64,000 nt of DNA, taken from NCBI RefSeq assembly GCF_017901155.1, contig NZ_CP072800.1, positions 3,003,283 through 3,067,282 of the forward strand, read 5' to 3'. Position 1 is the stretch's first letter. Every line of letters starts with the position of its first letter. The notes beneath the pieces were generated by a model, which saw nothing but the letters and a program-made list of their open reading frames with translations, did no database searches and had not been told where the DNA came from. Origin of the DNA: Candidatus Thiothrix anitrata. Its GTDB lineage: Bacteria > Pseudomonadota > Gammaproteobacteria > Thiotrichales > Thiotrichaceae. Of the stretch, positions 1-64,000 are shown one piece after another. Made by a program: the position numbers and the translations under genes.

Positions 1-342
1 CGGTTTGTGGTATTCGAATAGAACGGATCCAATACGAAAACGCTTGCCACGCAATGCCTTGGTTTGTAGACCAGAAATCACCAGATTGCGCCGATGTTCA
101 CCGTTTTCTAGCGGAACTGGCAGCCGTTTGTTGGCTTGTTGCAGGTCGTGTTCCGAAATCAGCGTAACCTGACAGCTTTCTACCGGATGCCAGTAACCTT
201 TGCCCGCGTGATAGCGGTCGCCCACTAAGCCCTTGCCCATCACCGCGCTGGCATAGGTAACAGCAAGCATTTTTCCACCACCCTGCGGCGTGATGTAGAT
301 GTGCGTCAGGCGCGGAGCGGGGCGGCGAAAGATTGCAAACAT
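1..342 (-). CDS. MOSC domain protein (C-terminus beyond window)
   Basis: About 114 residues can be read from an ATG at 342 before the gene leaves the left edge. The visible part resembles a MOSC domain, the C-terminal domain of molybdenum-cofactor sulfurases and of stand-alone YiiM-like proteins. Supporting stretches are GDRYHAG, LISEHDL and RRNLVISGL. MOSC proteins act on molybdenum cofactor or on N-hydroxylated substrates. The MOSC cysteine is not identifiable here, because only one Cys (VESCQ) is visible. The start lies 4 bases after the stop of bcp, so the two are probably co-transcribed. The family call is fairly firm; the substrate is unknown. Confidence 0.7.
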   Translation of the reverse strand, partial: MFAIFRRPAPRLTHIYITPQGGGKMLAVTYASAVMGKGLVGDRYHAGKGYWHPVESCQVTLISEHDLQQANKRLPVPLENGEHRRNLVISGLQTKALRGKRFRIGSVLFEYHKP

Positions 343-346
343 GGGG

Positions 347-817
347 TTATGCCATCTGTTTCTTGACCACGTCCAACATCGCTTGCGCGTGCCCGTTCGG
401 GTCAACTTGATACAACGCTTCCACCAACATTCCCTGTTTGTCGATGACGAAGGTGGAACGCACAATGCCCATTTTTTTCACGCCGTTCTTTTCCTTTTCT
501 TGCCACACGCCATAAGCCGCGCAGACTTCGCCGGACGTATCCGCCAACAGTTCCACTTTTAGCCCGAATTTGTCGATGAAGGCTTGATGGCTGCCGCAAT
601 CGTCCTTGCTGACCCCGATTACCACCGCATGATGCGCGGCAAATTCGGCTGCCAGTGCGGTGAATTCGTTCGCTTCAATGGTGCAGCCGGGGGTATCGTC
701 TTTGGGGTAAAAGTACAGCACGACATGTTGTTTGCCTGCGAAATCAGCCAGTGACACGGTTGTGCCGTGCTGATTGGGGGAACTGAACGCGGGGGCAGGT
801 TGCTTGGCTTGTAACAT
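347..817 (-). CDS. bcp: Thiol peroxidase Bcp/PrxQ
   Basis: Atypical 2-Cys peroxiredoxin of about 156 residues that reduces hydrogen and organic peroxides in the cytoplasm, recycled by thioredoxin. The active-site stretch YPKDDTPGCTIEANEF carries the peroxidatic cysteine and the Thr/Arg environment of the family. VRSTFVID and DPNGHA are typical of the C-terminal half. I chose the ATG at 817 because GGAGA lies six bases upstream; an in-frame ATG at 844 would add nine residues (MLSQIRRYL) that the family lacks. It is followed almost directly by the MOSC gene. Confidence 0.9.
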   Translation of the reverse strand: MLQAKQPAPAFSSPNQHGTTVSLADFAGKQHVVLYFYPKDDTPGCTIEANEFTALAAEFAAHHAVVIGVSKDDCGSHQAFIDKFGLKVELLADTSGEVCAAYGVWQEKEKNGVKKMGIVRSTFVIDKQGMLVEALYQVDPNGHAQAMLDVVKKQMA

Positions 818-926
818 CAAATATCTCCGAATTTGGGAAAGCATGGGTTATGTCATTTTCTACGTGAATGACTGTGTTAACACGAATAACCCTACTCTTC
901 TGTACTGATGCTGGTTTACCTTGCAT

Positions 927-955
927 AAAAAACCCGCCAACGGGTGGCGGGTTTT
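927..955 (-). terminator. Intrinsic terminator after the 1-Cys-type peroxiredoxin gene
   Basis: ACCCGCC and GGCGGGT form a GC-rich stem around 932-951. On the minus strand it is followed by a run of six T (927-932). On the plus strand GTTTTTG follows, so it may work in both directions. It lies 29 bases beyond the peroxiredoxin stop at 984 and separates that gene from bcp. Confidence 0.75.
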
Positions 956-983
956 TGTGGACAGGTTTAAGGCTGTTCAGTCA

Positions 984-1625
984 TTACAGGGCTTTCTTGC
1001 AGAAATACCAGTCAGTGCATTCGTAGCCTTCACTCATACGCGCTTCAGCCGCATCCACGTCTTGGGGTGGTGGCACGATAACTTTGTCACCCGGTTGCCA
1101 GCCTTCTGGTGTGGCAACTTTGTGGGTGTCAGAGGTTTGCAGTGCTGCAACCAGACGTAAAAATTCATCAATTGAACGTCCGTTGGTCATGGGGTAGTAC
1201 ACCATTGCCCGCAGGATGCCGTTCGGGTCGATAATGAAGGTTGCCCGTACCGCTGAAGTATCCGCCGCGCCGGGGTGGATCATGCCGTAAGCTTTAGCAA
1301 CATTCATGCTCAGGTCTTCGATGATCGGGAAGTTGATTTCAACGCCGAATTTTTCCTTGATGTTACGTACCCAAGCGACGTGGCTATAGTAGCTGTCGAT
1401 GGACAAACCGAGCAGTTCACAATTCAGGGCTTGGAAATCGGCATGACGTTTGGCAAACGCCGTGAATTCCGTGGTGCAAACCGGGGTGAAGTCAGCCGGA
1501 TGCGAGAACAGCACCAACCATTTGCCTTTGTAGTCATCCAGCTTTTTCACGCCGTGGGTAGTGCGGGCTTCAAAAGCCGGGGCAGCTTCATTGAGGCGTG
1601 GCATTGAGTAAGTTGTGTTTTCCAT
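984..1625 (-). CDS. Peroxiredoxin, Prx6/archaeal-type
   Basis: Protein of 213 residues in the Prx6-like subfamily. The peroxidatic cysteine lies in HPADFTPVCTTEF near residue 50, and a second pair lies in the C-terminal tail (YECTDWYFC). Such tail cysteines occur in archaeal and some bacterial Prx6-type enzymes, where one can act as resolving cysteine. It should reduce peroxide in the cytoplasm. AAGGA eight bases upstream supports the ATG at 1625. Both neighbours are transcribed in the same direction, but a terminator separates it from bcp and a 158-base leader lies upstream. Family certain; one-Cys versus two-Cys mechanism not settled. Confidence 0.9.
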   Translation of the reverse strand: MENTTYSMPRLNEAAPAFEARTTHGVKKLDDYKGKWLVLFSHPADFTPVCTTEFTAFAKRHADFQALNCELLGLSIDSYYSHVAWVRNIKEKFGVEINFPIIEDLSMNVAKAYGMIHPGAADTSAVRATFIIDPNGILRAMVYYPMTNGRSIDEFLRLVAALQTSDTHKVATPEGWQPGDKVIVPPPQDVDAAEARMSEGYECTDWYFCKKAL

Positions 1626-1671
1626 AGTAAGTATCCTTTCTGACGTTGTTGGGTTCAGGTGGTTTGATCAA

Positions 1672-1699
1672 GAGAAGCAGGGTTTGGAAGCTGCTTCTC
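1672..1699 (-). promoter_or_regulatory. Stem-loop in the leader of the peroxiredoxin gene
   Basis: GAGAAGCAG (1672-1680) and CTGCTTCTC (1691-1699) are perfect 9-bp inverted arms around a 10-base loop, in the untranslated region about 47 bases before the peroxiredoxin start. There is no T-run directly behind it, so an intrinsic terminator is unlikely. It could stabilise the leader or be an operator. Function not known. Confidence 0.45.
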
Positions 1700-1783
1700 A
1701 CTTGTTGATAGGCATATTATTGAATACTGATTGATTAGTAAAACAGAATAAATAGCATATTTCGATCGGTAAATACGATCATT

Positions 1784-2647
1784 TTAGATTGAAAAGGGTA
1801 AGATAAATCCGTTGTTTTGTAAAAAAGCCAGCAATGCAGGTGCGTGTTCCTCTATTTTATCGACAGAGGCGTGACCCGCGTCGGGAATTTCCAGCAGGGT
1901 TAAACGCGCTTGCGGGCAGTGGCTGACGATGGCATGTGCATCCGCGAGTGGCACAACCTGATCGTCTACTCCGTGCACCAACAGAATAGGGCAAGCAATC
2001 TGGCATACGCTATTCAGCGGCGCAATCGCCGCAAAGCGATACCCAACATAACGATTGACCCCGCGAATCAGCAAGCGTGGCAAATGCACCGTTTGCAGGT
2101 AACGGCGCATCACCCATTCAGGGTGCGCAAACGCCGACACGCTAATCACCGCCGCAATGTCGGTGCGCCGCGACGCTGCCAGCAACACAGCACCCGCGCC
2201 GACCGAATGCCCCAGCACCACCAGTTTCTCGCAAGCTGCTGGGTGATTGGTGTGCAACCATGCGAGTGCACTCTCCAAATCTTCGGCAAAACGGGGCAGG
2301 GAGGAAAAGCTGTGCGTGTCACTTTGCCCGTGATTGCGGGCATCGAAGAGCAGCACATTCAAGCCCGCCCGCTGAAAGGGCGCGGCGATGGGCAACATCA
2401 ATTCGGCATTGCTGCCCCAGCCGTGCAGGATGACCAGCGTTTGCGTGGCATTGCCAGCGGGTAAAAACCAGCCGAATAAGCGTTTGTTGGCAACGCTGGG
2501 AATCCACACTTGTTCAAAGGCAAAACCTAAGTCTTGCGGTGTGCCGTTTTCGATTTGGCGTGGGGTGCGGAAGCCCCAGTGAATGCCAACTACGAAAAGC
2601 ATGATTACAACAGCGATCAGCAGCAGTACGGTTATGAACGCTGACAT
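1784..2647 (-). CDS. Alpha/beta hydrolase with N-terminal membrane anchor
   Basis: Protein of 287 residues. Residues 4-24 form a hydrophobic anchor, so the hydrolase domain probably sits on one face of the inner membrane. The alpha/beta-hydrolase elements are in order: HGWGSN (oxyanion region), the nucleophile elbow GHSVGAG, the acid in LLVHGVDDQVVP and the histidine in PDAGHAS. This resembles the BEM46/YqkD-like serine hydrolases; the substrate cannot be told. The start is 12 bases after the stop of the NifX-like gene, so it is the last gene of a Rieske-NifX-hydrolase operon. No strong ribosome site is visible, which suggests coupling to the upstream gene. Confidence 0.85.
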   Translation of the reverse strand: MSAFITVLLLIAVVIMLFVVGIHWGFRTPRQIENGTPQDLGFAFEQVWIPSVANKRLFGWFLPAGNATQTLVILHGWGSNAELMLPIAAPFQRAGLNVLLFDARNHGQSDTHSFSSLPRFAEDLESALAWLHTNHPAACEKLVVLGHSVGAGAVLLAASRRTDIAAVISVSAFAHPEWVMRRYLQTVHLPRLLIRGVNRYVGYRFAAIAPLNSVCQIACPILLVHGVDDQVVPLADAHAIVSHCPQARLTLLEIPDAGHASVDKIEEHAPALLAFLQNNGFILPFSI

Positions 2648-2659
2648 TAAAGACAGATT

Positions 2660-3034
2660 TTAATGGTGGTGATCATGATCGTGTTCATGCGGCACTGCCG
2701 GTGGCAGGGTATTCGACAACAACGCTTTTACCGCCGTCACCGGATCCGTTTCCGCCGTTGCCCGCACCATCACACCCCGGCTGCCCATCTTGCGCACGAA
2801 ACCTTCGCCACAGCTGCCGGTGATTAAATAGTCCAGTTCAAACAACGGGTGTTCGCCCTGACCGTTCCATTCGTGCAACGCCATTTCCTTGGGCATATCC
2901 AGCCGTTCAAGTTCCTGTATTTCGCTGCCATCATGCGTTTCGTACACCATAAAACGCCGCCCCTTACCGGCATGTCCGGTAATGGTGCGGAAATTTTGGC
3001 TGCTGACGCCAATTTTTAAAGAACCAACTTTCAT
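2660..3034 (-). CDS. NifX/dinitrogenase cofactor-type protein with His-rich tail
   Basis: Small protein of 124 residues resembling the NifX/NifB-C/MTH1175 family that binds iron-molybdenum cofactor precursors or other metal clusters. FELDYLITGSCGEGFVRKM followed by a strand and helix is the characteristic region. The C-terminus ends in a histidine/aspartate run (HEHDHDHHH), a likely metal-binding tail. GAGGAAA lies just upstream of the ATG at 3034. No nitrogenase gene lies in the window, and the gene sits 15 bases after the Rieske gene. A role in iron or cluster handling for that protein is possible but only inferred. Confidence 0.65.
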   Translation of the reverse strand: MKVGSLKIGVSSQNFRTITGHAGKGRRFMVYETHDGSEIQELERLDMPKEMALHEWNGQGEHPLFELDYLITGSCGEGFVRKMGSRGVMVRATAETDPVTAVKALLSNTLPPAVPHEHDHDHHH

Positions 3035-3049
3035 GTGTATTTTCCTCGT

Positions 3050-3646
3050 TTAAGCGACATTACCGTCTTCACCGATCAGGATGGTGTTATCATCCTTGAA
3101 GTAATACGGTGGGACGACCAAATTAGTGGCTGCCGGTACGTTTTTGTATACTCGCCCCGCCAAGTCAAAGCGCGAACCGTGGCAGGCGCAATACCAGCCG
3201 CCCTTCCAATCCACGCCCAAATCTTCCGGTGCAAGCTCTGGGCGATAAGTCGGTGAGCAACCTAAATGCGTACAGATACCGACCAGTACAAGGTATTCAG
3301 GTTTACGTGAGCGATGTGGATTTTGGGCGTAGTCTGGTTGTTGTTCAGCGACATCTGAGGCAGGGTCACGCAAGCTGCCATCATTGGCAGGCAAATTTGC
3401 CAGCATTTCCTCGGTGCGGTTCACCACCCACACCGGCTTGCCGCGCCAAATAACCCGTAATAATTGCCCCGGCTCGACTTTGCTAATGTTAACCTCAACG
3501 GGCGCACCAGCGGCGCGAGCGCGAGCACTGGGATTCCAAGAATTCAGCAAAGGCGTAGCAACTGCCGCTACTCCCGCAGCCCCAACAACCGATGTAGCGA
3601 CGATAAGCAGGCGACGACGGCCTTGGTTAATCTCTGTGTGTGCCAT
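3050..3646 (-). CDS. petA: Rieske [2Fe-2S] protein, PetA-like
   Basis: Protein of 198 residues with the layout of the ubiquinol-cytochrome c reductase iron-sulfur subunit: an N-terminal GRRRLL twin-arginine-like stretch, a membrane helix at about 13-35, and a soluble Rieske domain. Cluster ligands are C125 and H127 in CTHLGC and C153 and H156 in CACHGS; C130 and C155 would form the usual disulfide. It would pass electrons from quinol to cytochrome c1. The usual petB and petC neighbours are absent. The next gene, 15 bases on, is NifX-like. It may serve a bc1 complex encoded elsewhere or be a second copy. The gene diverges from the oxidase operon. Confidence 0.9.
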   Translation of the reverse strand: MAHTEINQGRRRLLIVATSVVGAAGVAAVATPLLNSWNPSARARAAGAPVEVNISKVEPGQLLRVIWRGKPVWVVNRTEEMLANLPANDGSLRDPASDVAEQQPDYAQNPHRSRKPEYLVLVGICTHLGCSPTYRPELAPEDLGVDWKGGWYCACHGSRFDLAGRVYKNVPAATNLVVPPYYFKDDNTILIGEDGNVA

Positions 3647-3725
3647 GATGATTTTTATTCCAAATAAGTAACGGTTCGATGCATGAGCACGCTACTAGTT
3701 CAAATACTTTTGTGCATTGCGAAAC

Positions 3726-3740
3726 TGCAAACCAGTTGCA
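3726..3740. promoter_or_regulatory. Inverted repeat in the petA/oxidase divergent promoter
   Basis: TGCAA-ACCAG-TTGCA is a perfect 5-bp dyad with a 5-base centre. A very similar dyad (GCAACTTGGTTGC, 9522-9534) precedes the His-rich outer-membrane protein gene. On the opposite strand that site matches 11 of 13 central positions here. This suggests one regulator for both loci; its identity is unknown. Confidence 0.4.
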
Positions 3741-3761
3741 CTAGATCAGCCTTCTTTTCAA

Positions 3762-3775
3762 TTGATATTTATCAA
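3762..3775. promoter_or_regulatory. FNR-type binding site
   Basis: TTGAT-ATTT-ATCAA matches the FNR consensus TTGAT-N4-ATCAA exactly. It lies in the AT-rich 277-base divergent region, 116 bases from the Rieske start and 149 bases before the oxidase start. The FNR-family regulator encoded at 12574-13278 keeps the recognition-helix residues ETVSR expected to read this half-site. Redox or oxygen control of the sulfide/oxidase operon is therefore likely, with direction of control unknown. Confidence 0.65.
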
Positions 3776-3923
3776 AAAATAAAACTTCACATTTTTTCCA
3801 TTGATTTTTTCGTTTTTTTAAAAATCTCAAAGCACTTTATTTGGAAAAGGCAGAATCTCCACATCCTGCTTTAGGGTGCAATGACTTCAGGGTTATTGCT
3901 AGGTAAATAACAAGGAGATTTCT

Positions 3924-5321
3924 ATGGAAATGCTCGGATTATACCCCACCTGGCTAGAGCCAATGTTGGGGAGCGGTTGGGTTGTAGCTGTCATTTCAAC
4001 CATTCACGTTTTGGCATCCCACACCTCGGTGGGCGCGGCAATGGTGTTCGCTTACCTTGCGGTGGTGGCGTACCGGCAAGACAAGCCGGAATTGCTCGAT
4101 TACATCAAAAAGTACGGCATGTTCCTGCTGGTATTTTCTTATGTGATTGGCTCGATCACCGGCCCCGGTATCTGGTTTTCGACCACGGTTGCCAGCCCGC
4201 GTGGGATTTCAGCACTGATCCACAGCTTTGTGTGGAAGTGGGCAACTGAGTGGGTGTTCTTCGTCATCGAAGTGGTCGGCGTGTATTTGGTAGTGTATTT
4301 GGTCGGCAAGGTTGACCAGAAAACGCACATGCGCATTGCCGTCATTTTCGGGCTGGCTTCTTACACCACTATGCTGATTATTATCGGGATTTTGTCGTTC
4401 ATGATGTGGCCGGGGAAGGAAGTCTGGTTCACCGAAGGCGGTTATCTCAACGGTTTCTACGGCGCGAATACCTTTGCGCAATTGGCGATGCGTACCGCAT
4501 TCATGTTCACCATGACGGCGGTGGTTGGCGGCATTGTCGCGTCGGGTATTAAGGAATTGGCGTTCAAGAAAGCCATGCTGCGCCGTTTGGCAGTGTTGGG
4601 GATTGTGTCCACCTTGGCGGGTTCGCTGCTGTTCCAGTGGTATTTGCATACCCTGCCGGAACAGGCGCATATCGTGTTGGAAAACCGTTTGCCGGATTAT
4701 TTCCAGCCTGCGCTGATGATGGTGTTGAGCGGTATTTTGGCGTATTTCCTGTTTACCTTGGTGATGCCGCGTTTGATTGTGCCAGCGATTGCGAGCGTGA
4801 TGACGGTGGCGATTCTGGTGTTCGGCTTGTGGCCTGAGGAAGTGGCGCGTGAATCCATCCGCAAGCCTTTTGTGGCGGGGCAATACGTGTATTCCAACCA
4901 AGTGATTGCGCGGGATGTGCCGGGGTTGGGAATTAAATCGGAAATTCCGTTGCTGGAGGAAAAAGGGTTTCTGCAAAGCCATGTATTTTTGCCGGAAAAT
5001 TTGCGCACCGTCACGCCGGATAATGCGCGGGCAGTGGGTCATGCGCTGGCAATGACAGCGTGTTCCAACTGCCATTCCTTGACCGATACGGGGATGCGTC
5101 CGCTGGCGAAATATTTCGGGGGTAATACCGAGGTGGGCGAGATCAAAGATTATTTGCTGGGCGCATTGGCGACGGGCAATACCTTGTACATGCCGAAAAT
5201 TCCGCTGACTGATAGCGAAGCCGAAGCATTGGCGGTCTACATTGGCGCGTTGAAAGATGACACCGTGGCAGAAAACTATGCCGCTACCCGCAAGCCATTG
5301 GCACAAGCAGGGGAGAAATAA
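3924..5321 (+). CDS. CydA-like bd-type oxidase subunit with fused cytochrome c domain
   Basis: Protein of 465 residues. The first 330 or so form about nine membrane helices resembling subunit I of the cytochrome bd superfamily, with early histidines in STIHVLASHTSVG (H28, H33) as haem-ligand candidates. From about residue 370 a periplasmic cytochrome c domain follows, with CSNCH at 380-384 and a likely axial methionine near 423 (LYMPKIP). Members of the superfamily with a C-terminal haem c are known and are expected to take electrons from cytochrome c rather than quinol. AAGGAG six bases before the ATG gives a strong start. First gene of a five-gene operon with sulfide dehydrogenase. Oxygen reduction is inferred. 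Confidence 0.75.
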   Translation: MEMLGLYPTWLEPMLGSGWVVAVISTIHVLASHTSVGAAMVFAYLAVVAYRQDKPELLDYIKKYGMFLLVFSYVIGSITGPGIWFSTTVASPRGISALIHSFVWKWATEWVFFVIEVVGVYLVVYLVGKVDQKTHMRIAVIFGLASYTTMLIIIGILSFMMWPGKEVWFTEGGYLNGFYGANTFAQLAMRTAFMFTMTAVVGGIVASGIKELAFKKAMLRRLAVLGIVSTLAGSLLFQWYLHTLPEQAHIVLENRLPDYFQPALMMVLSGILAYFLFTLVMPRLIVPAIASVMTVAILVFGLWPEEVARESIRKPFVAGQYVYSNQVIARDVPGLGIKSEIPLLEEKGFLQSHVFLPENLRTVTPDNARAVGHALAMTACSNCHSLTDTGMRPLAKYFGGNTEVGEIKDYLLGALATGNTLYMPKIPLTDSEAEALAVYIGALKDDTVAENYAATRKPLAQAGEK

Positions 5322-5324
5322 ACC

Positions 5325-6548
5325 ATGAATGCTGAAATGTTATACGCCTTGCGCGATGTGGCGGGTGTGCCTTCGCATCCCGTGTTGTTCCTGATGTTGG
5401 GGGTGTTGACGTTTGCGTTGCACATCCTCGCGGTGCAGGTGATGTTGGGCGCGTCCGGTCTGGTGATTTGGGGCGCGTTGTCGAAAGCGGCTTATCAACG
5501 CCAATTGGCGCAGGCGATGTTGGGCGTGGCGAAAATTGCCGTGTCGGTCGCGGTGGTGTTGGGGGTTGCGCCCTTGCTGTTTGTGCAGGTGATTTATGAC
5601 CCGTTTTGGTACACCTCGAACGTGCTGTCGGCGTGGTGGGTGATTGGGTTTATTTTGATCCTCACCGTCGCTTATTTGCTGATGTATTTTTTCTACGCGA
5701 AAAACCATCATCTGGGAACGCAGAAAACCATTTGTCCCGGCTCGATGATCCTGTCACTGGCGTTGATGCTGGTGGTCGGTTTCATTATGCACGTCCTCAC
5801 CTATCAAATGTTGTCGCCGGATCAGTGGATGCAGTGGTATGCGCCGAATGGTGAAATTGATGCGTCCGGGCGCAAATTGCACGATTACAACGGGTGGCGT
5901 TTCGGGTTTTTCATCAGCCTGTCGGTGCTGGTGATCAGCGGCTGGTTGTTTGCTTACCGGCATTATATTAGCCACCGTACCGATGTGGATAACGGTTATC
6001 TGCAATGGTTGAAAGGCTTGGCAACGGTTTTGAGTCTCGCTGGTGGCATCGTTGCACTGGCCTTCGGCATTGGCTGGATGGCGACATTGCCAGACAGTCA
6101 AGCCGCTTTTGGGTTCTCCCCTTGGGTTGGGCTGGCAGCGATGCTTATCTCCCTCACCGCTGTCATGCCAAAACTCATTGGTAGCCGCGTGAATGCGCCG
6201 CTGTTTGGTTACGGTCTGTTTGGGCTGGCAGCCATCACGGGGATTGTGGTGGCGATTGCGCGGGAAGTGTTGCGCTGGAATATCTTGTTTGGTGATTTTG
6301 GCTACAACGCGCTGGATTATCCGGTGAATATGGACTGGTACAGTACGCTGCTGTTCTTCGGCACGTTTGTGATTATTGGTGGCTTGGTGTTGAGCTATTT
6401 CCTCACCGTGGCGTGGCAAGCGGGGCAAACGGAAGGTGTGTATACGCCTTCGCCTGCGGTGACGCGCTTGGGTAATCTTTCCATCCTCCTCATCACGTTG
6501 TGGATTATCCACTTTTTTGTGCTGGGGTTGTGGGTGTGGCTGCGCTAA
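5325..6548 (+). CDS. Polytopic membrane partner of the CydA-like subunit
   Basis: Protein of 407 residues with about ten hydrophobic helices and no CxxCH motif. It begins three bases after the stop of the CydA-like gene, with GGGGAG upstream, so the two are almost certainly translated together and form one complex. Position and topology are those expected of a second subunit of a bd-type oxidase. I see no clear CydB signature, and it may instead be a divergent CydA-like or family-specific subunit. Histidines that could ligate haem are present (H33 in LHILAVQ, H160 in FIMHVLTYQ). Function is inferred from context. Confidence 0.6.
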   Translation: MNAEMLYALRDVAGVPSHPVLFLMLGVLTFALHILAVQVMLGASGLVIWGALSKAAYQRQLAQAMLGVAKIAVSVAVVLGVAPLLFVQVIYDPFWYTSNVLSAWWVIGFILILTVAYLLMYFFYAKNHHLGTQKTICPGSMILSLALMLVVGFIMHVLTYQMLSPDQWMQWYAPNGEIDASGRKLHDYNGWRFGFFISLSVLVISGWLFAYRHYISHRTDVDNGYLQWLKGLATVLSLAGGIVALAFGIGWMATLPDSQAAFGFSPWVGLAAMLISLTAVMPKLIGSRVNAPLFGYGLFGLAAITGIVVAIAREVLRWNILFGDFGYNALDYPVNMDWYSTLLFFGTFVIIGGLVLSYFLTVAWQAGQTEGVYTPSPAVTRLGNLSILLITLWIIHFFVLGLWVWLR

Positions 6549-6555
6549 GGGGGCA

Positions 6556-7044
6556 ATGATGAAACTGAAAACAATCCTATTGCCGCTGTTGCTGGTGTCC
6601 TGCATTGGCACGGTACAGGCAGACGAGAAAAAAGCGGTGGAAAAAGTCGCGAAAGCGGTTGAAGCCAAAGCAGAAACCAAAGCACCTGCCGACAGCGTTT
6701 CCAAAGACGAATTGCGCGAGATGATCCGCGAATTGATTCAGGAAGAAATGGCTAATCTGCAACCGACCAGTAACACGGAAAGCAAGCTGGTTGCACCTGC
6801 TCATGCCGCTAAAGCAGGTGAAATCCTCGCCCATACCTGCGCCGGATGTCACGGCACGAATGGTGTATTGGAAAACGAAATTTTTATGCCGCTGGCAGGA
6901 ATGCCGGAGCAGGAATTCGTCAAAACCATGCTGGATTTCCGCGATGGCGCACGCCAATCGACCCTGATGGGCACGGTTGCTAACGGCTTGAGCGAACAGC
7001 AAATCCGCGACATGGCACGGTATTTTATGGAGGTTTCCCCATGA
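6556..7044 (+). CDS. Exported monohaem cytochrome c
   Basis: Protein of about 162 residues. The N-terminus has a signal sequence that could be cleaved after VQA or processed as a lipoprotein at LVSC (C16). A charged Lys/Glu/Ala-rich segment of about 55 residues, probably helical, follows. The C-terminal domain is a class I cytochrome c with CAGCH at 95-99 and methionines for the sixth ligand (MPLAGMP). The extended helix could act as a spacer that lets the haem domain reach a membrane partner. The ATG at 6556 or 6559 follows AGGGGG. The stop overlaps the start of the flavoprotein gene by 4 bases. Probably carries electrons between sulfide dehydrogenase and oxidase. Confidence 0.8.
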   Translation: MMKLKTILLPLLLVSCIGTVQADEKKAVEKVAKAVEAKAETKAPADSVSKDELREMIRELIQEEMANLQPTSNTESKLVAPAHAAKAGEILAHTCAGCHGTNGVLENEIFMPLAGMPEQEFVKTMLDFRDGARQSTLMGTVANGLSEQQIRDMARYFMEVSP

Positions 7045-8393
7045 GTTTGAATCGACGTGAATTTTTGGGGCTGCTTGGCGCAACCGCGCTGGCAGGCGCA
7101 TTCCCCCTGCGTAGCGCATTTGCGGGGGCGCAACCGCATGTGGTCATTATTGGCGGTGGGGTTGGTGGGGCAACCGCTGCCAAATACCTGCGGCTGCTGG
7201 ATGCTAACCTCAAAGTGACGGTGATTGAAAAAAATCCGGTCTATATCCGCCCTTACGGTTCGTCCGAGGTCGTCACCGGACACATCAAGATGGACGATTT
7301 GAACGTGACGTATGACGCGCTCAAATCCAAATACGGCGTGAATGTCATTATCGACGAAGTGGTCGGTTTCGACCCCGACAAGCGCAACGTAAGTCTGAAA
7401 GGCGGGCGTAAAGTCAGCTACGACAAGCTGGTGGTGTCACCGGGGATTGAATTGCTGTACGACAAGTTGGCAGGTTATTCCCAAGCACTGGCTGAGAGCA
7501 AAATCCCATCGGGTTGGATTCCGGGGACGCAAACCCAATTGCTGGCTGATCAGCTTAAAGCGTTACCCAAAGGTGGGACGTTTTTGATGGTTGCGCCGCC
7601 AAACCCTTACCGTTGCCCGCCGGGGCCGTATGAACGCCCCGCACTGGTGGCGGAATGGCTGCAAAAACACAATCCGACAGCCAAGGTCATCATTGTTGAC
7701 CCGAAAGATAAGTTTGTCACCGACCAGACCATGATGCTGGGCTGGAACCGTTTATACGGTTTTCCGATGCCTAAGGAATTTCTGGAAGGAATACCGGATA
7801 GCGTTGAAATCCAGCAGCACAGCCAGCCGGGGATTCTGGAATGGATTCCTGCCAAAGACGGCGGCACACCCGTGTCGGTGGATGCGGAAACCATGACCGT
7901 CACCACCGAGGGCGGTAAGATTAAGGCGGATGTGATTAATATCGTGCCTGCGATGCGGGCGGGCAAGATTGCCAGCGCAATGGGGCTAACCGACGACAAA
8001 GGTTGGTGTCCGAATCAGCGCAAGACCTTTGAATCGACCTTACACCCGCATGTGCATGTGATTGGCGATGCTTGCCATGCCGATGCCATGCCCAAATCAG
8101 GCTTTTCCGCGAATACGCAAGCCAAATCGTTGGCGCGGGCGTTGGTGGAAATCCTCGCCGGACGCGAAGCCCCAACACCCAGTTGGGAAAACACTTGTTA
8201 CGCGCTGGCAGGCTCGGATTACGGCTTGTATGTCGCCGACGTGTTTGAGTTGGCGGAAGCCGAAAACAAGATCAAGCGCGTGGGCAAATTCAATCGCTAT
8301 TTGCGTTTGGATGCCACCCCTGCGCAAATTCGCATGGGCGCGGTCTATCAGCAGGCTTGGATGAAATCCTTCACGGAGGACTGTTTCGCATGA
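7041..8393 (+). CDS. fccB: Sulfide dehydrogenase flavoprotein subunit FccB/SoxF-type
   Basis: Protein of 450 residues, flavin-binding subunit of flavocytochrome c sulfide dehydrogenase, which oxidises sulfide in the periplasm and passes electrons to a cytochrome c. The N-terminus has a twin-arginine signal (NRREFLGLL) ending near FAGA. The FAD motif VVIIGGGVGGATAAKYL follows. The two redox-active cysteines are in RCPPGPYERP and in GWCPNQ. A second dinucleotide-fold element, VHVIGDACHADAMPKSGFSAN, is typical of the family. It overlaps the preceding cytochrome gene and the following dihaem gene by ATGA, so translation is coupled. The Tat signal fits export of a folded flavoprotein. Confidence 0.93.
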   Translation: MSLNRREFLGLLGATALAGAFPLRSAFAGAQPHVVIIGGGVGGATAAKYLRLLDANLKVTVIEKNPVYIRPYGSSEVVTGHIKMDDLNVTYDALKSKYGVNVIIDEVVGFDPDKRNVSLKGGRKVSYDKLVVSPGIELLYDKLAGYSQALAESKIPSGWIPGTQTQLLADQLKALPKGGTFLMVAPPNPYRCPPGPYERPALVAEWLQKHNPTAKVIIVDPKDKFVTDQTMMLGWNRLYGFPMPKEFLEGIPDSVEIQQHSQPGILEWIPAKDGGTPVSVDAETMTVTTEGGKIKADVINIVPAMRAGKIASAMGLTDDKGWCPNQRKTFESTLHPHVHVIGDACHADAMPKSGFSANTQAKSLARALVEILAGREAPTPSWENTCYALAGSDYGLYVADVFELAEAENKIKRVGKFNRYLRLDATPAQIRMGAVYQQAWMKSFTEDCFA

Positions 8394-9091
8394 AAACGTT
8401 CCAAATTTCTTTGATTGGCGTAGCCGCGACGCTGTTGGTGTCCGGTTGGGTGTGGGCAAACGATGCCGCGCATGAAGCGGCGGATGCGGTTAAATGGAAG
8501 CCTGCCACCTTGCGCGTGGCGTTGGCGGATATGCCAGCGGGTGATATTTCCCGTGGTAAAGACCTCAATTCGCAACTGATGTGCGCGTCGTGTCACGGTG
8601 AAAATGGTGTTGCCCCGACCAGCAATTGGCCACACGTTGCGGGGCAAAAAACCGATTACACCTACAAAATGTTGCTGGATTATAAGTCGGGTTTGCGCAG
8701 CGAAGATGAGCGCAGCAAGCTGATGACGGCGGCGGTTGAGCCGATGAGCCAGCAGGATATGGCGGATGTGGCAGCGTATTACGCGAGTTTGCCTGCCCAC
8801 GAAGCCAGGGTGAAAGCCCCAGCGCACGCGGATGCGGAACGGCTGGTGCGTAAGGGCGACCCAACACGATTGTTGACACCGTGTGCGTCGTGCCACGGGG
8901 TGAAGGGACAAGGTGGCAAAGAAGCGGCTCCGGCATTGGCGGGGCAGTCGCAAAAAGCCTTCATCCGCACCATGACGCTGTATAAAAACGGCGAGCGTAA
9001 TAATGATGTCAACAAGGCGATGGCACAATTCGCCGCTAAGCTGACCGATGAGGAAATTCGGCAGTTGGCGGCGTATTACCACACGCGATAG
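8390..9091 (+). CDS. fccA: Dihaem cytochrome c, FccA/cytochrome c4-like
   Basis: Protein of 233 residues with a Sec signal peptide ending near WVWA. Two homologous cytochrome c domains carry CASCH at 65-69 and 165-169. This is the architecture of cytochrome c4 and of the dihaem subunit of flavocytochrome c sulfide dehydrogenase. The ATG at 8390 overlaps the stop of fccB (ATGA). As the last gene of the operon it is the natural electron acceptor of FccB. The operon thus supplies one dihaem and one monohaem cytochrome plus the haem domain of the oxidase subunit. A simple c4-type carrier is the alternative. Confidence 0.85.
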   Translation: MKTFQISLIGVAATLLVSGWVWANDAAHEAADAVKWKPATLRVALADMPAGDISRGKDLNSQLMCASCHGENGVAPTSNWPHVAGQKTDYTYKMLLDYKSGLRSEDERSKLMTAAVEPMSQQDMADVAAYYASLPAHEARVKAPAHADAERLVRKGDPTRLLTPCASCHGVKGQGGKEAAPALAGQSQKAFIRTMTLYKNGERNNDVNKAMAQFAAKLTDEEIRQLAAYYHTR

Positions 9092-9122
9092 TTTCGTTAG
9101 TGCTTCCTCCTCCTAGCACGTC

Positions 9123-9142
9123 TCCCCGGCTGTGGTCGGGGA
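9123..9142 (+). terminator. Probable terminator of the sulfide/oxidase operon
   Basis: TCCCCG and CGGGGA form a 6-bp stem with an 8-base loop, followed by ATTTTA. It lies about 30 bases after the last gene. The T-run is short, so termination may be partial. Confidence 0.5.
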
Positions 9143-9194
9143 TTTTACAGCATGAGCTGCCGTATTCACCTCATCACCATTATTGAGAATTTCC

Positions 9195-9470
9195 ATGCTG
9201 AGTAAAATTGCCATCCTTGAAGGCAGCACCCTGTTACTGCTGTTATTTTTAGCCGTCCCTGCTAAACGTCTGTTTGGCTACCCCGAAGCGGTCACACTTG
9301 TTGGGTCAATCCACGGCGCGGCATTTATCGTTTATGTGGTCGCTTTAATCGCTTTTTTTGCCGGTAAACATTTGAATTTTCGGCAACTAGGGATGGGCTT
9401 GTTTGCCGCTTTCATTCCCTTCGGTAGTTTTGTGTTTGAACATAAAATATTAAAACCCAAACAACTCTGA
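9195..9470 (+). CDS. DUF3817-type small membrane protein
   Basis: Protein of 91 residues with three hydrophobic helices, matching the pattern of DUF3817 proteins: a first helix with LEGSTLLLL, then VGSIHGAAFIVYVV, then a helix ending near FEHKIL. No biochemical role is known for the family. The ATG at 9195 gives a normal start; an upstream in-frame TTG at 9183 would add four residues. It follows the sulfide/oxidase operon on the same strand beyond a weak terminator and precedes the His-rich outer-membrane gene. Confidence 0.7.
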   Translation: MLSKIAILEGSTLLLLLFLAVPAKRLFGYPEAVTLVGSIHGAAFIVYVVALIAFFAGKHLNFRQLGMGLFAAFIPFGSFVFEHKILKPKQL

Positions 9471-9521
9471 TGTGGATTGCGAAATCTCAATCGGTAACAC
9501 GGTTTTCTTGTGCTATAAATC

Positions 9522-9534
9522 GCAACTTGGTTGC
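9522..9534. promoter_or_regulatory. Inverted repeat before the His-rich outer-membrane gene
   Basis: GCAAC-TTG-GTTGC lies 18 bases before the start codon at 9553, so a bound protein would block expression. It resembles the dyad at 3726-3740 in the divergent oxidase promoter. Candidate operator; regulator unknown. Confidence 0.4.
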
Positions 9535-9552
9535 AAATTAAAGGATGGGAAA

Positions 9553-10872
9553 ATGAAGGGAAATATCGCATTTGGTGTGTTGCTGATGTCGGCTAATGTG
9601 TTAGCGCTGGAGGTTGAGCCGGTGTTGTATGTCGATTCGGTGATTTACGGCGATTCGGAAGGGGGCGATGCTGGCAGTTATGCTGGGGAGGCGCTGGGGG
9701 TTTACAATGTTCACAGTGACGGTGCGGGCGGTCATGAAGGTCATGCACACAGCGGCTTGGAGCAGGGCGCACACATTCGCAGCATCGAAGCAGGTCTGAA
9801 TTGGCAAGCCAGCGACAAGCTTGACGGGCGCATCAATGGCGTTATTTTGCCGGAAGACGGCGAAGCAGAGTTGGAAGAGGCATGGGCGCGTTACCGCTTG
9901 CCTGCTAATACCAGCATCAAGGCGGGCAAGCTGTTGAGTGCGTTTGGTGCTAACAATATTCACCCGCACGAGTCCGAATTTGTGCAGCAAAATTTGCCGG
10001 TGCAAATGCTGCTGGATGGCGGCTTGATCGAAGAAGGCGTGCAACTGGAATGGCAGCCAGAAATCGCCGGAATGCACCTGAAAACCGGCGTAGAGCTATT
10101 GGATGGCGGCAATCGTGGCATTGCGTCGCAAGAAGATAGCGTTACTGGCTACCAAACCAGCAAAGGCCGCGTCGCCAATATTACTTACCCCGAACAGCCT
10201 GATTTTCCGCAAGTCAGCCACGTTTATGTCAAAGCTGAAAAAGATTTGGGCGAAAAACACGCCATCAGCGGCGGCGTGTCTTACCTCCAATCGCGCCAGC
10301 ATCAGGAATTGCACCAATACCACCCCGGCATTAATGAAGCTGACCACGGTTTGAGTGGTAAAGCCACCATGTGGAGTGCCAGTGCCGCGTATGCACACGA
10401 TGCGGGAAAAATCGGGGATGTAGGCAATTTCAAAGTGGCAGCCGAATACCTTTACCAGAATAAAGATTTGACGCTGAATTTCCACGAAGACAAACCTAAT
10501 TTAGTCGGGCAACCCCGCGATTTGCACGTTGATGGTTATTCAGTACAAGGTAGCTACCAAATAGCCCCAAAATGGCAGGTTGGTTTGCGCCATGAACGGG
10601 TCGGTGGTACACATGAAGCGCGTCGCCCCAGCGTTGCGCCATTCCCAACCCAGACCAGCTATTTCAATGATATGAAACGCAATACAGTTGCAGTCACTTG
10701 GAAGCCTGCAAAACAGCATCAGTTACGTTTAGAAGCTGCCCGCAATGCATTTGATGTAGGCGAAGACACCAATGGCGACGGCAGGAGTGAAGCGGTCAGC
10801 AAGAAATTTAATCAGTTTATGCTGCAATACCAGTGGAATCTGGATGCAGAACATGAACATCACCATCACTAA
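9553..10872 (+). CDS. His-rich outer-membrane beta-barrel protein
   Basis: Protein of 439 residues with a signal peptide ending near VLAL and alternating amphipathic strands expected of a porin-like barrel, including regular Trp/Tyr-containing strands in the last third. There are histidine-rich stretches near the N-terminus (HSDGAGGHEGHAH) and at the very end (EHEHHHH). These suggest binding of zinc, copper or another metal at the surface. I see no TonB box or plug domain. AAGGATGGG upstream supports the ATG at 9553. It lies 22 bases or less from the thioredoxin-fold gene, probably as one operon. Metal uptake or sensing is an inference from the histidines. Confidence 0.6.
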   Translation: MKGNIAFGVLLMSANVLALEVEPVLYVDSVIYGDSEGGDAGSYAGEALGVYNVHSDGAGGHEGHAHSGLEQGAHIRSIEAGLNWQASDKLDGRINGVILPEDGEAELEEAWARYRLPANTSIKAGKLLSAFGANNIHPHESEFVQQNLPVQMLLDGGLIEEGVQLEWQPEIAGMHLKTGVELLDGGNRGIASQEDSVTGYQTSKGRVANITYPEQPDFPQVSHVYVKAEKDLGEKHAISGGVSYLQSRQHQELHQYHPGINEADHGLSGKATMWSASAAYAHDAGKIGDVGNFKVAAEYLYQNKDLTLNFHEDKPNLVGQPRDLHVDGYSVQGSYQIAPKWQVGLRHERVGGTHEARRPSVAPFPTQTSYFNDMKRNTVAVTWKPAKQHQLRLEAARNAFDVGEDTNGDGRSEAVSKKFNQFMLQYQWNLDAEHEHHHH

Positions 10873-10894
10873 ACTTTAATAGAGAGCAATGACT

Positions 10895-11365
10895 ATGATG
10901 AAAAAATGGCTATTATTGGCACTATTGTGCTTAGGCTTACACACGGCTGCAATCGCTGCAACCGAGCTAAAAGTAGGCGATACCTTACCCACAATCAGTC
11001 TTAAAGATCAGCATGATAAAGCGGTGACCGTGGCGACAGATGCACAAACATTAATCTTTACGGTGGAAAAACCTGCGTCTGATTTAGTTAATGATTACTT
11101 GAAAACACAAGCGGCGGATTATTTAATCGCACAAAAAGCTTACTTTTTGGCAGATATTAGCGGAATGCCTAGCATGATTACTAAAATGTTCGCCATTCCA
11201 AAAATGCAGGAACGTCCTTATGCCATTTTGTTAGGGTACGAAGCCGACGCACTAGCCTTTATGCCACGTCAGCAAAATCACGTAACAGTGGTCAAAGTGA
11301 AAGCTAATAAAGTAGAGCAGATTTTATTCGTCAATGACGAAGCGAGTTTACGCAATCACTTATAA
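10895..11365 (+). CDS. Periplasmic thioredoxin-fold protein without redox cysteines
   Basis: Protein of about 156 residues with a signal peptide ending near AIAA. The start of the mature part (LKVGDTLPTISLKDQHDKAV) matches the first strands of AhpC/TSA-type thioredoxin folds. After the signal peptide there is no cysteine at all, so no thiol chemistry is possible; it is a binding or structural relative. The ATG at 10895 is best placed behind AGAGAG; ATGs at 10889 and 10898 are alternatives. The gene directly follows the His-rich barrel gene, and a joint periplasmic/outer-membrane role is likely. Exact function unknown. Confidence 0.6.
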   Translation: MMKKWLLLALLCLGLHTAAIAATELKVGDTLPTISLKDQHDKAVTVATDAQTLIFTVEKPASDLVNDYLKTQAADYLIAQKAYFLADISGMPSMITKMFAIPKMQERPYAILLGYEADALAFMPRQQNHVTVVKVKANKVEQILFVNDEASLRNHL

Positions 11366-11390
11366 AACTCCTCCGCCAACGCTGACGACC

Positions 11391-11756
11391 TTAACGCCGA
11401 AACGGCAACCGAAACAGCATCTTTAGCCCGTTTTTCAGGCGATTGCCAGCGGGCGGGGTGCTAGGAGAAGGCGGTGGAAACACGTCACGCGCCGGATAAC
11501 CAAACGTTTGGTTGAACAGCGAAAAGTCGATGACGAAAGTATCCCCCTCCCCTCGCTGTGAAAGAATCTCGACTAACGGCATTTCACGACGATGAATGGA
11601 TTCCACATTTTTGATAAAACCTTGCTGACTCAGTGAGGTAATGCCTTTGACTTGACGAATATTGTTTTGTTCGTCAAGCATTTCCCAAGTGATCAGACCT
11701 TTTTCAGCCGTTTGTTGTTGGTGTGAAATGGCGTGCAGCGTAAACGTTTTAAGCAT
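11391..11756 (-). CDS. Small protein of unknown function
   Basis: Protein of 121 residues from an ATG at 11756. I do not recognise it. There is no signal peptide or membrane helix. The middle is rich in beta-strand-forming residues (FVIDFSLFNQTFG). The tail is Pro/Ser-rich (PPPSPSTPP) and then basic, ending LFRLPFRR. It lies convergent to the thioredoxin-fold gene and 64 bases after bpt on the same strand. A longer reading to 11870 would overlap bpt and is less likely. Confidence 0.5.
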   Translation of the reverse strand: MLKTFTLHAISHQQQTAEKGLITWEMLDEQNNIRQVKGITSLSQQGFIKNVESIHRREMPLVEILSQRGEGDTFVIDFSLFNQTFGYPARDVFPPPSPSTPPAGNRLKNGLKMLFRLPFRR

Positions 11757-11820
11757 TATTGTTCTCGCGCTAGGATAATGGGATTTCATCCAAACATAGC
11801 ACGAAAATCCTTCAAAACCA

Positions 11821-12561
11821 TTAACTTCCAGACGACCTGCATATTTTGGGAAGTGTCTGCCACTGCCCATTGATTAAGCCTTCCATTGGCTGGAACTGGG
11901 TTTTGTAACGCATCTTAGGCGATGCCTCAATCCAGTAACCTGGGTAAACATAGGGCAAGCCCTGCGCGTTAGCGAAAGCAATTTGCCACAACACCGCGTA
12001 AGTGCCCAACCCACGCTTTTGGCTGGCTTCTGGGTCAAAGAAAGTGTAAACCGATGATAAGCCAGTTGATAATTCATCGACAGCAGCCACTGCCAGCAAT
12101 GTCTCTGCCAAATAAAATTCCACCAGCATCGTCGTACACCAATCACCCAACAAGAAACTCGCGAAGGTTTCAGTGCTATCTTCTTCCATACCACCACCTT
12201 TATGACGATAACCCACGTAACGGCGGTAGAGGTCATCATAAGCAGGCTTGAAACCTTCAGAACGATTAACGCGCACTGTCAGGTCACTATTGTGCTGCCA
12301 ATTACGCTGCTGGGAGCGGTTCGGCGCAAACGCAGCAGCAGTAATCCGGGTTGCAACACATGCCTGACAGTATTGGCAATGCGGTCGGTAAACATCATTA
12401 CCACTGCGCCGAAAGCCACTATCCAACAAGCGTGCATACAGTGTCGGACTCATCTGATAGCCCGGATCTACTAATAAATTAACAGCCTGCTCTTGCGCCA
12501 AGTACGGGCACGGATGTGTGGATGTGATATAAAGATTGAGATTAGTTTCAGCCAGCATCAT
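11821..12561 (-). CDS. bpt: Aspartate/glutamate leucyltransferase Bpt
   Basis: Leucyl-tRNA--protein transferase of 246 residues that adds leucine to N-terminal Asp or Glu and marks proteins for ClpAP (N-degron pathway). Cysteines are conserved at C18 and in YRPHCQYCQACVATRI (C62, C65, C68). RRYVGYRHKGGGME and the C-terminal YPGYWIEASPKMRYK are family signatures. Normal length. The first two codons are both ATG. The FNR-type regulator gene ends 12 bases upstream, so they may share a transcript. Confidence 0.93.
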   Translation of the reverse strand: MMLAETNLNLYITSTHPCPYLAQEQAVNLLVDPGYQMSPTLYARLLDSGFRRSGNDVYRPHCQYCQACVATRITAAAFAPNRSQQRNWQHNSDLTVRVNRSEGFKPAYDDLYRRYVGYRHKGGGMEEDSTETFASFLLGDWCTTMLVEFYLAETLLAVAAVDELSTGLSSVYTFFDPEASQKRGLGTYAVLWQIAFANAQGLPYVYPGYWIEASPKMRYKTQFQPMEGLINGQWQTLPKICRSSGS

Positions 12562-12573
12562 AGGCCAAAGAAC

Positions 12574-13278
12574 TCAGCAATTACCGCTGGCACACGCCAC
12601 TTTGCGCAGACCATCGACACTTTGTATTTGGATACTACCGCGCTGCTCATTGAGAAAGCCCTGCCGCTTCCAGTCTGACAAAAATCGGCTTACCGTTTCA
12701 ATCGTTAAGCCCAATAACTCACCAATTTCTCCACGTGACAAAGGCAACACCACCCAACTACCACCCGTACCCTCACACCAACGAATCAAAAACGAAGCTA
12801 AACGTTCAGATGCTTTTTTCGCACCGAGTTCCAACATCATGTCTTCAGCTTGACGCAGGTGCTGAATCCAACGGCGCATCATGGTGTTTTCAATCTCAGG
12901 GTTTTGCTTCTTCAGCTCCATGAGTTCGCCCAAAGGCAGACGACACACTTCAATCTCACTCAATGGTGTAGCCGTATGGTTGTAAGGCTCACTGGCAAAA
13001 CCGTCAAAGCCAAACAAATCACCCGTGCGCAATACCCTGACGATTTGAGTACGTCCATTGGGTAAGGTTTTGGTTAATTTCACCAAACCTTTGCGCAAAG
13101 TATAAGCGTTAGCAGCAGGATCACCTTGGTGATATACGGTTTCATCAGGAGCATAGATCACGACCGACGGCTGAAATGCTTGAATTTCTACCAAACGGAC
13201 AGTCGGCAATTGGGCGAAAATACTCAAATGCCGTATTTGGCATGATTGGCAATGCCCTTTGCCTTTAACGTTCGACAT
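12574..13278 (-). CDS. FNR-family regulator with incomplete N-terminal cysteine set
   Basis: Crp/Fnr-type regulator of 234 residues: N-terminal cysteine region, cyclic-nucleotide-like beta-roll (YHQGDPAANAYTLRKG), dimer helix, and helix-turn-helix with recognition sequence LTIETVSRFL. The E-SR residues match FNR and predict TTGAT half-sites; such a site lies at 3762-3775. Aligned with E. coli FNR, C20, C23 and C122 correspond to C10, C13 and C112, but C29 corresponds to S19. The oxygen-labile [4Fe-4S] cluster would then need a non-Cys ligand or be absent. The spacing (CQSCQIRHLSIF) makes the alignment secure. Confidence 0.88.
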   Translation of the reverse strand: MSNVKGKGHCQSCQIRHLSIFAQLPTVRLVEIQAFQPSVVIYAPDETVYHQGDPAANAYTLRKGLVKLTKTLPNGRTQIVRVLRTGDLFGFDGFASEPYNHTATPLSEIEVCRLPLGELMELKKQNPEIENTMMRRWIQHLRQAEDMMLELGAKKASERLASFLIRWCEGTGGSWVVLPLSRGEIGELLGLTIETVSRFLSDWKRQGFLNEQRGSIQIQSVDGLRKVACASGNC

Positions 13279-13355
13279 ACCCTCTCCTTACTCAAACTCA
13301 CCAAAGCGACACTCACCCGGCAGCAAACTTACCCTGCACTTAACCGGCGTGATGA

Positions 13356-13853
13356 TTAAAACGGAATATCATCATCAAAATCCTCAAAACCACGCTCATT
13401 ATGGCTACTTTGCGGAGCTGCTGACGGTTGAGGAGCAGGTGCGCTAGCGTAACCCCCACCATTATTGCTGCTACGTGGGGCTTCGTCGTAACTGCCCGCA
13501 CCCATACCACCTCCTTGACGACCACCTAACATTTGCATGTCATCGGCAACAATTTCCGTCGTATAGCGATCTTGCCCATCTTGCCCTTGCCACTTACGAG
13601 TACGAATCTTACCCTCAATGTACACCTGTTGACCCTTGCGCAAGTACTCGCCCGCAATTTCCCCTAGTCGTCCGAAAAAAACGACACGATGCCACTCCGT
13701 CGTTTCTTTCTTTTCTCCTGTAGCTTTATCTTTGTAAGAATCGTTAGTAGCTAGCGAGACATGAGCTATCGCCATATTGCTCGGTGTATACTTCACTTCG
13801 GGGTCTTTACCCAGCGTGCCAACCAAAATAACCTTATTGATACCACGTGCCAT
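13356..13853 (-). CDS. ssb: Single-stranded DNA-binding protein SSB
   Basis: Protein of 165 residues. The N-terminal OB-fold ([18 protein letters not shown] to about residue 110) binds single-stranded DNA as a tetramer. A flexible Gly/Ser/Pro/Gln linker follows, and the acidic tip DFDDDIPF recruits repair and replication proteins. The YajR-like transporter gene ends 32 bases upstream, an arrangement frequent in gammaproteobacteria next to uvrA. Confidence 0.97.
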
Positions 13854-13885
13854 GTTTTATCCTTGCTCTAAAATGTCCGGTGATT

Positions 13886-15244
13886 TTACGCTGATGGGCT
13901 TGAGAATGCATCCAATGCGGATTGATCCAGACTGGCCTTATCAACTTTCAGATAAGCGATACACTCATCGGCAGCGACTGCTACCTCTTTAACTCCCGGA
14001 ACTGCCAGCAATTCATCATGCAAACGTTGTTTATCGACAAACAATAACGGGTCAAGCTTCACAATACGCATGGTATAAAAAGTCGGCGACGGTAATTTCA
14101 ATGCCACCAGCAACCACACCAATGCAATCGCCGCACTCAACAAGAATACGCCCGTGACACCCCACGCATGGTTCACCATACCACCGAGCGTACCGCCAGC
14201 AAAAATACCCAGAAATTGTGAACTACTAAAGATGCCCATCGCAGTTCCCTTAATATTCACTGCTGAATATTTCGCTACCAACGAAGGCTGCACCGCTTCC
14301 AGAAAGTTGAAACCAATAAAGAATAGTAAAAATGCCACAAATAACCAGGTAGCGTTGGCGTGTCCCGCTGCCATTGCCAGTTCCGCCACAATCAACAACA
14401 CGGTTGCCATCAACAGTAACGGGCGGATTTTATGTTGCTTTTCCGCCATAATAATCAATGGAATCGACAGTAAAAACGATCCCAAAAACACCGGCAAATA
14501 GACTTTCCAATGTTCGCTGCTAGGTAAGCCCAGCTCCTGTTCAAAAATGGTCGGCAATACCAGAAAATTCGCGGTCATCACCAAATGCAGGATAAACACC
14601 CCCACGTTCATGCGCAGCAACGCGACATTCGCAAGAGCTTTACCCAAATAATCTTTCATAATCCCGGCATCGCGGTGTTGCAAGGTGCGGGCGGGGTTGG
14701 GAATCGCGAATACCACCAGCGCAATTCCGCTCAATGCTAATAATAAGGTTAGCCAAAAAATGCTTGGCACGCCGCCAAATTGATTCACCAAGGGGCCGAT
14801 AATCATCCCCAGCATGAAAGAGACACCGATAGTTAAACCGATAATCCCCATGGTGCGTACCCGATGCTCTTCACGGATCAAATCCGCCGCTAAAGCCATC
14901 GTCGGTGCAGCTACCGCACCCATACCCTGAATCGCCCGCCCCAGCACGATTACCCACATACTATGCGCCAGAGCTGCCACCACACTTCCCAACGCAAACA
15001 CCAGCAAGCCGCCAACAATCACCGGCTTACGCCCGATTTTATCGGATAAAATCCCCAGTGGAATTTGAAAGATTGCCTGCGTCAGGCCGTAAATCCCAAT
15101 GGCTAAACCCGCTAACCAAGGGGTCGAATCCGGTAAGGTTTCGGCATACAAAGCAAATACCGGCAAAATCATGAACAGACCCAGCATTCGCACTGCGTAA
15201 ATCGCCGCTAACGATGCTGTTACCCGCCATTCCAGACTATTCAT
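13886..15244 (-). CDS. yajR: Major facilitator transporter, YajR-like
   Basis: Protein of about 452 residues with 12 membrane helices and MFS motifs: motif A as GILSDKIGRKPV between helices 2 and 3, and GRAIQGMGAV in helix 4. The last 65 residues form a small soluble alpha/beta domain (RIVKLDPLLFVDKQRLHDEL onward), matching the YAM domain of E. coli YajR in length and position. It is a proton-driven exporter by family; the substrate is unknown. Starts at 15244 (MNSLEW) or 15253 are both possible. It precedes ssb on the same strand. Confidence 0.85.
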   Translation of the reverse strand: MNSLEWRVTASLAAIYAVRMLGLFMILPVFALYAETLPDSTPWLAGLAIGIYGLTQAIFQIPLGILSDKIGRKPVIVGGLLVFALGSVVAALAHSMWVIVLGRAIQGMGAVAAPTMALAADLIREEHRVRTMGIIGLTIGVSFMLGMIIGPLVNQFGGVPSIFWLTLLLALSGIALVVFAIPNPARTLQHRDAGIMKDYLGKALANVALLRMNVGVFILHLVMTANFLVLPTIFEQELGLPSSEHWKVYLPVFLGSFLLSIPLIIMAEKQHKIRPLLLMATVLLIVAELAMAAGHANATWLFVAFLLFFIGFNFLEAVQPSLVAKYSAVNIKGTAMGIFSSSQFLGIFAGGTLGGMVNHAWGVTGVFLLSAAIALVWLLVALKLPSPTFYTMRIVKLDPLLFVDKQRLHDELLAVPGVKEVAVAADECIAYLKVDKASLDQSALDAFSSPSA

Positions 15245-15303
15245 TACCCACAAGCTCTACATGACAACACAAAGGCAAGAGAATGGCACAACAACGCCCC
15301 GAC

Positions 15304-16269
15304 CTACAACTGGTTACGCAGCATCAACTCACCCGGATGCGGGCTAAGGTAGTGTTGCCGCCCGATATAAGGCTGCGGATGCCGCCGAAAATGGTGTTTC
15401 AATAATGTCACCGGCACTACCAGCGGCACATAGCCTTGGCGGTATTGATGAATAGTGTCGAGTAATTCCTCACGATCCAGCGCGTCAATGTGCGGTTTCA
15501 AATAACCCATCAGGTGCATTAACACATTCGCATGACGACCGCGTGTCACCCGTTTGGATAACGCCGCCATCAGCAAGATAATGTATTCCTCACCCAATGC
15601 TGCTAAATCCGTGACCGCACCGGCTTGCGCCACTTTTTGCCCCAATTGACGCGCAATATCTTGGTCGTGCGCCATCAGCATGTATTTGTGATCTGCATGG
15701 AAATCGACCAATGACGCAGGCGTTAACCCCGTTGCCAGCAAATCCCGCCAACGGTGATAAACAAATACCCGCCCGATGAAATTTTCACGCAATACCGGGT
15801 CACACAATCGCCCTTCTTCTTCCATCGGTAACAGCGGGAAACGCGCCCGCAATGCCTGTGCAAACAAGCCTACGCCATCACGTTCCGGGGGTAAGTTGGG
15901 TTTCAGCGGGTCGTAAACTTTGACACGTTCCATCCCGCAACTGGGTGAGCTTTTTTTGAGGATGTAACCGCAAACCTCGCTGACTTGCGCCACCACTTTA
16001 TCCAGATAATGGGCTAAGGCTTGGGTGTGATCGACGCTGGCATCTTTAACATTGACCGCACGTATTTGACTATCGCGGCGGATTAAACGAATCGTCGGGC
16101 GCGGAATCCCCAACCCTGCACCGACCTCCGGGCATAAGGGCAAAAAGTCGAAGTATTGACCCAAGGTTCCCGTGATATAACCGTCACGTTTGTGGCTGCC
16201 GTCATAACGCACTTCCTGCCCAATCAGGCACGCGCTGACCCCTACTTTTATCCGCTGAAAATCACACAT
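15304..16269 (-). CDS. DUF523-DUF1722 fusion (TudS-like plus YbgA-like)
   Basis: Protein of 321 residues. The first half is DUF523, the family of thiouracil desulfidase TudS. It keeps three conserved cysteines in VSACLIG (C14), PLCPEVG (C46) and KSSPSCGM (C110), which hold a [4Fe-4S] cluster in TudS. The second half is DUF1722 (YbgA-like), with FHADHKYMLMAHD and the terminal RRHPQPYIGRQHYLSPHP. The fused form is common in gammaproteobacteria. A role in removing or recycling sulfur from thiolated nucleobases is an inference from TudS; the DUF1722 role is unknown. Confidence 0.9.
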   Translation of the reverse strand: MCDFQRIKVGVSACLIGQEVRYDGSHKRDGYITGTLGQYFDFLPLCPEVGAGLGIPRPTIRLIRRDSQIRAVNVKDASVDHTQALAHYLDKVVAQVSEVCGYILKKSSPSCGMERVKVYDPLKPNLPPERDGVGLFAQALRARFPLLPMEEEGRLCDPVLRENFIGRVFVYHRWRDLLATGLTPASLVDFHADHKYMLMAHDQDIARQLGQKVAQAGAVTDLAALGEEYIILLMAALSKRVTRGRHANVLMHLMGYLKPHIDALDREELLDTIHQYRQGYVPLVVPVTLLKHHFRRHPQPYIGRQHYLSPHPGELMLRNQL

Positions 16270-16343
16270 GATGCCAAGTTTATCCCAAATTATTCGTTAC
16301 CGATGTTATCCTTTCGCACGAATAAAGCAATCAAACGGACATT

Positions 16344-18440
16344 ATGCGAGACTATTTTCATCATTACGTCTATGGGTTTATTCTTTGGTCGATATGCGCA
16401 CTGCCGGTATTCGCGGTAGATACCCTGACGGCAAATGCATTACTGGACGATTTACGACGGCAAGTAGGCGCGGCTGAACAAACATTTGCGCAAAACAAAG
16501 ATGACGTAACGCAACTAGAGCAATTAGCAACCGCCAGCACCCATTTAGCGCAACAAGCGCAAACCTGTTTAAGCGATTACACCCAAAATCAAACCCAAGC
16601 CCAGCAAGCGATTGAGAGCCTCGGTGCTGCCAGCAGCGACGATTTACCCGACATTAAAAATAAGCGCAAAGAGCTGGAACAAAGCCGCCAAGCTGCGGAA
16701 AAAGTATTGTCGCAATGCCGTTTATTTAGTTTGCGCATCAATACCTTGTTGGAAGAAATCAGTAAATCACGCCAAACCCTGTTACACGATCAACTGCTGA
16801 CCCCGACGCATTCAATACTGAGTCACTTAGAAGCATTGTTACAGCCGGAAGTGTGGAAGCTGGATATTATCAATACCGCGAATACCTTGTGGCAGCCGGA
16901 AATTGCTTGGCTTCACTTGCCCATCGCACTGCTTTACGGTGTGGGTGGCTTGATGTTGGGGCTGTTTTGGCGCAAACGGGCGCGGAATACGCATCAGGCT
17001 CGCCAGCTTGCACTAACCACCACCAGCCCGACGCTGGGGCAGACTTGGCGATACGGGCAACAGTTTATGCCGTATTTGCTGTCGCTGGCTTGCGTGCTGA
17101 TCGCATTCCAACTGCATCCGCTGGGTATACCGCCACTGCCTGACAATGATTTATTGGGTTTAGCGCACATTGTTGGCGGGACGCTGCTGGCATTAGGCTT
17201 GATTCGGGTGTTGTGGCTGTTATCGGGGCGTTTGGCTTTTTTGCGCTACACCCGTTTGTATTTACTGGCGGTGGTGGCATTGCTGGTCGCTATCGGTAGT
17301 TTATGGCTGGGTTATCGCAATTTTGCGCACTTGTTAATCAGCGGCGTAACCGGATCGCTGGTGGTATTGTTAACGGCGTGGCTGTTGTTACAAATCCCCA
17401 AAGAAATCTTTGATGGTCTTGACGAAGGTCGCGCACCTTGGCAACAGCGCATTCGCCAGCATTTAGGCTTAAGAACGAACCAATTTGTACCGGGTTTGGT
17501 GTGGTTGCGTCTGACGCTGGCACTGAGCATTACCGGCATTTCGGTGTTATTGCTGCTACGCCTGTGGGGAATGCCGGAGCAATATCTCACCCTGTTGCTG
17601 AACCGACTGGATAGCGGTTTTGAAATTGCCGGTTTTAAACTGGAACCATTGCGCATTATCGGCGGCTTACTGGTAATTGCGCTGCTGATCAGCATGACCC
17701 ACGTACTGAAAACACACGTCGCGGAAAACTGGCTGCAACGCACCGGATTAAGCCGTGGCGCACAAGAAACGGCTACTACAGTTTCCGGTTATATTGGGAT
17801 TTTGCTGGCTATTTTACTGGGCTTATCCGTTGCCGGGATTGAATTCAAAAACCTCGCGATTATCGCCGGGGCATTATCCGTCGGTATCGGTTTTGGCTTA
17901 CAAAACATTGTGAATAACTTTGTTTCCGGCCTGATTTTATTGTTTGAACGCCCGATTCGCAAAGGCGACTGGATCAAAGTCGGCAATGCTGAAGGTTACG
18001 TGCGCGACATTAGCATTCGCTCAACCACGATTCAGGCGTTTGATCATTCCGATATTATTGTGCCGAATTCGGAAATTATTTCCGGGCAAGTCACCAATAT
18101 GATGCTCAATGACAACGTGGGGCGCATTATTATTCCCATCAGCGTGGCTTACGGCTCAGATTCAGAACGGGTCATGCACATTTTACAAGCCGTCGCCAAT
18201 ACACACCCAACTGTAGTGAAAAACGATCAAACCATGCGTATTACTGTGCTATGCCAAGGCTTTGGCGAGGAATCACTGAAATTCGAGTTACGCTGTTTCG
18301 TAGCGAATATCGAAGCACGTATCGGCGTAACTAGCGAATTGAACCTAGCAATTGATAAAGCATTCCGCCAAGATGGTATTGAACTCCCCGCATTGTGCCT
18401 TGGATCACGTCGCGTTGCTGCTGCATCCGATAACGTATAG
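16344..18440 (+). CDS. Large MscS-type mechanosensitive channel
   Basis: Protein of 698 residues. A signal peptide is followed by a periplasmic region of about 150 residues with alternating charged, coiled-coil-like helices (EQTFAQNKDDVTQLEQ). Then about nine to eleven membrane helices follow. The MscS core begins near residue 490: the pore helix is GALSVGIGFGLQNIVNN, then the beta-domain FERPIRKGDWIKV, and DHSDIIVPNSEIISGQVTN. This is the KefA/MscK/YbdG-like extended architecture and acts as an osmotic safety valve in the inner membrane. No strong ribosome site is seen. It ends 19 bases before tRNA-Arg. Confidence 0.9.
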   Translation: MRDYFHHYVYGFILWSICALPVFAVDTLTANALLDDLRRQVGAAEQTFAQNKDDVTQLEQLATASTHLAQQAQTCLSDYTQNQTQAQQAIESLGAASSDDLPDIKNKRKELEQSRQAAEKVLSQCRLFSLRINTLLEEISKSRQTLLHDQLLTPTHSILSHLEALLQPEVWKLDIINTANTLWQPEIAWLHLPIALLYGVGGLMLGLFWRKRARNTHQARQLALTTTSPTLGQTWRYGQQFMPYLLSLACVLIAFQLHPLGIPPLPDNDLLGLAHIVGGTLLALGLIRVLWLLSGRLAFLRYTRLYLLAVVALLVAIGSLWLGYRNFAHLLISGVTGSLVVLLTAWLLLQIPKEIFDGLDEGRAPWQQRIRQHLGLRTNQFVPGLVWLRLTLALSITGISVLLLLRLWGMPEQYLTLLLNRLDSGFEIAGFKLEPLRIIGGLLVIALLISMTHVLKTHVAENWLQRTGLSRGAQETATTVSGYIGILLAILLGLSVAGIEFKNLAIIAGALSVGIGFGLQNIVNNFVSGLILLFERPIRKGDWIKVGNAEGYVRDISIRSTTIQAFDHSDIIVPNSEIISGQVTNMMLNDNVGRIIIPISVAYGSDSERVMHILQAVANTHPTVVKNDQTMRITVLCQGFGEESLKFELRCFVANIEARIGVTSELNLAIDKAFRQDGIELPALCLGSRRVAAASDNV

Positions 18441-18459
18441 AATGCACAGCCTGCACGCT

Positions 18460-18531
18460 GGCTCCATAGTTTAATGGATAAAACGGCCCCCTCCTAAGGG
18501 GCAGCTACAGGTTCGATTCCTGTTGGGGCCG
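18460..18531 (+). tRNA. tRNA-Arg, anticodon CCT
   Basis: A complete cloverleaf can be folded: acceptor GGCTCCA with TGGGGCC, D-stem GTTT/AAAC, anticodon stem GCCCC/GGGGC with loop CTCCTAA (anticodon CCT, reads AGG), T-stem ACAGG/CCTGT with loop TTCGATT, discriminator G at 18531. The 3' CCA is not encoded (CAC follows), so it is added afterwards. tRNA-Arg(CCT) genes are frequent integration sites, but I found no duplicated 3' end nearby. Confidence 0.93.
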
Positions 18532-18702
18532 CACCCGTGCTCTTCGCTATGCCACCAAGATGCCACACCGTAACTACCATCTGTCCACTAATTCGCGCTT
18601 TTCATCCCAGCTCTGTCTATTGCGTCTATACTCAGTACCATAATCCAATAGTACTTCCGTATTAAGCAGCCGTATTACCCCAATCGACAAGGAGCAGTCT
18701 GT

Positions 18703-24994
<6,292 letters not shown>

Positions 24995-25049
24995 AGCGAC
25001 ATCCTCGGATTTTTGATTATGCAGCAAATTATACCGCGCAATAGCCCAA

Positions 25050-25095
25050 GAAGATGCACAAAAGTAACGAACCATGCAAAATCGCCGACGCTGTG
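25050..25095. repeat. 46-bp imperfect direct repeat, left copy
   Basis: GAAGATGCACA (25050-25060), eight unlike bases, then 27 identical bases (25069-25095; GAACCATGCAAAATCGCC and on to GCTGTG). The same arrangement recurs at 26125-26170. The two copies bracket the GNAT and HTH genes, 1075 bp apart start to start. Confidence 0.85.
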
Positions 25096-25128
25096 TTACG
25101 CAAGCAAGTTCAGACTCTCTTTCGTTGT

Positions 25129-25155
25129 CAACTATACGAAGTTATCGTATAGTTG
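25129..25155. promoter_or_regulatory. Perfect palindrome before the GNAT gene
   Basis: CAACTATACGA and TCGTATAGTTG are perfect 11-bp arms around AGTTA. There is no T-run, so it is not an intrinsic terminator. It lies about 90 bases before the acetyltransferase start and is most simply an operator, perhaps for the HTH protein of the same cassette. Positions 25133-25145 (TATACGAAGTTAT) are identical to one 13-bp arm of loxP; a second arm in loxP spacing is absent. Confidence 0.5.
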
Positions 25156-25243
25156 TTGCAAAGTGATACCAGAGAAAAGTTATGCCTCAACTGCCCAGTT
25201 TTGTTTCAAACGCAGTAAATACAGTAATTTTGAAAGATACGGC

Positions 25244-25780
25244 ATGATTCACCAAATTCTGAATAAATTAAAACAAAAAGAGATAGAAGAGCTATTTACT
25301 TCTGTATTCACTTCATCAGAGGGCGAAAAGGAAGGGAAATTGATTGGTAATCTTTCTGCACAATTAGCATCAAACATCGACAATAATGAGATAATCTGTT
25401 TCGGTAGCTATAAAAATAAAACGCTCATTGCTTCTATTTTCTTCAGTCGCCTTCACTTTAATCAGTCTATTCAGGTTTTCATGCTTGCCCCTGTTGCAGT
25501 AAGTACTGAACATCAGGGAAAAGGCATTGGGCAGGCATTAATCAAGTACGGGTTAAATGCACTCAAAAATCGCGCTGTTGATGTTGCTGTCACCTATGGA
25601 GATCCATCCTTTTATTCAAAGGTGGGATTTCAGGCTGTTTCAGAAAATGTAATTCAGGCTCCACTAAGGCTGTCAATGCCCTTTGGCTGGCTCGGTCAAT
25701 CGTTAACGGGAAAGGCAATTCCAGCTATTAATGAACGTCCAGTGTGCGTTAAGGCATTTAATAATCCTATTTACTGGTAA
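25244..25780 (+). CDS. GNAT family N-acetyltransferase, YhbS-like
   Basis: Protein of 178 residues. The acetyl-CoA motif A is present as LAPVAVSTEHQGKGIGQALIKYGL, and FYSKVGFQAV is the usual downstream element. The order and the end (plain beta-strand region with AINERPVC) resemble YhbS-type predicted acetyltransferases; the substrate is unknown. The gene is clearly richer in A+T than its neighbours. It lies with the HTH gene between two 46-bp direct repeats, a sign of acquired DNA. The ATG at 25244 has only a weak ribosome site. A toxin of the GNAT class is possible but the layout does not favour it. Confidence 0.8.
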   Translation: MIHQILNKLKQKEIEELFTSVFTSSEGEKEGKLIGNLSAQLASNIDNNEIICFGSYKNKTLIASIFFSRLHFNQSIQVFMLAPVAVSTEHQGKGIGQALIKYGLNALKNRAVDVAVTYGDPSFYSKVGFQAVSENVIQAPLRLSMPFGWLGQSLTGKAIPAINERPVCVKAFNNPIYW

Positions 25781-25808
25781 CTGTCATATCCCGAATAAGG
25801 TGATTAGC

Positions 25809-26123
25809 ATGAAAAAACGTAATTTATTTGACGAATTGATGGAAGGTGTTGAAGCACTCAAAGCAGAACGTGAGGGCAAAATCACCTTGAAACGAGTGCA
25901 ATTAGAGGTACTCGAATCGCCTGCAATTCAGCCCAGTGAAATATTGAAATTACGTGAATCTCGCCACTTGTCGCGCTCTGTATTCACTAATGCGATACGT
26001 ACAAACCCGCGCACCGTAGAAAGTTGGGAGCAAGGGCGTAGTAAACCTAATCCTCATGCTGTTCTATTAATGCGTTTGGTTGAAAAGTATCCAGAAACAC
26101 TGGAGCATTTGCGAGCTATTTGA
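25809..26123 (+). CDS. HTH antitoxin-like protein, NadS/HigA type
   Basis: Protein of 104 residues. The start MKKRNLFDELMEGVEALK, the Xre-type HTH (SEILKLRESRHLSRSVFTNA), and the motif RTNPRTVESWEQGRSKPNPHA are characteristic of antitoxins encoded after RelE/HigB-type toxins. Here the preceding gene is a GNAT acetyltransferase and no RelE-like frame is present. It is therefore an orphan antitoxin, a regulator of the cassette, or the partner of the GNAT protein. AAGG precedes the ATG at 25809; 28 bases separate it from the GNAT stop. Confidence 0.8.
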   Translation: MKKRNLFDELMEGVEALKAEREGKITLKRVQLEVLESPAIQPSEILKLRESRHLSRSVFTNAIRTNPRTVESWEQGRSKPNPHAVLLMRLVEKYPETLEHLRAI

Positions 26124-26124
26124 G

Positions 26125-26170
26125 GAAGATGCACACAGGCGATGAACCATGCAAAATCGCCGACGCTGTG
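26125..26170. repeat. 46-bp imperfect direct repeat, right copy
   Basis: Second copy of the repeat at 25050-25095. The outer 11 and inner 27 bases are identical; the eight bases between differ. It begins 1 base after the HTH stop codon and ends 36 bases before the metY start, so it lies in the metY leader. Confidence 0.85.
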
Positions 26171-26206
26171 GTATACCTTCACCTCCAACCAAAGGAGGAC
26201 TCATCC

Positions 26207-27481
26207 ATGAAAAAAGAAACCATTTCAATCCACGGTGGCTATACCACCGACCCGACTACCAAATCGGTTGCTGTACCGATTTACCAAACCGTTTCTTACG
26301 AGTTTGACAATGCACAGCACGGCGCAGATTTGTTCAACCTCGCGGTTCCGGGCAACATTTACACACGCTTGATGAACCCCACCAATGACGTGCTGGAAAA
26401 GCGGGTAGCAGAACTCGAAGGCGGTTTAGCCGGATTAGTCGTCAGTTCCGGGATGGCGGCAATCAATTACGCGATCCTGACGATTGCGGAAGCTGGCGAC
26501 AATATCGTTGCTACCCCGCAACTGTACGGCGGCACGTATACTTTATTTGCGCACATGCTGCCTAAACAGGGTATCGAAGTGCGTTTTGCGGAAAACGACA
26601 GCCCGGAAGCCATCGAAAAGCTGATTGATGCCAAAACCAAAGCGGTTTTCTGCGAAACCATCGGCAACCCAGCGGGCAATATCGTTGACATCGAAGCCAT
26701 TGCCAGCGCGGCTCACAAACACGGGGTCGCGGTCATCGTTGATAACACCGTGGCAACCCCAATTTTGTGTACGCCGATTGATTACGGCGCGGACATTGTG
26801 GTACACGCCCTCACCAAATACATCGGCGGGCACGGCAATTCCCTCGGCGGGATTATTGTCGATTCTGGCAAATTCCCTTGGGCAGACCACAAAGAACGTT
26901 ACCCAGTATTGAATCAGCCTGAACCGTCTTATCACGGCGTGGTATACACCGAAGCGTTGGGTGCAGCAGCTTATATCGGGCGGGCGCGGACAGTGCCATT
27001 ACGCAATACCGGCTCGGCATTGTCGCCCTTCAATGCCTTCTTGATTCTGCAAGGGTTGGAAACACTGGCATTGCGGATGGAACGCCACTGCGATAACGCT
27101 ATTGCCGTCGCTAAATACCTGCAAAACCACCCGAAAGTCGAATGGGTTAACTTTGCAGCATTGCCTGAAGACAAGTATCACGCACTGGCGCAAAAATACT
27201 TCGATGGCAAACCCGCGTCCCTCATGACCTTCGGGATCAAAGGCGGCTTTGACGCAGGCATTAAGTTCTACGACCAATTGCAGATGATTAAACGCTTGGT
27301 CAATATTGGCGATGCAAAATCACTGGCTTGCCACCCAGCTTCCACCACTCACCGCCAGTTGACCGGAGACGAACAACTGCGAGCGGGTGTACGCCCGGAA
27401 ACCATCCGCATCAGTGTCGGAATCGAACACATCGACGACATTATTGCGGATCTGGAACAAGCATTCGCAATCGTTAACTGA
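26207..27481 (+). CDS. metY: O-acetylhomoserine sulfhydrylase MetY
   Basis: PLP enzyme of 424 residues of the Cys/Met metabolism family that makes homocysteine from O-acetylhomoserine and sulfide. The PLP lysine is in VVHALTKYIGGHGNSLGG; SSGMAAINYAIL and the C-terminal HPASTTHRQL / RPETIRISVGIEHIDD are typical. Length and the internal region around TEALGAAAYIGRARTVPLR fit MetY rather than MetZ or cystathionine synthase. AAAGGAGG just before the ATG at 26207 fixes the start. Sulfide use suits a sulfur-oxidising cell. Confidence 0.92.
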   Translation: MKKETISIHGGYTTDPTTKSVAVPIYQTVSYEFDNAQHGADLFNLAVPGNIYTRLMNPTNDVLEKRVAELEGGLAGLVVSSGMAAINYAILTIAEAGDNIVATPQLYGGTYTLFAHMLPKQGIEVRFAENDSPEAIEKLIDAKTKAVFCETIGNPAGNIVDIEAIASAAHKHGVAVIVDNTVATPILCTPIDYGADIVVHALTKYIGGHGNSLGGIIVDSGKFPWADHKERYPVLNQPEPSYHGVVYTEALGAAAYIGRARTVPLRNTGSALSPFNAFLILQGLETLALRMERHCDNAIAVAKYLQNHPKVEWVNFAALPEDKYHALAQKYFDGKPASLMTFGIKGGFDAGIKFYDQLQMIKRLVNIGDAKSLACHPASTTHRQLTGDEQLRAGVRPETIRISVGIEHIDDIIADLEQAFAIVN

Positions 27482-27506
27482 CGGCTCTCGCGCCGCCTTG
27501 TATAAT
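27477..27506 (+). promoter_or_regulatory. Possible promoter of aguAB
   Basis: TATAAT at 27501-27506 is a perfect -10 element 30 bases before the aguA start. A weak -35 match (ACTGAC, 27477-27482) lies 18 bases upstream, across the metY stop. The element would give the aguAB pair its own transcript. Confidence 0.4.
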
Positions 27507-27535
27507 CGCTGTTTTCCTCCAACATTGAAAACAGC

Positions 27536-28576
27536 ATGGAATCACGCAACTTTCTTCCCGAGTGGCACACCCAATGGGGTGTGCTATTGGCTTGGCCTCA
27601 CCCCGACACTGATTGGGCTGATAACCTCGCCGCCGCCGAAACCTGTTACGCCGAAATCGTACAGGCGATTAGCCAACGCCAAGCCGTGTTATTGTTATGC
27701 CATGATGACGCGCATCAAGCCCACATTGAAAGCGTTTTAGCTGCCAGCAGCAGCGAGCGCGGGCGGATGCATTACGTGCAAATGCCTTACAACGATACTT
27801 GGGCGCGGGATTTTGGCTTTATTACGGTGCTGGTCGCGGGCAAACCGCGCTTATTGGACTTCACTTTCAACGCTTGGGGCGGCAAATTCGACGCGGCCTT
27901 GGATAACGCGGTCAATGCCAAACTGTTGCAACACCCGTTGCTGGCAGGTCAAACGCTCGAAGCGCACCCGCTGGTCATGGAAGGCGGCAGTCTCGAAACC
28001 GATGGGCAAGGCACGTTACTCACCACCGAAATTTGCCTGCTTAACCCCAATCGCAACCCTAGCCTCGACCGCGCCCAGATCGAAACCCAATTGCGCAGCA
28101 GTTTAGGGGTGGAACGGATTTTGTGGCTGGCAAACGGGCATCTGGAAGGCGACGACACCGACGCGCACATTGATACGCTGGCACGGTTCGCCGATGCGCA
28201 TACCCTGATTTACATGAGTTGCGATGACCCTAGCGATTCACACTATGGCGCGTTGCAGGCAATGCAAACCGAGTTGCAGGCATTGCGTCAAACGGATGGC
28301 ACGCCGTATCGCTTGTTGCCAGTGCCATTGCCAGCGGGTATTTATGCAGACGGACGACGTTTGCCCGCCAGTTACGTGAACTTTTTAATCGTTAACGGTG
28401 CGGTATTATTGCCGGTGTATGGCGATGAGCGCACCGACCCGATAGCGATTGCGCAAACTCAAGCAGCATTTCCGCAGCATGACATTATTCCGATTGATTG
28501 CCGGGCGTTGATTGCCCAAAACGGCAGTCTCCACTGCGTCACTATGCAAATTCCACACGAGGTCGTCACTGCATGA
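27536..28576 (+). CDS. aguA: Agmatine deiminase AguA
   Basis: Protein of 346 residues of the Porphyromonas-type peptidylarginine deiminase fold. It converts agmatine to N-carbamoylputrescine and ammonia. Marks are NDTWARDFGFI, the substrate region LVMEGGSLETDG, HLEGDDTDAHIDTLARF with the catalytic acid and histidine, and the nucleophile cysteine near the end (GSLHCVTMQIP). Normal length. It overlaps aguB by ATGA, so the pair forms a two-step putrescine route. Confidence 0.93.
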   Translation: MESRNFLPEWHTQWGVLLAWPHPDTDWADNLAAAETCYAEIVQAISQRQAVLLLCHDDAHQAHIESVLAASSSERGRMHYVQMPYNDTWARDFGFITVLVAGKPRLLDFTFNAWGGKFDAALDNAVNAKLLQHPLLAGQTLEAHPLVMEGGSLETDGQGTLLTTEICLLNPNRNPSLDRAQIETQLRSSLGVERILWLANGHLEGDDTDAHIDTLARFADAHTLIYMSCDDPSDSHYGALQAMQTELQALRQTDGTPYRLLPVPLPAGIYADGRRLPASYVNFLIVNGAVLLPVYGDERTDPIAIAQTQAAFPQHDIIPIDCRALIAQNGSLHCVTMQIPHEVVTA

Positions 28577-29460
28577 GCCGTCCACTCACCGTCGCTGTGG
28601 TGCAACACAGCAATTGCGCCGATTACACTGCTAATTTAGCCAGCAGCATTCAAGGTATTCGGCGTGCCGCCGCGCAAGGTGCAAACCTCGTAATGTTGCA
28701 GGAATTGCACACCGGGCTGTATTTTTGCCAAGTGGAAGACACCGATTACTTCGATTTAGCCGAAACCATTCCCGGCCCTAGCACCGATACCTTGGGGCAA
28801 CTCGCGGCGGAACTGGGGATTGTGATTGTGTGTTCCTTGTTTGAAAAACGCGCCACGGGTTTGTATCACAATACGGCAGTGGTGCTGGATACTGACGGTA
28901 GCATTGCGGGGAAATACCGCAAAATGCACATCCCCGATGACCCCGGTTACTACGAGAAATTCTATTTCACCCCCGGCGATTTGGGCTTTACCCCAATTAA
29001 AACCAGCCTCGCCACCTTGGGCGTATTGGTGTGTTGGGATCAATGGTATCCCGAAGCGGCGCGGTTAATGGCTTTAGCCGGGGCGGAATTACTGCTTTAC
29101 CCCACCGCAATTGGCTGGAACCCGCAAGACACCCCGGAAGAACAAGCGCGGCAACGCGACGCATGGATCACGGTGCAACGCTCCCACGCGGTAGCCAATA
29201 ACATTCCAGTATTAAGTGCCAATCGGGTAGGCTTTGAAGGCGACCCCAGTGCGCAAACCGCTGGCAGTCAATTTTGGGGTTCGAGCATGATTGTCGGCTG
29301 GCAAGGGGAATTACTGGCGCAGGCGGATACCACCAGCACCACCGAATTGGTCTTCACCTTGGATATGGATCGCACCGAACAAGTACGCCGCTGGTGGCCT
29401 TACTTGCGGGATCGGCGCATTGATGCGTACCAAGACATTACCCGGCGTTACCGCGACTGA
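28573..29460 (+). CDS. aguB: N-carbamoylputrescine amidase AguB
   Basis: Nitrilase-family protein of 295 residues that hydrolyses N-carbamoylputrescine to putrescine, CO2 and ammonia. The Glu-Lys-Cys triad is visible in LQELHTG, GKYRKMHIPDDPG and LVCWDQWYPEAAR. LLYPTAIGW and the end DRRIDAYQDI are typical. The ATG at 28573 overlaps the aguA stop. Confidence 0.93.
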   Translation: MSRPLTVAVVQHSNCADYTANLASSIQGIRRAAAQGANLVMLQELHTGLYFCQVEDTDYFDLAETIPGPSTDTLGQLAAELGIVIVCSLFEKRATGLYHNTAVVLDTDGSIAGKYRKMHIPDDPGYYEKFYFTPGDLGFTPIKTSLATLGVLVCWDQWYPEAARLMALAGAELLLYPTAIGWNPQDTPEEQARQRDAWITVQRSHAVANNIPVLSANRVGFEGDPSAQTAGSQFWGSSMIVGWQGELLAQADTTSTTELVFTLDMDRTEQVRRWWPYLRDRRIDAYQDITRRYRD

Positions 29461-29463
29461 AAA

Positions 29464-29589
29464 TCAGCGTAAAAATGGAATCCAGCTCCACAGATCGCTG
29501 CAATCATTCCAGCAATCGCTGATAGCCAGCAGCATTACAACAAAGGTAACAACAAGCACAGCTAAAATTATTTTGATGTCGGTCGTCAT
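29464..29589 (-). CDS. Small single-span membrane peptide
   Basis: An ORF of 41 codons (MTTDIKIILAVL..., ending WSWIPFLR) has an excellent ribosome site, AAGGAGCT, seven bases before its ATG at 29589. Residues 5-23 are a hydrophobic helix, followed by a Cys/Trp-rich end with two cysteines four residues apart. It lies about 100 bases downstream of guaA on the same strand and ends 4 bases from the convergent aguB stop. No family is recognised. Support is the ribosome site and the membrane-helix composition only. Confidence 0.5.
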   Translation of the reverse strand: MTTDIKIILAVLVVTFVVMLLAISDCWNDCSDLWSWIPFLR

Positions 29590-29691
29590 TTGGGGTAGCT
29601 CCTTGAACTCCCCCAAACAATAGCCCAACTGTAACGTTACATCCGCGCTTGTCCGACGAATGGCATAAGGTCAACGGTGAATGGCGGGTCT

Positions 29692-31269
29692 TCACTCCCA
29701 CTCAATCGTAGCCGGAGGTTTCCCCGAAATATCATAAACCACCCGCGAAACACCGCGTATCTCATTGATAATCCGCCGCGACAATAGATCCAGCAACTCA
29801 TACGGCAAATGCGCCCAACGCGCCGTCATAAAGTCGATCGTCTCCACTGCCCGCAACGCAATCACATAATCATAACGCCGCCCATCGCCGGTCACGCCCA
29901 CCGATTTCACCGGCAAAAACACCGCAAACGCCTGCGAAGTCTTGTCATACAAATCATGCTTGCGCAGTTCTTCGATGAAGATATGGTCAGCCAACCGCAG
30001 CAAATCCGCGTATTCCTTTTTCACCTCACCCAGAATCCGCACACCCAAACCGGGGCCTGGGAACGGATGACGGTAAACCATTTCCGGCGGCAAACCGAGT
30101 TCCACGCCCATCACGCGCACTTCGTCCTTAAACAATTCGCGCAACGGCTCGACCAGCCCCAGCTTCATATTTTCTGGCAAACCGCCGACGTTATGGTGCG
30201 ACTTGATCAAATGCGCCTTGCCGGTTTTTGCACCCGCAGATTCGATCACATCCGGGTAAATCGTGCCTTGCGCCAACCATTTCGCCGAAGTCAGCTTGGA
30301 AGATTCCTCATCGAAAATATCAATGAACAACCCGCCAATGATCTTGCGCTTCTTCTCCGGGTCAGTCACACCCGCCAGTGCGGCGAGGAAACGCTCCTCC
30401 GCATCCACCCGGATCACTTTCACACCCATGTGTTCGGCGAACATCGCCATCACCTGATCGCCTTCGCGGTAACGCAACAAGCCCGTATCCACGAATACGC
30501 AGGTCAATTGCGTACCAATCGCCTTATGCAACAACGCCGCCACCACCGACGAATCCACCCCGCCAGACAAGCCCAGAATGACTTCATCCGACCCGACTTT
30601 CTCACGCACGGTGCGGATGTTTTCGTCGATAATATTCGCCGTCGTCCACAACCCTGCACAACCGCAAATGCCCTGCACAAAGCGTTGCAAAATGCGCTTG
30701 CCCTGTTTGGTATGTGTCACTTCCGGGTGGAATTGCAGCGCGTAGAAATGCCGCGACTCATCCGCCATCCCCGCAATTGGCGCGGAATCGGTGCTTGCCA
30801 TCAGCTTGAAACCTTCCGGCATTGCGGTGACTTTATCGCCATGCGACATCCACACATCCAGCAACCCAAAGCCGTCGGCAGTCACATGGTCTTCGATTTC
30901 ACGCAGCAATTCGGTATGCCCTCGCGCCCGCACTTGCGCATAACCAAACTCGCAATGGCTGGACGACTCCACCGCACCACCGAGTTGCACCGCCATCGTC
31001 TGCATTCCGTAGCAAATGCCCAACACCGGCACACCCAGCGTAAACACATTCTCCGGTGCTTTTGGCGGTTCCGCATCCGTCACCGATTCAGGGCCACCCG
31101 AAAGGATAATCCCCTTAGCACCAAATGCAGCAACAGCCTCGGACTCCACATCCCACGGGTAAATCTCACAATAAACCCCAACCTCGCGCACACGCCGCGC
31201 AATCAACTGCGTATATTGCGAACCAAAATCAAGAATGAGTACGCGGTCAGCATGAATATTCTGTGTCAT
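29692..31269 (-). CDS. guaA: GMP synthase GuaA
   Basis: Protein of 525 residues that aminates XMP to GMP using glutamine. The N-terminal class I amidotransferase domain has the nucleophile in GICYGMQTM and the histidine/glutamate in FHPEVTHT. The ATP-pyrophosphatase P-loop is LSGGVDSSV. The C-terminal dimer domain ends [17 protein letters not shown]. Full length. It follows guaB by 65 bases that contain a REP-like palindrome. Confidence 0.97.
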
Positions 31270-31282
31270 AAAAACTCTCTTA

Positions 31283-31330
31283 CTCCCCTCCCCCCTTGCG
31301 GGGGAGGGGTTGGGGGTGGGGGGAACAGGG
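31283..31330. repeat. REP-like GC palindrome between guaB and guaA
   Basis: A C-rich strand passes through CCCCCTTGCGGGGG and then turns into GAGGGG-TTGGGGG-TGGGGGG. It closely matches the copy at 45431-45472 inside the hydantoinase gene. The intergenic location suggests modulation of mRNA stability or attenuation between guaB and guaA. Confidence 0.75.
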
Positions 31331-31334
31331 GTTC

Positions 31335-32861
<1,527 letters not shown>

Positions 32862-32938
32862 CTATCAATACGCACCAGAGTAATTCAAGCAATTTGATTT
32901 ATCTCATTGACGCAATTTTTAGGAGAGGAGGAACTCAT

Positions 32939-33289
32939 ATGAGCTTTAAAGCACTATTTGCAGCAATCGCATTGTCCCTGATGACATCCGTGGCTTTTGC
33001 CGCTGACGAAAAGAAAGCAGACGCTGTTGAACTGAAAGCCGATGCTGATGCTGAAGTAAAAGCAGCTATTGAAACTGCCAAAACTGCCAATGATGCGGCG
33101 AAAAAAGCCCAGTTTGAATGGTTCTGGGGTGGTCAAGCTGCTGGCAAGCACTTAGAAGACGCAATCAAAGCAGCTAATGATGGCAAGAAAGAAGATGCCA
33201 TGAAACTTGCCAAACAAGTTGAAGTTGCAGGTGTACAAGGCCAGGAACAAGCTGAAAAAGCTAAAACTGCTGGTCCTATCGCTAAATAA
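32939..33289 (+). CDS. Small periplasmic protein resembling SoxXA-binding proteins
   Basis: Protein of 116 residues with a signal peptide ending AFAADE. The mature part is Ala/Lys-rich and helical. The pattern AKKAQFEWFWGG, then AGKHLEDAIKAANDGKKEDAMKLAKQ, resembles SoxK/SoxXA-binding proteins that assist the SoxXA cytochrome. No other sox gene lies in the window. AGGAGAGGAGG gives a very strong ribosome site, so it is probably abundant. A lipoprotein-like or general helical periplasmic protein is the alternative. Confidence 0.55.
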   Translation: MSFKALFAAIALSLMTSVAFAADEKKADAVELKADADAEVKAAIETAKTANDAAKKAQFEWFWGGQAAGKHLEDAIKAANDGKKEDAMKLAKQVEVAGVQGQEQAEKAKTAGPIAK

Positions 33290-33316
33290 GCTGATTACTA
33301 ATTTTATTTGAGCACG

Positions 33317-33347
33317 AAAAAGCTGGGCAATGTCCCGGCTTTTTTTT
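33317..33347 (+). terminator. Intrinsic terminator after the SoxXA-binding-like gene
   Basis: AGCTGGG and CCCGGCT form a 7-bp stem around CAATGT, preceded by A4 and followed by T7. It lies 28 bases after the stop codon and isolates the gene from xseA. Confidence 0.9.
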
Positions 33348-33374
33348 ACCCCAGCTTTTCTATAAAGTTAGCCC

Positions 33375-34727
33375 ATGCAAACCAAACGACTCATTTTCAG
33401 CATTTCCCAACTCAACGCCGAAGTCGGGCAACTCCTGTCCCAAGGCTTGCCTGCCTTGTGGGTGGAAGGTGAAATTTCAAACTTTACCCGTGCGAGTTCT
33501 GGGCATTTATACCTCAGTCTGAAAGATGCCGGAGCGCAAGTGCGCTGTGCCATGTTCAAAGGGCGAGCCTCCAGCCTGAAGCTTATCCCTAAAAACGGTT
33601 TGAAAGTGCTGGTGCGCGGCAAGGTCGGCTTGTACGAACCACGCGGCGAATACCAGTTCATTATCGAACACATGGAAGATGCCGGAGTTGGCGCATTGCA
33701 ACGCCAGTTTGAAGAACTCAAACGCAGCTTGCAGGCACAAGGCTTATTTGTCCCCGAACACAAGCAAACCCTGCCCGCCTTTCCGCGCTGTATCGGGGTC
33801 ATTACCTCGCCCACAGGTGCTGCAATCCGCGACATTCTCAATGTTTTGAAACGGCGTTGCCCACAAATCCCGGTAATGGTTTACCCCGTATTGGTGCAAG
33901 GTGAAGGCTCCAAGGAACAAATCGTCAATGCGATTCGCCAAGCTGACCGCGAACAACGTTGCGATGTGCTGATTTTGGCACGCGGTGGCGGTTCCATCGA
34001 AGACTTGTGGTCATTTAACGAGGAAGTGGTTGCACACGCCATTTACGCCTGTTCCTTACCCATTATCAGTGGAGTCGGGCATGAAATTGACTTCACCATT
34101 GCTGATTTCGTCGCGGATGTCCGCGCCCCTACGCCATCAGCGGCAGCGGAGTTGGTCAGCCCCGACATGAACGCGTTACAAACTCATGCACAACGCCTGT
34201 TGTGGCAATTGCAACGTCACCAACAACGCCGTTTCCAACACGCCCATGAACACCTGCAACGCTTGCAGCAACGTCTCACCAATCAACGCCCGACACACCG
34301 CCTGCGCCAACGTTTTCAGCGGGTTGATGAACTGGAGATGCGCTTAAACACCGCCCTTAACCGTTGTTTACAAACCCATACGCAACGCCTGACGCATCTG
34401 CAAACACGCTTGCACACCCAATCACCGTCACGCCAAATTCGCCAACAGCACGAACGTGTTAACCGCTGGCAACTCGCCCTCGAACAAGGTTTACAACAAC
34501 AGCTCAGGAAAGCACGGGATCATTTGCAGATGCAGGCGGGGAAACTGCACACGCTGAGTCCGTTAGCAACGCTAGAACGAGGATACAGCATTGTGCGCCA
34601 GAATGCGCACGGCACTGTGATTAAAGAAACCGCGCCATTACGTTTGGGGCAAAGTGTTTACACCCAACTTAAAGATGGCGGTTTTGAAAGTATTATCACG
34701 CAGATTCAAGAAGCTGCACCCAACTAG
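33375..34727 (+). CDS. xseA: Exodeoxyribonuclease VII large subunit XseA
   Basis: Protein of 450 residues. The N-terminal OB-fold (FSISQLNAEVGQLL, LWVEGEISNF), the catalytic domain (GVITSPTGAAIRDIL, ARGGGSIEDLWSFNEE, ISGVGHEIDFTIADFVAD, RAPTPSAAAEL) and the long Gln/Arg-rich coiled coil are all present. It degrades single-stranded DNA with XseB, which is not in the window. The 3' end overlaps the convergent gene by 32 bases. Confidence 0.96.
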   Translation: MQTKRLIFSISQLNAEVGQLLSQGLPALWVEGEISNFTRASSGHLYLSLKDAGAQVRCAMFKGRASSLKLIPKNGLKVLVRGKVGLYEPRGEYQFIIEHMEDAGVGALQRQFEELKRSLQAQGLFVPEHKQTLPAFPRCIGVITSPTGAAIRDILNVLKRRCPQIPVMVYPVLVQGEGSKEQIVNAIRQADREQRCDVLILARGGGSIEDLWSFNEEVVAHAIYACSLPIISGVGHEIDFTIADFVADVRAPTPSAAAELVSPDMNALQTHAQRLLWQLQRHQQRRFQHAHEHLQRLQQRLTNQRPTHRLRQRFQRVDELEMRLNTALNRCLQTHTQRLTHLQTRLHTQSPSRQIRQQHERVNRWQLALEQGLQQQLRKARDHLQMQAGKLHTLSPLATLERGYSIVRQNAHGTVIKETAPLRLGQSVYTQLKDGGFESIITQIQEAAPN

Positions 34728-35685
34728 CCGAACTTGGCAGCCAGAATCGCCAAGCAGCAGGCGGCTGACAATGCCATTCGCGCCCATCGGCACTATTGAG
34801 TATGACTGAACCGCTACTACGCGCATACGCCAAAGCAGGTTCAAACCAAGCGGTTTGCAGTGCGTCCAACGCTGTTTGCCAAACAGTTGGATTATCGCCC
34901 AATGCGGGCAAGGCCAAATCTTCCAAAATGACCAAATGATTGCCGCTGGTGTAATCAGTTTGTGCCAATGCGGTAGCCGCCTGATACGGCACATTGGCTG
35001 CCAATGCCAGCGTTTGCGCGGTTATACTATTACCAATCACCGAATCCCAGCGCGGGGTTAAAGGCAGCGGTTGGGCGCAATCGCTTACCCCCCACAACCA
35101 CAGCGCGTTGATGTCGTGCGGATTGTCGTGTAACAACATCTGCATTTCATTGAGTAAGCGATGCCAATAACTGCGGTTGTGTTGCGGTAATAACGCAAAC
35201 ACGCTTTGCCCCAAGGCTTGCGACAAAGGCACGGTACGCGGTGCGGTTTCACCACTTAACGCCTCGCCCAATAAATACCAACGTTGCGGATGCTGACTCA
35301 CTAAGCGCAAACCATCTTGTGCCAAATGCGCATTGAGTAACGCTTGTAACTGGGTTGCGGCGGCGTGGTCTGGGGTGGGTAATGTGGCGTTTAAGGTCAC
35401 TTGATCAATGCCGCTGCGCATCCACACCGGATCGGCACAGACCAAAGGTTGTGTCGGTGGCACGCCAAAATCTAGGCAATAACGGTAATAAGCAAACGGT
35501 AATTCGGCGGCGACAGAATGCCCCAGCGCAGCAAATAAGGTATTTTCTAAACCACGCACCGCAACCGTGACTGGACGCGCCCCCGCACACAAACGCAGCA
35601 AATGCGGCGCGACAGGTTCAAAGGCGAAATCAGCTCGCCACAAACTCAGCGGCTGGAATAAACCGGGGACAACAAATTGGAGCAA
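34696..35685 (-). CDS. RpfE-type/phosphoglycerate-mutase-related protein
   Basis: Protein of 329 residues resembling the proteins named RpfE in Xanthomonas, which are distant relatives of cofactor-independent phosphoglycerate mutase. The recognisable features are the start FVVPGLF, the segment LPFAYYRYCLDFGVPPT, and the C-terminal half with ALWLWGVSD and HLVILEDL. No catalytic role has been settled for these proteins, and the metal-binding residues of true mutases are not evident. It lies six bases after the DUF2384 gene on the same strand. Confidence 0.5.
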   Translation of the reverse strand: MLQFVVPGLFQPLSLWRADFAFEPVAPHLLRLCAGARPVTVAVRGLENTLFAALGHSVAAELPFAYYRYCLDFGVPPTQPLVCADPVWMRSGIDQVTLNATLPTPDHAAATQLQALLNAHLAQDGLRLVSQHPQRWYLLGEALSGETAPRTVPLSQALGQSVFALLPQHNRSYWHRLLNEMQMLLHDNPHDINALWLWGVSDCAQPLPLTPRWDSVIGNSITAQTLALAANVPYQAATALAQTDYTSGNHLVILEDLALPALGDNPTVWQTALDALQTAWFEPALAYARSSGSVILNSADGREWHCQPPAAWRFWLPSSASWVQLLESA

Positions 35686-35690
35686 TGCGC

Positions 35691-36125
35691 TTACGCCGTT
35701 CCCGCCGCTTTCATGGCTTGCGCATGAAGTGCGTCGTTAATCGCATAACCATACGCGCAATCAACCTCAATGCGGACCTTCATCAGGCCATCCGTGCCTT
35801 CATCCAACATCACCGTCAAAGGCGAACGCTTTTGGAAACGCCGGTGTGGTTTTTGCAGCCACATTAAACGCATCTGATTACTAAATGGAAATGTAGTGCG
35901 TAATGCATCTGCAATACCAACCACATGATCAATGCGGTGCAGAATATCTTCGGTTTGCGGGAAAACTTTATCGCCCTGACGGTACTGCTGCATGTGGCGC
36001 GGACGCACCTCCTCAGGCAAACCTAAAAGGCGTAACATATCCTCTGCGCTGATTTTCCACTCATCTAAATGATAAATAACCGCTTGGGTCAACCCCGCCA
36101 TTTCAGCATCGTTAAAATTCTGCAT
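35691..36125 (-). CDS. DUF2384 (Xre/MbcA/ParS) antitoxin-like protein
   Basis: Protein of 144 residues. The C-terminal part FSNQMRLMWLQKPHRRF, then RSPLTVMLDEGTDGLMKVRIEVD, resembles the DUF2384 toxin-binding domain; the N-terminal half is helical. Antitoxins of this kind normally precede a RES-domain toxin (MbcT/ParT). Here the following gene is the RpfE-like protein and the preceding one an unrelated 93-residue protein. It overlaps that gene as TAATG, so the two are translated together. It may be a regulator rather than an antitoxin. Confidence 0.6.
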   Translation of the reverse strand: MQNFNDAEMAGLTQAVIYHLDEWKISAEDMLRLLGLPEEVRPRHMQQYRQGDKVFPQTEDILHRIDHVVGIADALRTTFPFSNQMRLMWLQKPHRRFQKRSPLTVMLDEGTDGLMKVRIEVDCAYGYAINDALHAQAMKAAGTA

Positions 36126-36406
36126 TAGTCAGCCCTTTTTTTCAGTCCTTGCATGGACACGATATTAGTAGTGCGCTCCTCGTCAATGAAGTGCGGGCGA
36201 TCTTGCACATTTAAACCGGCTTGTTGCGCCAGCTCACGCTCACGCGCAGCGATCAGGTCAAAACACTTCTTTACATCTTCAACCGTATCGTCAGATAGCG
36301 GATACTGCACCGCAGAATCTGACGGGGTGAGATCACGAATAATTTTACCAAGTGTCTTACGCATCGCCATTAAAATGCGTCTTTCCGTGGAATGTTCTGC
36401 GGACAT
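36125..36406 (-). CDS. Small charged protein coupled to the DUF2384 gene
   Basis: Protein of 93 residues from ATG 36406 (an ATG at 36421 adds five residues). It is helical and charged, without cysteine-rich or membrane segments: RRILMAMRKTLGKIIRDLTP, then DTVEDVKKCFDLIAARERELA and the end RTTNIVSMQGLKKRAD. I do not recognise a family. Its stop overlaps the start of the DUF2384 gene (TAATG), so the two proteins probably act together. Confidence 0.65.
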   Translation of the reverse strand: MSAEHSTERRILMAMRKTLGKIIRDLTPSDSAVQYPLSDDTVEDVKKCFDLIAARERELAQQAGLNVQDRPHFIDEERTTNIVSMQGLKKRAD

Positions 36407-36583
36407 CATGTTTTGCCTCAAACCTTCAAAGTCATCAAACTAGCTTAAGTAGATGATTGTTACCATACCACAAAGGTAGGATATAGCAGTAATTCACCCC
36501 TACACATCATGGCAACTGCTTGTTCAAGACACCCTCCGTAAAAACCGCTATCATGCAGCACTCATTTATTCAAGAGCTGCCTC

Positions 36584-37960
36584 ATGCCCACTTCGTTTGC
36601 CACCCTAAATCTGCCCGAAACCCAACTGACCAATCTCGAAAATCTCGGTTATCAGCACATGACCGCGATTCAAGCCGAAGCCCTGCCCCACGCCTTACAA
36701 GGTGCGGATTTAATCGCGCAAGCCAAAACCGGCAGTGGCAAAACCGCCGTGTTCGGGATTACCTTACTCGCCAAACTCGACCCGCAAAACTTCGTCTCGC
36801 AAGCCTTAGTGCTATGCCCCACCCGCGAACTCAGCACCCAAGTTGCCAATGAAATCCGCCGCTTAGCACGCTATCAAGCCAATGTTAAAGTCGTGGTATT
36901 ATGCGGCGGGCAACCGCTCGCGCCGCAAGCCGCCTCGCTCGAACACGGGGCGCACGTCATCGTCGGCACACCGGGGCGGATTAACGACCACATCGGCAAA
37001 CGCACCATTGACCTCAGCCATATCCACACCCTCGTGCTTGACGAAGCCGACCGCATGTTGGAAATGGGCTTTATGGAAGACATCGGCAAAATCATTAGCC
37101 TCACCCCGAAATACCGCCAAACCTTGCTGTTTTCAGCCACTTACCCCGATGACATCAAGCGTTTAAGTGCGCAATTTCAACGCACGCCGGTACAAGTCAA
37201 AGCCGACACCCTGCACCAAGCGAATGCGATTAACCAACTCTCGTTTATCTGCAATAAAAGCGAACGCCTGCAAGCCCTCGAAACCCTGTTAGCGCATTTC
37301 AAACCCAGTTCCGCCGTGATTTTCTGCAATATGAAAGTCGGGGTGCGCGAAATTACCGAACACCTCAGCCAACTCGGTTTCAGCGTCAAAGCCCTGCACG
37401 GTGAAATGGAACAGCGCGACCGCGACGAAGTATTCGTGCAATTCAAACACCACAGCTTCAATCTGCTGATTGCCACCGACGTAGCCGCACGCGGGTTGGA
37501 TATTGAAGACCTGCCTTGTGTAATTAACTACGAATTGCCACACGACCCAGCGATTTACACCCACCGCGTCGGACGCACCGGACGCGCAGGCAAAGAAGGT
37601 TTAGCACTCAACCTATTGACCGATGCCGAACGCCACAAACTCGCCGACATTGGTATTGCCCAAAAAGCCGAATTGCCGTTTGAAGTGATTTCCGCCCTCA
37701 AAGGCAGCCAGCTAACCCCGCGCCAACCGCCCAATGCCACCCTTTGCATTGCCGCCGGACGCAAAGAAAAAATACGTGCTGGCGACATTCTCGGCGCACT
37801 CACTGGCGAAGGCGGGATCAATGGCAAAGCAGTCGGCAAAATCGACGTGCTGGATTACGCCGCTTACGTCGCAGTCGAACGCAGCGTTGCCAAACAAGCC
37901 ATTACGCGCCTGCTCAACAGCACCATCAAAGGCCGTAAATTCAAAGCAAAACTGCTTTAA
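36584..37960 (+). CDS. dbpA: ATP-dependent RNA helicase DbpA
   Basis: DEAD-box protein of 458 residues. Motifs in order: Q-motif (AIQAEALPHAL), AKTGSGKT, TPGR, DEAD, SAT, VAARGLD, HRVGRTGRAG. The last 75 residues form the DbpA RNA-binding domain (GRKEKIRAGDILGALTGEGGI to the end), which recognises hairpin 92 of 23S rRNA during large-subunit assembly. Full length, start ATG 36584. Confidence 0.95.
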   Translation: MPTSFATLNLPETQLTNLENLGYQHMTAIQAEALPHALQGADLIAQAKTGSGKTAVFGITLLAKLDPQNFVSQALVLCPTRELSTQVANEIRRLARYQANVKVVVLCGGQPLAPQAASLEHGAHVIVGTPGRINDHIGKRTIDLSHIHTLVLDEADRMLEMGFMEDIGKIISLTPKYRQTLLFSATYPDDIKRLSAQFQRTPVQVKADTLHQANAINQLSFICNKSERLQALETLLAHFKPSSAVIFCNMKVGVREITEHLSQLGFSVKALHGEMEQRDRDEVFVQFKHHSFNLLIATDVAARGLDIEDLPCVINYELPHDPAIYTHRVGRTGRAGKEGLALNLLTDAERHKLADIGIAQKAELPFEVISALKGSQLTPRQPPNATLCIAAGRKEKIRAGDILGALTGEGGINGKAVGKIDVLDYAAYVAVERSVAKQAITRLLNSTIKGRKFKAKLL

Positions 37961-37976
37961 CGCGCCGCCCATTGCA

Positions 37977-38555
37977 CTATTTTTGCAGCAAATTCGCCTC
38001 AATTAACTTAATCAGCTTGTCACTTTGCGGGGTGACAAAGCTGGAAAAGCTCCCAATCAATTCACCCTTGGTATTCAACACGTACTTGTGAAAATTCCAA
38101 CTGGGAAACTCCCCTGCCATCTCGCCCAAAGTCTGATAAATCGGTGAAGCATTCGCCTTTGCCGCGTGGGTTTTCTCAAACATCGGGAACTTCACCCCAT
38201 AAGTCAGCTCGCAAAAGTCCTTAATCTCTTTTTCCGAACCGGGGTCTTGCCCAGCAAAATCGTTGGACGGAAACCCTAACACCACCAACCCACGGTCTTT
38301 ATAAGTGCTGTACAGCTTCTCCAAACCCTCGAACTGCGGGGTAAAACCGCACTTACTCGCGGTATTGACGATAATCACCACCTTGCCCTTGTAGGTTTCG
38401 CACAAATTCACCGGCTTATCTTCACCCAACGCACGCACGCTGAAATTCAACGCGGCGGGGCAACCGTTATCTGTCGCAGCACCTTTCACCGGCTCGGCCA
38501 TCACCTGTGCCGTGCTAAAAAAACTCATGGCTAATGCAAACAGTTGCTTGTACAT
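37977..38555 (-). CDS. Exported glutathione peroxidase-like protein
   Basis: Protein of 192 residues with a signal peptide ending VMAEP, so periplasmic. Glutathione-peroxidase elements: NTASKCGFTPQFEGLEKLY (peroxidatic Cys), GFPSNDFAGQDPGS (Gln) and WNFHKYVLN (Trp/Asn). A Cys replaces selenocysteine, as in most bacteria; such enzymes often use thioredoxin-like donors. An additional Cys pair (NGC, NLCETYKGK) precedes the active site. It is the third peroxidase of the window. Confidence 0.92.
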   Translation of the reverse strand: MYKQLFALAMSFFSTAQVMAEPVKGAATDNGCPAALNFSVRALGEDKPVNLCETYKGKVVIIVNTASKCGFTPQFEGLEKLYSTYKDRGLVVLGFPSNDFAGQDPGSEKEIKDFCELTYGVKFPMFEKTHAAKANASPIYQTLGEMAGEFPSWNFHKYVLNTKGELIGSFSSFVTPQSDKLIKLIEANLLQK

Positions 38556-38674
38556 ACGAAAATTCCTGCTAATGATTTACAAGGATTGTCGCACTGTTGT
38601 ATGACTTTGGATAAATAGCAGCAAACAAAAAGTGGTAAAGATGCGGGTAACACTACGCGAGTAAAACCCATGCT

Positions 38675-38686
38675 TGATGCGCATCA
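38675..38686. promoter_or_regulatory. Palindrome before ccdAB
   Basis: TGATGCGCATCA is a perfect 12-bp palindrome 38 bases before the ccdA start, overlapping the likely promoter. CcdAB systems repress themselves, so this is a candidate operator. Confidence 0.4.
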
Positions 38687-38724
38687 GCAATACGCATAAA
38701 ATAGCTTGAAAACGGAGCTTCATT

Positions 38725-38976
38725 ATGCAAAACCTGTTTATTTACGACCAAACCGCCCCCAAACGGGCAGCAAACCTGAGCATCAATAGTTCGTTGCTGG
38801 AACAGGCACGCTATTACAAAATCAACCTATCCAAGCTATTAGAAAAAACGCTCATTGACACGCTTCAACAAAAAAAGCGTGAAGAGTGGCTGAAACAAAA
38901 CCGTAGCGCACTCCATGCTTACAATGAACGCATCGAACAACGCGGCGTATTCAGTGACGGATTAAGGCGGTTTTAA
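38725..38976 (+). CDS. ccdA: Antitoxin CcdA
   Basis: Protein of 83 residues. The N-terminal ribbon-helix-helix part (RAANLSINSSLLEQARYYKIN) binds DNA; the C-terminal part (EEWLKQNRSALHAYNERIEQ, RGVFSDGLRRF) is the classical CcdB-binding tail. It neutralises CcdB. GGAGC precedes the ATG. The stop overlaps the ccdB start by one base. Confidence 0.9.
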   Translation: MQNLFIYDQTAPKRAANLSINSSLLEQARYYKINLSKLLEKTLIDTLQQKKREEWLKQNRSALHAYNERIEQRGVFSDGLRRF

Positions 38977-39287
38977 TGGCGCAATTTGACGTTTACCGCA
39001 ATACCAACAGTGCGACAGTGGGCGACATTCCCTACCTGTTGGATGTGCAAACCGACTTGCTGGACATACTCAAAACGTGCGTCATTGTGCCGTTAGAAGT
39101 CTGTGGCAATGCCAAACCAGTTCAAACGCTAACGCCCATTTTTGACATTGAAAATACGCTGGTGATGATGTCCACACCGGAATTAGCAGGTATTCCTGCG
39201 CGTTATTTGGGTGAATACGTCACATCGCTCGCCAGCCAACGCCAAGAAATCATGGCCGCTCTGGATTTGTTGTTTTCGGGGATATAG
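38976..39287 (+). CDS. ccdB: Toxin CcdB
   Basis: Protein of 103 residues, gyrase-poisoning toxin family: start MAQFDVYRNTN, middle DIPYLLDVQTDLLD and VPLEV, and the end SLASQRQEIMAALDLLFSGI. The C-terminal GI and preceding Trp-position region contact GyrA in F-plasmid CcdB; the usual C-terminal Trp is Leu here. Translation is coupled to ccdA. Chromosomal location suggests maintenance of the surrounding accessory region. Confidence 0.92.
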   Translation: MAQFDVYRNTNSATVGDIPYLLDVQTDLLDILKTCVIVPLEVCGNAKPVQTLTPIFDIENTLVMMSTPELAGIPARYLGEYVTSLASQRQEIMAALDLLFSGI

Positions 39288-39323
39288 TCGCTAGTTCGGG
39301 CGTAGCAAAAACGAGGGTACACC

Positions 39324-39680
39324 ATGAATAAACTCAGCATCTTGCCGCTATTGACCTGCTTTTTTCTGGTCGCTTGCCAGACACTGGGAACTGGCATGGC
39401 AGGCAAGGCTTCGTACTATGCGCATCAATACCACGGTCGCCCGACTGCCAGCGGTGAACCGTACAATATGTATGCGATGACTGCCGCCCACCCCAGCTTG
39501 CCTTTCGGCACGTTGCTGCGTGTAACCAACTTGCGAAACGGGCGTGCTGTCCTAGTAAGAGTGAATGACCGTGGCCCTTACAAAGCGGGACGGGTTGTTG
39601 ATGTGTCGTTGGCAGCGGCGGAACAGCTTGGGTTGATTCTGCCGGGTACGGCGGAGGTACGGCTGGAGGTTGTACGGTAA
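39324..39680 (+). CDS. RlpA-like double-psi beta-barrel lipoprotein
   Basis: Protein of 118 residues. The lipobox LVAC (C18) predicts a lipoprotein. The rest is the RlpA barrel: [56 protein letters not shown]. RlpA cleaves glycan strands lacking stem peptides; its catalytic Asp corresponds to the one in VNDRGPY. There is no SPOR domain, so it is a short form. It sits between two toxin-antitoxin pairs. GAGGG precedes the ATG. Confidence 0.9.
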
Positions 39681-39708
39681 CAGGATTTAGCCAAAATCCA
39701 TGCATTTA

Positions 39709-39727
39709 TTGCCAATAGTTGCCAATA
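39709..39727. repeat. Tandem TTGCCAATA repeats before parD
   Basis: TTGCCAATA occurs twice, ten bases apart, so both lie on one DNA face, 39 bases before the parD start. Likely binding site for the ParD antitoxin. Confidence 0.5.
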
Positions 39728-39765
39728 AACCTAGAATTCATGAAAACCATCATGGAGTTTCGGCA

Positions 39766-40023
39766 ATGGCAACCTTGAATATTTCTCTTCCTGACCAGTT
39801 GCGTGATTGGATCCGCACACAAATTACTTCCGGGCGTTATTCCAGTGCCAGCGATTACCTGCGGGATTTAATCCGCAATGACCAGCGCGTGTTAATGCAG
39901 GATTCGCAATGGCTTGCCAATCATTTGCAGGCTCGGATGGCAACACCGGATGAGGCGTTTGTGGCGAGCAGTGCGGCGGATGTGAAGGCACGGGTGCGTA
40001 AGCAACTGGATAAATCGGCATGA
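39766..40023 (+). CDS. parD: Antitoxin ParD
   Basis: Protein of 85 residues: MATLNISLPDQLRDWIRTQ is a ribbon-helix-helix start, followed by SGRYSSASDYLRDLIR, the standard ParD motif, and a C-terminal tail that wraps the toxin. The ATG at 39766 overlaps no gene; the stop overlaps the parE start by 4 bases. Confidence 0.92.
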   Translation: MATLNISLPDQLRDWIRTQITSGRYSSASDYLRDLIRNDQRVLMQDSQWLANHLQARMATPDEAFVASSAADVKARVRKQLDKSA

Positions 40024-40388
40024 CGTTGCTGTATACCTTTCACCCATTAGCAGATGCCAAACAGGATGAAATCTGGCATTACACTTATCAGCAATGGGGA
40101 ATGCAGCAGGCGGACAAGTACATTGATGGTCTGCACGCAATCTTGCAGACCGTTGCTGAGAACATGAAACATCCCAAGGTTCGGTCATTACCGCCGGAAG
40201 TAACTACAGGTGTCTTTTTCGTACATTACGGCAAGCATTACGTGTTTTTTCGGCGGGCAGCGGAGCATTTGCCTGAACACATTCAGGTTCTGACGATATT
40301 GCATGACAACATGGATATTCCGGCAAGAGTCAAAGAAGACTTGGATGCTTTGGATCAGGACTGGGGTGATAATTTTATCCATGAATAA
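40020..40388 (+). CDS. parE: Toxin ParE
   Basis: RelE/ParE-superfamily toxin of 122 residues with HPLADAKQDEIWHYTYQQWG, then HPKVRSLPPEV and the beta-strand end HYVFFRRA and VLTILHDNMD. ParE toxins act on gyrase. It is longer than usual by about 20 residues, with an acidic C-terminal extension (DLDALDQDWGDNFIHE). Coupled to parD by ATGA. Confidence 0.92.
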   Translation: MTLLYTFHPLADAKQDEIWHYTYQQWGMQQADKYIDGLHAILQTVAENMKHPKVRSLPPEVTTGVFFVHYGKHYVFFRRAAEHLPEHIQVLTILHDNMDIPARVKEDLDALDQDWGDNFIHE

Positions 40389-40454
40389 CATCCCATCCTG
40401 CTAATCCTTAAATTCTAAAAATCCCAGTTCAGACAAACGCGCAAGAACCGCCTC

Positions 40455-40477
40455 CGGCGGCATTACGGCTACCGCCG
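40455..40477. other. GC-rich hairpin just downstream of the TIR-NACHT-FGE gene
   Basis: CGGCGG and CCGCCG form a 6-bp stem with an 11-base loop, 18 bases beyond the stop codon of the minus-strand gene. Diversity-generating retroelements often need a hairpin just after the variable region; a terminator is unlikely as there is no T-run. Confidence 0.4.
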
Positions 40478-40494
40478 CCCTGCTTGACTGTAGC

Positions 40495-43242
40495 TCACTG
40501 ACCTAGGGCAAGCCGAAAACCAATGCTGTAGTTGCGATCACCCGGAACGTCGTTGCTGCGACAAACAGATCGGCAACTCCTGCCATGGCCGAACCAAGAG
40601 CCACCGCGCAACACGCGGAAAGTGCCAGATAAATCCGGCTCAATCACCTCCGGCTTGTCATACTGATTGAGACACCATTCCCAGACGTTCCCTGACATAT
40701 CCATCAGACCGTAGGGCGACTGGCCTTGAGGGCAAATACCGACAGCAGAGGTTTCCTGCAAGTTATATTCACCTACTTTGTCATGATCCCAAGTTTCGTT
40801 GATATTCGCATAGCCAGTTTTGTAGCCTTTACCCCACGGGTATTCCCGACCATCAGTACCCCGTGCCGCTTTTTCCCATTGCGCTTCGGTGGGCAGACGA
40901 ATATCCAAGTCCAGCTTTTTAGACAGCCAGCGACAAAAAGCCATTGCCTCATACCAATTCACCCTCTCCACCGGACGGTTATTTTCTTTCCAATATGGCT
41001 CATGGGGCGTTTCCGGTTTTTGTAGTCTTCCCCACCATTTATCCGTTTCGTAACCACCATCCGCCACGAATGCTTGAAATTGGGAGTTCGTGACCGGGTA
41101 GCGGCTCATTTTATAGGTCGGCAAAGACAAGCGTTCACCACCCTGATAGATAAATTCACCAACAGGGATTTCCACCCAGTCGATGTCATCGATGCCGAGT
41201 CCGAGACGATCATCCCAATCCAGCCACGCCAACACGGTGCTAATCGCATGACGTTCGTGTGGGTTGGGGTAATGTTCAATGTCGGTGATGGCGTTTTGCC
41301 ATTGGCGACGGAATGCGGCAAACAAAGCGTCATCTAACAAGCCTTGTTCGCGGGCAATTTCAGCCGCCAGTTTCGGGTTTCCAGCCGCCAGCCATTGCAA
41401 AAATGGTTTTGGGTCAACTTCGTATTCGGCAGCAAGCTTGGCAGCTTCCTCCCAACCGTTTGCAGCCCACCACTGCTCAGGCCAAAGCGTTTTGGCTTGT
41501 AAGCCGTCTGCCCGTCGCTCTTCAAAACTTTGTGCGGTAAAGAACTCTTGTAGCAACTGGTGTGAAAAACGCACGCTATCGCGGGTCAACTCCAACAAAC
41601 TGGCGGCAGCAGCAAATTCCAAGCGTGGCAAGGGCATGATCGCGACAGCATCAGCACGGGACAACACAGTACGGACTTCCTCAGCGGACTTGGTACGGCT
41701 TTGCAGTTGCCATGCCAGCCGCTTGAGTTCGACTTGTAGCTCGTCCTGATGCGCTTTGGGGTAATGATTGTCCGGTTTGGCTTGTACCTCCCGATAAATC
41801 AGGTCGGCAACGAACTCACTGAACAGGGCAAAGCGGCTTTGGGGCAATTGCTGCTGTTCGCTGTAGATCACTACCATCTGAGTCAGCAGATACGGGTTGG
41901 CTGCCAGTTTCATAAGGCTACGGGAGTCGTTCAGGTATTTTTGCCTACGCCCACCTTCCCACCAATGTTCATTGTCGCCTGTTTTCCACTCTTCTGGGAT
42001 TTCAGTCAGTGTCCAGAATTCCTCCCAGTGGTTTTCATGCCCACGTTTTTTCCAGTCTTCCCAACTTTCGCGCATCTCTTCCCCACCCGCCAGTTGCCAG
42101 AACAGCTTTTCCGCCAACGTATGGGCAGCTTCGTCTTCGGCAAAGTAGTTGTGCAGGAAGTCGTGGATACGCGGCGGGTCGAGTGACTCTATCGTCAGCC
42201 GGTCAAGCTCTTGTTCCAACGGCCCGCGATAATCCCGCAGACGGCAGGTCAGCAGTACGGATGCCGTCGGATAACGCTCCAGCCATGCGCGGACTTGTGG
42301 CAGCTTTTCCTCACGCTGGTCAAAGGGAATTTCGTTCAAAGCATCGAAGAGCGGCAGCAGGCGTTTGCTTTGGTACAACGTGGCAAAGTGGCTTGCCAAA
42401 TCACCCAATTGTTCCAACACAAAGTCATGCAACAAGCTTGGGCTATCCCAACGGTTAAGCGGGATCACTACCGGCAGGATTTGGCTCGGCTGCTCCAGTG
42501 CTTTTTGGGCGTAATCGGCGGCAATGCGCCACAGAGAAAAAGTTTTGCCCGCGCCCGGTTCACCCAAAATCACCAGCCGTTTGTGTTCACCGAAAGCGGC
42601 GATGACATCACCGTGTTCAACACATTCGCCCACGGCCTCCAGCGGTTCGCAATATTCGGTGCGCTTACGGTGGCGTAAACGTGGCGACATGCAGGCAGCG
42701 GCAACCCGCTTGTGTTCCTTACGAAATTGCCCTGCCAACGGTGCATAGACTTTGCCCGCAAAACGCAGGGCGCGTTCTTCGTTGTCATGCAACAAGGCTT
42801 CGAGATAAGCAGTCTCCAACTTGCGGAGTTGTGCATCCGTACTGTCAGGCAAATACTCGCGGATGCGGGTCAACAAACGCTGCCAATCCTTTTCTTTGTA
42901 ATCGCCATACAATCGTGCAACCTGCACATCATTCATCTGAAACGGCACATCACCCGCCGTTGCCAACACCGGAATGATCGGGATGCGCAACTTATTGGCT
43001 TCAATATATTCCTTTTCCACCCAAGGGCGGTCATGCGAAGCGGGCGACACCACTGACAACACCACACGGCACTGCTTTACCCCATTACCCAATGCCTGAA
43101 TCCAGCGTTCGCCCAAACGGATACACTCCGTATCCAGAAACGCCGAGATACCCTCTGCCTGCAAACGCTGGAACAATTCATTTGCCAACGCCTGCCCATC
43201 CGCACCATCTTGCGGGTAACTGATAAAAACGGGTGGTGTCAT
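40495..43242 (-). CDS. TIR-NACHT-FGE conflict protein with DGR-like variable end
   Basis: Protein of 915 residues from ATG 43242. Residues 3-130 are a TIR domain (VFISYPQDG start; W74-x3-E78 in the position of the NAD-cleaving Glu). Residues 220-350 carry a NACHT-type P-loop (GEPGAGKT, 227-234) and Walker B ([11 protein letters not shown]). A helical region follows. From about 695 there is a formylglycine-generating-enzyme/C-type-lectin fold, ending RVLRGGSW...[13 protein letters not shown]. The Cys pair of active FGE is not kept, so a binding role is likely. The protein could sense a ligand, oligomerise and destroy NAD, as in antiphage TIR-STAND proteins. A start at 43326 is possible but lacks homology. 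Confidence 0.85.
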
Positions 43243-43375
43243 CAACAGCAATTCCCCTGCGCTAATTCCTGACAGATTAATAGCAGAATTCCGCCCAACT
43301 AGAAACCCACAACCGCCGGACTTCAACCCGACATCCGACTATAATCCCCCATCCCAATCTCGACGGAGCATCCCC

Positions 43376-46300
43376 ATGACGCAAGCCCGCTGGCAATTCT
43401 GGATCGACCGTGGCGGCACATTCACCGACATCGTAGCGCAAACCCCGGACGGCACATTACGCACCCACAAGCTGCTATCCGAAAACCCGGAACGCTACCC
43501 CGATGCAGCGATTCAAGGCATCCGAGATTTGCTGGGGCTGGAAGCTGGGCAAACTATCCCCACCGACCACATCGACACGGTGCGGATGGGCACAACCGTT
43601 GCCACCAACGCCCTGCTGGAACACCAAGGCGAACCCGTACTGCTGGTGACAACTCGCGGTTTCGGCGATGCTTTGCGGATTGGTTATCAGCAACGCCCCC
43701 ACCTGTTCGCACTCGACATCGAATTGCCGCAGATGCTTTACACCGATGTACTGGAAGTCGACGAACGCATCGCTGCCAACGGTGAAATCTTGCAAGCACC
43801 GGATGCGGCGCAAATCCGCCCTGCCCTGCAAGCCGCTTACGCTAAGGGTTTGCGCTCGGTAGCGATTCTGTTCATGCACGCCTACCGCTACCCGCAGCAT
43901 GAAACACTGGTAGCGGCGATTGCCCGCGAAATCGGTTTCACCCAGATTTCCACCAGCCAGGCGGTTAGCCCGCTGATCAAATTCGTCGGGCGCGGCGATA
44001 CCACGGTGGTGGATGCGTATCTCTCCCCGGTGTTGCGCCGCTATGTCGAACAAGTGGCGCGGGAATTGCCGGATACGAAACTGTTTTTCATGCAATCCAA
44101 CGGCGGCTTGACCCACGCGGATCACTTTGCGGGCAAGGATGCGATTCTGTCGGGGCCTGCGGGTGGTGTGGTCGGCATGGTGCAAACCGCACAGGCGGCG
44201 GGTTTCGACAAGCTGATTGGCTTTGATATGGGCGGCACGTCCACCGATGTGTGCCACTTTGCGGGCGAATACGAACGCACGCTGGAAAGCCACATTGCCG
44301 GAGCGCGGATTCGTGCGCCGATGATGCTGATTCATACCGTCGCGGCGGGTGGCGGCTCCATCCTGCATTTCGATGGGCAACGTTTCCGCGTCGGCCCCGA
44401 TTCTGCCGGAGCCAATCCGGGGCCAGCGGCGTATCGACGCGGCGGCGAATTAACCATCACCGATTGCAATGTGTTGCTGGGGAAATTGCAGGCGGATTAT
44501 TTCCCGCACATCTTCGGACGCGAAGGCAATGAGCCGCTGGATGTCGCGATAGTGCGAGAAAAATTCACCACGCTGGCTGAGCGAAGTCGAAGCCTCACTC
44601 CCGAACAAGTCGCCGAAGGTTTCATCAGCGTTGCCGTCGAAAACATGGCGAATGCGATTAAGAAAATTTCGGTGCAGCGCGGCTATGACGTGAGCGAATA
44701 CGCGCTGTGCTGCTTTGGCGGGGCGAGTGGGCAACATGCTTGTCTGGTGGCGGAAGCGTTGGGAATGCGCAAGGTGTTTTTGCATCCGTTCGCGGGGGTG
44801 TTGTCGGCGTATGGGATGGGGTTGGCGGATGTGCGCCATATTGTGACGCGCAGTGTGGAAGCGGTGTTGGATGATGTGCTGCTGGCAGGTTTGCAGCAAC
44901 AGCAGGCGGAATTGGTGGCGGAAACGACGGCGCATATCCGTAGCCAAGGTGTCAGCACGACGCACATACGGCATGAAACACGGCTGCATTGCCGTTATGC
45001 GGGATCGGATTCGAGTTTGCTGCTGGCGTGGATTGGGGAAGATGCGACGGGGATTCGGGCTGCGTTTGAAGGGGTTCATCGGCAGCGGTTTGGGTTTATG
45101 GCTGCGGAAAAGGCGGTTGTTGTTGCTAGTGTTGAGGTGGAGGGAATTGCTGTGGCTCGGGCTGAAGCCCGACTTCCCCCCTTCCCCAGCCCTTCCCCCG
45201 CAAGGGGTGAAGGGAGAAAAGAAAAAGAGCCTTGCCATCAAGTATTTATGCGCGGGGAATGGCGGGATACGCCGTTTTATCAGCGGAATCATTTGCGTGT
45301 TGGGCAAATAATTACAGGGCCAGCGGTAATTCTGGAAAGTACCGGGACGGTGGTGGTTGAACCTAATTGGACAGTTCAACTAACCGAACTCGGCAATCTT
45401 GAGATGTTCTCTCTTCCTTCTTCCTCTTCACTCCCTGCCCCCCTTGCGGGGGAAGGGTCGGGGATGGGGGGTAAGGAGGCGGAAGCCTCCCCCAACCCCA
45501 TCCGCCTAGAAATCTTCAACAACCTGTTCATGTCCATCGCCGAACAAATGGGCTTCGTACTGGAACAAACGGCAGTATCAGTCAATATCAAGGAACGCCT
45601 AGACTTTTCCTGCGCCATCTTCGACCCGTCCGGCAATCTGGTGGCAAACGCACCGCACATGCCGGTGCATCTGGGCAGCATGAGCGAAAGCATCAAAGCC
45701 GTGATCAGTGCAAACGCGGGGCAAATGCAAGCAGGCGATGCCTACGTTCTCAACGACCCGTATCATGGCGGCACGCACTTGCCCGACATCACCGTCGTCA
45801 AACCCGTGTTTGAAGCAAGTGGCAACACCATCATTTTCTACGTCGCCACCCGTGGGCATCATGCGGATGTGGGCGGCATTACCCCCGGCTCGATTCCGCC
45901 ACAAAGCCGCACGATTGACGAAGAAGGCATCCTCCTCACCAATGTCAAACTGGTGGAGCGTGGGCATTTCCGCGAAGCTGAAATCCGCGCATTGCTGGCA
46001 TCGGGCGCGTACCCCGCACGGAATATCGACTACAACATTGCCGATTTGAAAGCGCAACTTGCGGCGTGTACCCGTGGCGAAACCGAACTCACCCGCATGA
46101 TTGCGCAAATGGGTTTGGCAACGGTGCAAGCCTACATGCGCCATGTGCAGGACAATGCGGAAGCCTCGGTGCGGCGCGTGATCGGCAGCCTCAAGGATGG
46201 CAGTTTCCAGTATGACATGGACGATGGCAGCCGCATTTGCGTGCAGATTACCGTGGATGCAGCAAATCGCTCCGCTACGCTGGATTTTACTGGCACTAGC

Positions 46301-47038
46301 TCGCAACACCCCGGTAACCTGAACGCACCAACTGCGATTACCCGTGCGGCGGTGCTGTATGTATTCCGCTGTCTGGTGCAAGACAATATCCCGCTCAACG
46401 AAGGCTGCTTGAAACCGTTGCACATCATCATTCCCCCCGGCTCAATGTTGAACCCGCAATACCCGGCGGCAGTGGTGGCAGGCAATGTGGAAACCTCGCA
46501 ATATGTGGTGGATGCGCTGTTCGGCGCACTCGGCATCATGGGCGCGGCGCAAGGCACGATGAACAACGTAACGTGGGGCAACGCACAACACCAGTATTAC
46601 GAAACCTTGTGCGGCGGTGCGGGGGCAACCGCGAATGCGGACGGTGCGAGTGCGGTGCATACCCACATGACCAATTCACGTTTGACTGACCCGGAAATTC
46701 TGGAAACGCGCTTTCCGGTACGGCTGGAAGCGTTTCACATTCGCCCGCATTCGGGTGGCAACGGCAAACAGCGCGGTGGCGATGGCGTGGTGCGCAAAAC
46801 CCGGTTTCTGGAGCCGATGACCGTGAGCATTGTGTCGGGGCATCGCAAGGTTGCGCCGTATGGCATGGCGGGTGGCAGGAATGGGCAGTGCGGCGTGAAT
46901 CGTGTATTACGCGCTGATGGCTATTTGCAAACGCTGGCAGGCATTGCACAGGTGGAAGTCAGCGCAGGTGACGTGCTGACCATTGCGACACCGGGTGGTG
47001 GTGGGTTTGATTCTCCGAAGGAAAATAATTGCCTTTGA
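43376..47038 (+). CDS. Fused hydantoinase A/B (5-oxoprolinase-type)
   Basis: Protein of 1220 residues. The HyuA-like ATPase half ([76 protein letters not shown]) is followed from about residue 705 by the HyuB half ([29 protein letters not shown]-like [25 protein letters not shown], and GGGGFDSP near the end). This is the layout of ATP-dependent 5-oxoprolinase, which opens pyroglutamate to glutamate; hydantoins are the alternative substrate. Residues about 600-617 and 679-707 are encoded by GC-rich REP-like palindromes and are not conserved. GGAG precedes the ATG. Confidence 0.9.
45174..45216. repeat. REP-like palindrome inside hydantoinase gene, copy 1
   Basis: The sequence CCCTTCCCCCGCAAGGGG and flanks is the inverse orientation of the guaB-guaA element. 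It is read in frame as [14 protein letters not shown] within the region after the HyuA domain, without a stop codon. Confidence 0.7.
45431..45472. repeat. REP-like palindrome inside hydantoinase gene, copy 2
   Basis: It matches the guaB-guaA copy (31283-31330) closely, including CCCCCCTTGCGGGGG and the trailing GGGG runs. It is read in frame as [14 protein letters not shown], in the linker between HyuA and HyuB halves. Confidence 0.75.
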
Positions 47039-47039
47039 T

Positions 47040-50000
47040 TCATACTCGACTTTGCCCACTCGCCATTTTCACCAAAACCCGTTCCATCATATCTTCCACG
47101 TATCTATTCGGGAGATCGTTCTGGAACAGGATATGATGATCGGCAAACGTAGCGTCATGCCCCCACCACTGGATTTCCTGTTTACGTGTGGTCGAGAGGA
47201 TAAAGGAATTCAGGATAATATCCTGACCATCCGCCTGATCCCGGTACTTGTCCTCGTAGGTTTTGATGGTGTGGGCAAAACGAATTTTAGGGTGATTCAA
47301 ACCCTGTACATTGCGCAAACCCTTGGGGTCAACGAAGGTAATCCACTGTCTGTTTTCTTTCTTCAACCACAGGATGAAATCCGGGTAGAAATTACCGGCA
47401 TCAAAGAAGCCCACGCCGCTTTTCGACTGGTTACGCAGCAAGTACAACTCATGCCCCTGCAACAGATCAGGCTTGCTCTCTACCCACTGCCTGAGATCAC
47501 GCACAAATTGCGCTTCACCTGTATTCAAATGCACGGGCTTGACCTTGACGGTATGTCCTTTGCCGGAGAGCTCCACCAGCGGGAAATACAGGTGGAAATC
47601 GGCACCGATGAAATGGAAGTCGCCGTGCCCCTTTAAATCCAGCACGGCATCTGCCCGCTTAGCATTTTTTAGACGGATTTCTGCATCTTCCAGCAGGGTA
47701 ATCAGGCTTTTTTCCGTAACAGGGACTTCTACCTGATATTCCTTGACGAAATTCGGGTCAGTAGTTTCCACCGTCTGGTATTCCAGATACGGTGCTTCGT
47801 ATTCCTGCTTTTTCAGGGCATAGAAACGTTCGCAATAGCGTTTCAGTAACACGGTTGCCACTTCCTGCCAAAGCTGGACACGCTCAAAACCTTTGCTACC
47901 AAATACCCAGAACTCGGGCGGGATTTTCAAGGTGTACCAAGTGGAGTCCGCCAGCAAGGTTTGCAAGGCTTCGCGTGTCACTTGCAGGTTGTGCCAGCTT
48001 TTTTCGTTCTTGAAGCGCAGGATTTCAAACAGCAATTGGTCGTAATCCAGGAACGCGAGTTGGTAGCGCCCAAAACGGGCTTCATACAGGTCAATGCTGT
48101 GTTGTTTACCTTGCAGGTGCAAGGCATCTGTCTGCTGACCGCCTGCCTTGCTTTGTACCCGTGGATACCAGTCCAGCACCACCTTGATGTCGTGCTTATC
48201 CGGTGCTTGCCCGAAAACCGGTCGGGCAGCCTGTTTAAACGTGGGCATGGATTTGCTGGGGCGCAACAGTTTCAACTGGATGCTTTGCAACCCGGCTTTG
48301 TCCGGGGTTGGGATCACCTTGAGTTTGAAGGTGCGGGTTTCGTTCTCTTCGCTTAAGCCCTGATCTTCCAGCAACTGGCGAAATTCATCCATGTAACTGG
48401 CGCGGACACCGAAGATATTCAGGGTTTCCAGATAACGTAAAAATTCAGGGTGTTGCTGCTCGTCGTCACGGCGTACAAAGCCGGAACGTTGCAAGCCAAA
48501 ATCATAACCCTTGAGGCGCACCCCACGCCCGAACAACTGGATGATCTCTGACCCCTTGTTCTTGCCAATATTCAGCAAGCCCATGGTACTGACGCGCCAT
48601 GAACTCCAACCCTCGGTGAACTTCTTGGCACCAATCAGGATGTTGATGGCGGAACGGCTGGTATTGATGTCGCGGAATAATGACCCGGCGAATACTTTCT
48701 CGCTCACGGTGAAATGAGGCCGCTCCAGTTGGCTACGCTCATCTTCCAGCAACTTGCAGAGCTTGCCGGTATCGCCGACATTGATCACCGCGAAATAATC
48801 TTTGGCATCACCGACCCGAAGACCGATTTCACCGTCTGTACCTTTCAGTTCTTCCACATGCAGCAGACCACCGATGGCGGTGTTGAAAATGGCACTGCGT
48901 AAATCCTGATACAGCTCTGCCGCGCTGCGCTGGTGATACTGGCTGACGATGTAACTGAAACGCTCCTTAAATACACGCTGGCCTTGTCTGTCGACCAAGC
49001 TTTCATTGCCATGCAGCAAGCGCTCCAAATGCGGCACAAATTCTCCCCGTTTTTGTTCGCTCAGGAAGTCCGCCAGAAAATGGACAATCAGGGAGATGTC
49101 GCTTTGCTGTTCATCCAGATCTTTGCCTGTGACCGTGCCACCGACAAACAGGCACAACGGGTTATCCAGCAAGTAGGGCTTGATCTGTACTGCCTGATCC
49201 TGAAACAGCAAACGCTGCTGGAAAAACGCCAGTAAACAGCCGGTCAGGTACAAATCCTGTGATTCTGCCAGTGCTTTGCTTTCCAGATTGAGGATATGGA
49301 AATCCTTGCCGAAACCGTCGTTGTAGAAATAGCGGTAGGAATAATCCAGCAGGATGCATTTGGCGTAGAGCTGGGTCAGGCGCTGTTGCTGGCTAGGCGC
49401 GTCTTTTTCGCCTTTCGGTTTGGTCGTGGATGCCGCTGCTATCGCCTGCTCGAAGGTCGCGGAATATTCATAGGAAAAACCGTTTTCACAAAGCTGTTCA
49501 CGCTTGTCCAACCACTCTTCACCGCTGGCTCCTCGGTGGCCTTCATCCACCAACACCAGATTTTTGCCTTCAAAATTACCCACAGCAACGGTGGTATCGC
49601 CATCCTTGTCCTTGAGTTGGTGGATGTGCAGAATTTGCACCCCGAAACCCAAGGTGCCCTGCTGCGATTGGCGGTTTTTGCTGTAGAAGTCAGCACTGAT
49701 GCCGGAGTCCAGCAACTCGCGTTGATGTTGTTCGGATAATCGCGCATTGGGGGTTAGTAGAATCACCTGCTCAATCTCGCGCTGCTTGTTGTGCTGTTTC
49801 AGGTAATGCTGGGTTTGCAGGAGGTTGATGTGCATCAGCAGGGTTTTGCCTGCCCCTGTTGCCATCCAGAACGCCAACTTGTTGAGATCCGATGGCTGAT
49901 ATGGCTCGATTTTGAGCTTTTTGTCCAGATTCAGATTAAAGCTGTGCAGGTGGGCATTCAGTTCTTCACAGAAAACCTCACGGTCTTTCCAGTAGCGATC

Positions 50001-50324
50001 CTGATAGATTTCGTTGAACAGCAAGGCCATGTACTGGAAGTACAGCGGGTAGAGGCTTTGCCCGGAATGGTTGCGCTTTTCGCTGATCTTCTTCCAGTGG
50101 CTCACGATATTCAGGTCGTAATCACGTAGCTGCTCATCACGGATACGGCGGCTACGCTGCGGGAAAGCTTCAGTCAGGCGCACGTAAAAACGGCTGTTGC
50201 CGTCTTCAGTGAAACCGCTGAGTTCTTTGTGGTGCAAGGCTTCGGAAAGGTCGGTGAATTGCGTCACCCCGAATTGCTGGAGTAGCCAGTCGTTTAACAC
50301 CAGTTGGCGGGGGAAATCACTCAT
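47040..50324 (-). CDS. res: Type III restriction enzyme subunit Res
   Basis: Protein of 1094 residues. The SF2 helicase Walker A is FWMATGAGKTLLMH (GAGKT 157-161), followed by the DExH box in LVLVDEGHRGASG and later helicase motifs (LIGAKKFTEGWSSWRVSTMGLLNIG, IIQLFGRGVRLKG). Near the end YPDFILWL...FVDPKG is a PD-(D/E)xK-type nuclease core. Works with Mod to cut DNA between inverted unmethylated sites after ATP-driven movement. AAGGAG precedes the ATG at 50324, which overlaps the stop of the DUF4276 gene. Last gene of the seven-gene operon. Confidence 0.88.
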   Translation of the reverse strand: MSDFPRQLVLNDWLLQQFGVTQFTDLSEALHHKELSGFTEDGNSRFYVRLTEAFPQRSRRIRDEQLRDYDLNIVSHWKKISEKRNHSGQSLYPLYFQYMALLFNEIYQDRYWKDREVFCEELNAHLHSFNLNLDKKLKIEPYQPSDLNKLAFWMATGAGKTLLMHINLLQTQHYLKQHNKQREIEQVILLTPNARLSEQHQRELLDSGISADFYSKNRQSQQGTLGFGVQILHIHQLKDKDGDTTVAVGNFEGKNLVLVDEGHRGASGEEWLDKREQLCENGFSYEYSATFEQAIAAASTTKPKGEKDAPSQQQRLTQLYAKCILLDYSYRYFYNDGFGKDFHILNLESKALAESQDLYLTGCLLAFFQQRLLFQDQAVQIKPYLLDNPLCLFVGGTVTGKDLDEQQSDISLIVHFLADFLSEQKRGEFVPHLERLLHGNESLVDRQGQRVFKERFSYIVSQYHQRSAAELYQDLRSAIFNTAIGGLLHVEELKGTDGEIGLRVGDAKDYFAVINVGDTGKLCKLLEDERSQLERPHFTVSEKVFAGSLFRDINTSRSAINILIGAKKFTEGWSSWRVSTMGLLNIGKNKGSEIIQLFGRGVRLKGYDFGLQRSGFVRRDDEQQHPEFLRYLETLNIFGVRASYMDEFRQLLEDQGLSEENETRTFKLKVIPTPDKAGLQSIQLKLLRPSKSMPTFKQAARPVFGQAPDKHDIKVVLDWYPRVQSKAGGQQTDALHLQGKQHSIDLYEARFGRYQLAFLDYDQLLFEILRFKNEKSWHNLQVTREALQTLLADSTWYTLKIPPEFWVFGSKGFERVQLWQEVATVLLKRYCERFYALKKQEYEAPYLEYQTVETTDPNFVKEYQVEVPVTEKSLITLLEDAEIRLKNAKRADAVLDLKGHGDFHFIGADFHLYFPLVELSGKGHTVKVKPVHLNTGEAQFVRDLRQWVESKPDLLQGHELYLLRNQSKSGVGFFDAGNFYPDFILWLKKENRQWITFVDPKGLRNVQGLNHPKIRFAHTIKTYEDKYRDQADGQDIILNSFILSTTRKQEIQWWGHDATFADHHILFQNDLPNRYVEDMMERVLVKMASGQSRV

Positions 50325-50977
50325 GATTGCGCTCCTTGACCGCCTAACGACTCCAGCCACCGTAGCCATTCGTTGAAATTCGGGCATTGTTCACGGATAG
50401 TTTGCAGACCAATCTCTGCGGCAATGATGACACCATGACCATCTTTGTCATAGGCTCTCCCAAAAATCTTTTCTAATCGCTTGGATGGCGCAGTTTCAGG
50501 GCTATCATTGATCATTTCAGGCGTATCGAAGCCATTCCTGATGCTTAACAATTTGTTATGGTAATGCTCACTCCAATCATCCAATAAAACCCATTCAAAT
50601 TTTGTTACATCACTGAACAATAACCCTTCAAACTCATGCAGTTGAACGTATGGTTTAAAACAAGGTAAAGAGCCACCTGCGTGTTGCTGTGCATCAGCAA
50701 TAATCGCGGCTTCAAGCGAAGCCCGACTGTGCCCTTGTTTACCATGAAACCGATAAAAATCCACCAGCGTCGTGACATAATTAAAATGCGCATAATCATG
50801 TTTGACGTGCTGTGCAATTCTCATCGTCGTCACATCACCACCGCCCTGTTTACCCGGTCTGGTTTTCAATAGAGAGGGGATAATGACAAGACCGAAATCC
50901 CGCAAATGTGGCTCTAGCACTTCTTTAACAAAAGCCAATTCAGTTTGACCTTCGCAGATAACACAAACCCTAATCAT
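50321..50977 (-). CDS. DUF4276 (TOPRIM-like) protein
   Basis: Protein of 218 residues. Its start VCVICEGQTELAFVKEVLEP places an acidic residue after a strand as in TOPRIM folds. TTLVDFYRFHGK and YVQLHEFEGLLFSD follow, matching the DUF4276 pattern; the acidic positions could bind metal for nuclease action. It overlaps both neighbours by 4 bases (ATGA), the AAA ATPase upstream and Res downstream. ATPase plus TOPRIM-like pairs form antiphage systems in several known cases (PARIS and AbiL are examples of the principle), so a defence role is likely. Confidence 0.75.
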   Translation of the reverse strand: MIRVCVICEGQTELAFVKEVLEPHLRDFGLVIIPSLLKTRPGKQGGGDVTTMRIAQHVKHDYAHFNYVTTLVDFYRFHGKQGHSRASLEAAIIADAQQHAGGSLPCFKPYVQLHEFEGLLFSDVTKFEWVLLDDWSEHYHNKLLSIRNGFDTPEMINDSPETAPSKRLEKIFGRAYDKDGHGVIIAAEIGLQTIREQCPNFNEWLRWLESLGGQGAQS

Positions 50978-52101
50978 GGCTGTCCCCCAATAACATTACT
51001 CAGCCATAAGTCAGATACGGTAAAGTTATCATCCAGCCATTGCTGATATTGCGCTTGGCTTAGCTTGCGTAATTCGGTTGCGCCTGCTTCAACATCAACA
51101 ACGGTGATGTCATCCAACGAAAAACCATCAACCATCAAGGGGGATTGCGTGGCTAAAATAACCTGACAACGTGCCGATAGTGTGCGGATCATCGCGGCGA
51201 CCAGTACCACAGCATTCGGATGTAAACCCAACTCTGGCTCATCCAGCAGAATAACGGGGGGTAACATTTCCCTCGGTAAATTGAGCAATGTCACAAGACA
51301 AAACAACCGTAACGAACCATCCGACGTTAAGTGCGCCCCCATGGTTTTGTCACCAAATTTATGCTGCCAACGTAGCTCAACCCTACCCGCCACTGGATTT
51401 AATTCAAAGCCACCAAAACTGGGTAATACACGCCGGATTTGCTTTTCGATTAATTGAAAACGTTTGACATGGTTTTCGCGTAAATACAACAGCACGGCTG
51501 CCACATTTCCCCCGTGGGAACGCAAGAAAGCATAATCGTTCATATCCCATGCTTGTTTGAGATACGCATTTTTAGAAGTATCATGAAATTGGTACGACAC
51601 GATGCCACGTAATAAATGCACAATTGCTTTAGCGGTTGCATTGGTTGTTTTAGCTGTTTGCGCCACGTCCACCAAAGCAGACTCACTGCCACCGACCGGT
51701 AATTGTGACCATTTTGCTTCACTACTCTGCCCACTGGCAGAGAATCGGTAACGCTCTTCCACAAATATCAATTTATTGGCGGCGGCTGCGGATAGGGTAA
51801 ACGCATAGTCATTCATGCCTTTCGCTGTTTCCAGCACAATAGTCGCTTTCAGATGTGGGGTACGCTTTGCCCCCATGAACAACTGATCATCCGCCCCGCC
51901 TTGATCACCGATAAACTCCTGTAATTTTTGACCTTTTAACATCCAGCTCAACATTTCAAAAAAACGCATCAGATTAGATTTGCCTGCACCGTTCGCACCA
52001 ATCAGTACAGTGAGTGGCTGCATATCTTGTAACTGCACATCTTTCAGGCTACGAAAACCTTCAATGTGTAGGCTTTTCAAATGAATCAAGTTTTCGTTCA
52101 T
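50974..52101 (-). CDS. AAA/SMC-like ATPase paired with DUF4276 protein
   Basis: Protein of 375 residues of the AAA_21/OLD-like class: Walker A GANGAGKS (35-42) after FRSLKDVQL, and Walker B ILLDEPELGLHP, followed by CQVILATQSPLMVD. The start ATG 52101 has GAGGAA upstream. It overlaps the DUF4276 gene (ATGA) and lies 72 bases after mod. The ATPase probably senses infection or DNA ends and drives the TOPRIM partner. Confidence 0.82.
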   Translation of the reverse strand: MNENLIHLKSLHIEGFRSLKDVQLQDMQPLTVLIGANGAGKSNLMRFFEMLSWMLKGQKLQEFIGDQGGADDQLFMGAKRTPHLKATIVLETAKGMNDYAFTLSAAAANKLIFVEERYRFSASGQSSEAKWSQLPVGGSESALVDVAQTAKTTNATAKAIVHLLRGIVSYQFHDTSKNAYLKQAWDMNDYAFLRSHGGNVAAVLLYLRENHVKRFQLIEKQIRRVLPSFGGFELNPVAGRVELRWQHKFGDKTMGAHLTSDGSLRLFCLVTLLNLPREMLPPVILLDEPELGLHPNAVVLVAAMIRTLSARCQVILATQSPLMVDGFSLDDITVVDVEAGATELRKLSQAQYQQWLDDNFTVSDLWLSNVIGGQP

Positions 52102-52173
52102 TTTAGGTTCCTCACAGCAAGCCACGAACAAATATCCATCAATTTTCCAGACAGTGTTTGGAATATTGGCATC

Positions 52174-55100
52174 TCACATCTCCCCTGAAAACATCAGCCG
52201 TTGGAACTCTTCTTCAATCAAACGCACTTTCCAGTGTTCCTCTTCGGTGCGGATATTGGGCAAGGTGTTGTCGCCGTTGACGTAGATGACATCCAGTTCG
52301 CCTTCACGCGGGTTGATGCGCTTGCGCTCCAGTAGATAATAGTCCAGTGCGATGTTGTGGCAGGTTTTGGCTACCGGATGGGTGAAATCGTTGAGGGTGC
52401 GCCAGACGATCAGGGCGCTTTTGCCATCCGGTAATGTGCCGTGGAGGGTGAGGAAGGTGTAGGTGTCGGGGTCGCCGGGTTGGGCTTTCTGGCGTACCTG
52501 CTGGCGTTGCCAGATGCCGTGTTCGTCCGGTGCGCAGGTGACTTGCACGGTGTCTTGCCGCTGGGTGTGAACGGTGAGGCCGAGCAGGTAGTTGAAGGTT
52601 TCGATCAGATCGACGTTTTGTTGGCGGGTTTCGCCTGCCGAGTCGGTGGCGATTTGCATCCGGTAGGCGAAGGGCTGGGTGAAGGCATCAATATTGAGCA
52701 GTGAGCCTTTGGTTTCGATGTCCAGCATGTAGTTGAGCAGGTAATCCTCGTGGAGTTCGGGCTTCTGATCGAGCAGGGATTGCTGCTGACCACTGCGGCG
52801 CAGCTCCAGATTGTTGAGGGTGTCTTCGTAGCTTTCCAGCTTCATGTACTTGAAGCAATGGGAAATGCCGCCGAAGACCCTCACCCCAACCCCTCTCCCA
52901 GAGGTAGAGGGGCTAAGAGAAGGCGCATCTTGCTCCCCCTCTACCTTTGGGAGAGGGGGCTGGGGGGGTGAGGGTTTTTGGGATTCAACCGGCTTGCCGT
53001 CTTTCCAGTTTTCGGAATACACCACTTTCTGAATGCGCGGCTTCAGCACCGTATCGAAATACGCCCCTTGCTCCACCAGAATGTACTTCCGACTACCGCC
53101 ATCCTCCCGATTCAAATTAATCACCGCGTGCCCCGTCGTCCCCGATCCCGCAAAATAATCCAACACCAAACCAGATGATGATTCATTATCACCTTGACCC
53201 ACAAAAATCTTTATAAAATCAATAGGCTTAGGGAAGTCAATGGCACGATGATTAAATAATCTCTGAATATCTGCTGTGCCATTTCTTGTATAAATTGACT
53301 CACCAACTAATGATGAGAAACCTGTAAATTCTGATTGAAGATCATCGTAAAACGCCTTTCTGCGTGGTCTACCATCTTCTGAATTCGGCCAAAGAATACG
53401 ATTATCCTCGATCAAGAAATTCATTGTTTTTTTATCATATCGCCACCCCATATCGGGACAACCGTAATTGATATTTGTTATTGGGTTTATTAAGTCATAA
53501 TGTAAATTTGGTCGCCTATCTTTTGTTGCTAGTCCAACCATATTAGCACTTGTCCAATCCCCTCTAGAATCATTGTCTGGATTTGTGTACTGATCGGTCT
53601 TTCTTTTAGAGCCTTTTATTGGTGCGCCATAACCAAGTATATATTCATGATCAATTGAAGCGTTATTGTCGGATCTGTTATCTTTGTTCTGACGACTTTT
53701 CCATATAAACGATGCTACAAATGCTTCTTTTCCAAATATATCATCACAAAGCAAATGAATATTTTTAAACTCTTTATCATCTATGGATATAAAACTAATT
53801 CCATCTTTTGATTGTAACGATAATGAATAGCCAAGCCGACTAGCCATCATCGTCATCCACGACGAGTGCTGGTAGTTGTCGCGGTAAATAAATCCATCGT
53901 TACCCGTGTTGTAAGGCGGGTCGATGTAGATGCATTTGACTTGCTCGTGGTAGCGGTCTTGCAGGAGGTTGAGCGCTTGGAAATTGTCGGCATTGATCAG
54001 CAGGCCGTCACATTGCGCGTCTATGTCTTCGATGGACTCCAGCAAGGCCAGTTTGAAGTCAGCCGGATAGAATTTAGTGTCAATCAACAGGTAAGGCTGT
54101 TGCTGTAGGTAAGCCACATCCACCCGCGTTTTCGCGTCAATGAAGTTCCACTTGCGCCACTCAGCAAGCTGCTGCGGATTATCGGCAATCGCCGCATACA
54201 ACGCCCCCGGCACACGATCCAGCGTCAAACAGTAATCACACTGGACGACAAATTTCTTCTTCAACCACAGCTTTTTCTGAAAATCCTCCAGTTGCGCCAG
54301 AAAGTCGATCACCTTCCCCGCCACCCGCCGAATCGCCTTGAGGGTACGCAAATACGACTCCACCTTCGGCGCATCCGCATCCTCAATATCATCCAGAAAC
54401 ATCACTTCATTCTTGATGTAGAAATCCAGCTCATTCCGCAAAAACCCACCCAAATCCTTATGGATGAAGTAATCAAAACTGTTCTTGGCGGTGTAATCCG
54501 TCAGATGCTTTTCCAGCAAAGTGCGCTTGGGGTTAGCCTTAGTCGGCAGCAACGCACTCAAAGCCGTTTGCCACGTCCCCGGAACCCGCTTCCCCAACTC
54601 ACGCAAAGCCAGCGCATTAAACACACTCTGACTAACGGCTTTCGCCTTACCCTCCACATCGGTGACTTTCTTCTCATCCGTCGTGGTGTAATGGAAATGG
54701 ATGCGCAGCTCATCGCCCTCTTCCACCACCGGCTCATCCGCCGCCAGCATAAAGAAACGCTTGTCACCCTTGGTATTATCGCGGTTGGTATCGGCATCCG
54801 TGAGCTTGAAATGCACCACACGCCCATCCGCCAGCCGGAAACGGTAATCGCGGAAATTCTCGCTGGACTTGATGTAATACTGATCCGCATTCGCCCAATG
54901 CAGCTTCACTTCCTCGCCATTGTAGGGAATCGCGTATTTAGCCTTGCGTGACACCCGACGCAAGGATATGAAATCGCCTTCCTCGTAATAGCGGCTGAAA
55001 AAACGGTACAGGTGTTCATAAACCTCATCCTCCATTCGCTGCGGATTGCCCAGCGCCCGCAACTTTTCCCGCAATGCCTGCACCTTCGGCACCTGATCAG

Positions 55101-55359
55101 GATTCATCCCCAGATCACGCACGGATTGTTCCGCTTTGCCCAGTTCCGCCTGCAACTCCGCCTGCTGGCTACCCTGTGCCGAACTCAGCAGCCCCGCCAC
55201 CGTCTGCTTCAAACGGTTACGCAGGAAATCGTCAATCTCATCCTGCCGCTGGGCAATGATGCGGTAAATGCCGAAATCCAGATCAGCCTTGTCCAGCTCG
55301 AACAGCTCGCGGAGTTTGTCGACCAGCTTGCTGTAGTTGGCGTTGTCGGGGGTTGCCAT
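52174..55359 (-). CDS. mod: Type III DNA methyltransferase subunit Mod
   Basis: Protein of 1061 residues. Motif IV DPPYNTG (about 476) precedes motif I LDYFAGSGTTGHAV (about 735), the beta-class order of N6-adenine/N4-cytosine methylases. The N-terminal 450 residues are an extension found in large Mod proteins. The segment between the motifs, encoded at about 53180-53860, is markedly A+T-rich and should hold the target-recognition domain. Residues about 796-829 are encoded by a REP-like repeat pair (PPQPPLPKVEGE, SLSPSTSGRGVG). It recognises the site for both methylation and Res cutting. It starts 26 bases after the preceding gene. Confidence 0.9.
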   Translation of the reverse strand: MATPDNANYSKLVDKLRELFELDKADLDFGIYRIIAQRQDEIDDFLRNRLKQTVAGLLSSAQGSQQAELQAELGKAEQSVRDLGMNPDQVPKVQALREKLRALGNPQRMEDEVYEHLYRFFSRYYEEGDFISLRRVSRKAKYAIPYNGEEVKLHWANADQYYIKSSENFRDYRFRLADGRVVHFKLTDADTNRDNTKGDKRFFMLAADEPVVEEGDELRIHFHYTTTDEKKVTDVEGKAKAVSQSVFNALALRELGKRVPGTWQTALSALLPTKANPKRTLLEKHLTDYTAKNSFDYFIHKDLGGFLRNELDFYIKNEVMFLDDIEDADAPKVESYLRTLKAIRRVAGKVIDFLAQLEDFQKKLWLKKKFVVQCDYCLTLDRVPGALYAAIADNPQQLAEWRKWNFIDAKTRVDVAYLQQQPYLLIDTKFYPADFKLALLESIEDIDAQCDGLLINADNFQALNLLQDRYHEQVKCIYIDPPYNTGNDGFIYRDNYQHSSWMTMMASRLGYSLSLQSKDGISFISIDDKEFKNIHLLCDDIFGKEAFVASFIWKSRQNKDNRSDNNASIDHEYILGYGAPIKGSKRKTDQYTNPDNDSRGDWTSANMVGLATKDRRPNLHYDLINPITNINYGCPDMGWRYDKKTMNFLIEDNRILWPNSEDGRPRRKAFYDDLQSEFTGFSSLVGESIYTRNGTADIQRLFNHRAIDFPKPIDFIKIFVGQGDNESSSGLVLDYFAGSGTTGHAVINLNREDGGSRKYILVEQGAYFDTVLKPRIQKVVYSENWKDGKPVESQKPSPPQPPLPKVEGEQDAPSLSPSTSGRGVGVRVFGGISHCFKYMKLESYEDTLNNLELRRSGQQQSLLDQKPELHEDYLLNYMLDIETKGSLLNIDAFTQPFAYRMQIATDSAGETRQQNVDLIETFNYLLGLTVHTQRQDTVQVTCAPDEHGIWQRQQVRQKAQPGDPDTYTFLTLHGTLPDGKSALIVWRTLNDFTHPVAKTCHNIALDYYLLERKRINPREGELDVIYVNGDNTLPNIRTEEEHWKVRLIEEEFQRLMFSGEM
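52878..52974. repeat. Paired REP-like repeats inside mod
   Basis: Two GC-rich arms in opposite orientation: one begins CCCTCACCCCAACCCCTCTC, and the other, read on the opposite strand, begins CCCTCACCCCCCCAGCCCCC. Each holds a small internal palindrome of the CTCTCCCAxAGGTAGAG type. The pair is read through in frame within mod. Confidence 0.75.
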
Positions 55360-55385
55360 GTAGAAGCCTTAATTAGTGAAGGAGG

Positions 55386-56324
55386 TTATTGAACAATGGG
55401 TTTATCAAGTTTTTGCCCCATATAAGCAATGATGGCTTTTTTATCTTGAGTACAAATACGGAAGTGAACCCTACCAGCGATGCCACAAGTAAAGCGTAGA
55501 TGCCAGTCAAAATCATGCACGATGCCATTATCCATGACTTTACAAAGCTGCTTACGGGTTGCGCCTTCTGGTGATGCCTTACTGGAGAACTCAGGCCACA
55601 CGGCGGTGGTTTCAATCCAACGGGCAATATCCTGATTCAGTTCACGCAGGCGCTGAACGACCAAATGATAGGCTGCACCGGAAACACCCAACTTACCCAT
55701 ATCATCTTCTGTGCGCACTAAAAACCGTAAATGCGGGAACAGCGTCTCACGTTGTTGCCATAGTTCGCCTGCACTGGGTAATATTTCAAACAAATACCCT
55801 TGCAACCAGTGGCTATGAACCGTTATATGAGCAGGCTGTACGAAGTGGCGTACTTCAACGGAGACTTCCTGTATTTCTGCCTCTTCATCCAACTCTTGCC
55901 GCAAGACGGAAAGAAACGGCAATTCCCAAAACTGCTCTAAGGGAAAGCTCACCAAGGCAGTATCCAACTGATCAACCCAACCCATACCGACAGCGGTTTG
56001 TCCCTGATAGCGATACTCGACTTCCTGTACTTGCAGGCTAAATGCTGCATCCATATCAGCCGCAAACGGCGAACGGTTGGCAAAACCACGCAAAAAACGC
56101 CACTCGTCCTTGTATTCGTTACCGGCCAATAGCTCAGACAAGGTATAACGAACATCAACCAAGGTACTGGCGAGTGGTTGTTGTGAATTTAAAGCAACCT
56201 GCTGCAACTTCCTTATACCTTTCAAAACCTTAAGCAAGCACAGTGCCCGCTCTCTGGCTATTTCTTGTGTCAATGCGACAGAATCTGTTGATAGTTCATT
56301 CAAAAATAATACTAGCATGATCAA
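55386..56324 (-). CDS. Unknown partner protein of the DUF262/DUF3696 module
   Basis: Protein of 312 residues, soluble, without recognised catalytic motifs. The N-terminal part is helical (LTQEIARERALCLLKVLKGIRKL); later there are beta-rich stretches (VEVRHFVQPAHITVHSHWLQ) and a basic end (VHFRICTQDKKAIIAYMG). The ATG at 56324 overlaps the stop of the ATPase gene by 4 bases, so both are produced together. No family recognised. Position suggests an adaptor or effector for the ATPase. Confidence 0.7.
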   Translation of the reverse strand: MIMLVLFLNELSTDSVALTQEIARERALCLLKVLKGIRKLQQVALNSQQPLASTLVDVRYTLSELLAGNEYKDEWRFLRGFANRSPFAADMDAAFSLQVQEVEYRYQGQTAVGMGWVDQLDTALVSFPLEQFWELPFLSVLRQELDEEAEIQEVSVEVRHFVQPAHITVHSHWLQGYLFEILPSAGELWQQRETLFPHLRFLVRTEDDMGKLGVSGAAYHLVVQRLRELNQDIARWIETTAVWPEFSSKASPEGATRKQLCKVMDNGIVHDFDWHLRFTCGIAGRVHFRICTQDKKAIIAYMGQKLDKPIVQ

Positions 56325-57442
56325 TCATCCAGAAGCGCATCAAGACTCTTGTCCCACTGATCAAAGAAACCATCCGGCCATGCTGTCAAACGACCATTAG
56401 GCAAAACCTGGGGAGATTGCACACTGGCATCACCAGACTCATAAGAACGGGTAAAGAAATGCATGGCTACCTGATCGGCCTGAATCAGCGATTGCTTTGC
56501 CGCCAGCCGGATACCATTCAACAAATGGTCGCTGTGAGTTTCAACAATAATCTGCACGCCATCGGCGGCACAACGCGCCAATAGCTCACCCAAGGCCGCC
56601 TGTCCTTGCGGGTGAAGATGTGCTTCCGGGTTTTCTAGCAATAACAAACTGCCTTTAGGTGCAGCCAGACAGGCGACAATAATTGGCAAGCTATAGGTTA
56701 GGCCAAAGCCGACATTACTTGGGCGGCGTTTTTTCTCGCTCAGTGTAGTTTTGTGACTGGTGTAATTGAATTGCAATTGTACTTCGTCCGTACCATCAAT
56801 ACGCCCCGACGTTAACCGCGCTCCGGGGCTTAGGAATTGTAACCATGCCGCCACTTGATCCTGTAACTTATGGGTATTGGCAATCTTCACCAATAACTCT
56901 GCGGGGATAACACTGGATAGTGATGCGCAACGTTTTTCACTGATTGTCTGCTTTTCACCAAAACGGGCTAGATAATCTACTGTGTATTCACCACCAACAC
57001 CTAAGAAATCTGTTTGCAACGGCGTTTGTGGGTAAAAAGTTCGCGGTGTCATCCGATCAGCTTGTAGAAACTGAAAATGTGGATTTTGTAAAAATTCTGG
57101 TACAGCCGGAGGATTTTGTACTGTTAGTTGCTTACCCTCCTTGTTTACTTCGCACTGCCACAGAAAATTCTGATTATCTTCTGTTACTTGAATCGTGATT
57201 TGGTCATTCTGTGCGGTTTCGCTCAACACATCTTCCCACTCACCCAAGCGCAACAAGTCCCCACTCAAATGCAAGGTAGCGGTATCACCACTTTTACCAA
57301 AACTTTGACGCAACAATGCGATAGCTTGCAAGGATGTGCTTTTGCCCGCACCATTCAACCCAGCCAACACCGTCAATGGAGCAAGATTCAAACTCACATC
57401 ACGGCTCACCTTGAAGTTTTTTAGCTGAATCTTTTCAAGCAT
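56321..57442 (-). CDS. AAA ATPase with DUF3696-like C-terminus
   Basis: Protein of 373 residues. Walker A GLNGAGKS (28-35) follows LAPLTVLA. Near the end LLLENPEAHLHPQGQAALGEL is Walker B/D-loop and IIVETHSDHLLNGIRLA the H-region, followed by a short DUF3696-type tail (HFFTRSYESGDASVQSPQVLPNGRL). Such ATPases occur in several antiphage systems. The ATG at 57442 overlaps the DUF262 stop by 8 bases; an earlier ATG at 57478 would overlap by 44. Cytoplasmic. Confidence 0.85.
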   Translation of the reverse strand: MLEKIQLKNFKVSRDVSLNLAPLTVLAGLNGAGKSTSLQAIALLRQSFGKSGDTATLHLSGDLLRLGEWEDVLSETAQNDQITIQVTEDNQNFLWQCEVNKEGKQLTVQNPPAVPEFLQNPHFQFLQADRMTPRTFYPQTPLQTDFLGVGGEYTVDYLARFGEKQTISEKRCASLSSVIPAELLVKIANTHKLQDQVAAWLQFLSPGARLTSGRIDGTDEVQLQFNYTSHKTTLSEKKRRPSNVGFGLTYSLPIIVACLAAPKGSLLLLENPEAHLHPQGQAALGELLARCAADGVQIIVETHSDHLLNGIRLAAKQSLIQADQVAMHFFTRSYESGDASVQSPQVLPNGRLTAWPDGFFDQWDKSLDALLDD

Positions 57443-58787
57443 TATTAGTTTCCTTATCGTCTCGCAGTGCTTGATCAAAAATATATTGCATGGCTTCGAC
57501 TCGCTTATTCGATGCCCAACCTTTGCTAGTCACAAATGTAATTGCTTTTCTAAAACTAAGCTTTATAAGTAAATAGTGAGAAGACTCGCCACCATTATCA
57601 TCTTCTATAGAAGCAATCGCAGCATCTAATTCATCATTAGATAAATCAAAACTAAAGCTCATGAAATCATCTGATGTAATAAGCGGCTTATTTAAACTTG
57701 AGAAAGGAAAAAGGTCAGAGAACTCATTTAAAATCTCATTTTTTTTTGAAATTAAAATATTCAACTGATTTATATCATAACGTGATAAAATCCCCACTTG
57801 GGCTTCAAACAAACCTCGATTAATAGGCTTGCGCTTTTCATTCTCCCGGTAATACTTGCGGAACACATACTCATCAAAGACAATAGGTGCAATAAATAGT
57901 GCTGCTCTGATGTGCACCTGCACTATCTTCCATTTTGCGTCATCCCAATGCTGGCATTCTTTTTCTACAAACGCATTGAGATAATCTTCCAAGTTTTGAT
58001 CATTTGGACGTGGCTCACGTTGATGATGTATGGCTACCGCTCGGAGCATTAGCTCCATGTCTTCCATCCGTTTAGCTTGAATTTTGCCTTCGGTAGCCTG
58101 CTTAAATTCATCACTCTCGACCAACTTGCGGATTTCATCGCGCCACCGACCGGGATAAATAGCGTTACGAATTTCCTGTGCCGTCAGTGGCAATCCACCC
58201 TCATTAATGCGGGAAAAGATATTGAACTTAACCGCCCCCGGTGTCCCAGAACGGATAACATGCACCATTAACTCGGTTTCCAGAATACGCCGCTGCAACG
58301 GACGTTCCAGCTCATTAAAGGTTTTACCCTTCAAGTCCTGAAAAGAACGCAAACCCTTAGCATTCAATGCTAGAGGCTTCAAGGTTGTCCCCAAGGCATC
58401 GTTTAAAGCATCCACATCCACAAAATGCGCAATGGCTGACATTCGTTGTAACCCATCCACGACCGCGTAGTTGCCATCCTTGTCTTCCGATACATACAGG
58501 GAAGGAATGGGGATTTTCAGCAAAATAGACTCAATCAATGATGTTTTACGGTCGTCACCCCATAAATTGGCATGGCGTTGAAAGTCAGGGGACAAATCCA
58601 TCTCGCCATGCTTCAAACGGCTCAACAACACAGGAATGCTGCGCGGCTGGGTCACAATGTCTATTTTGGCAGGATCAAACGGCTGCTCTGGTGCTGGAAG
58701 ATCACTCGCATCAGTTTCTTTTTCCAGTCCTGCTGAATCCGTTTCCGGCTCTATCCTAGCATCCACTTTTTGATCAACTTCACTCAT
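57435..58787 (-). CDS. DUF262 protein
   Basis: Protein of 450 residues. After a low-complexity acidic N-terminus (residues 1-45), the DUF262/GmrS-type fold appears: IPVLLSRLKHGEMDLSPDFQR, LIESILLKIPIPSLYV, AVVDGLQRMSAI and the ParB-like arginine/glutamate environment, RINEGGLPLTAQEIRNAIYPG. DUF262 occurs in GmrSD-type IV restriction enzymes and in other defence loci, acting as NTP-dependent component. No DUF1524 HNH domain is visible after it, so nuclease action must lie elsewhere. The last third is more A+T-rich. First gene of the operon. Confidence 0.82.
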   Translation of the reverse strand: MSEVDQKVDARIEPETDSAGLEKETDASDLPAPEQPFDPAKIDIVTQPRSIPVLLSRLKHGEMDLSPDFQRHANLWGDDRKTSLIESILLKIPIPSLYVSEDKDGNYAVVDGLQRMSAIAHFVDVDALNDALGTTLKPLALNAKGLRSFQDLKGKTFNELERPLQRRILETELMVHVIRSGTPGAVKFNIFSRINEGGLPLTAQEIRNAIYPGRWRDEIRKLVESDEFKQATEGKIQAKRMEDMELMLRAVAIHHQREPRPNDQNLEDYLNAFVEKECQHWDDAKWKIVQVHIRAALFIAPIVFDEYVFRKYYRENEKRKPINRGLFEAQVGILSRYDINQLNILISKKNEILNEFSDLFPFSSLNKPLITSDDFMSFSFDLSNDELDAAIASIEDDNGGESSHYLLIKLSFRKAITFVTSKGWASNKRVEAMQYIFDQALRDDKETNNA

Positions 58788-58832
58788 GCTGCTTGCTACC
58801 TTAGCTGCCAACCTGTCGTTTTAAAGAATACA

Positions 58833-58979
58833 CTAACGGATTGTAAACAATTCTTGTGTGTGAATCTGTTGTTTTAGACGCTGCTCCAGCGCATTAATCA
58901 ACGCATCACGCCGCGCAATGATTTCATCTTCCACGTCGAAAATGGCTTGCCGCTGGCGACGTTGTTGTTTTTCAGTGTA
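58833..58979 (-). pseudogene. C-terminal fragment of a SNF2-type helicase
   Basis: A 48-codon open stretch ends at TAG 58833 and is cut upstream by TAG 58982. It reads KQQRRQRQAIFDVEDEI, then ARRDALINALEQRLKQQ and ends ELFTIR. This matches the basic helical C-terminus seen in SNF2-family helicases of restriction and defence loci. No start or helicase motif remains. It is probably the relic of a larger gene lost beside the island. The remaining bases of 58788-59026 show nothing else. Confidence 0.45.
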
Positions 58980-59026
58980 CTAGAAAATCTGCCTTAACCG
59001 TATCGCATAGCGGGTTTGGGTAACAC

Positions 59027-59965
59027 CTACCCTCGCGGATGATGTTCCCGATGCAAATCCTGCAACCGTGCCTGCGCCACATGGGTATAAATCTGCGTGG
59101 TCGACAAGTCGGTATGCCCCAGTAGCATTTGCACCACCCGCAAATCCGCGCCGTGATTCAGCAAGTGAGTCGCAAACGCATGGCGCAACGTATGCGGTGA
59201 AATCGAGCGGGCGATTCCCGCTTGCGACGCATAACGTTGAATCAGTACCCAGAACATCTGGCGCGTCATCCCGCCGCCGCGTGCGGTAACAAACACGTGT
59301 TCATCAATCGGTTTGCCTTGCATCAGGATGGGGCGGGCTTCGCGTAAATACGCAGTGATCCACTCGTGTGATTCTTCGCCCAAGGGTACGAGACGTTCTT
59401 TACCGCCTTTGCCGGTGATGCGGATTACCCCGTTTGACAAGGATATTTCGTGCAAGCGAATCCCCACCAATTCCGACACCCGCACGCCGGTAGCGTACAG
59501 CAATTCCAACATCGCCCGATCCCGCAACCCCAGCGGCTGAGTATTGTCGGGTGCGGCTAATAACGCATCAACTTCGATTTCTGACAGCACGGTGGGTAAA
59601 TAACGCCCCTGTTTCGGCATTTCAATCTGGGCGGAAGGGTCATCTTTACGCATATTTTCACGCACTTGCCAGCGGTAAAAACGCCGCATACTGGAAAGCA
59701 AGCGTGAAGTAGAGGTCGATTTTGCCCCATCGCGTACCCGAATCGCTAAATATTCGAGCAAATCCCCGCGTGTCGCGTGTTCCAGCGTGCTGCCCTGCTC
59801 CCCCAGCCAATGACACAACAAACGTAAATCGCGCTCATAACTGGCGAGAGTATTACGGCTTGCTCCCCGTTCCGACCAAAAGGCATCTAAAAAACGATCA
59901 ATTAATGCCTGATTAAGGCATGTTAAGCGAATGATAGCGGGTAGGGATTTTTTTACAGAAGTCAT
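59027..59965 (-). CDS. xerD: Tyrosine recombinase XerD
   Basis: Protein of 312 residues. The SAM-like DNA-binding N-terminus (IDRFLDAFWSERGASRNTLASY) is followed by the catalytic residues: Arg in YATGVRVSELVG, Lys in GKGGKERLVP, HxxR in SPHTLRHAFATHLL, His in LLGHTDLS and Tyr in TTQIYTHV. Resolves chromosome dimers at dif with XerC. Chromosomal XerD rather than an integrase, as shown by the length and the ending HVAQARLQDLHREHHPRG. Confidence 0.93.
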   Translation of the reverse strand: MTSVKKSLPAIIRLTCLNQALIDRFLDAFWSERGASRNTLASYERDLRLLCHWLGEQGSTLEHATRGDLLEYLAIRVRDGAKSTSTSRLLSSMRRFYRWQVRENMRKDDPSAQIEMPKQGRYLPTVLSEIEVDALLAAPDNTQPLGLRDRAMLELLYATGVRVSELVGIRLHEISLSNGVIRITGKGGKERLVPLGEESHEWITAYLREARPILMQGKPIDEHVFVTARGGGMTRQMFWVLIQRYASQAGIARSISPHTLRHAFATHLLNHGADLRVVQMLLGHTDLSTTQIYTHVAQARLQDLHREHHPRG

Positions 59966-60028
59966 GGTCTTAGTGCCAAAGAGTTAGAATTTTAAACGAT
60001 CCTTGCCGATACAACAGGGGCTATACCA

Positions 60029-61279
60029 ATGAATAACAATGAATACCAAACGTTGGGAATGACGCAACACATGCTGCGTGAATTCCGCGCCCAATGCAAC
60101 CAACGTCAGGAAAGTGAACAACAACGCCAACAATTCCAAGCAGATTACCCACGTTTAGGTAATGAGCTGCTGGATTACCCGATTTTTACCAATCACACCT
60201 GCCCGCAGCACGCGGCAACGGAACTACTCGCACCTGAGATGAATGACGCGCACTGCCAACGTTGGCGGTTTTTTTTCACCCCTGATCCGTATCAGTTACC
60301 GCACGAATCACACGCACTGGCGTTAAATCAGCAACTGGCAATGCTCAAACACCGTTATCGCAGCGCGACATCGCCACGGCTAGCGGCATTATTTGCAGCG
60401 GTTTTGACCATTATCTTGCTGGTAATGCGCGGGCACTTTTTACTACCGATTGTGCCGATTGCTGCACTGGCTTGGTATTGGCTGCGTAGTGAACACCAAT
60501 CGCGCCAAACCCGCCAAGATTTGATCCAACATTTAGAACAGATGAAAACCTTGCATCAGCAACAGGAAACCTTACAACACCAGCTTGCCAGCTTGCCGCC
60601 TGCCGCCACCTTGGAACACATGCAGCAATGCTATCAGCAGGCCATTGCGCAATTATTCCGGCGCACCTTGCAACGGGTATTACGCCCCCACGAATTAGAC
60701 GATCTCCATAAAGTGTTAAGCAAACGTCATTGGCAGGGTTTTATCACCGAAAGCTGGGGGCATTTACAATTACCGCTGCACGGCAAGACGGATAAGCAAA
60801 TCCATGCGTTACTGTTGGATAGTGCGAATAATGGCTTGATGGCAATGCAAAACGCCGCGCACGGGCGCAAAGGTGACAATATTTTCCGGGTGCAATACCT
60901 GCATTTGTGGGTGCTGACTGAGCGTGGCTTGCTGTTGGGTTGCGGGTATTACGACCGGGTTATGGATCAGTTTTTGCAAGAACAGTACGAGTTTTACCCG
61001 TATGCACAACTCACCCAAGTACGCCTGAGTGAGCAAACCCTGCCCGAATTACCAGCGTTGAAAACCGTATTGCCCGACAATGTGCATCGCCATTATTTCC
61101 ACGCGCCGGTCACGGTGCTGTCAGTGACGACCGCGAGTGGCAAAACCCATGAATGTTCGATTTTGCCGACTTCGCCCCGTCACGAATGGCGTGATAGTTA
61201 CGGGCTGGATACGGATATTCACCGCCTCAATCGCCATTTGCATGAGCGCATTGTGGGTGTCAGTGCGCAAGCGGCTTAA
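60029..61279 (+). CDS. Membrane protein of unknown function
   Basis: Protein of 416 residues. The first 110 are hydrophilic with a Gln/Arg-rich helix. Two hydrophobic helices lie at about 116-150 (LAALFAAVLTIILLVM and LLPIVPIAALAWYWL). Then comes a coiled-coil stretch (QHLEQMKTLHQQQETLQHQL) and a cytoplasmic mixed alpha/beta domain of about 200 residues. I do not recognise a family. It overlaps the convergent kinase gene by four bases. Confidence 0.7.
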   Translation: MNNNEYQTLGMTQHMLREFRAQCNQRQESEQQRQQFQADYPRLGNELLDYPIFTNHTCPQHAATELLAPEMNDAHCQRWRFFFTPDPYQLPHESHALALNQQLAMLKHRYRSATSPRLAALFAAVLTIILLVMRGHFLLPIVPIAALAWYWLRSEHQSRQTRQDLIQHLEQMKTLHQQQETLQHQLASLPPAATLEHMQQCYQQAIAQLFRRTLQRVLRPHELDDLHKVLSKRHWQGFITESWGHLQLPLHGKTDKQIHALLLDSANNGLMAMQNAAHGRKGDNIFRVQYLHLWVLTERGLLLGCGYYDRVMDQFLQEQYEFYPYAQLTQVRLSEQTLPELPALKTVLPDNVHRHYFHAPVTVLSVTTASGKTHECSILPTSPRHEWRDSYGLDTDIHRLNRHLHERIVGVSAQAA

Positions 61280-62142
61280 AGCCCAACACTTTGGAAGCCC
61301 TGCTGCTGCACTTTACGCCCTGCTAATTGCACTGCGTATTGCAGGGCTTGCTCCAACGGTTGCCCGGTAGCCAGCGCGTGGACTAAACCTGCGTTAAATA
61401 CATCACCCGCCCCTACGGTATCCATGACCACGGGGGTGACCAGCGCGGGTTCGTGAAAAATAGCACCGTCATGATCAATCGCCCAAGCACCTTGCTCACC
61501 CCAAGTACAGGTCATCCACAACGCGCCGTGGGTTGCCTGACGATCCTGCAAAAAACTCACTGCATCGTTAAAACCTTGTACCTGCGCGTAAGCACGCGAA
61601 AACAGCACCACATCCACCAATGGAATCAAGTCTTCCAGCCCGTCACGCACTTTTTCGATTTCCAGCGACAGTGGTTGATCCACCACCCGTTCACGTGCGA
61701 ATTGCAGCATTTCACCCAAGGCGGCGACATTACGCCCTTCAAAGTGCAGCCAGTCGTAACGCTCCACTTCGATTTCCATGAAAGCTTCGGCGGCTAATTC
61801 GGGTAAATCGCGGTAATGCACAATCGTGCGACTGCCATTTTGCTGATTGACGGTAATGTACGATACCGGTGACGCACCCACCTGACAGTCAGCGTGTTCA
61901 ACGCCGACTTGGTGGGCTTTTAAGGTGGCAAGGATTTTATCGCCGTCACTGTCATTGGCGACGACCCCAACCCAATCGCAACGGTGACGGTGTGCGGCTA
62001 ATACCCGCGCCATGGTCGCCGCATTGCCTCCTAAATCGCTCCATTGTTCCAACGCTCGCAGCTCTTCGTCTTCGTGCGGGTAATGCGCGACGCAATTGAC
62101 AAGATCCAGCGTGGCATTGCCGGTGATTAAAATAAAACTCAT
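61276..62142 (-). CDS. PfkB-family sugar kinase, ketohexokinase-like
   Basis: Protein of 288 residues with PfkB signatures: N-terminal ITGNATLDLV, LGGNAATMARVLA, and the C-terminal DTVGAGDVFNAGLVHAL with the catalytic base Asp of GAGD. VSYITVNQQNGSRTIVHYRDLPEL and the region WLHFEGRNV resemble ketohexokinases and related ribokinase-like enzymes. Phosphorylates a sugar, substrate not certain. Cytoplasmic. Confidence 0.88.
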   Translation of the reverse strand: MSFILITGNATLDLVNCVAHYPHEDEELRALEQWSDLGGNAATMARVLAAHRHRCDWVGVVANDSDGDKILATLKAHQVGVEHADCQVGASPVSYITVNQQNGSRTIVHYRDLPELAAEAFMEIEVERYDWLHFEGRNVAALGEMLQFARERVVDQPLSLEIEKVRDGLEDLIPLVDVVLFSRAYAQVQGFNDAVSFLQDRQATHGALWMTCTWGEQGAWAIDHDGAIFHEPALVTPVVMDTVGAGDVFNAGLVHALATGQPLEQALQYAVQLAGRKVQQQGFQSVGL

Positions 62143-62228
62143 AAAATTTTCCTAATTAGATGCAGTAATTCGCCGCTTTCCGTGGTCGAAGGTCATGGGC
62201 AACATGATAACGTGACAGGGGACACTGA

Positions 62229-63254
62229 ATGTATAAGGTATTGGGGATAATTTTTATCCTGCTTTTGCCATGGCAAGTAGCGGGCGCAAATACTGACAGA
62301 ATGATGCGTATTGTGGGGGGGAATCCGGTTGGTCAAAATGCGTGGCCATCGGTGGTCGCGATAAAAACCACAGCAACGGGTGATGTGTTATGTGGTGGTA
62401 ATTTAATTCATCCGCTTTGGGTGCTAACCGCTGCGCATTGTGTCAAAGGGGAAGCTGCTGGCCTAAGCTATGAATATACCCCGGCTGATATGGTCATTTT
62501 TTCCGGTGCAATTGGGCTAGACTCCCCCAAAGGGCGGCACATGGAAGTCAAGCGAGTGGTGGTTCACCCCCATTATAACGCCAACAATGGTGCCAATGAC
62601 CTTGCCCTATTAATGTTAACCGCCCCCCTAGAAGGTGCGACCATGCCGGTTTACGCCAATAATCCACCGCCCGGCACTGCCGCCACGGTGGTCGGTTGGG
62701 GAGCACGCCAACCCAATGGCAGCGATGGCATTCCCGCCAATTACCCGCGCACTTTGCACCAAGTCACCATTCCAATTGTGGATAATGCAGTCTGCAATCG
62801 CCCAACATCTTACGGCGGCAAGATACAAAGCAACATGCTGTGCGCGGGTTTGCCGCAAGGTGGCAAAGATGCCTGCGTCGGCGACAGTGGCGGGCCTTTG
62901 ATGGTGCGTTTAAACGGGGTTTACCGTCAAGTCGGCATCGTCAGCCAAGGCGATGGTTGCGCCCGCCCCGGCAAATACGGCATTTATACCCGCGTTGCCA
63001 ATTACGCACCTTGGATTCAGCAATACGCACCACCACCGTATGCCGGAATGCCAATTACCTCACCCAACAATCCCAAAATGCTTTATCCCGGTGGTGCGGG
63101 CGGTATGGATTTGGCATGGTTAATGGGTATATTGAGCGCGATTCTAATCGCCGTCGGAATCAGGATGAGCGTAACACGTGCAAAGTATTGTCGAGTTCCA
63201 CCTGCTTGCGCAACAAACGCTTTACCCCGAAAGGCACGAACTGAAACAAGGTAA
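62229..63254 (+). CDS. Trypsin-like serine protease with GlyGly-CTERM-like tail
   Basis: S1-family protease of 341 residues. A signal peptide (residues 1-20, VAGA) is followed by the activation site RIVGG (27-31). The triad is LTAAHC (H70), NDLALL (D124) and GDSGGP (S220), with cysteine pairs for disulfides. A Gly-rich PGGAGG (287-292) precedes a membrane helix at about 293-311, like GlyGly-CTERM tails processed by rhombosortase and exported by type II secretion. Unlike normal tails, about 30 further residues follow the helix, overlapping the convergent gene by 95 bases. The extra residues may reflect a late frameshift or sequencing error. Confidence 0.88.
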   Translation: MYKVLGIIFILLLPWQVAGANTDRMMRIVGGNPVGQNAWPSVVAIKTTATGDVLCGGNLIHPLWVLTAAHCVKGEAAGLSYEYTPADMVIFSGAIGLDSPKGRHMEVKRVVVHPHYNANNGANDLALLMLTAPLEGATMPVYANNPPPGTAATVVGWGARQPNGSDGIPANYPRTLHQVTIPIVDNAVCNRPTSYGGKIQSNMLCAGLPQGGKDACVGDSGGPLMVRLNGVYRQVGIVSQGDGCARPGKYGIYTRVANYAPWIQQYAPPPYAGMPITSPNNPKMLYPGGAGGMDLAWLMGILSAILIAVGIRMSVTRAKYCRVPPACATNALPRKARTETR

Positions 63255-64000
63255 TTCCGGTCGCGCCCAGCAACAACATGCTTCCCAGCAGTTGGTTGAC
63301 AATCGCATCGGAACCCAATAAACCGCCAACACCGAAGAACCCGGAGATCATACGCAATAGGTAAAACATTAAGGCGGCGATTAACAACACGGCGGAAGCA
63401 TGAATCAGTGCCCCGCCAATTTGGTTAACCCAACCCCAGCGCGAACGTTGTTGCTCGACCACTTGCTCATAATGGCGCGAACGGTGCTGCACCTCGCGCA
63501 CAATGCGTTTTTGGGAAGCCTCCAGAATCAGCTTACCAATTTGCTGTTCACGTTGACTGAGGGTGACATACGGCAAATGCGACAATACCCGCACATGCTG
63601 ATGCACTACTTGTTTGAATAAATCGCCGCTATTGATTTGATCAGGTAAGGCTAATACCGCCATCGGGTGCTGTTGCCAGTGGGTTTGCACATAGGTTTGA
63701 ATGCGCTTGACCCGTACCGAACGCAAATCACGTAACATGCCGCGAATCTCGGTATTATCCGCAAAATCAGGTTCCATCTGCGCTTGCACGTAATACACCG
63801 GGGAACGTGCCACCACTTGCGCCAAGCGTTCAGCCGCTGCGTTATTTTCACCTTCAGCCGCCAGATAACGGGCGCATTCGTAAGCACCTTCCATATCTTC
63901 CAACCCTACCGCATGGGTTACCTGCAACGCCGCTTCTACCGCCGCGCTGAATTGCCCGTTGCTGTAATAAGCATCCGCCAGATGTCGCCGTGCAAATTGT
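63160..64000 (-). CDS. TPR-containing membrane protein (N-terminus beyond window)
   Basis: The reading frame is open to the right edge, so only the last 280 residues or so are seen. The visible start has a TPR-like helix pair (HLADAYYSNGQFSAAVEAALQ, then AYECARYLAAEGENNAAAERL), then a charged helical region. Two membrane helices near the end (HASAVLLIAALMFYLLRMI and LLGSMLLLGATGITLF) are followed by a basic C-terminus. No family recognised beyond TPR. Confidence 0.6.
   Translation of the reverse strand, partial: QFARRHLADAYYSNGQFSAAVEAALQVTHAVGLEDMEGAYECARYLAAEGENNAAAERLAQVVARSPVYYVQAQMEPDFADNTEIRGMLRDLRSVRVKRIQTYVQTHWQQHPMAVLALPDQINSGDLFKQVVHQHVRVLSHLPYVTLSQREQQIGKLILEASQKRIVREVQHRSRHYEQVVEQQRSRWGWVNQIGGALIHASAVLLIAALMFYLLRMISGFFGVGGLLGSDAIVNQLLGSMLLLGATGITLFQFVPFGVKRLLRKQVELDNTLHVLRSS

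Follow-up and report, generated by a model that had tools for sequence, protein, structure and literature searches.

Gene locus and domain architecture

The stretch analysed here (the window, 64,000 nucleotides in full) comprises bases 3003283-3067282 of the genome of Candidatus Thiothrix anitrata, a single contig of 3,546,315 bp that is 99.56% complete. It contains a reverse-strand gene whose product joins a TIR effector domain, a NACHT domain and a C-terminal domain of the formylglycine-generating enzyme (FGE)/C-type-lectin type, which ends in a variable region (VR) of the diversity-generating retroelement (DGR) type (Table 1). Domain profiles and the open frame bear out the coordinates and the architecture proposed in the initial annotation, a TIR-NACHT sensor with an FGE end, and the C-terminal motifs that it listed (RVLRGGSW, then NNC/NNT codons, then IGFRLA ahead of the stop) are present in the window as claimed.

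Table 1. Features of the TIR-NACHT-FGE gene and its 3' end, in window coordinates
Feature	Coordinates	Strand	Details
TIR-NACHT-FGE gene	40495..43242	-	915 aa, ATG to TGA, frame intact
TIR effector domain	42871..43230	-	aa 5-124, PF13676, 2e-18
NACHT domain	42136..42576	-	aa 223-369, PF05729, 3e-11
FGE/C-type-lectin-type domain	40507..41127	-	aa 706-912, PF03781, 1e-50
Variable region (VR)	40501..40617	-	39 codons, CGC GTG to CTA GGT
IMH-like 3' end CTTGCCCTAGGTC	40500..40512	-	GGT here; GCT in T. fructosivorans template
Putative exchanged VR cassette	40438..40629	-	83% to G006 FGE fragment; 5' junction 40629-40658
Inverted repeat CCGCC-GGA-GGCGG	40448..40460	-	40 nt beyond last VR codon; weak; read by eye

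The VR occupies the final 117 bases ahead of CAG TGA. At the other end of the protein, TIR residues 2-93 align with the TIR domain of SARM1, WVEKE lying opposite WVHKE with the Glu kept; we take this Glu of the WVxKE motif to be the catalytic residue. The NACHT domain contains the Walker A motif GEPGAGKT (read by eye). Matches to the FGE part include formylglycine-generating enzymes and, at a phmmer E of 1.9e-18, the variable protein 2y3c of Treponema, and placement of the VR on a C-type-lectin/FGE fold is supported by sequence; the predicted model of the domain, from five sequences, has a mean pLDDT of 35 and was set aside. The annotation had the FGE cysteine pair missing, which is correct for one position of the two: in an alignment to human SUMF1 the first is Gly, encoded by a variable codon, and the second is still Cys. 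The two aligned SUMF1 positions are presumably the FGE catalytic pair. The window protein, of the same domain family as SUMF1, keeps one of these cysteines and does not have the active-site Cys pair of a formylglycine-generating enzyme.

The neighbourhood of the gene is a plausible defence setting. CcdA/CcdB and ParD-like/ParE toxin-antitoxin pairs lie just downstream (window 38725-40388), and a block at 47040-57478 holds type III restriction-modification genes (47040-50387 and 52174-55359) together with two AAA_21 ATPase genes.

DGRs in related Thiothrix genomes

Intact DGR reverse transcriptases (RTs), with the motif IGSLTSQ or IGNLTSQ, are found in six of the 16 genomes of our genus comparison: G003 (T. 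fructosivorans), G007, G008, G009, G010 and G012. The DGR RT of G011 is broken, and in the other nine genomes, including the present one, nothing matches the query DGR RT at more than 30%. Relatives with complete DGRs have AAC-rich templates, and their IMH reads GGT in VRs and GCT in templates; among the 16 genomes the exact template form of the IMH occurs in G003 only. The five complete template-VR pairs with an intact RT (G003, G010 L100, G012 and both G009 targets) differ at 8-17 A sites and at none of the other sites compared. Non-A differences number 1/87 for both targets of G062, a different genus of the same family, 0-1 for G010 VRs on other contigs when compared with their best template, and 3/88 for the G011 target that adjoins the broken RT.

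Some further elements of these genomes should be mentioned. The T. fructosivorans DGR has a second, short FGE target (L106:11484-11621) with a one-base indel in its VR, the in-register part of which shows no non-A difference from the template. The G003 cis2 row, with 19 non-A differences that all fall in the first 23 positions, was dropped from the comparison, as a one-base indel keeps the two halves of this copy from being in register together. A separate template-like type, AACAGGAATCATCC, is present in five genomes (G006 L178:8334-8450, where G006 is Thiothrix sp. UBA5583, and its relatives L161, L162, L166 and L168); no RT was found in G006. G013 has 33 PF00078 matches at E<=1e-6, many equal in score and none close to the DGR RT query.

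Variation at the 3' end of the gene

In a blastn search of its own genome, the window tail has four FGE relatives at 74-81% identity, located at 2840, 2987, 2989 and 2995 kb, and a further 42-base match at 1890 kb. Three of these relatives belong to a ternary locus (L027:7527-15929, genome 2987-2996 kb) that encodes a trypsin-like protease, a MoxR-like ATPase, and three FGE proteins with VRs, one long and two short; the ATPase is an AAA_5 protein that looks MoxR-like, with PF20030 below its cut-off. The 2987 copy is one codon longer than the others and is absent from the pattern-based VR-template listing, though present in the A-site and identity comparisons. The variable VR codons are mostly NNC or NNT, such that bases one and two vary and the third is mostly fixed, and between them silent sites are conserved.

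A template of exactly the VR type seen in the window was detected in none of the genomes searched; the nearest differs at 21/84 non-A sites, and the A map of the window VR therefore comes from related templates; these were taken from other Thiothrix species, three in all, to avoid circularity. When the window copy is compared with those at 2995, 2989 and 2987 kb, variation affects 22 of the 27 A sites versus 12 of the 90 other sites (Fisher p=7e-11), and two other templates used as the A-site map give p=1.6e-8 and p=1.7e-10, values that assume independent sites and come from four related copies with one 2987 codon left out for register. Permutation of template codons gives p<=1e-5 for the A-site enrichment, and when the map is shifted codon by codon the correct register scores 22, the maximum among 38 shifts being 13. 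With the 2840 copy added, variation extends to 26/27 A sites and 27/90 others.

The window and the three ternary-locus copies are 79-82% identical within the VR versus 42-44% just upstream, and codons for the same amino acid are identical in 84-91% of cases in the VR versus 41-55% upstream. The link with the 2840 copy is weaker (69% in the VR versus 48% upstream; 67% versus 51% for same-amino-acid codons). In the duplicate pair 2995/2987 it is the upstream part that is more alike (88%, versus 79% in the VR), and this pair is an exception at the codon level, with 80% of same-amino-acid codons identical in the VR versus 78% upstream.

One might suppose that the tail was never written by a DGR and is an ordinary FGE loop shaped by diversifying selection or by gene conversion between paralogues. 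Conversion would indeed give paralogues that are highly identical in the tail, the 2995/2987 pair has no excess of silent-site identity in its VR, and the RGGSW...GFR frame is common to FGE domains, which is why RVLRGGSW...GFR was rejected as DGR evidence by itself. However, variation falls on template A sites, silent sites around the variable codons are mostly conserved, VR-type GGT stands opposite template-type GCT at the 3' end (GCCCTAGGTC in the window, GCCCTAGCTC in T. fructosivorans), and the G008 orthologue of the gene has an adjoining template from which it differs at A sites only. We consider such an origin highly improbable. Judged by these comparisons, the 117 bases ahead of CAG TGA are a DGR variable region by descent, and both the A-site test and the G008 template agree with the annotation's proposal of a DGR-type VR on a TIR-STAND sensor. 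The hairpin downstream of the VR was rejected as evidence, as its stem in the window measures just 5 bp and some templates, too, are followed by hairpins. Versions with 6 bp occur after two G010 VRs (the limit of that search was 6 bp, above the window's stem).

The window VR departs from the majority of the four copies of its type at six non-A sites. Two of these are in codon 19, for which the base of the template is uncertain, and this leaves about four, against none in the five complete pairs described above. The departures could reflect a different template instead of decay.

Orthologues of the TIR-NACHT gene

Of the other 15 genomes, seven contain matches to more than 450 residues of the TIR-NACHT part; these lie at eight loci with 36-88% identity, and all eight were compared over about 10 kb each. 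The G007 orthologue is broken and its FGE part is of a different type. Six orthologue tails are of a related VR type that ends in LLCCFPH or similar, versus the LALGQ type of the window, and the tail of the G010 orthologue is more diverged in the alignment. The gene family includes a demonstrable template-VR pair, in G008, the VR of the window gene belonging to a different type: the G008 orthologue differs from the adjoining template at 14/27 A sites and at 0/90 others. The RT that lies between this target and its template is split by a frameshift and stops. A C-terminal RT fragment adjoins the orthologue in G010, and another adjoins one of the pair in G011, so that RT remnants are present at three of the eight loci; no RT match was found within the approximately 10 kb compared at each of the other five. 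Relative to the G008 template, five other tails differ at 6, 8, 8, 17 and 38 of the 90 non-A sites and at 13-19/27 A sites; the tail with 38, that of G003, is partly out of register because its VR is one codon shorter.

The TIR-NACHT part gives dN 0.113 and dS 0.823 against G006, and dN 0.148 and dS 1.409 against G010. These values indicate that it is under purifying selection, and the gene is thus probably in use. Internal stops are found in the G006 orthologue and in one of those of G011.

Search for a mutator in the genome

The PF00078 profile detects three RTs in the genome, and all three were rejected as DGR RTs, two being CRISPR-associated and one a DRT. The first adjoins Cas1/Cas2-like genes and a repeat array (read by eye), the second is a Cas6-RT-Cas1 fusion and the third is a DRT of type UG13a (PADLOC E 1e-230). 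With a Thiothrix DGR RT as query, nothing closer than 29% was found in this genome. As for the surroundings of these enzymes, the CRISPR region with the Cas6-RT-Cas1 fusion (L001 and L025, genome 3084-3101 kb) has a second RT with Cas1/Cas2-like genes about 14 kb off, and the UG13a defence RT (L026:7438-9252) has TIR-like and transposase-like ORFs nearby (by eye).

Searches of the same genome for a template returned none by blastn at E up to 10, none by the template-core pattern with 3 mismatches allowed, and none by the IMH pattern, in VR and template forms, with 2 mismatches allowed. Plasmid and phage collections gave no match, and viral contigs no exact IMH match. The 23 viral RT loci obtained from IMG/VR, in a scan that first requires an exact peptide match, are only 27-35% identical to the Thiothrix DGR RT. 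A mobile-element source of the RT and template was rejected on these results.

The annotation had suggested that diversification would act in trans, and had set beforehand, as its refuting test, a genome search for a DGR RT and a template repeat. Neither was found in this single-contig genome, and the suggestion gained no support. For its second refuting condition, strains that differ elsewhere but not at A-derived sites, the comparison covered the copies within this genome, and these vary mostly at A-derived sites. Of what makes up a complete DGR, neither an RT in the genome nor a template with A-only differences was detected. The DGR origin proposed for the tail is right, and nothing in this assembly supports present activity. 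An RT and template outside the assembly, on a plasmid, in a prophage or in population variants, might still rewrite the VR in trans. According to section 8 of PMC10907252, DGRs of Thiohalocapsa can act in trans, and its populations include variants whose RT is intact. The G010 MAG, whose contigs are fragments, has VRs on C9 and C29 that agree with a template located on a separate contig at every non-A site or at all but one, and the G005 VRs described below indicate that activity can be very recent in a genome where no RT is found. Given the completeness of the present contig, the empty plasmid, phage and IMH searches, the distance of the viral RTs and the roughly four non-A departures of the window VR from its type, we regard ongoing rewriting as unlikely, and loss of the mutator (RT and template) as the better reading.

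Other VR-like tails and probable mutator loss

The tail of the window gene is one of eight called VR-like among 20 PF03781-matched stretches, in a genome with no mutator found. The others are the three of the ternary locus, those at 1890 and 2840 kb, and a pair at 3240 kb (L030:9961-10963). The 1890 kb tail shows 6/87 non-A and 17/27 A differences to the T. fructosivorans template, the 2840 kb tail 9/84 and 15/30, respectively, to the G012 template, and the members of the 3240 kb pair differ from each other at 18/29 A sites and 4/88 others. The second FGE match of that pair is broken over several frames. FGE tails at 2186 and 1053 kb were dropped as VRs, with 35/87 and 43/88 non-A differences to the best template.

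Like the ternary MoxR-trypsin-FGE systems with a DGR (DGR 8/clade 5A type) that passages of PMC10907252 and PMC7159879 describe, the locus at 2987-2996 kb has the ATPase, the protease and the FGE targets; unlike them, it has its long and short targets, as listed ORFs, only 133 bp apart with no RT match, and no template was found there. In G009 and G062 an RT and a template lie between the long and short FGE genes. The ternary locus of G005 contains a 23-nt template remnant together with 101 nt that show 93% identity to the 3' flank of the T. fructosivorans template (L254:9123-9249), and no DGR RT was found in this locus or the rest of that single-contig genome. The three VRs of G005 match the T. 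fructosivorans template at 87/87 non-A sites and differ from it at 14-17/27 A sites; with a match at all non-A sites, loss of the RT, or the activity of a hidden one, would be very recent. The ternary locus of G007 retains 44 nt that match an RT end at 82%.

A probable exchange of the tail

The window gene aligns with its G008 and G006 orthologues only up to 40658. Beyond this point its sequence at 40629-40438, which covers the VR, the stop codon and 57 nt more, is shared with an FGE fragment in G006 (Table 1) and is 74% identical to the 2840 copy in the same genome. The VR type is that of the ternary locus about 50 kb away. The tail is of a type unlike that of the orthologues, and we infer that it is a VR cassette acquired by recombination.

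DGR homing from a second template could give the appearance of such an exchange by overwriting the VR with no recombination at all. Homing can replace a whole VR, the VR types share RGGSW and GFR ends, and for the G011 orthologue the alignment continues through into the VR, at 77%. The stretch in common with the G006 fragment, however, reaches 57 nt past the stop and includes the IMH, and DGR homing does not transfer the IMH itself. Recombination seems to fit better because the IMH and the 3' flank differ too, and homing is in our opinion a rather unlikely source of the new tail.

Relation to known systems

Parts of PMC10907252 describe DGR-diversified NACHT and nSTAND sensors with FGE/CLec tips, some with TIR effectors, and also degenerate loci, remote targets and ternary systems. 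Thiothrix is not mentioned in its main text, and no paper in the library searched treats Thiothrix together with diversity-generating retroelements. DGR-linked FGE domains in ternary systems are treated in a portion of PMC7159879, and a passage in PMC8144416 states that its own metagenome approach would miss remote targets. Among the closest likenesses to the window protein are STAND/NACHT sensors of Thiohalocapsa PB-PSB1 and relatives (DGR 3, DGR 6 and clade 5D in PMC10907252), which have a central NTPase, a C-terminal FGE/CLec domain with a VR and in some cases an N-terminal effector (TIR is mentioned), and which likewise belong to multicellular bacteria. Unlike them, the Thiothrix gene is in a genome with no RT or template found, and its VR type differs from that of its orthologues. 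DGR-diversified NACHT/TIR sensors are thus already published, and what we add is the recurrent loss of the mutator in Thiothrix, with VRs retained and exchanged.

With its N-terminal TIR effector and NACHT NTPase, the protein belongs with the TIR-STAND (bNACHT-like) proteins and has the effector-NACHT-sensor order of the anti-phage members; unlike in these, its sensor is of the FGE/CLec type with a VR, and PADLOC matched the TIR part only. The FGE-type C-terminal domain is also present in Treponema TvpA (2y3c), presumably with no TIR-NACHT fusion.

A proposed history of the receptor

We think it probable that the window gene encodes a frozen former DGR sensor whose VR type changed before the mutator was lost. 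By analogy with its domain families, the FGE/C-type-lectin tip would bind a ligand, upon which NACHT would oligomerise and TIR would act, most likely on NAD+, to stop the infected cell, possibly by suicide. An error-prone DGR would once have rewritten the tip by copying a template with A changed to any base and homing at the CTTGCCCTAGGTC end. The family to which the gene itself belongs had a DGR in cis, and its RT has decayed wherever traces are found. In the present lineage the VR and its 3' flank may then have been replaced through recombination with a cassette of another DGR family, the type found in the MoxR-like/trypsin ternary locus. Subsequent loss of the RT and template of that second DGR would have fixed the variable residues and left them to ordinary mutation only.

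A wider scheme, which we put forward tentatively and as somewhat less than an even chance, is that the Thiothrix mutator is a plug-in that was gained, lost and shared repeatedly, and that the immune sensors with VR tips endure and exchange VR cassettes with one another. A sensor would change its DGR allegiance by taking up the VR and IMH of another family, and mutator loss would fix the last selected variants as innate-type receptors, the window gene being one such captured receptor. Bacteria have few closer counterparts to hypermutating immune receptors than DGRs, and a genus with intact, broken and deleted mutators in related sensor families could provide direct tests of the benefit of hypermutation, of selection on frozen variants and of the transition from hypermutable to fixed receptors.

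Orphan VRs can escape DGR surveys that are centred on the RT: ends in VR form and of the type seen in the window are found in 13/16 genomes at <=2 mismatches and exactly in 8/16, as a count of sequence ends of which some were checked to be VRs, and an intact DGR RT in 6/16. In the wider family, 15/63 genomes match the 2989 VR at E<=1e-5.
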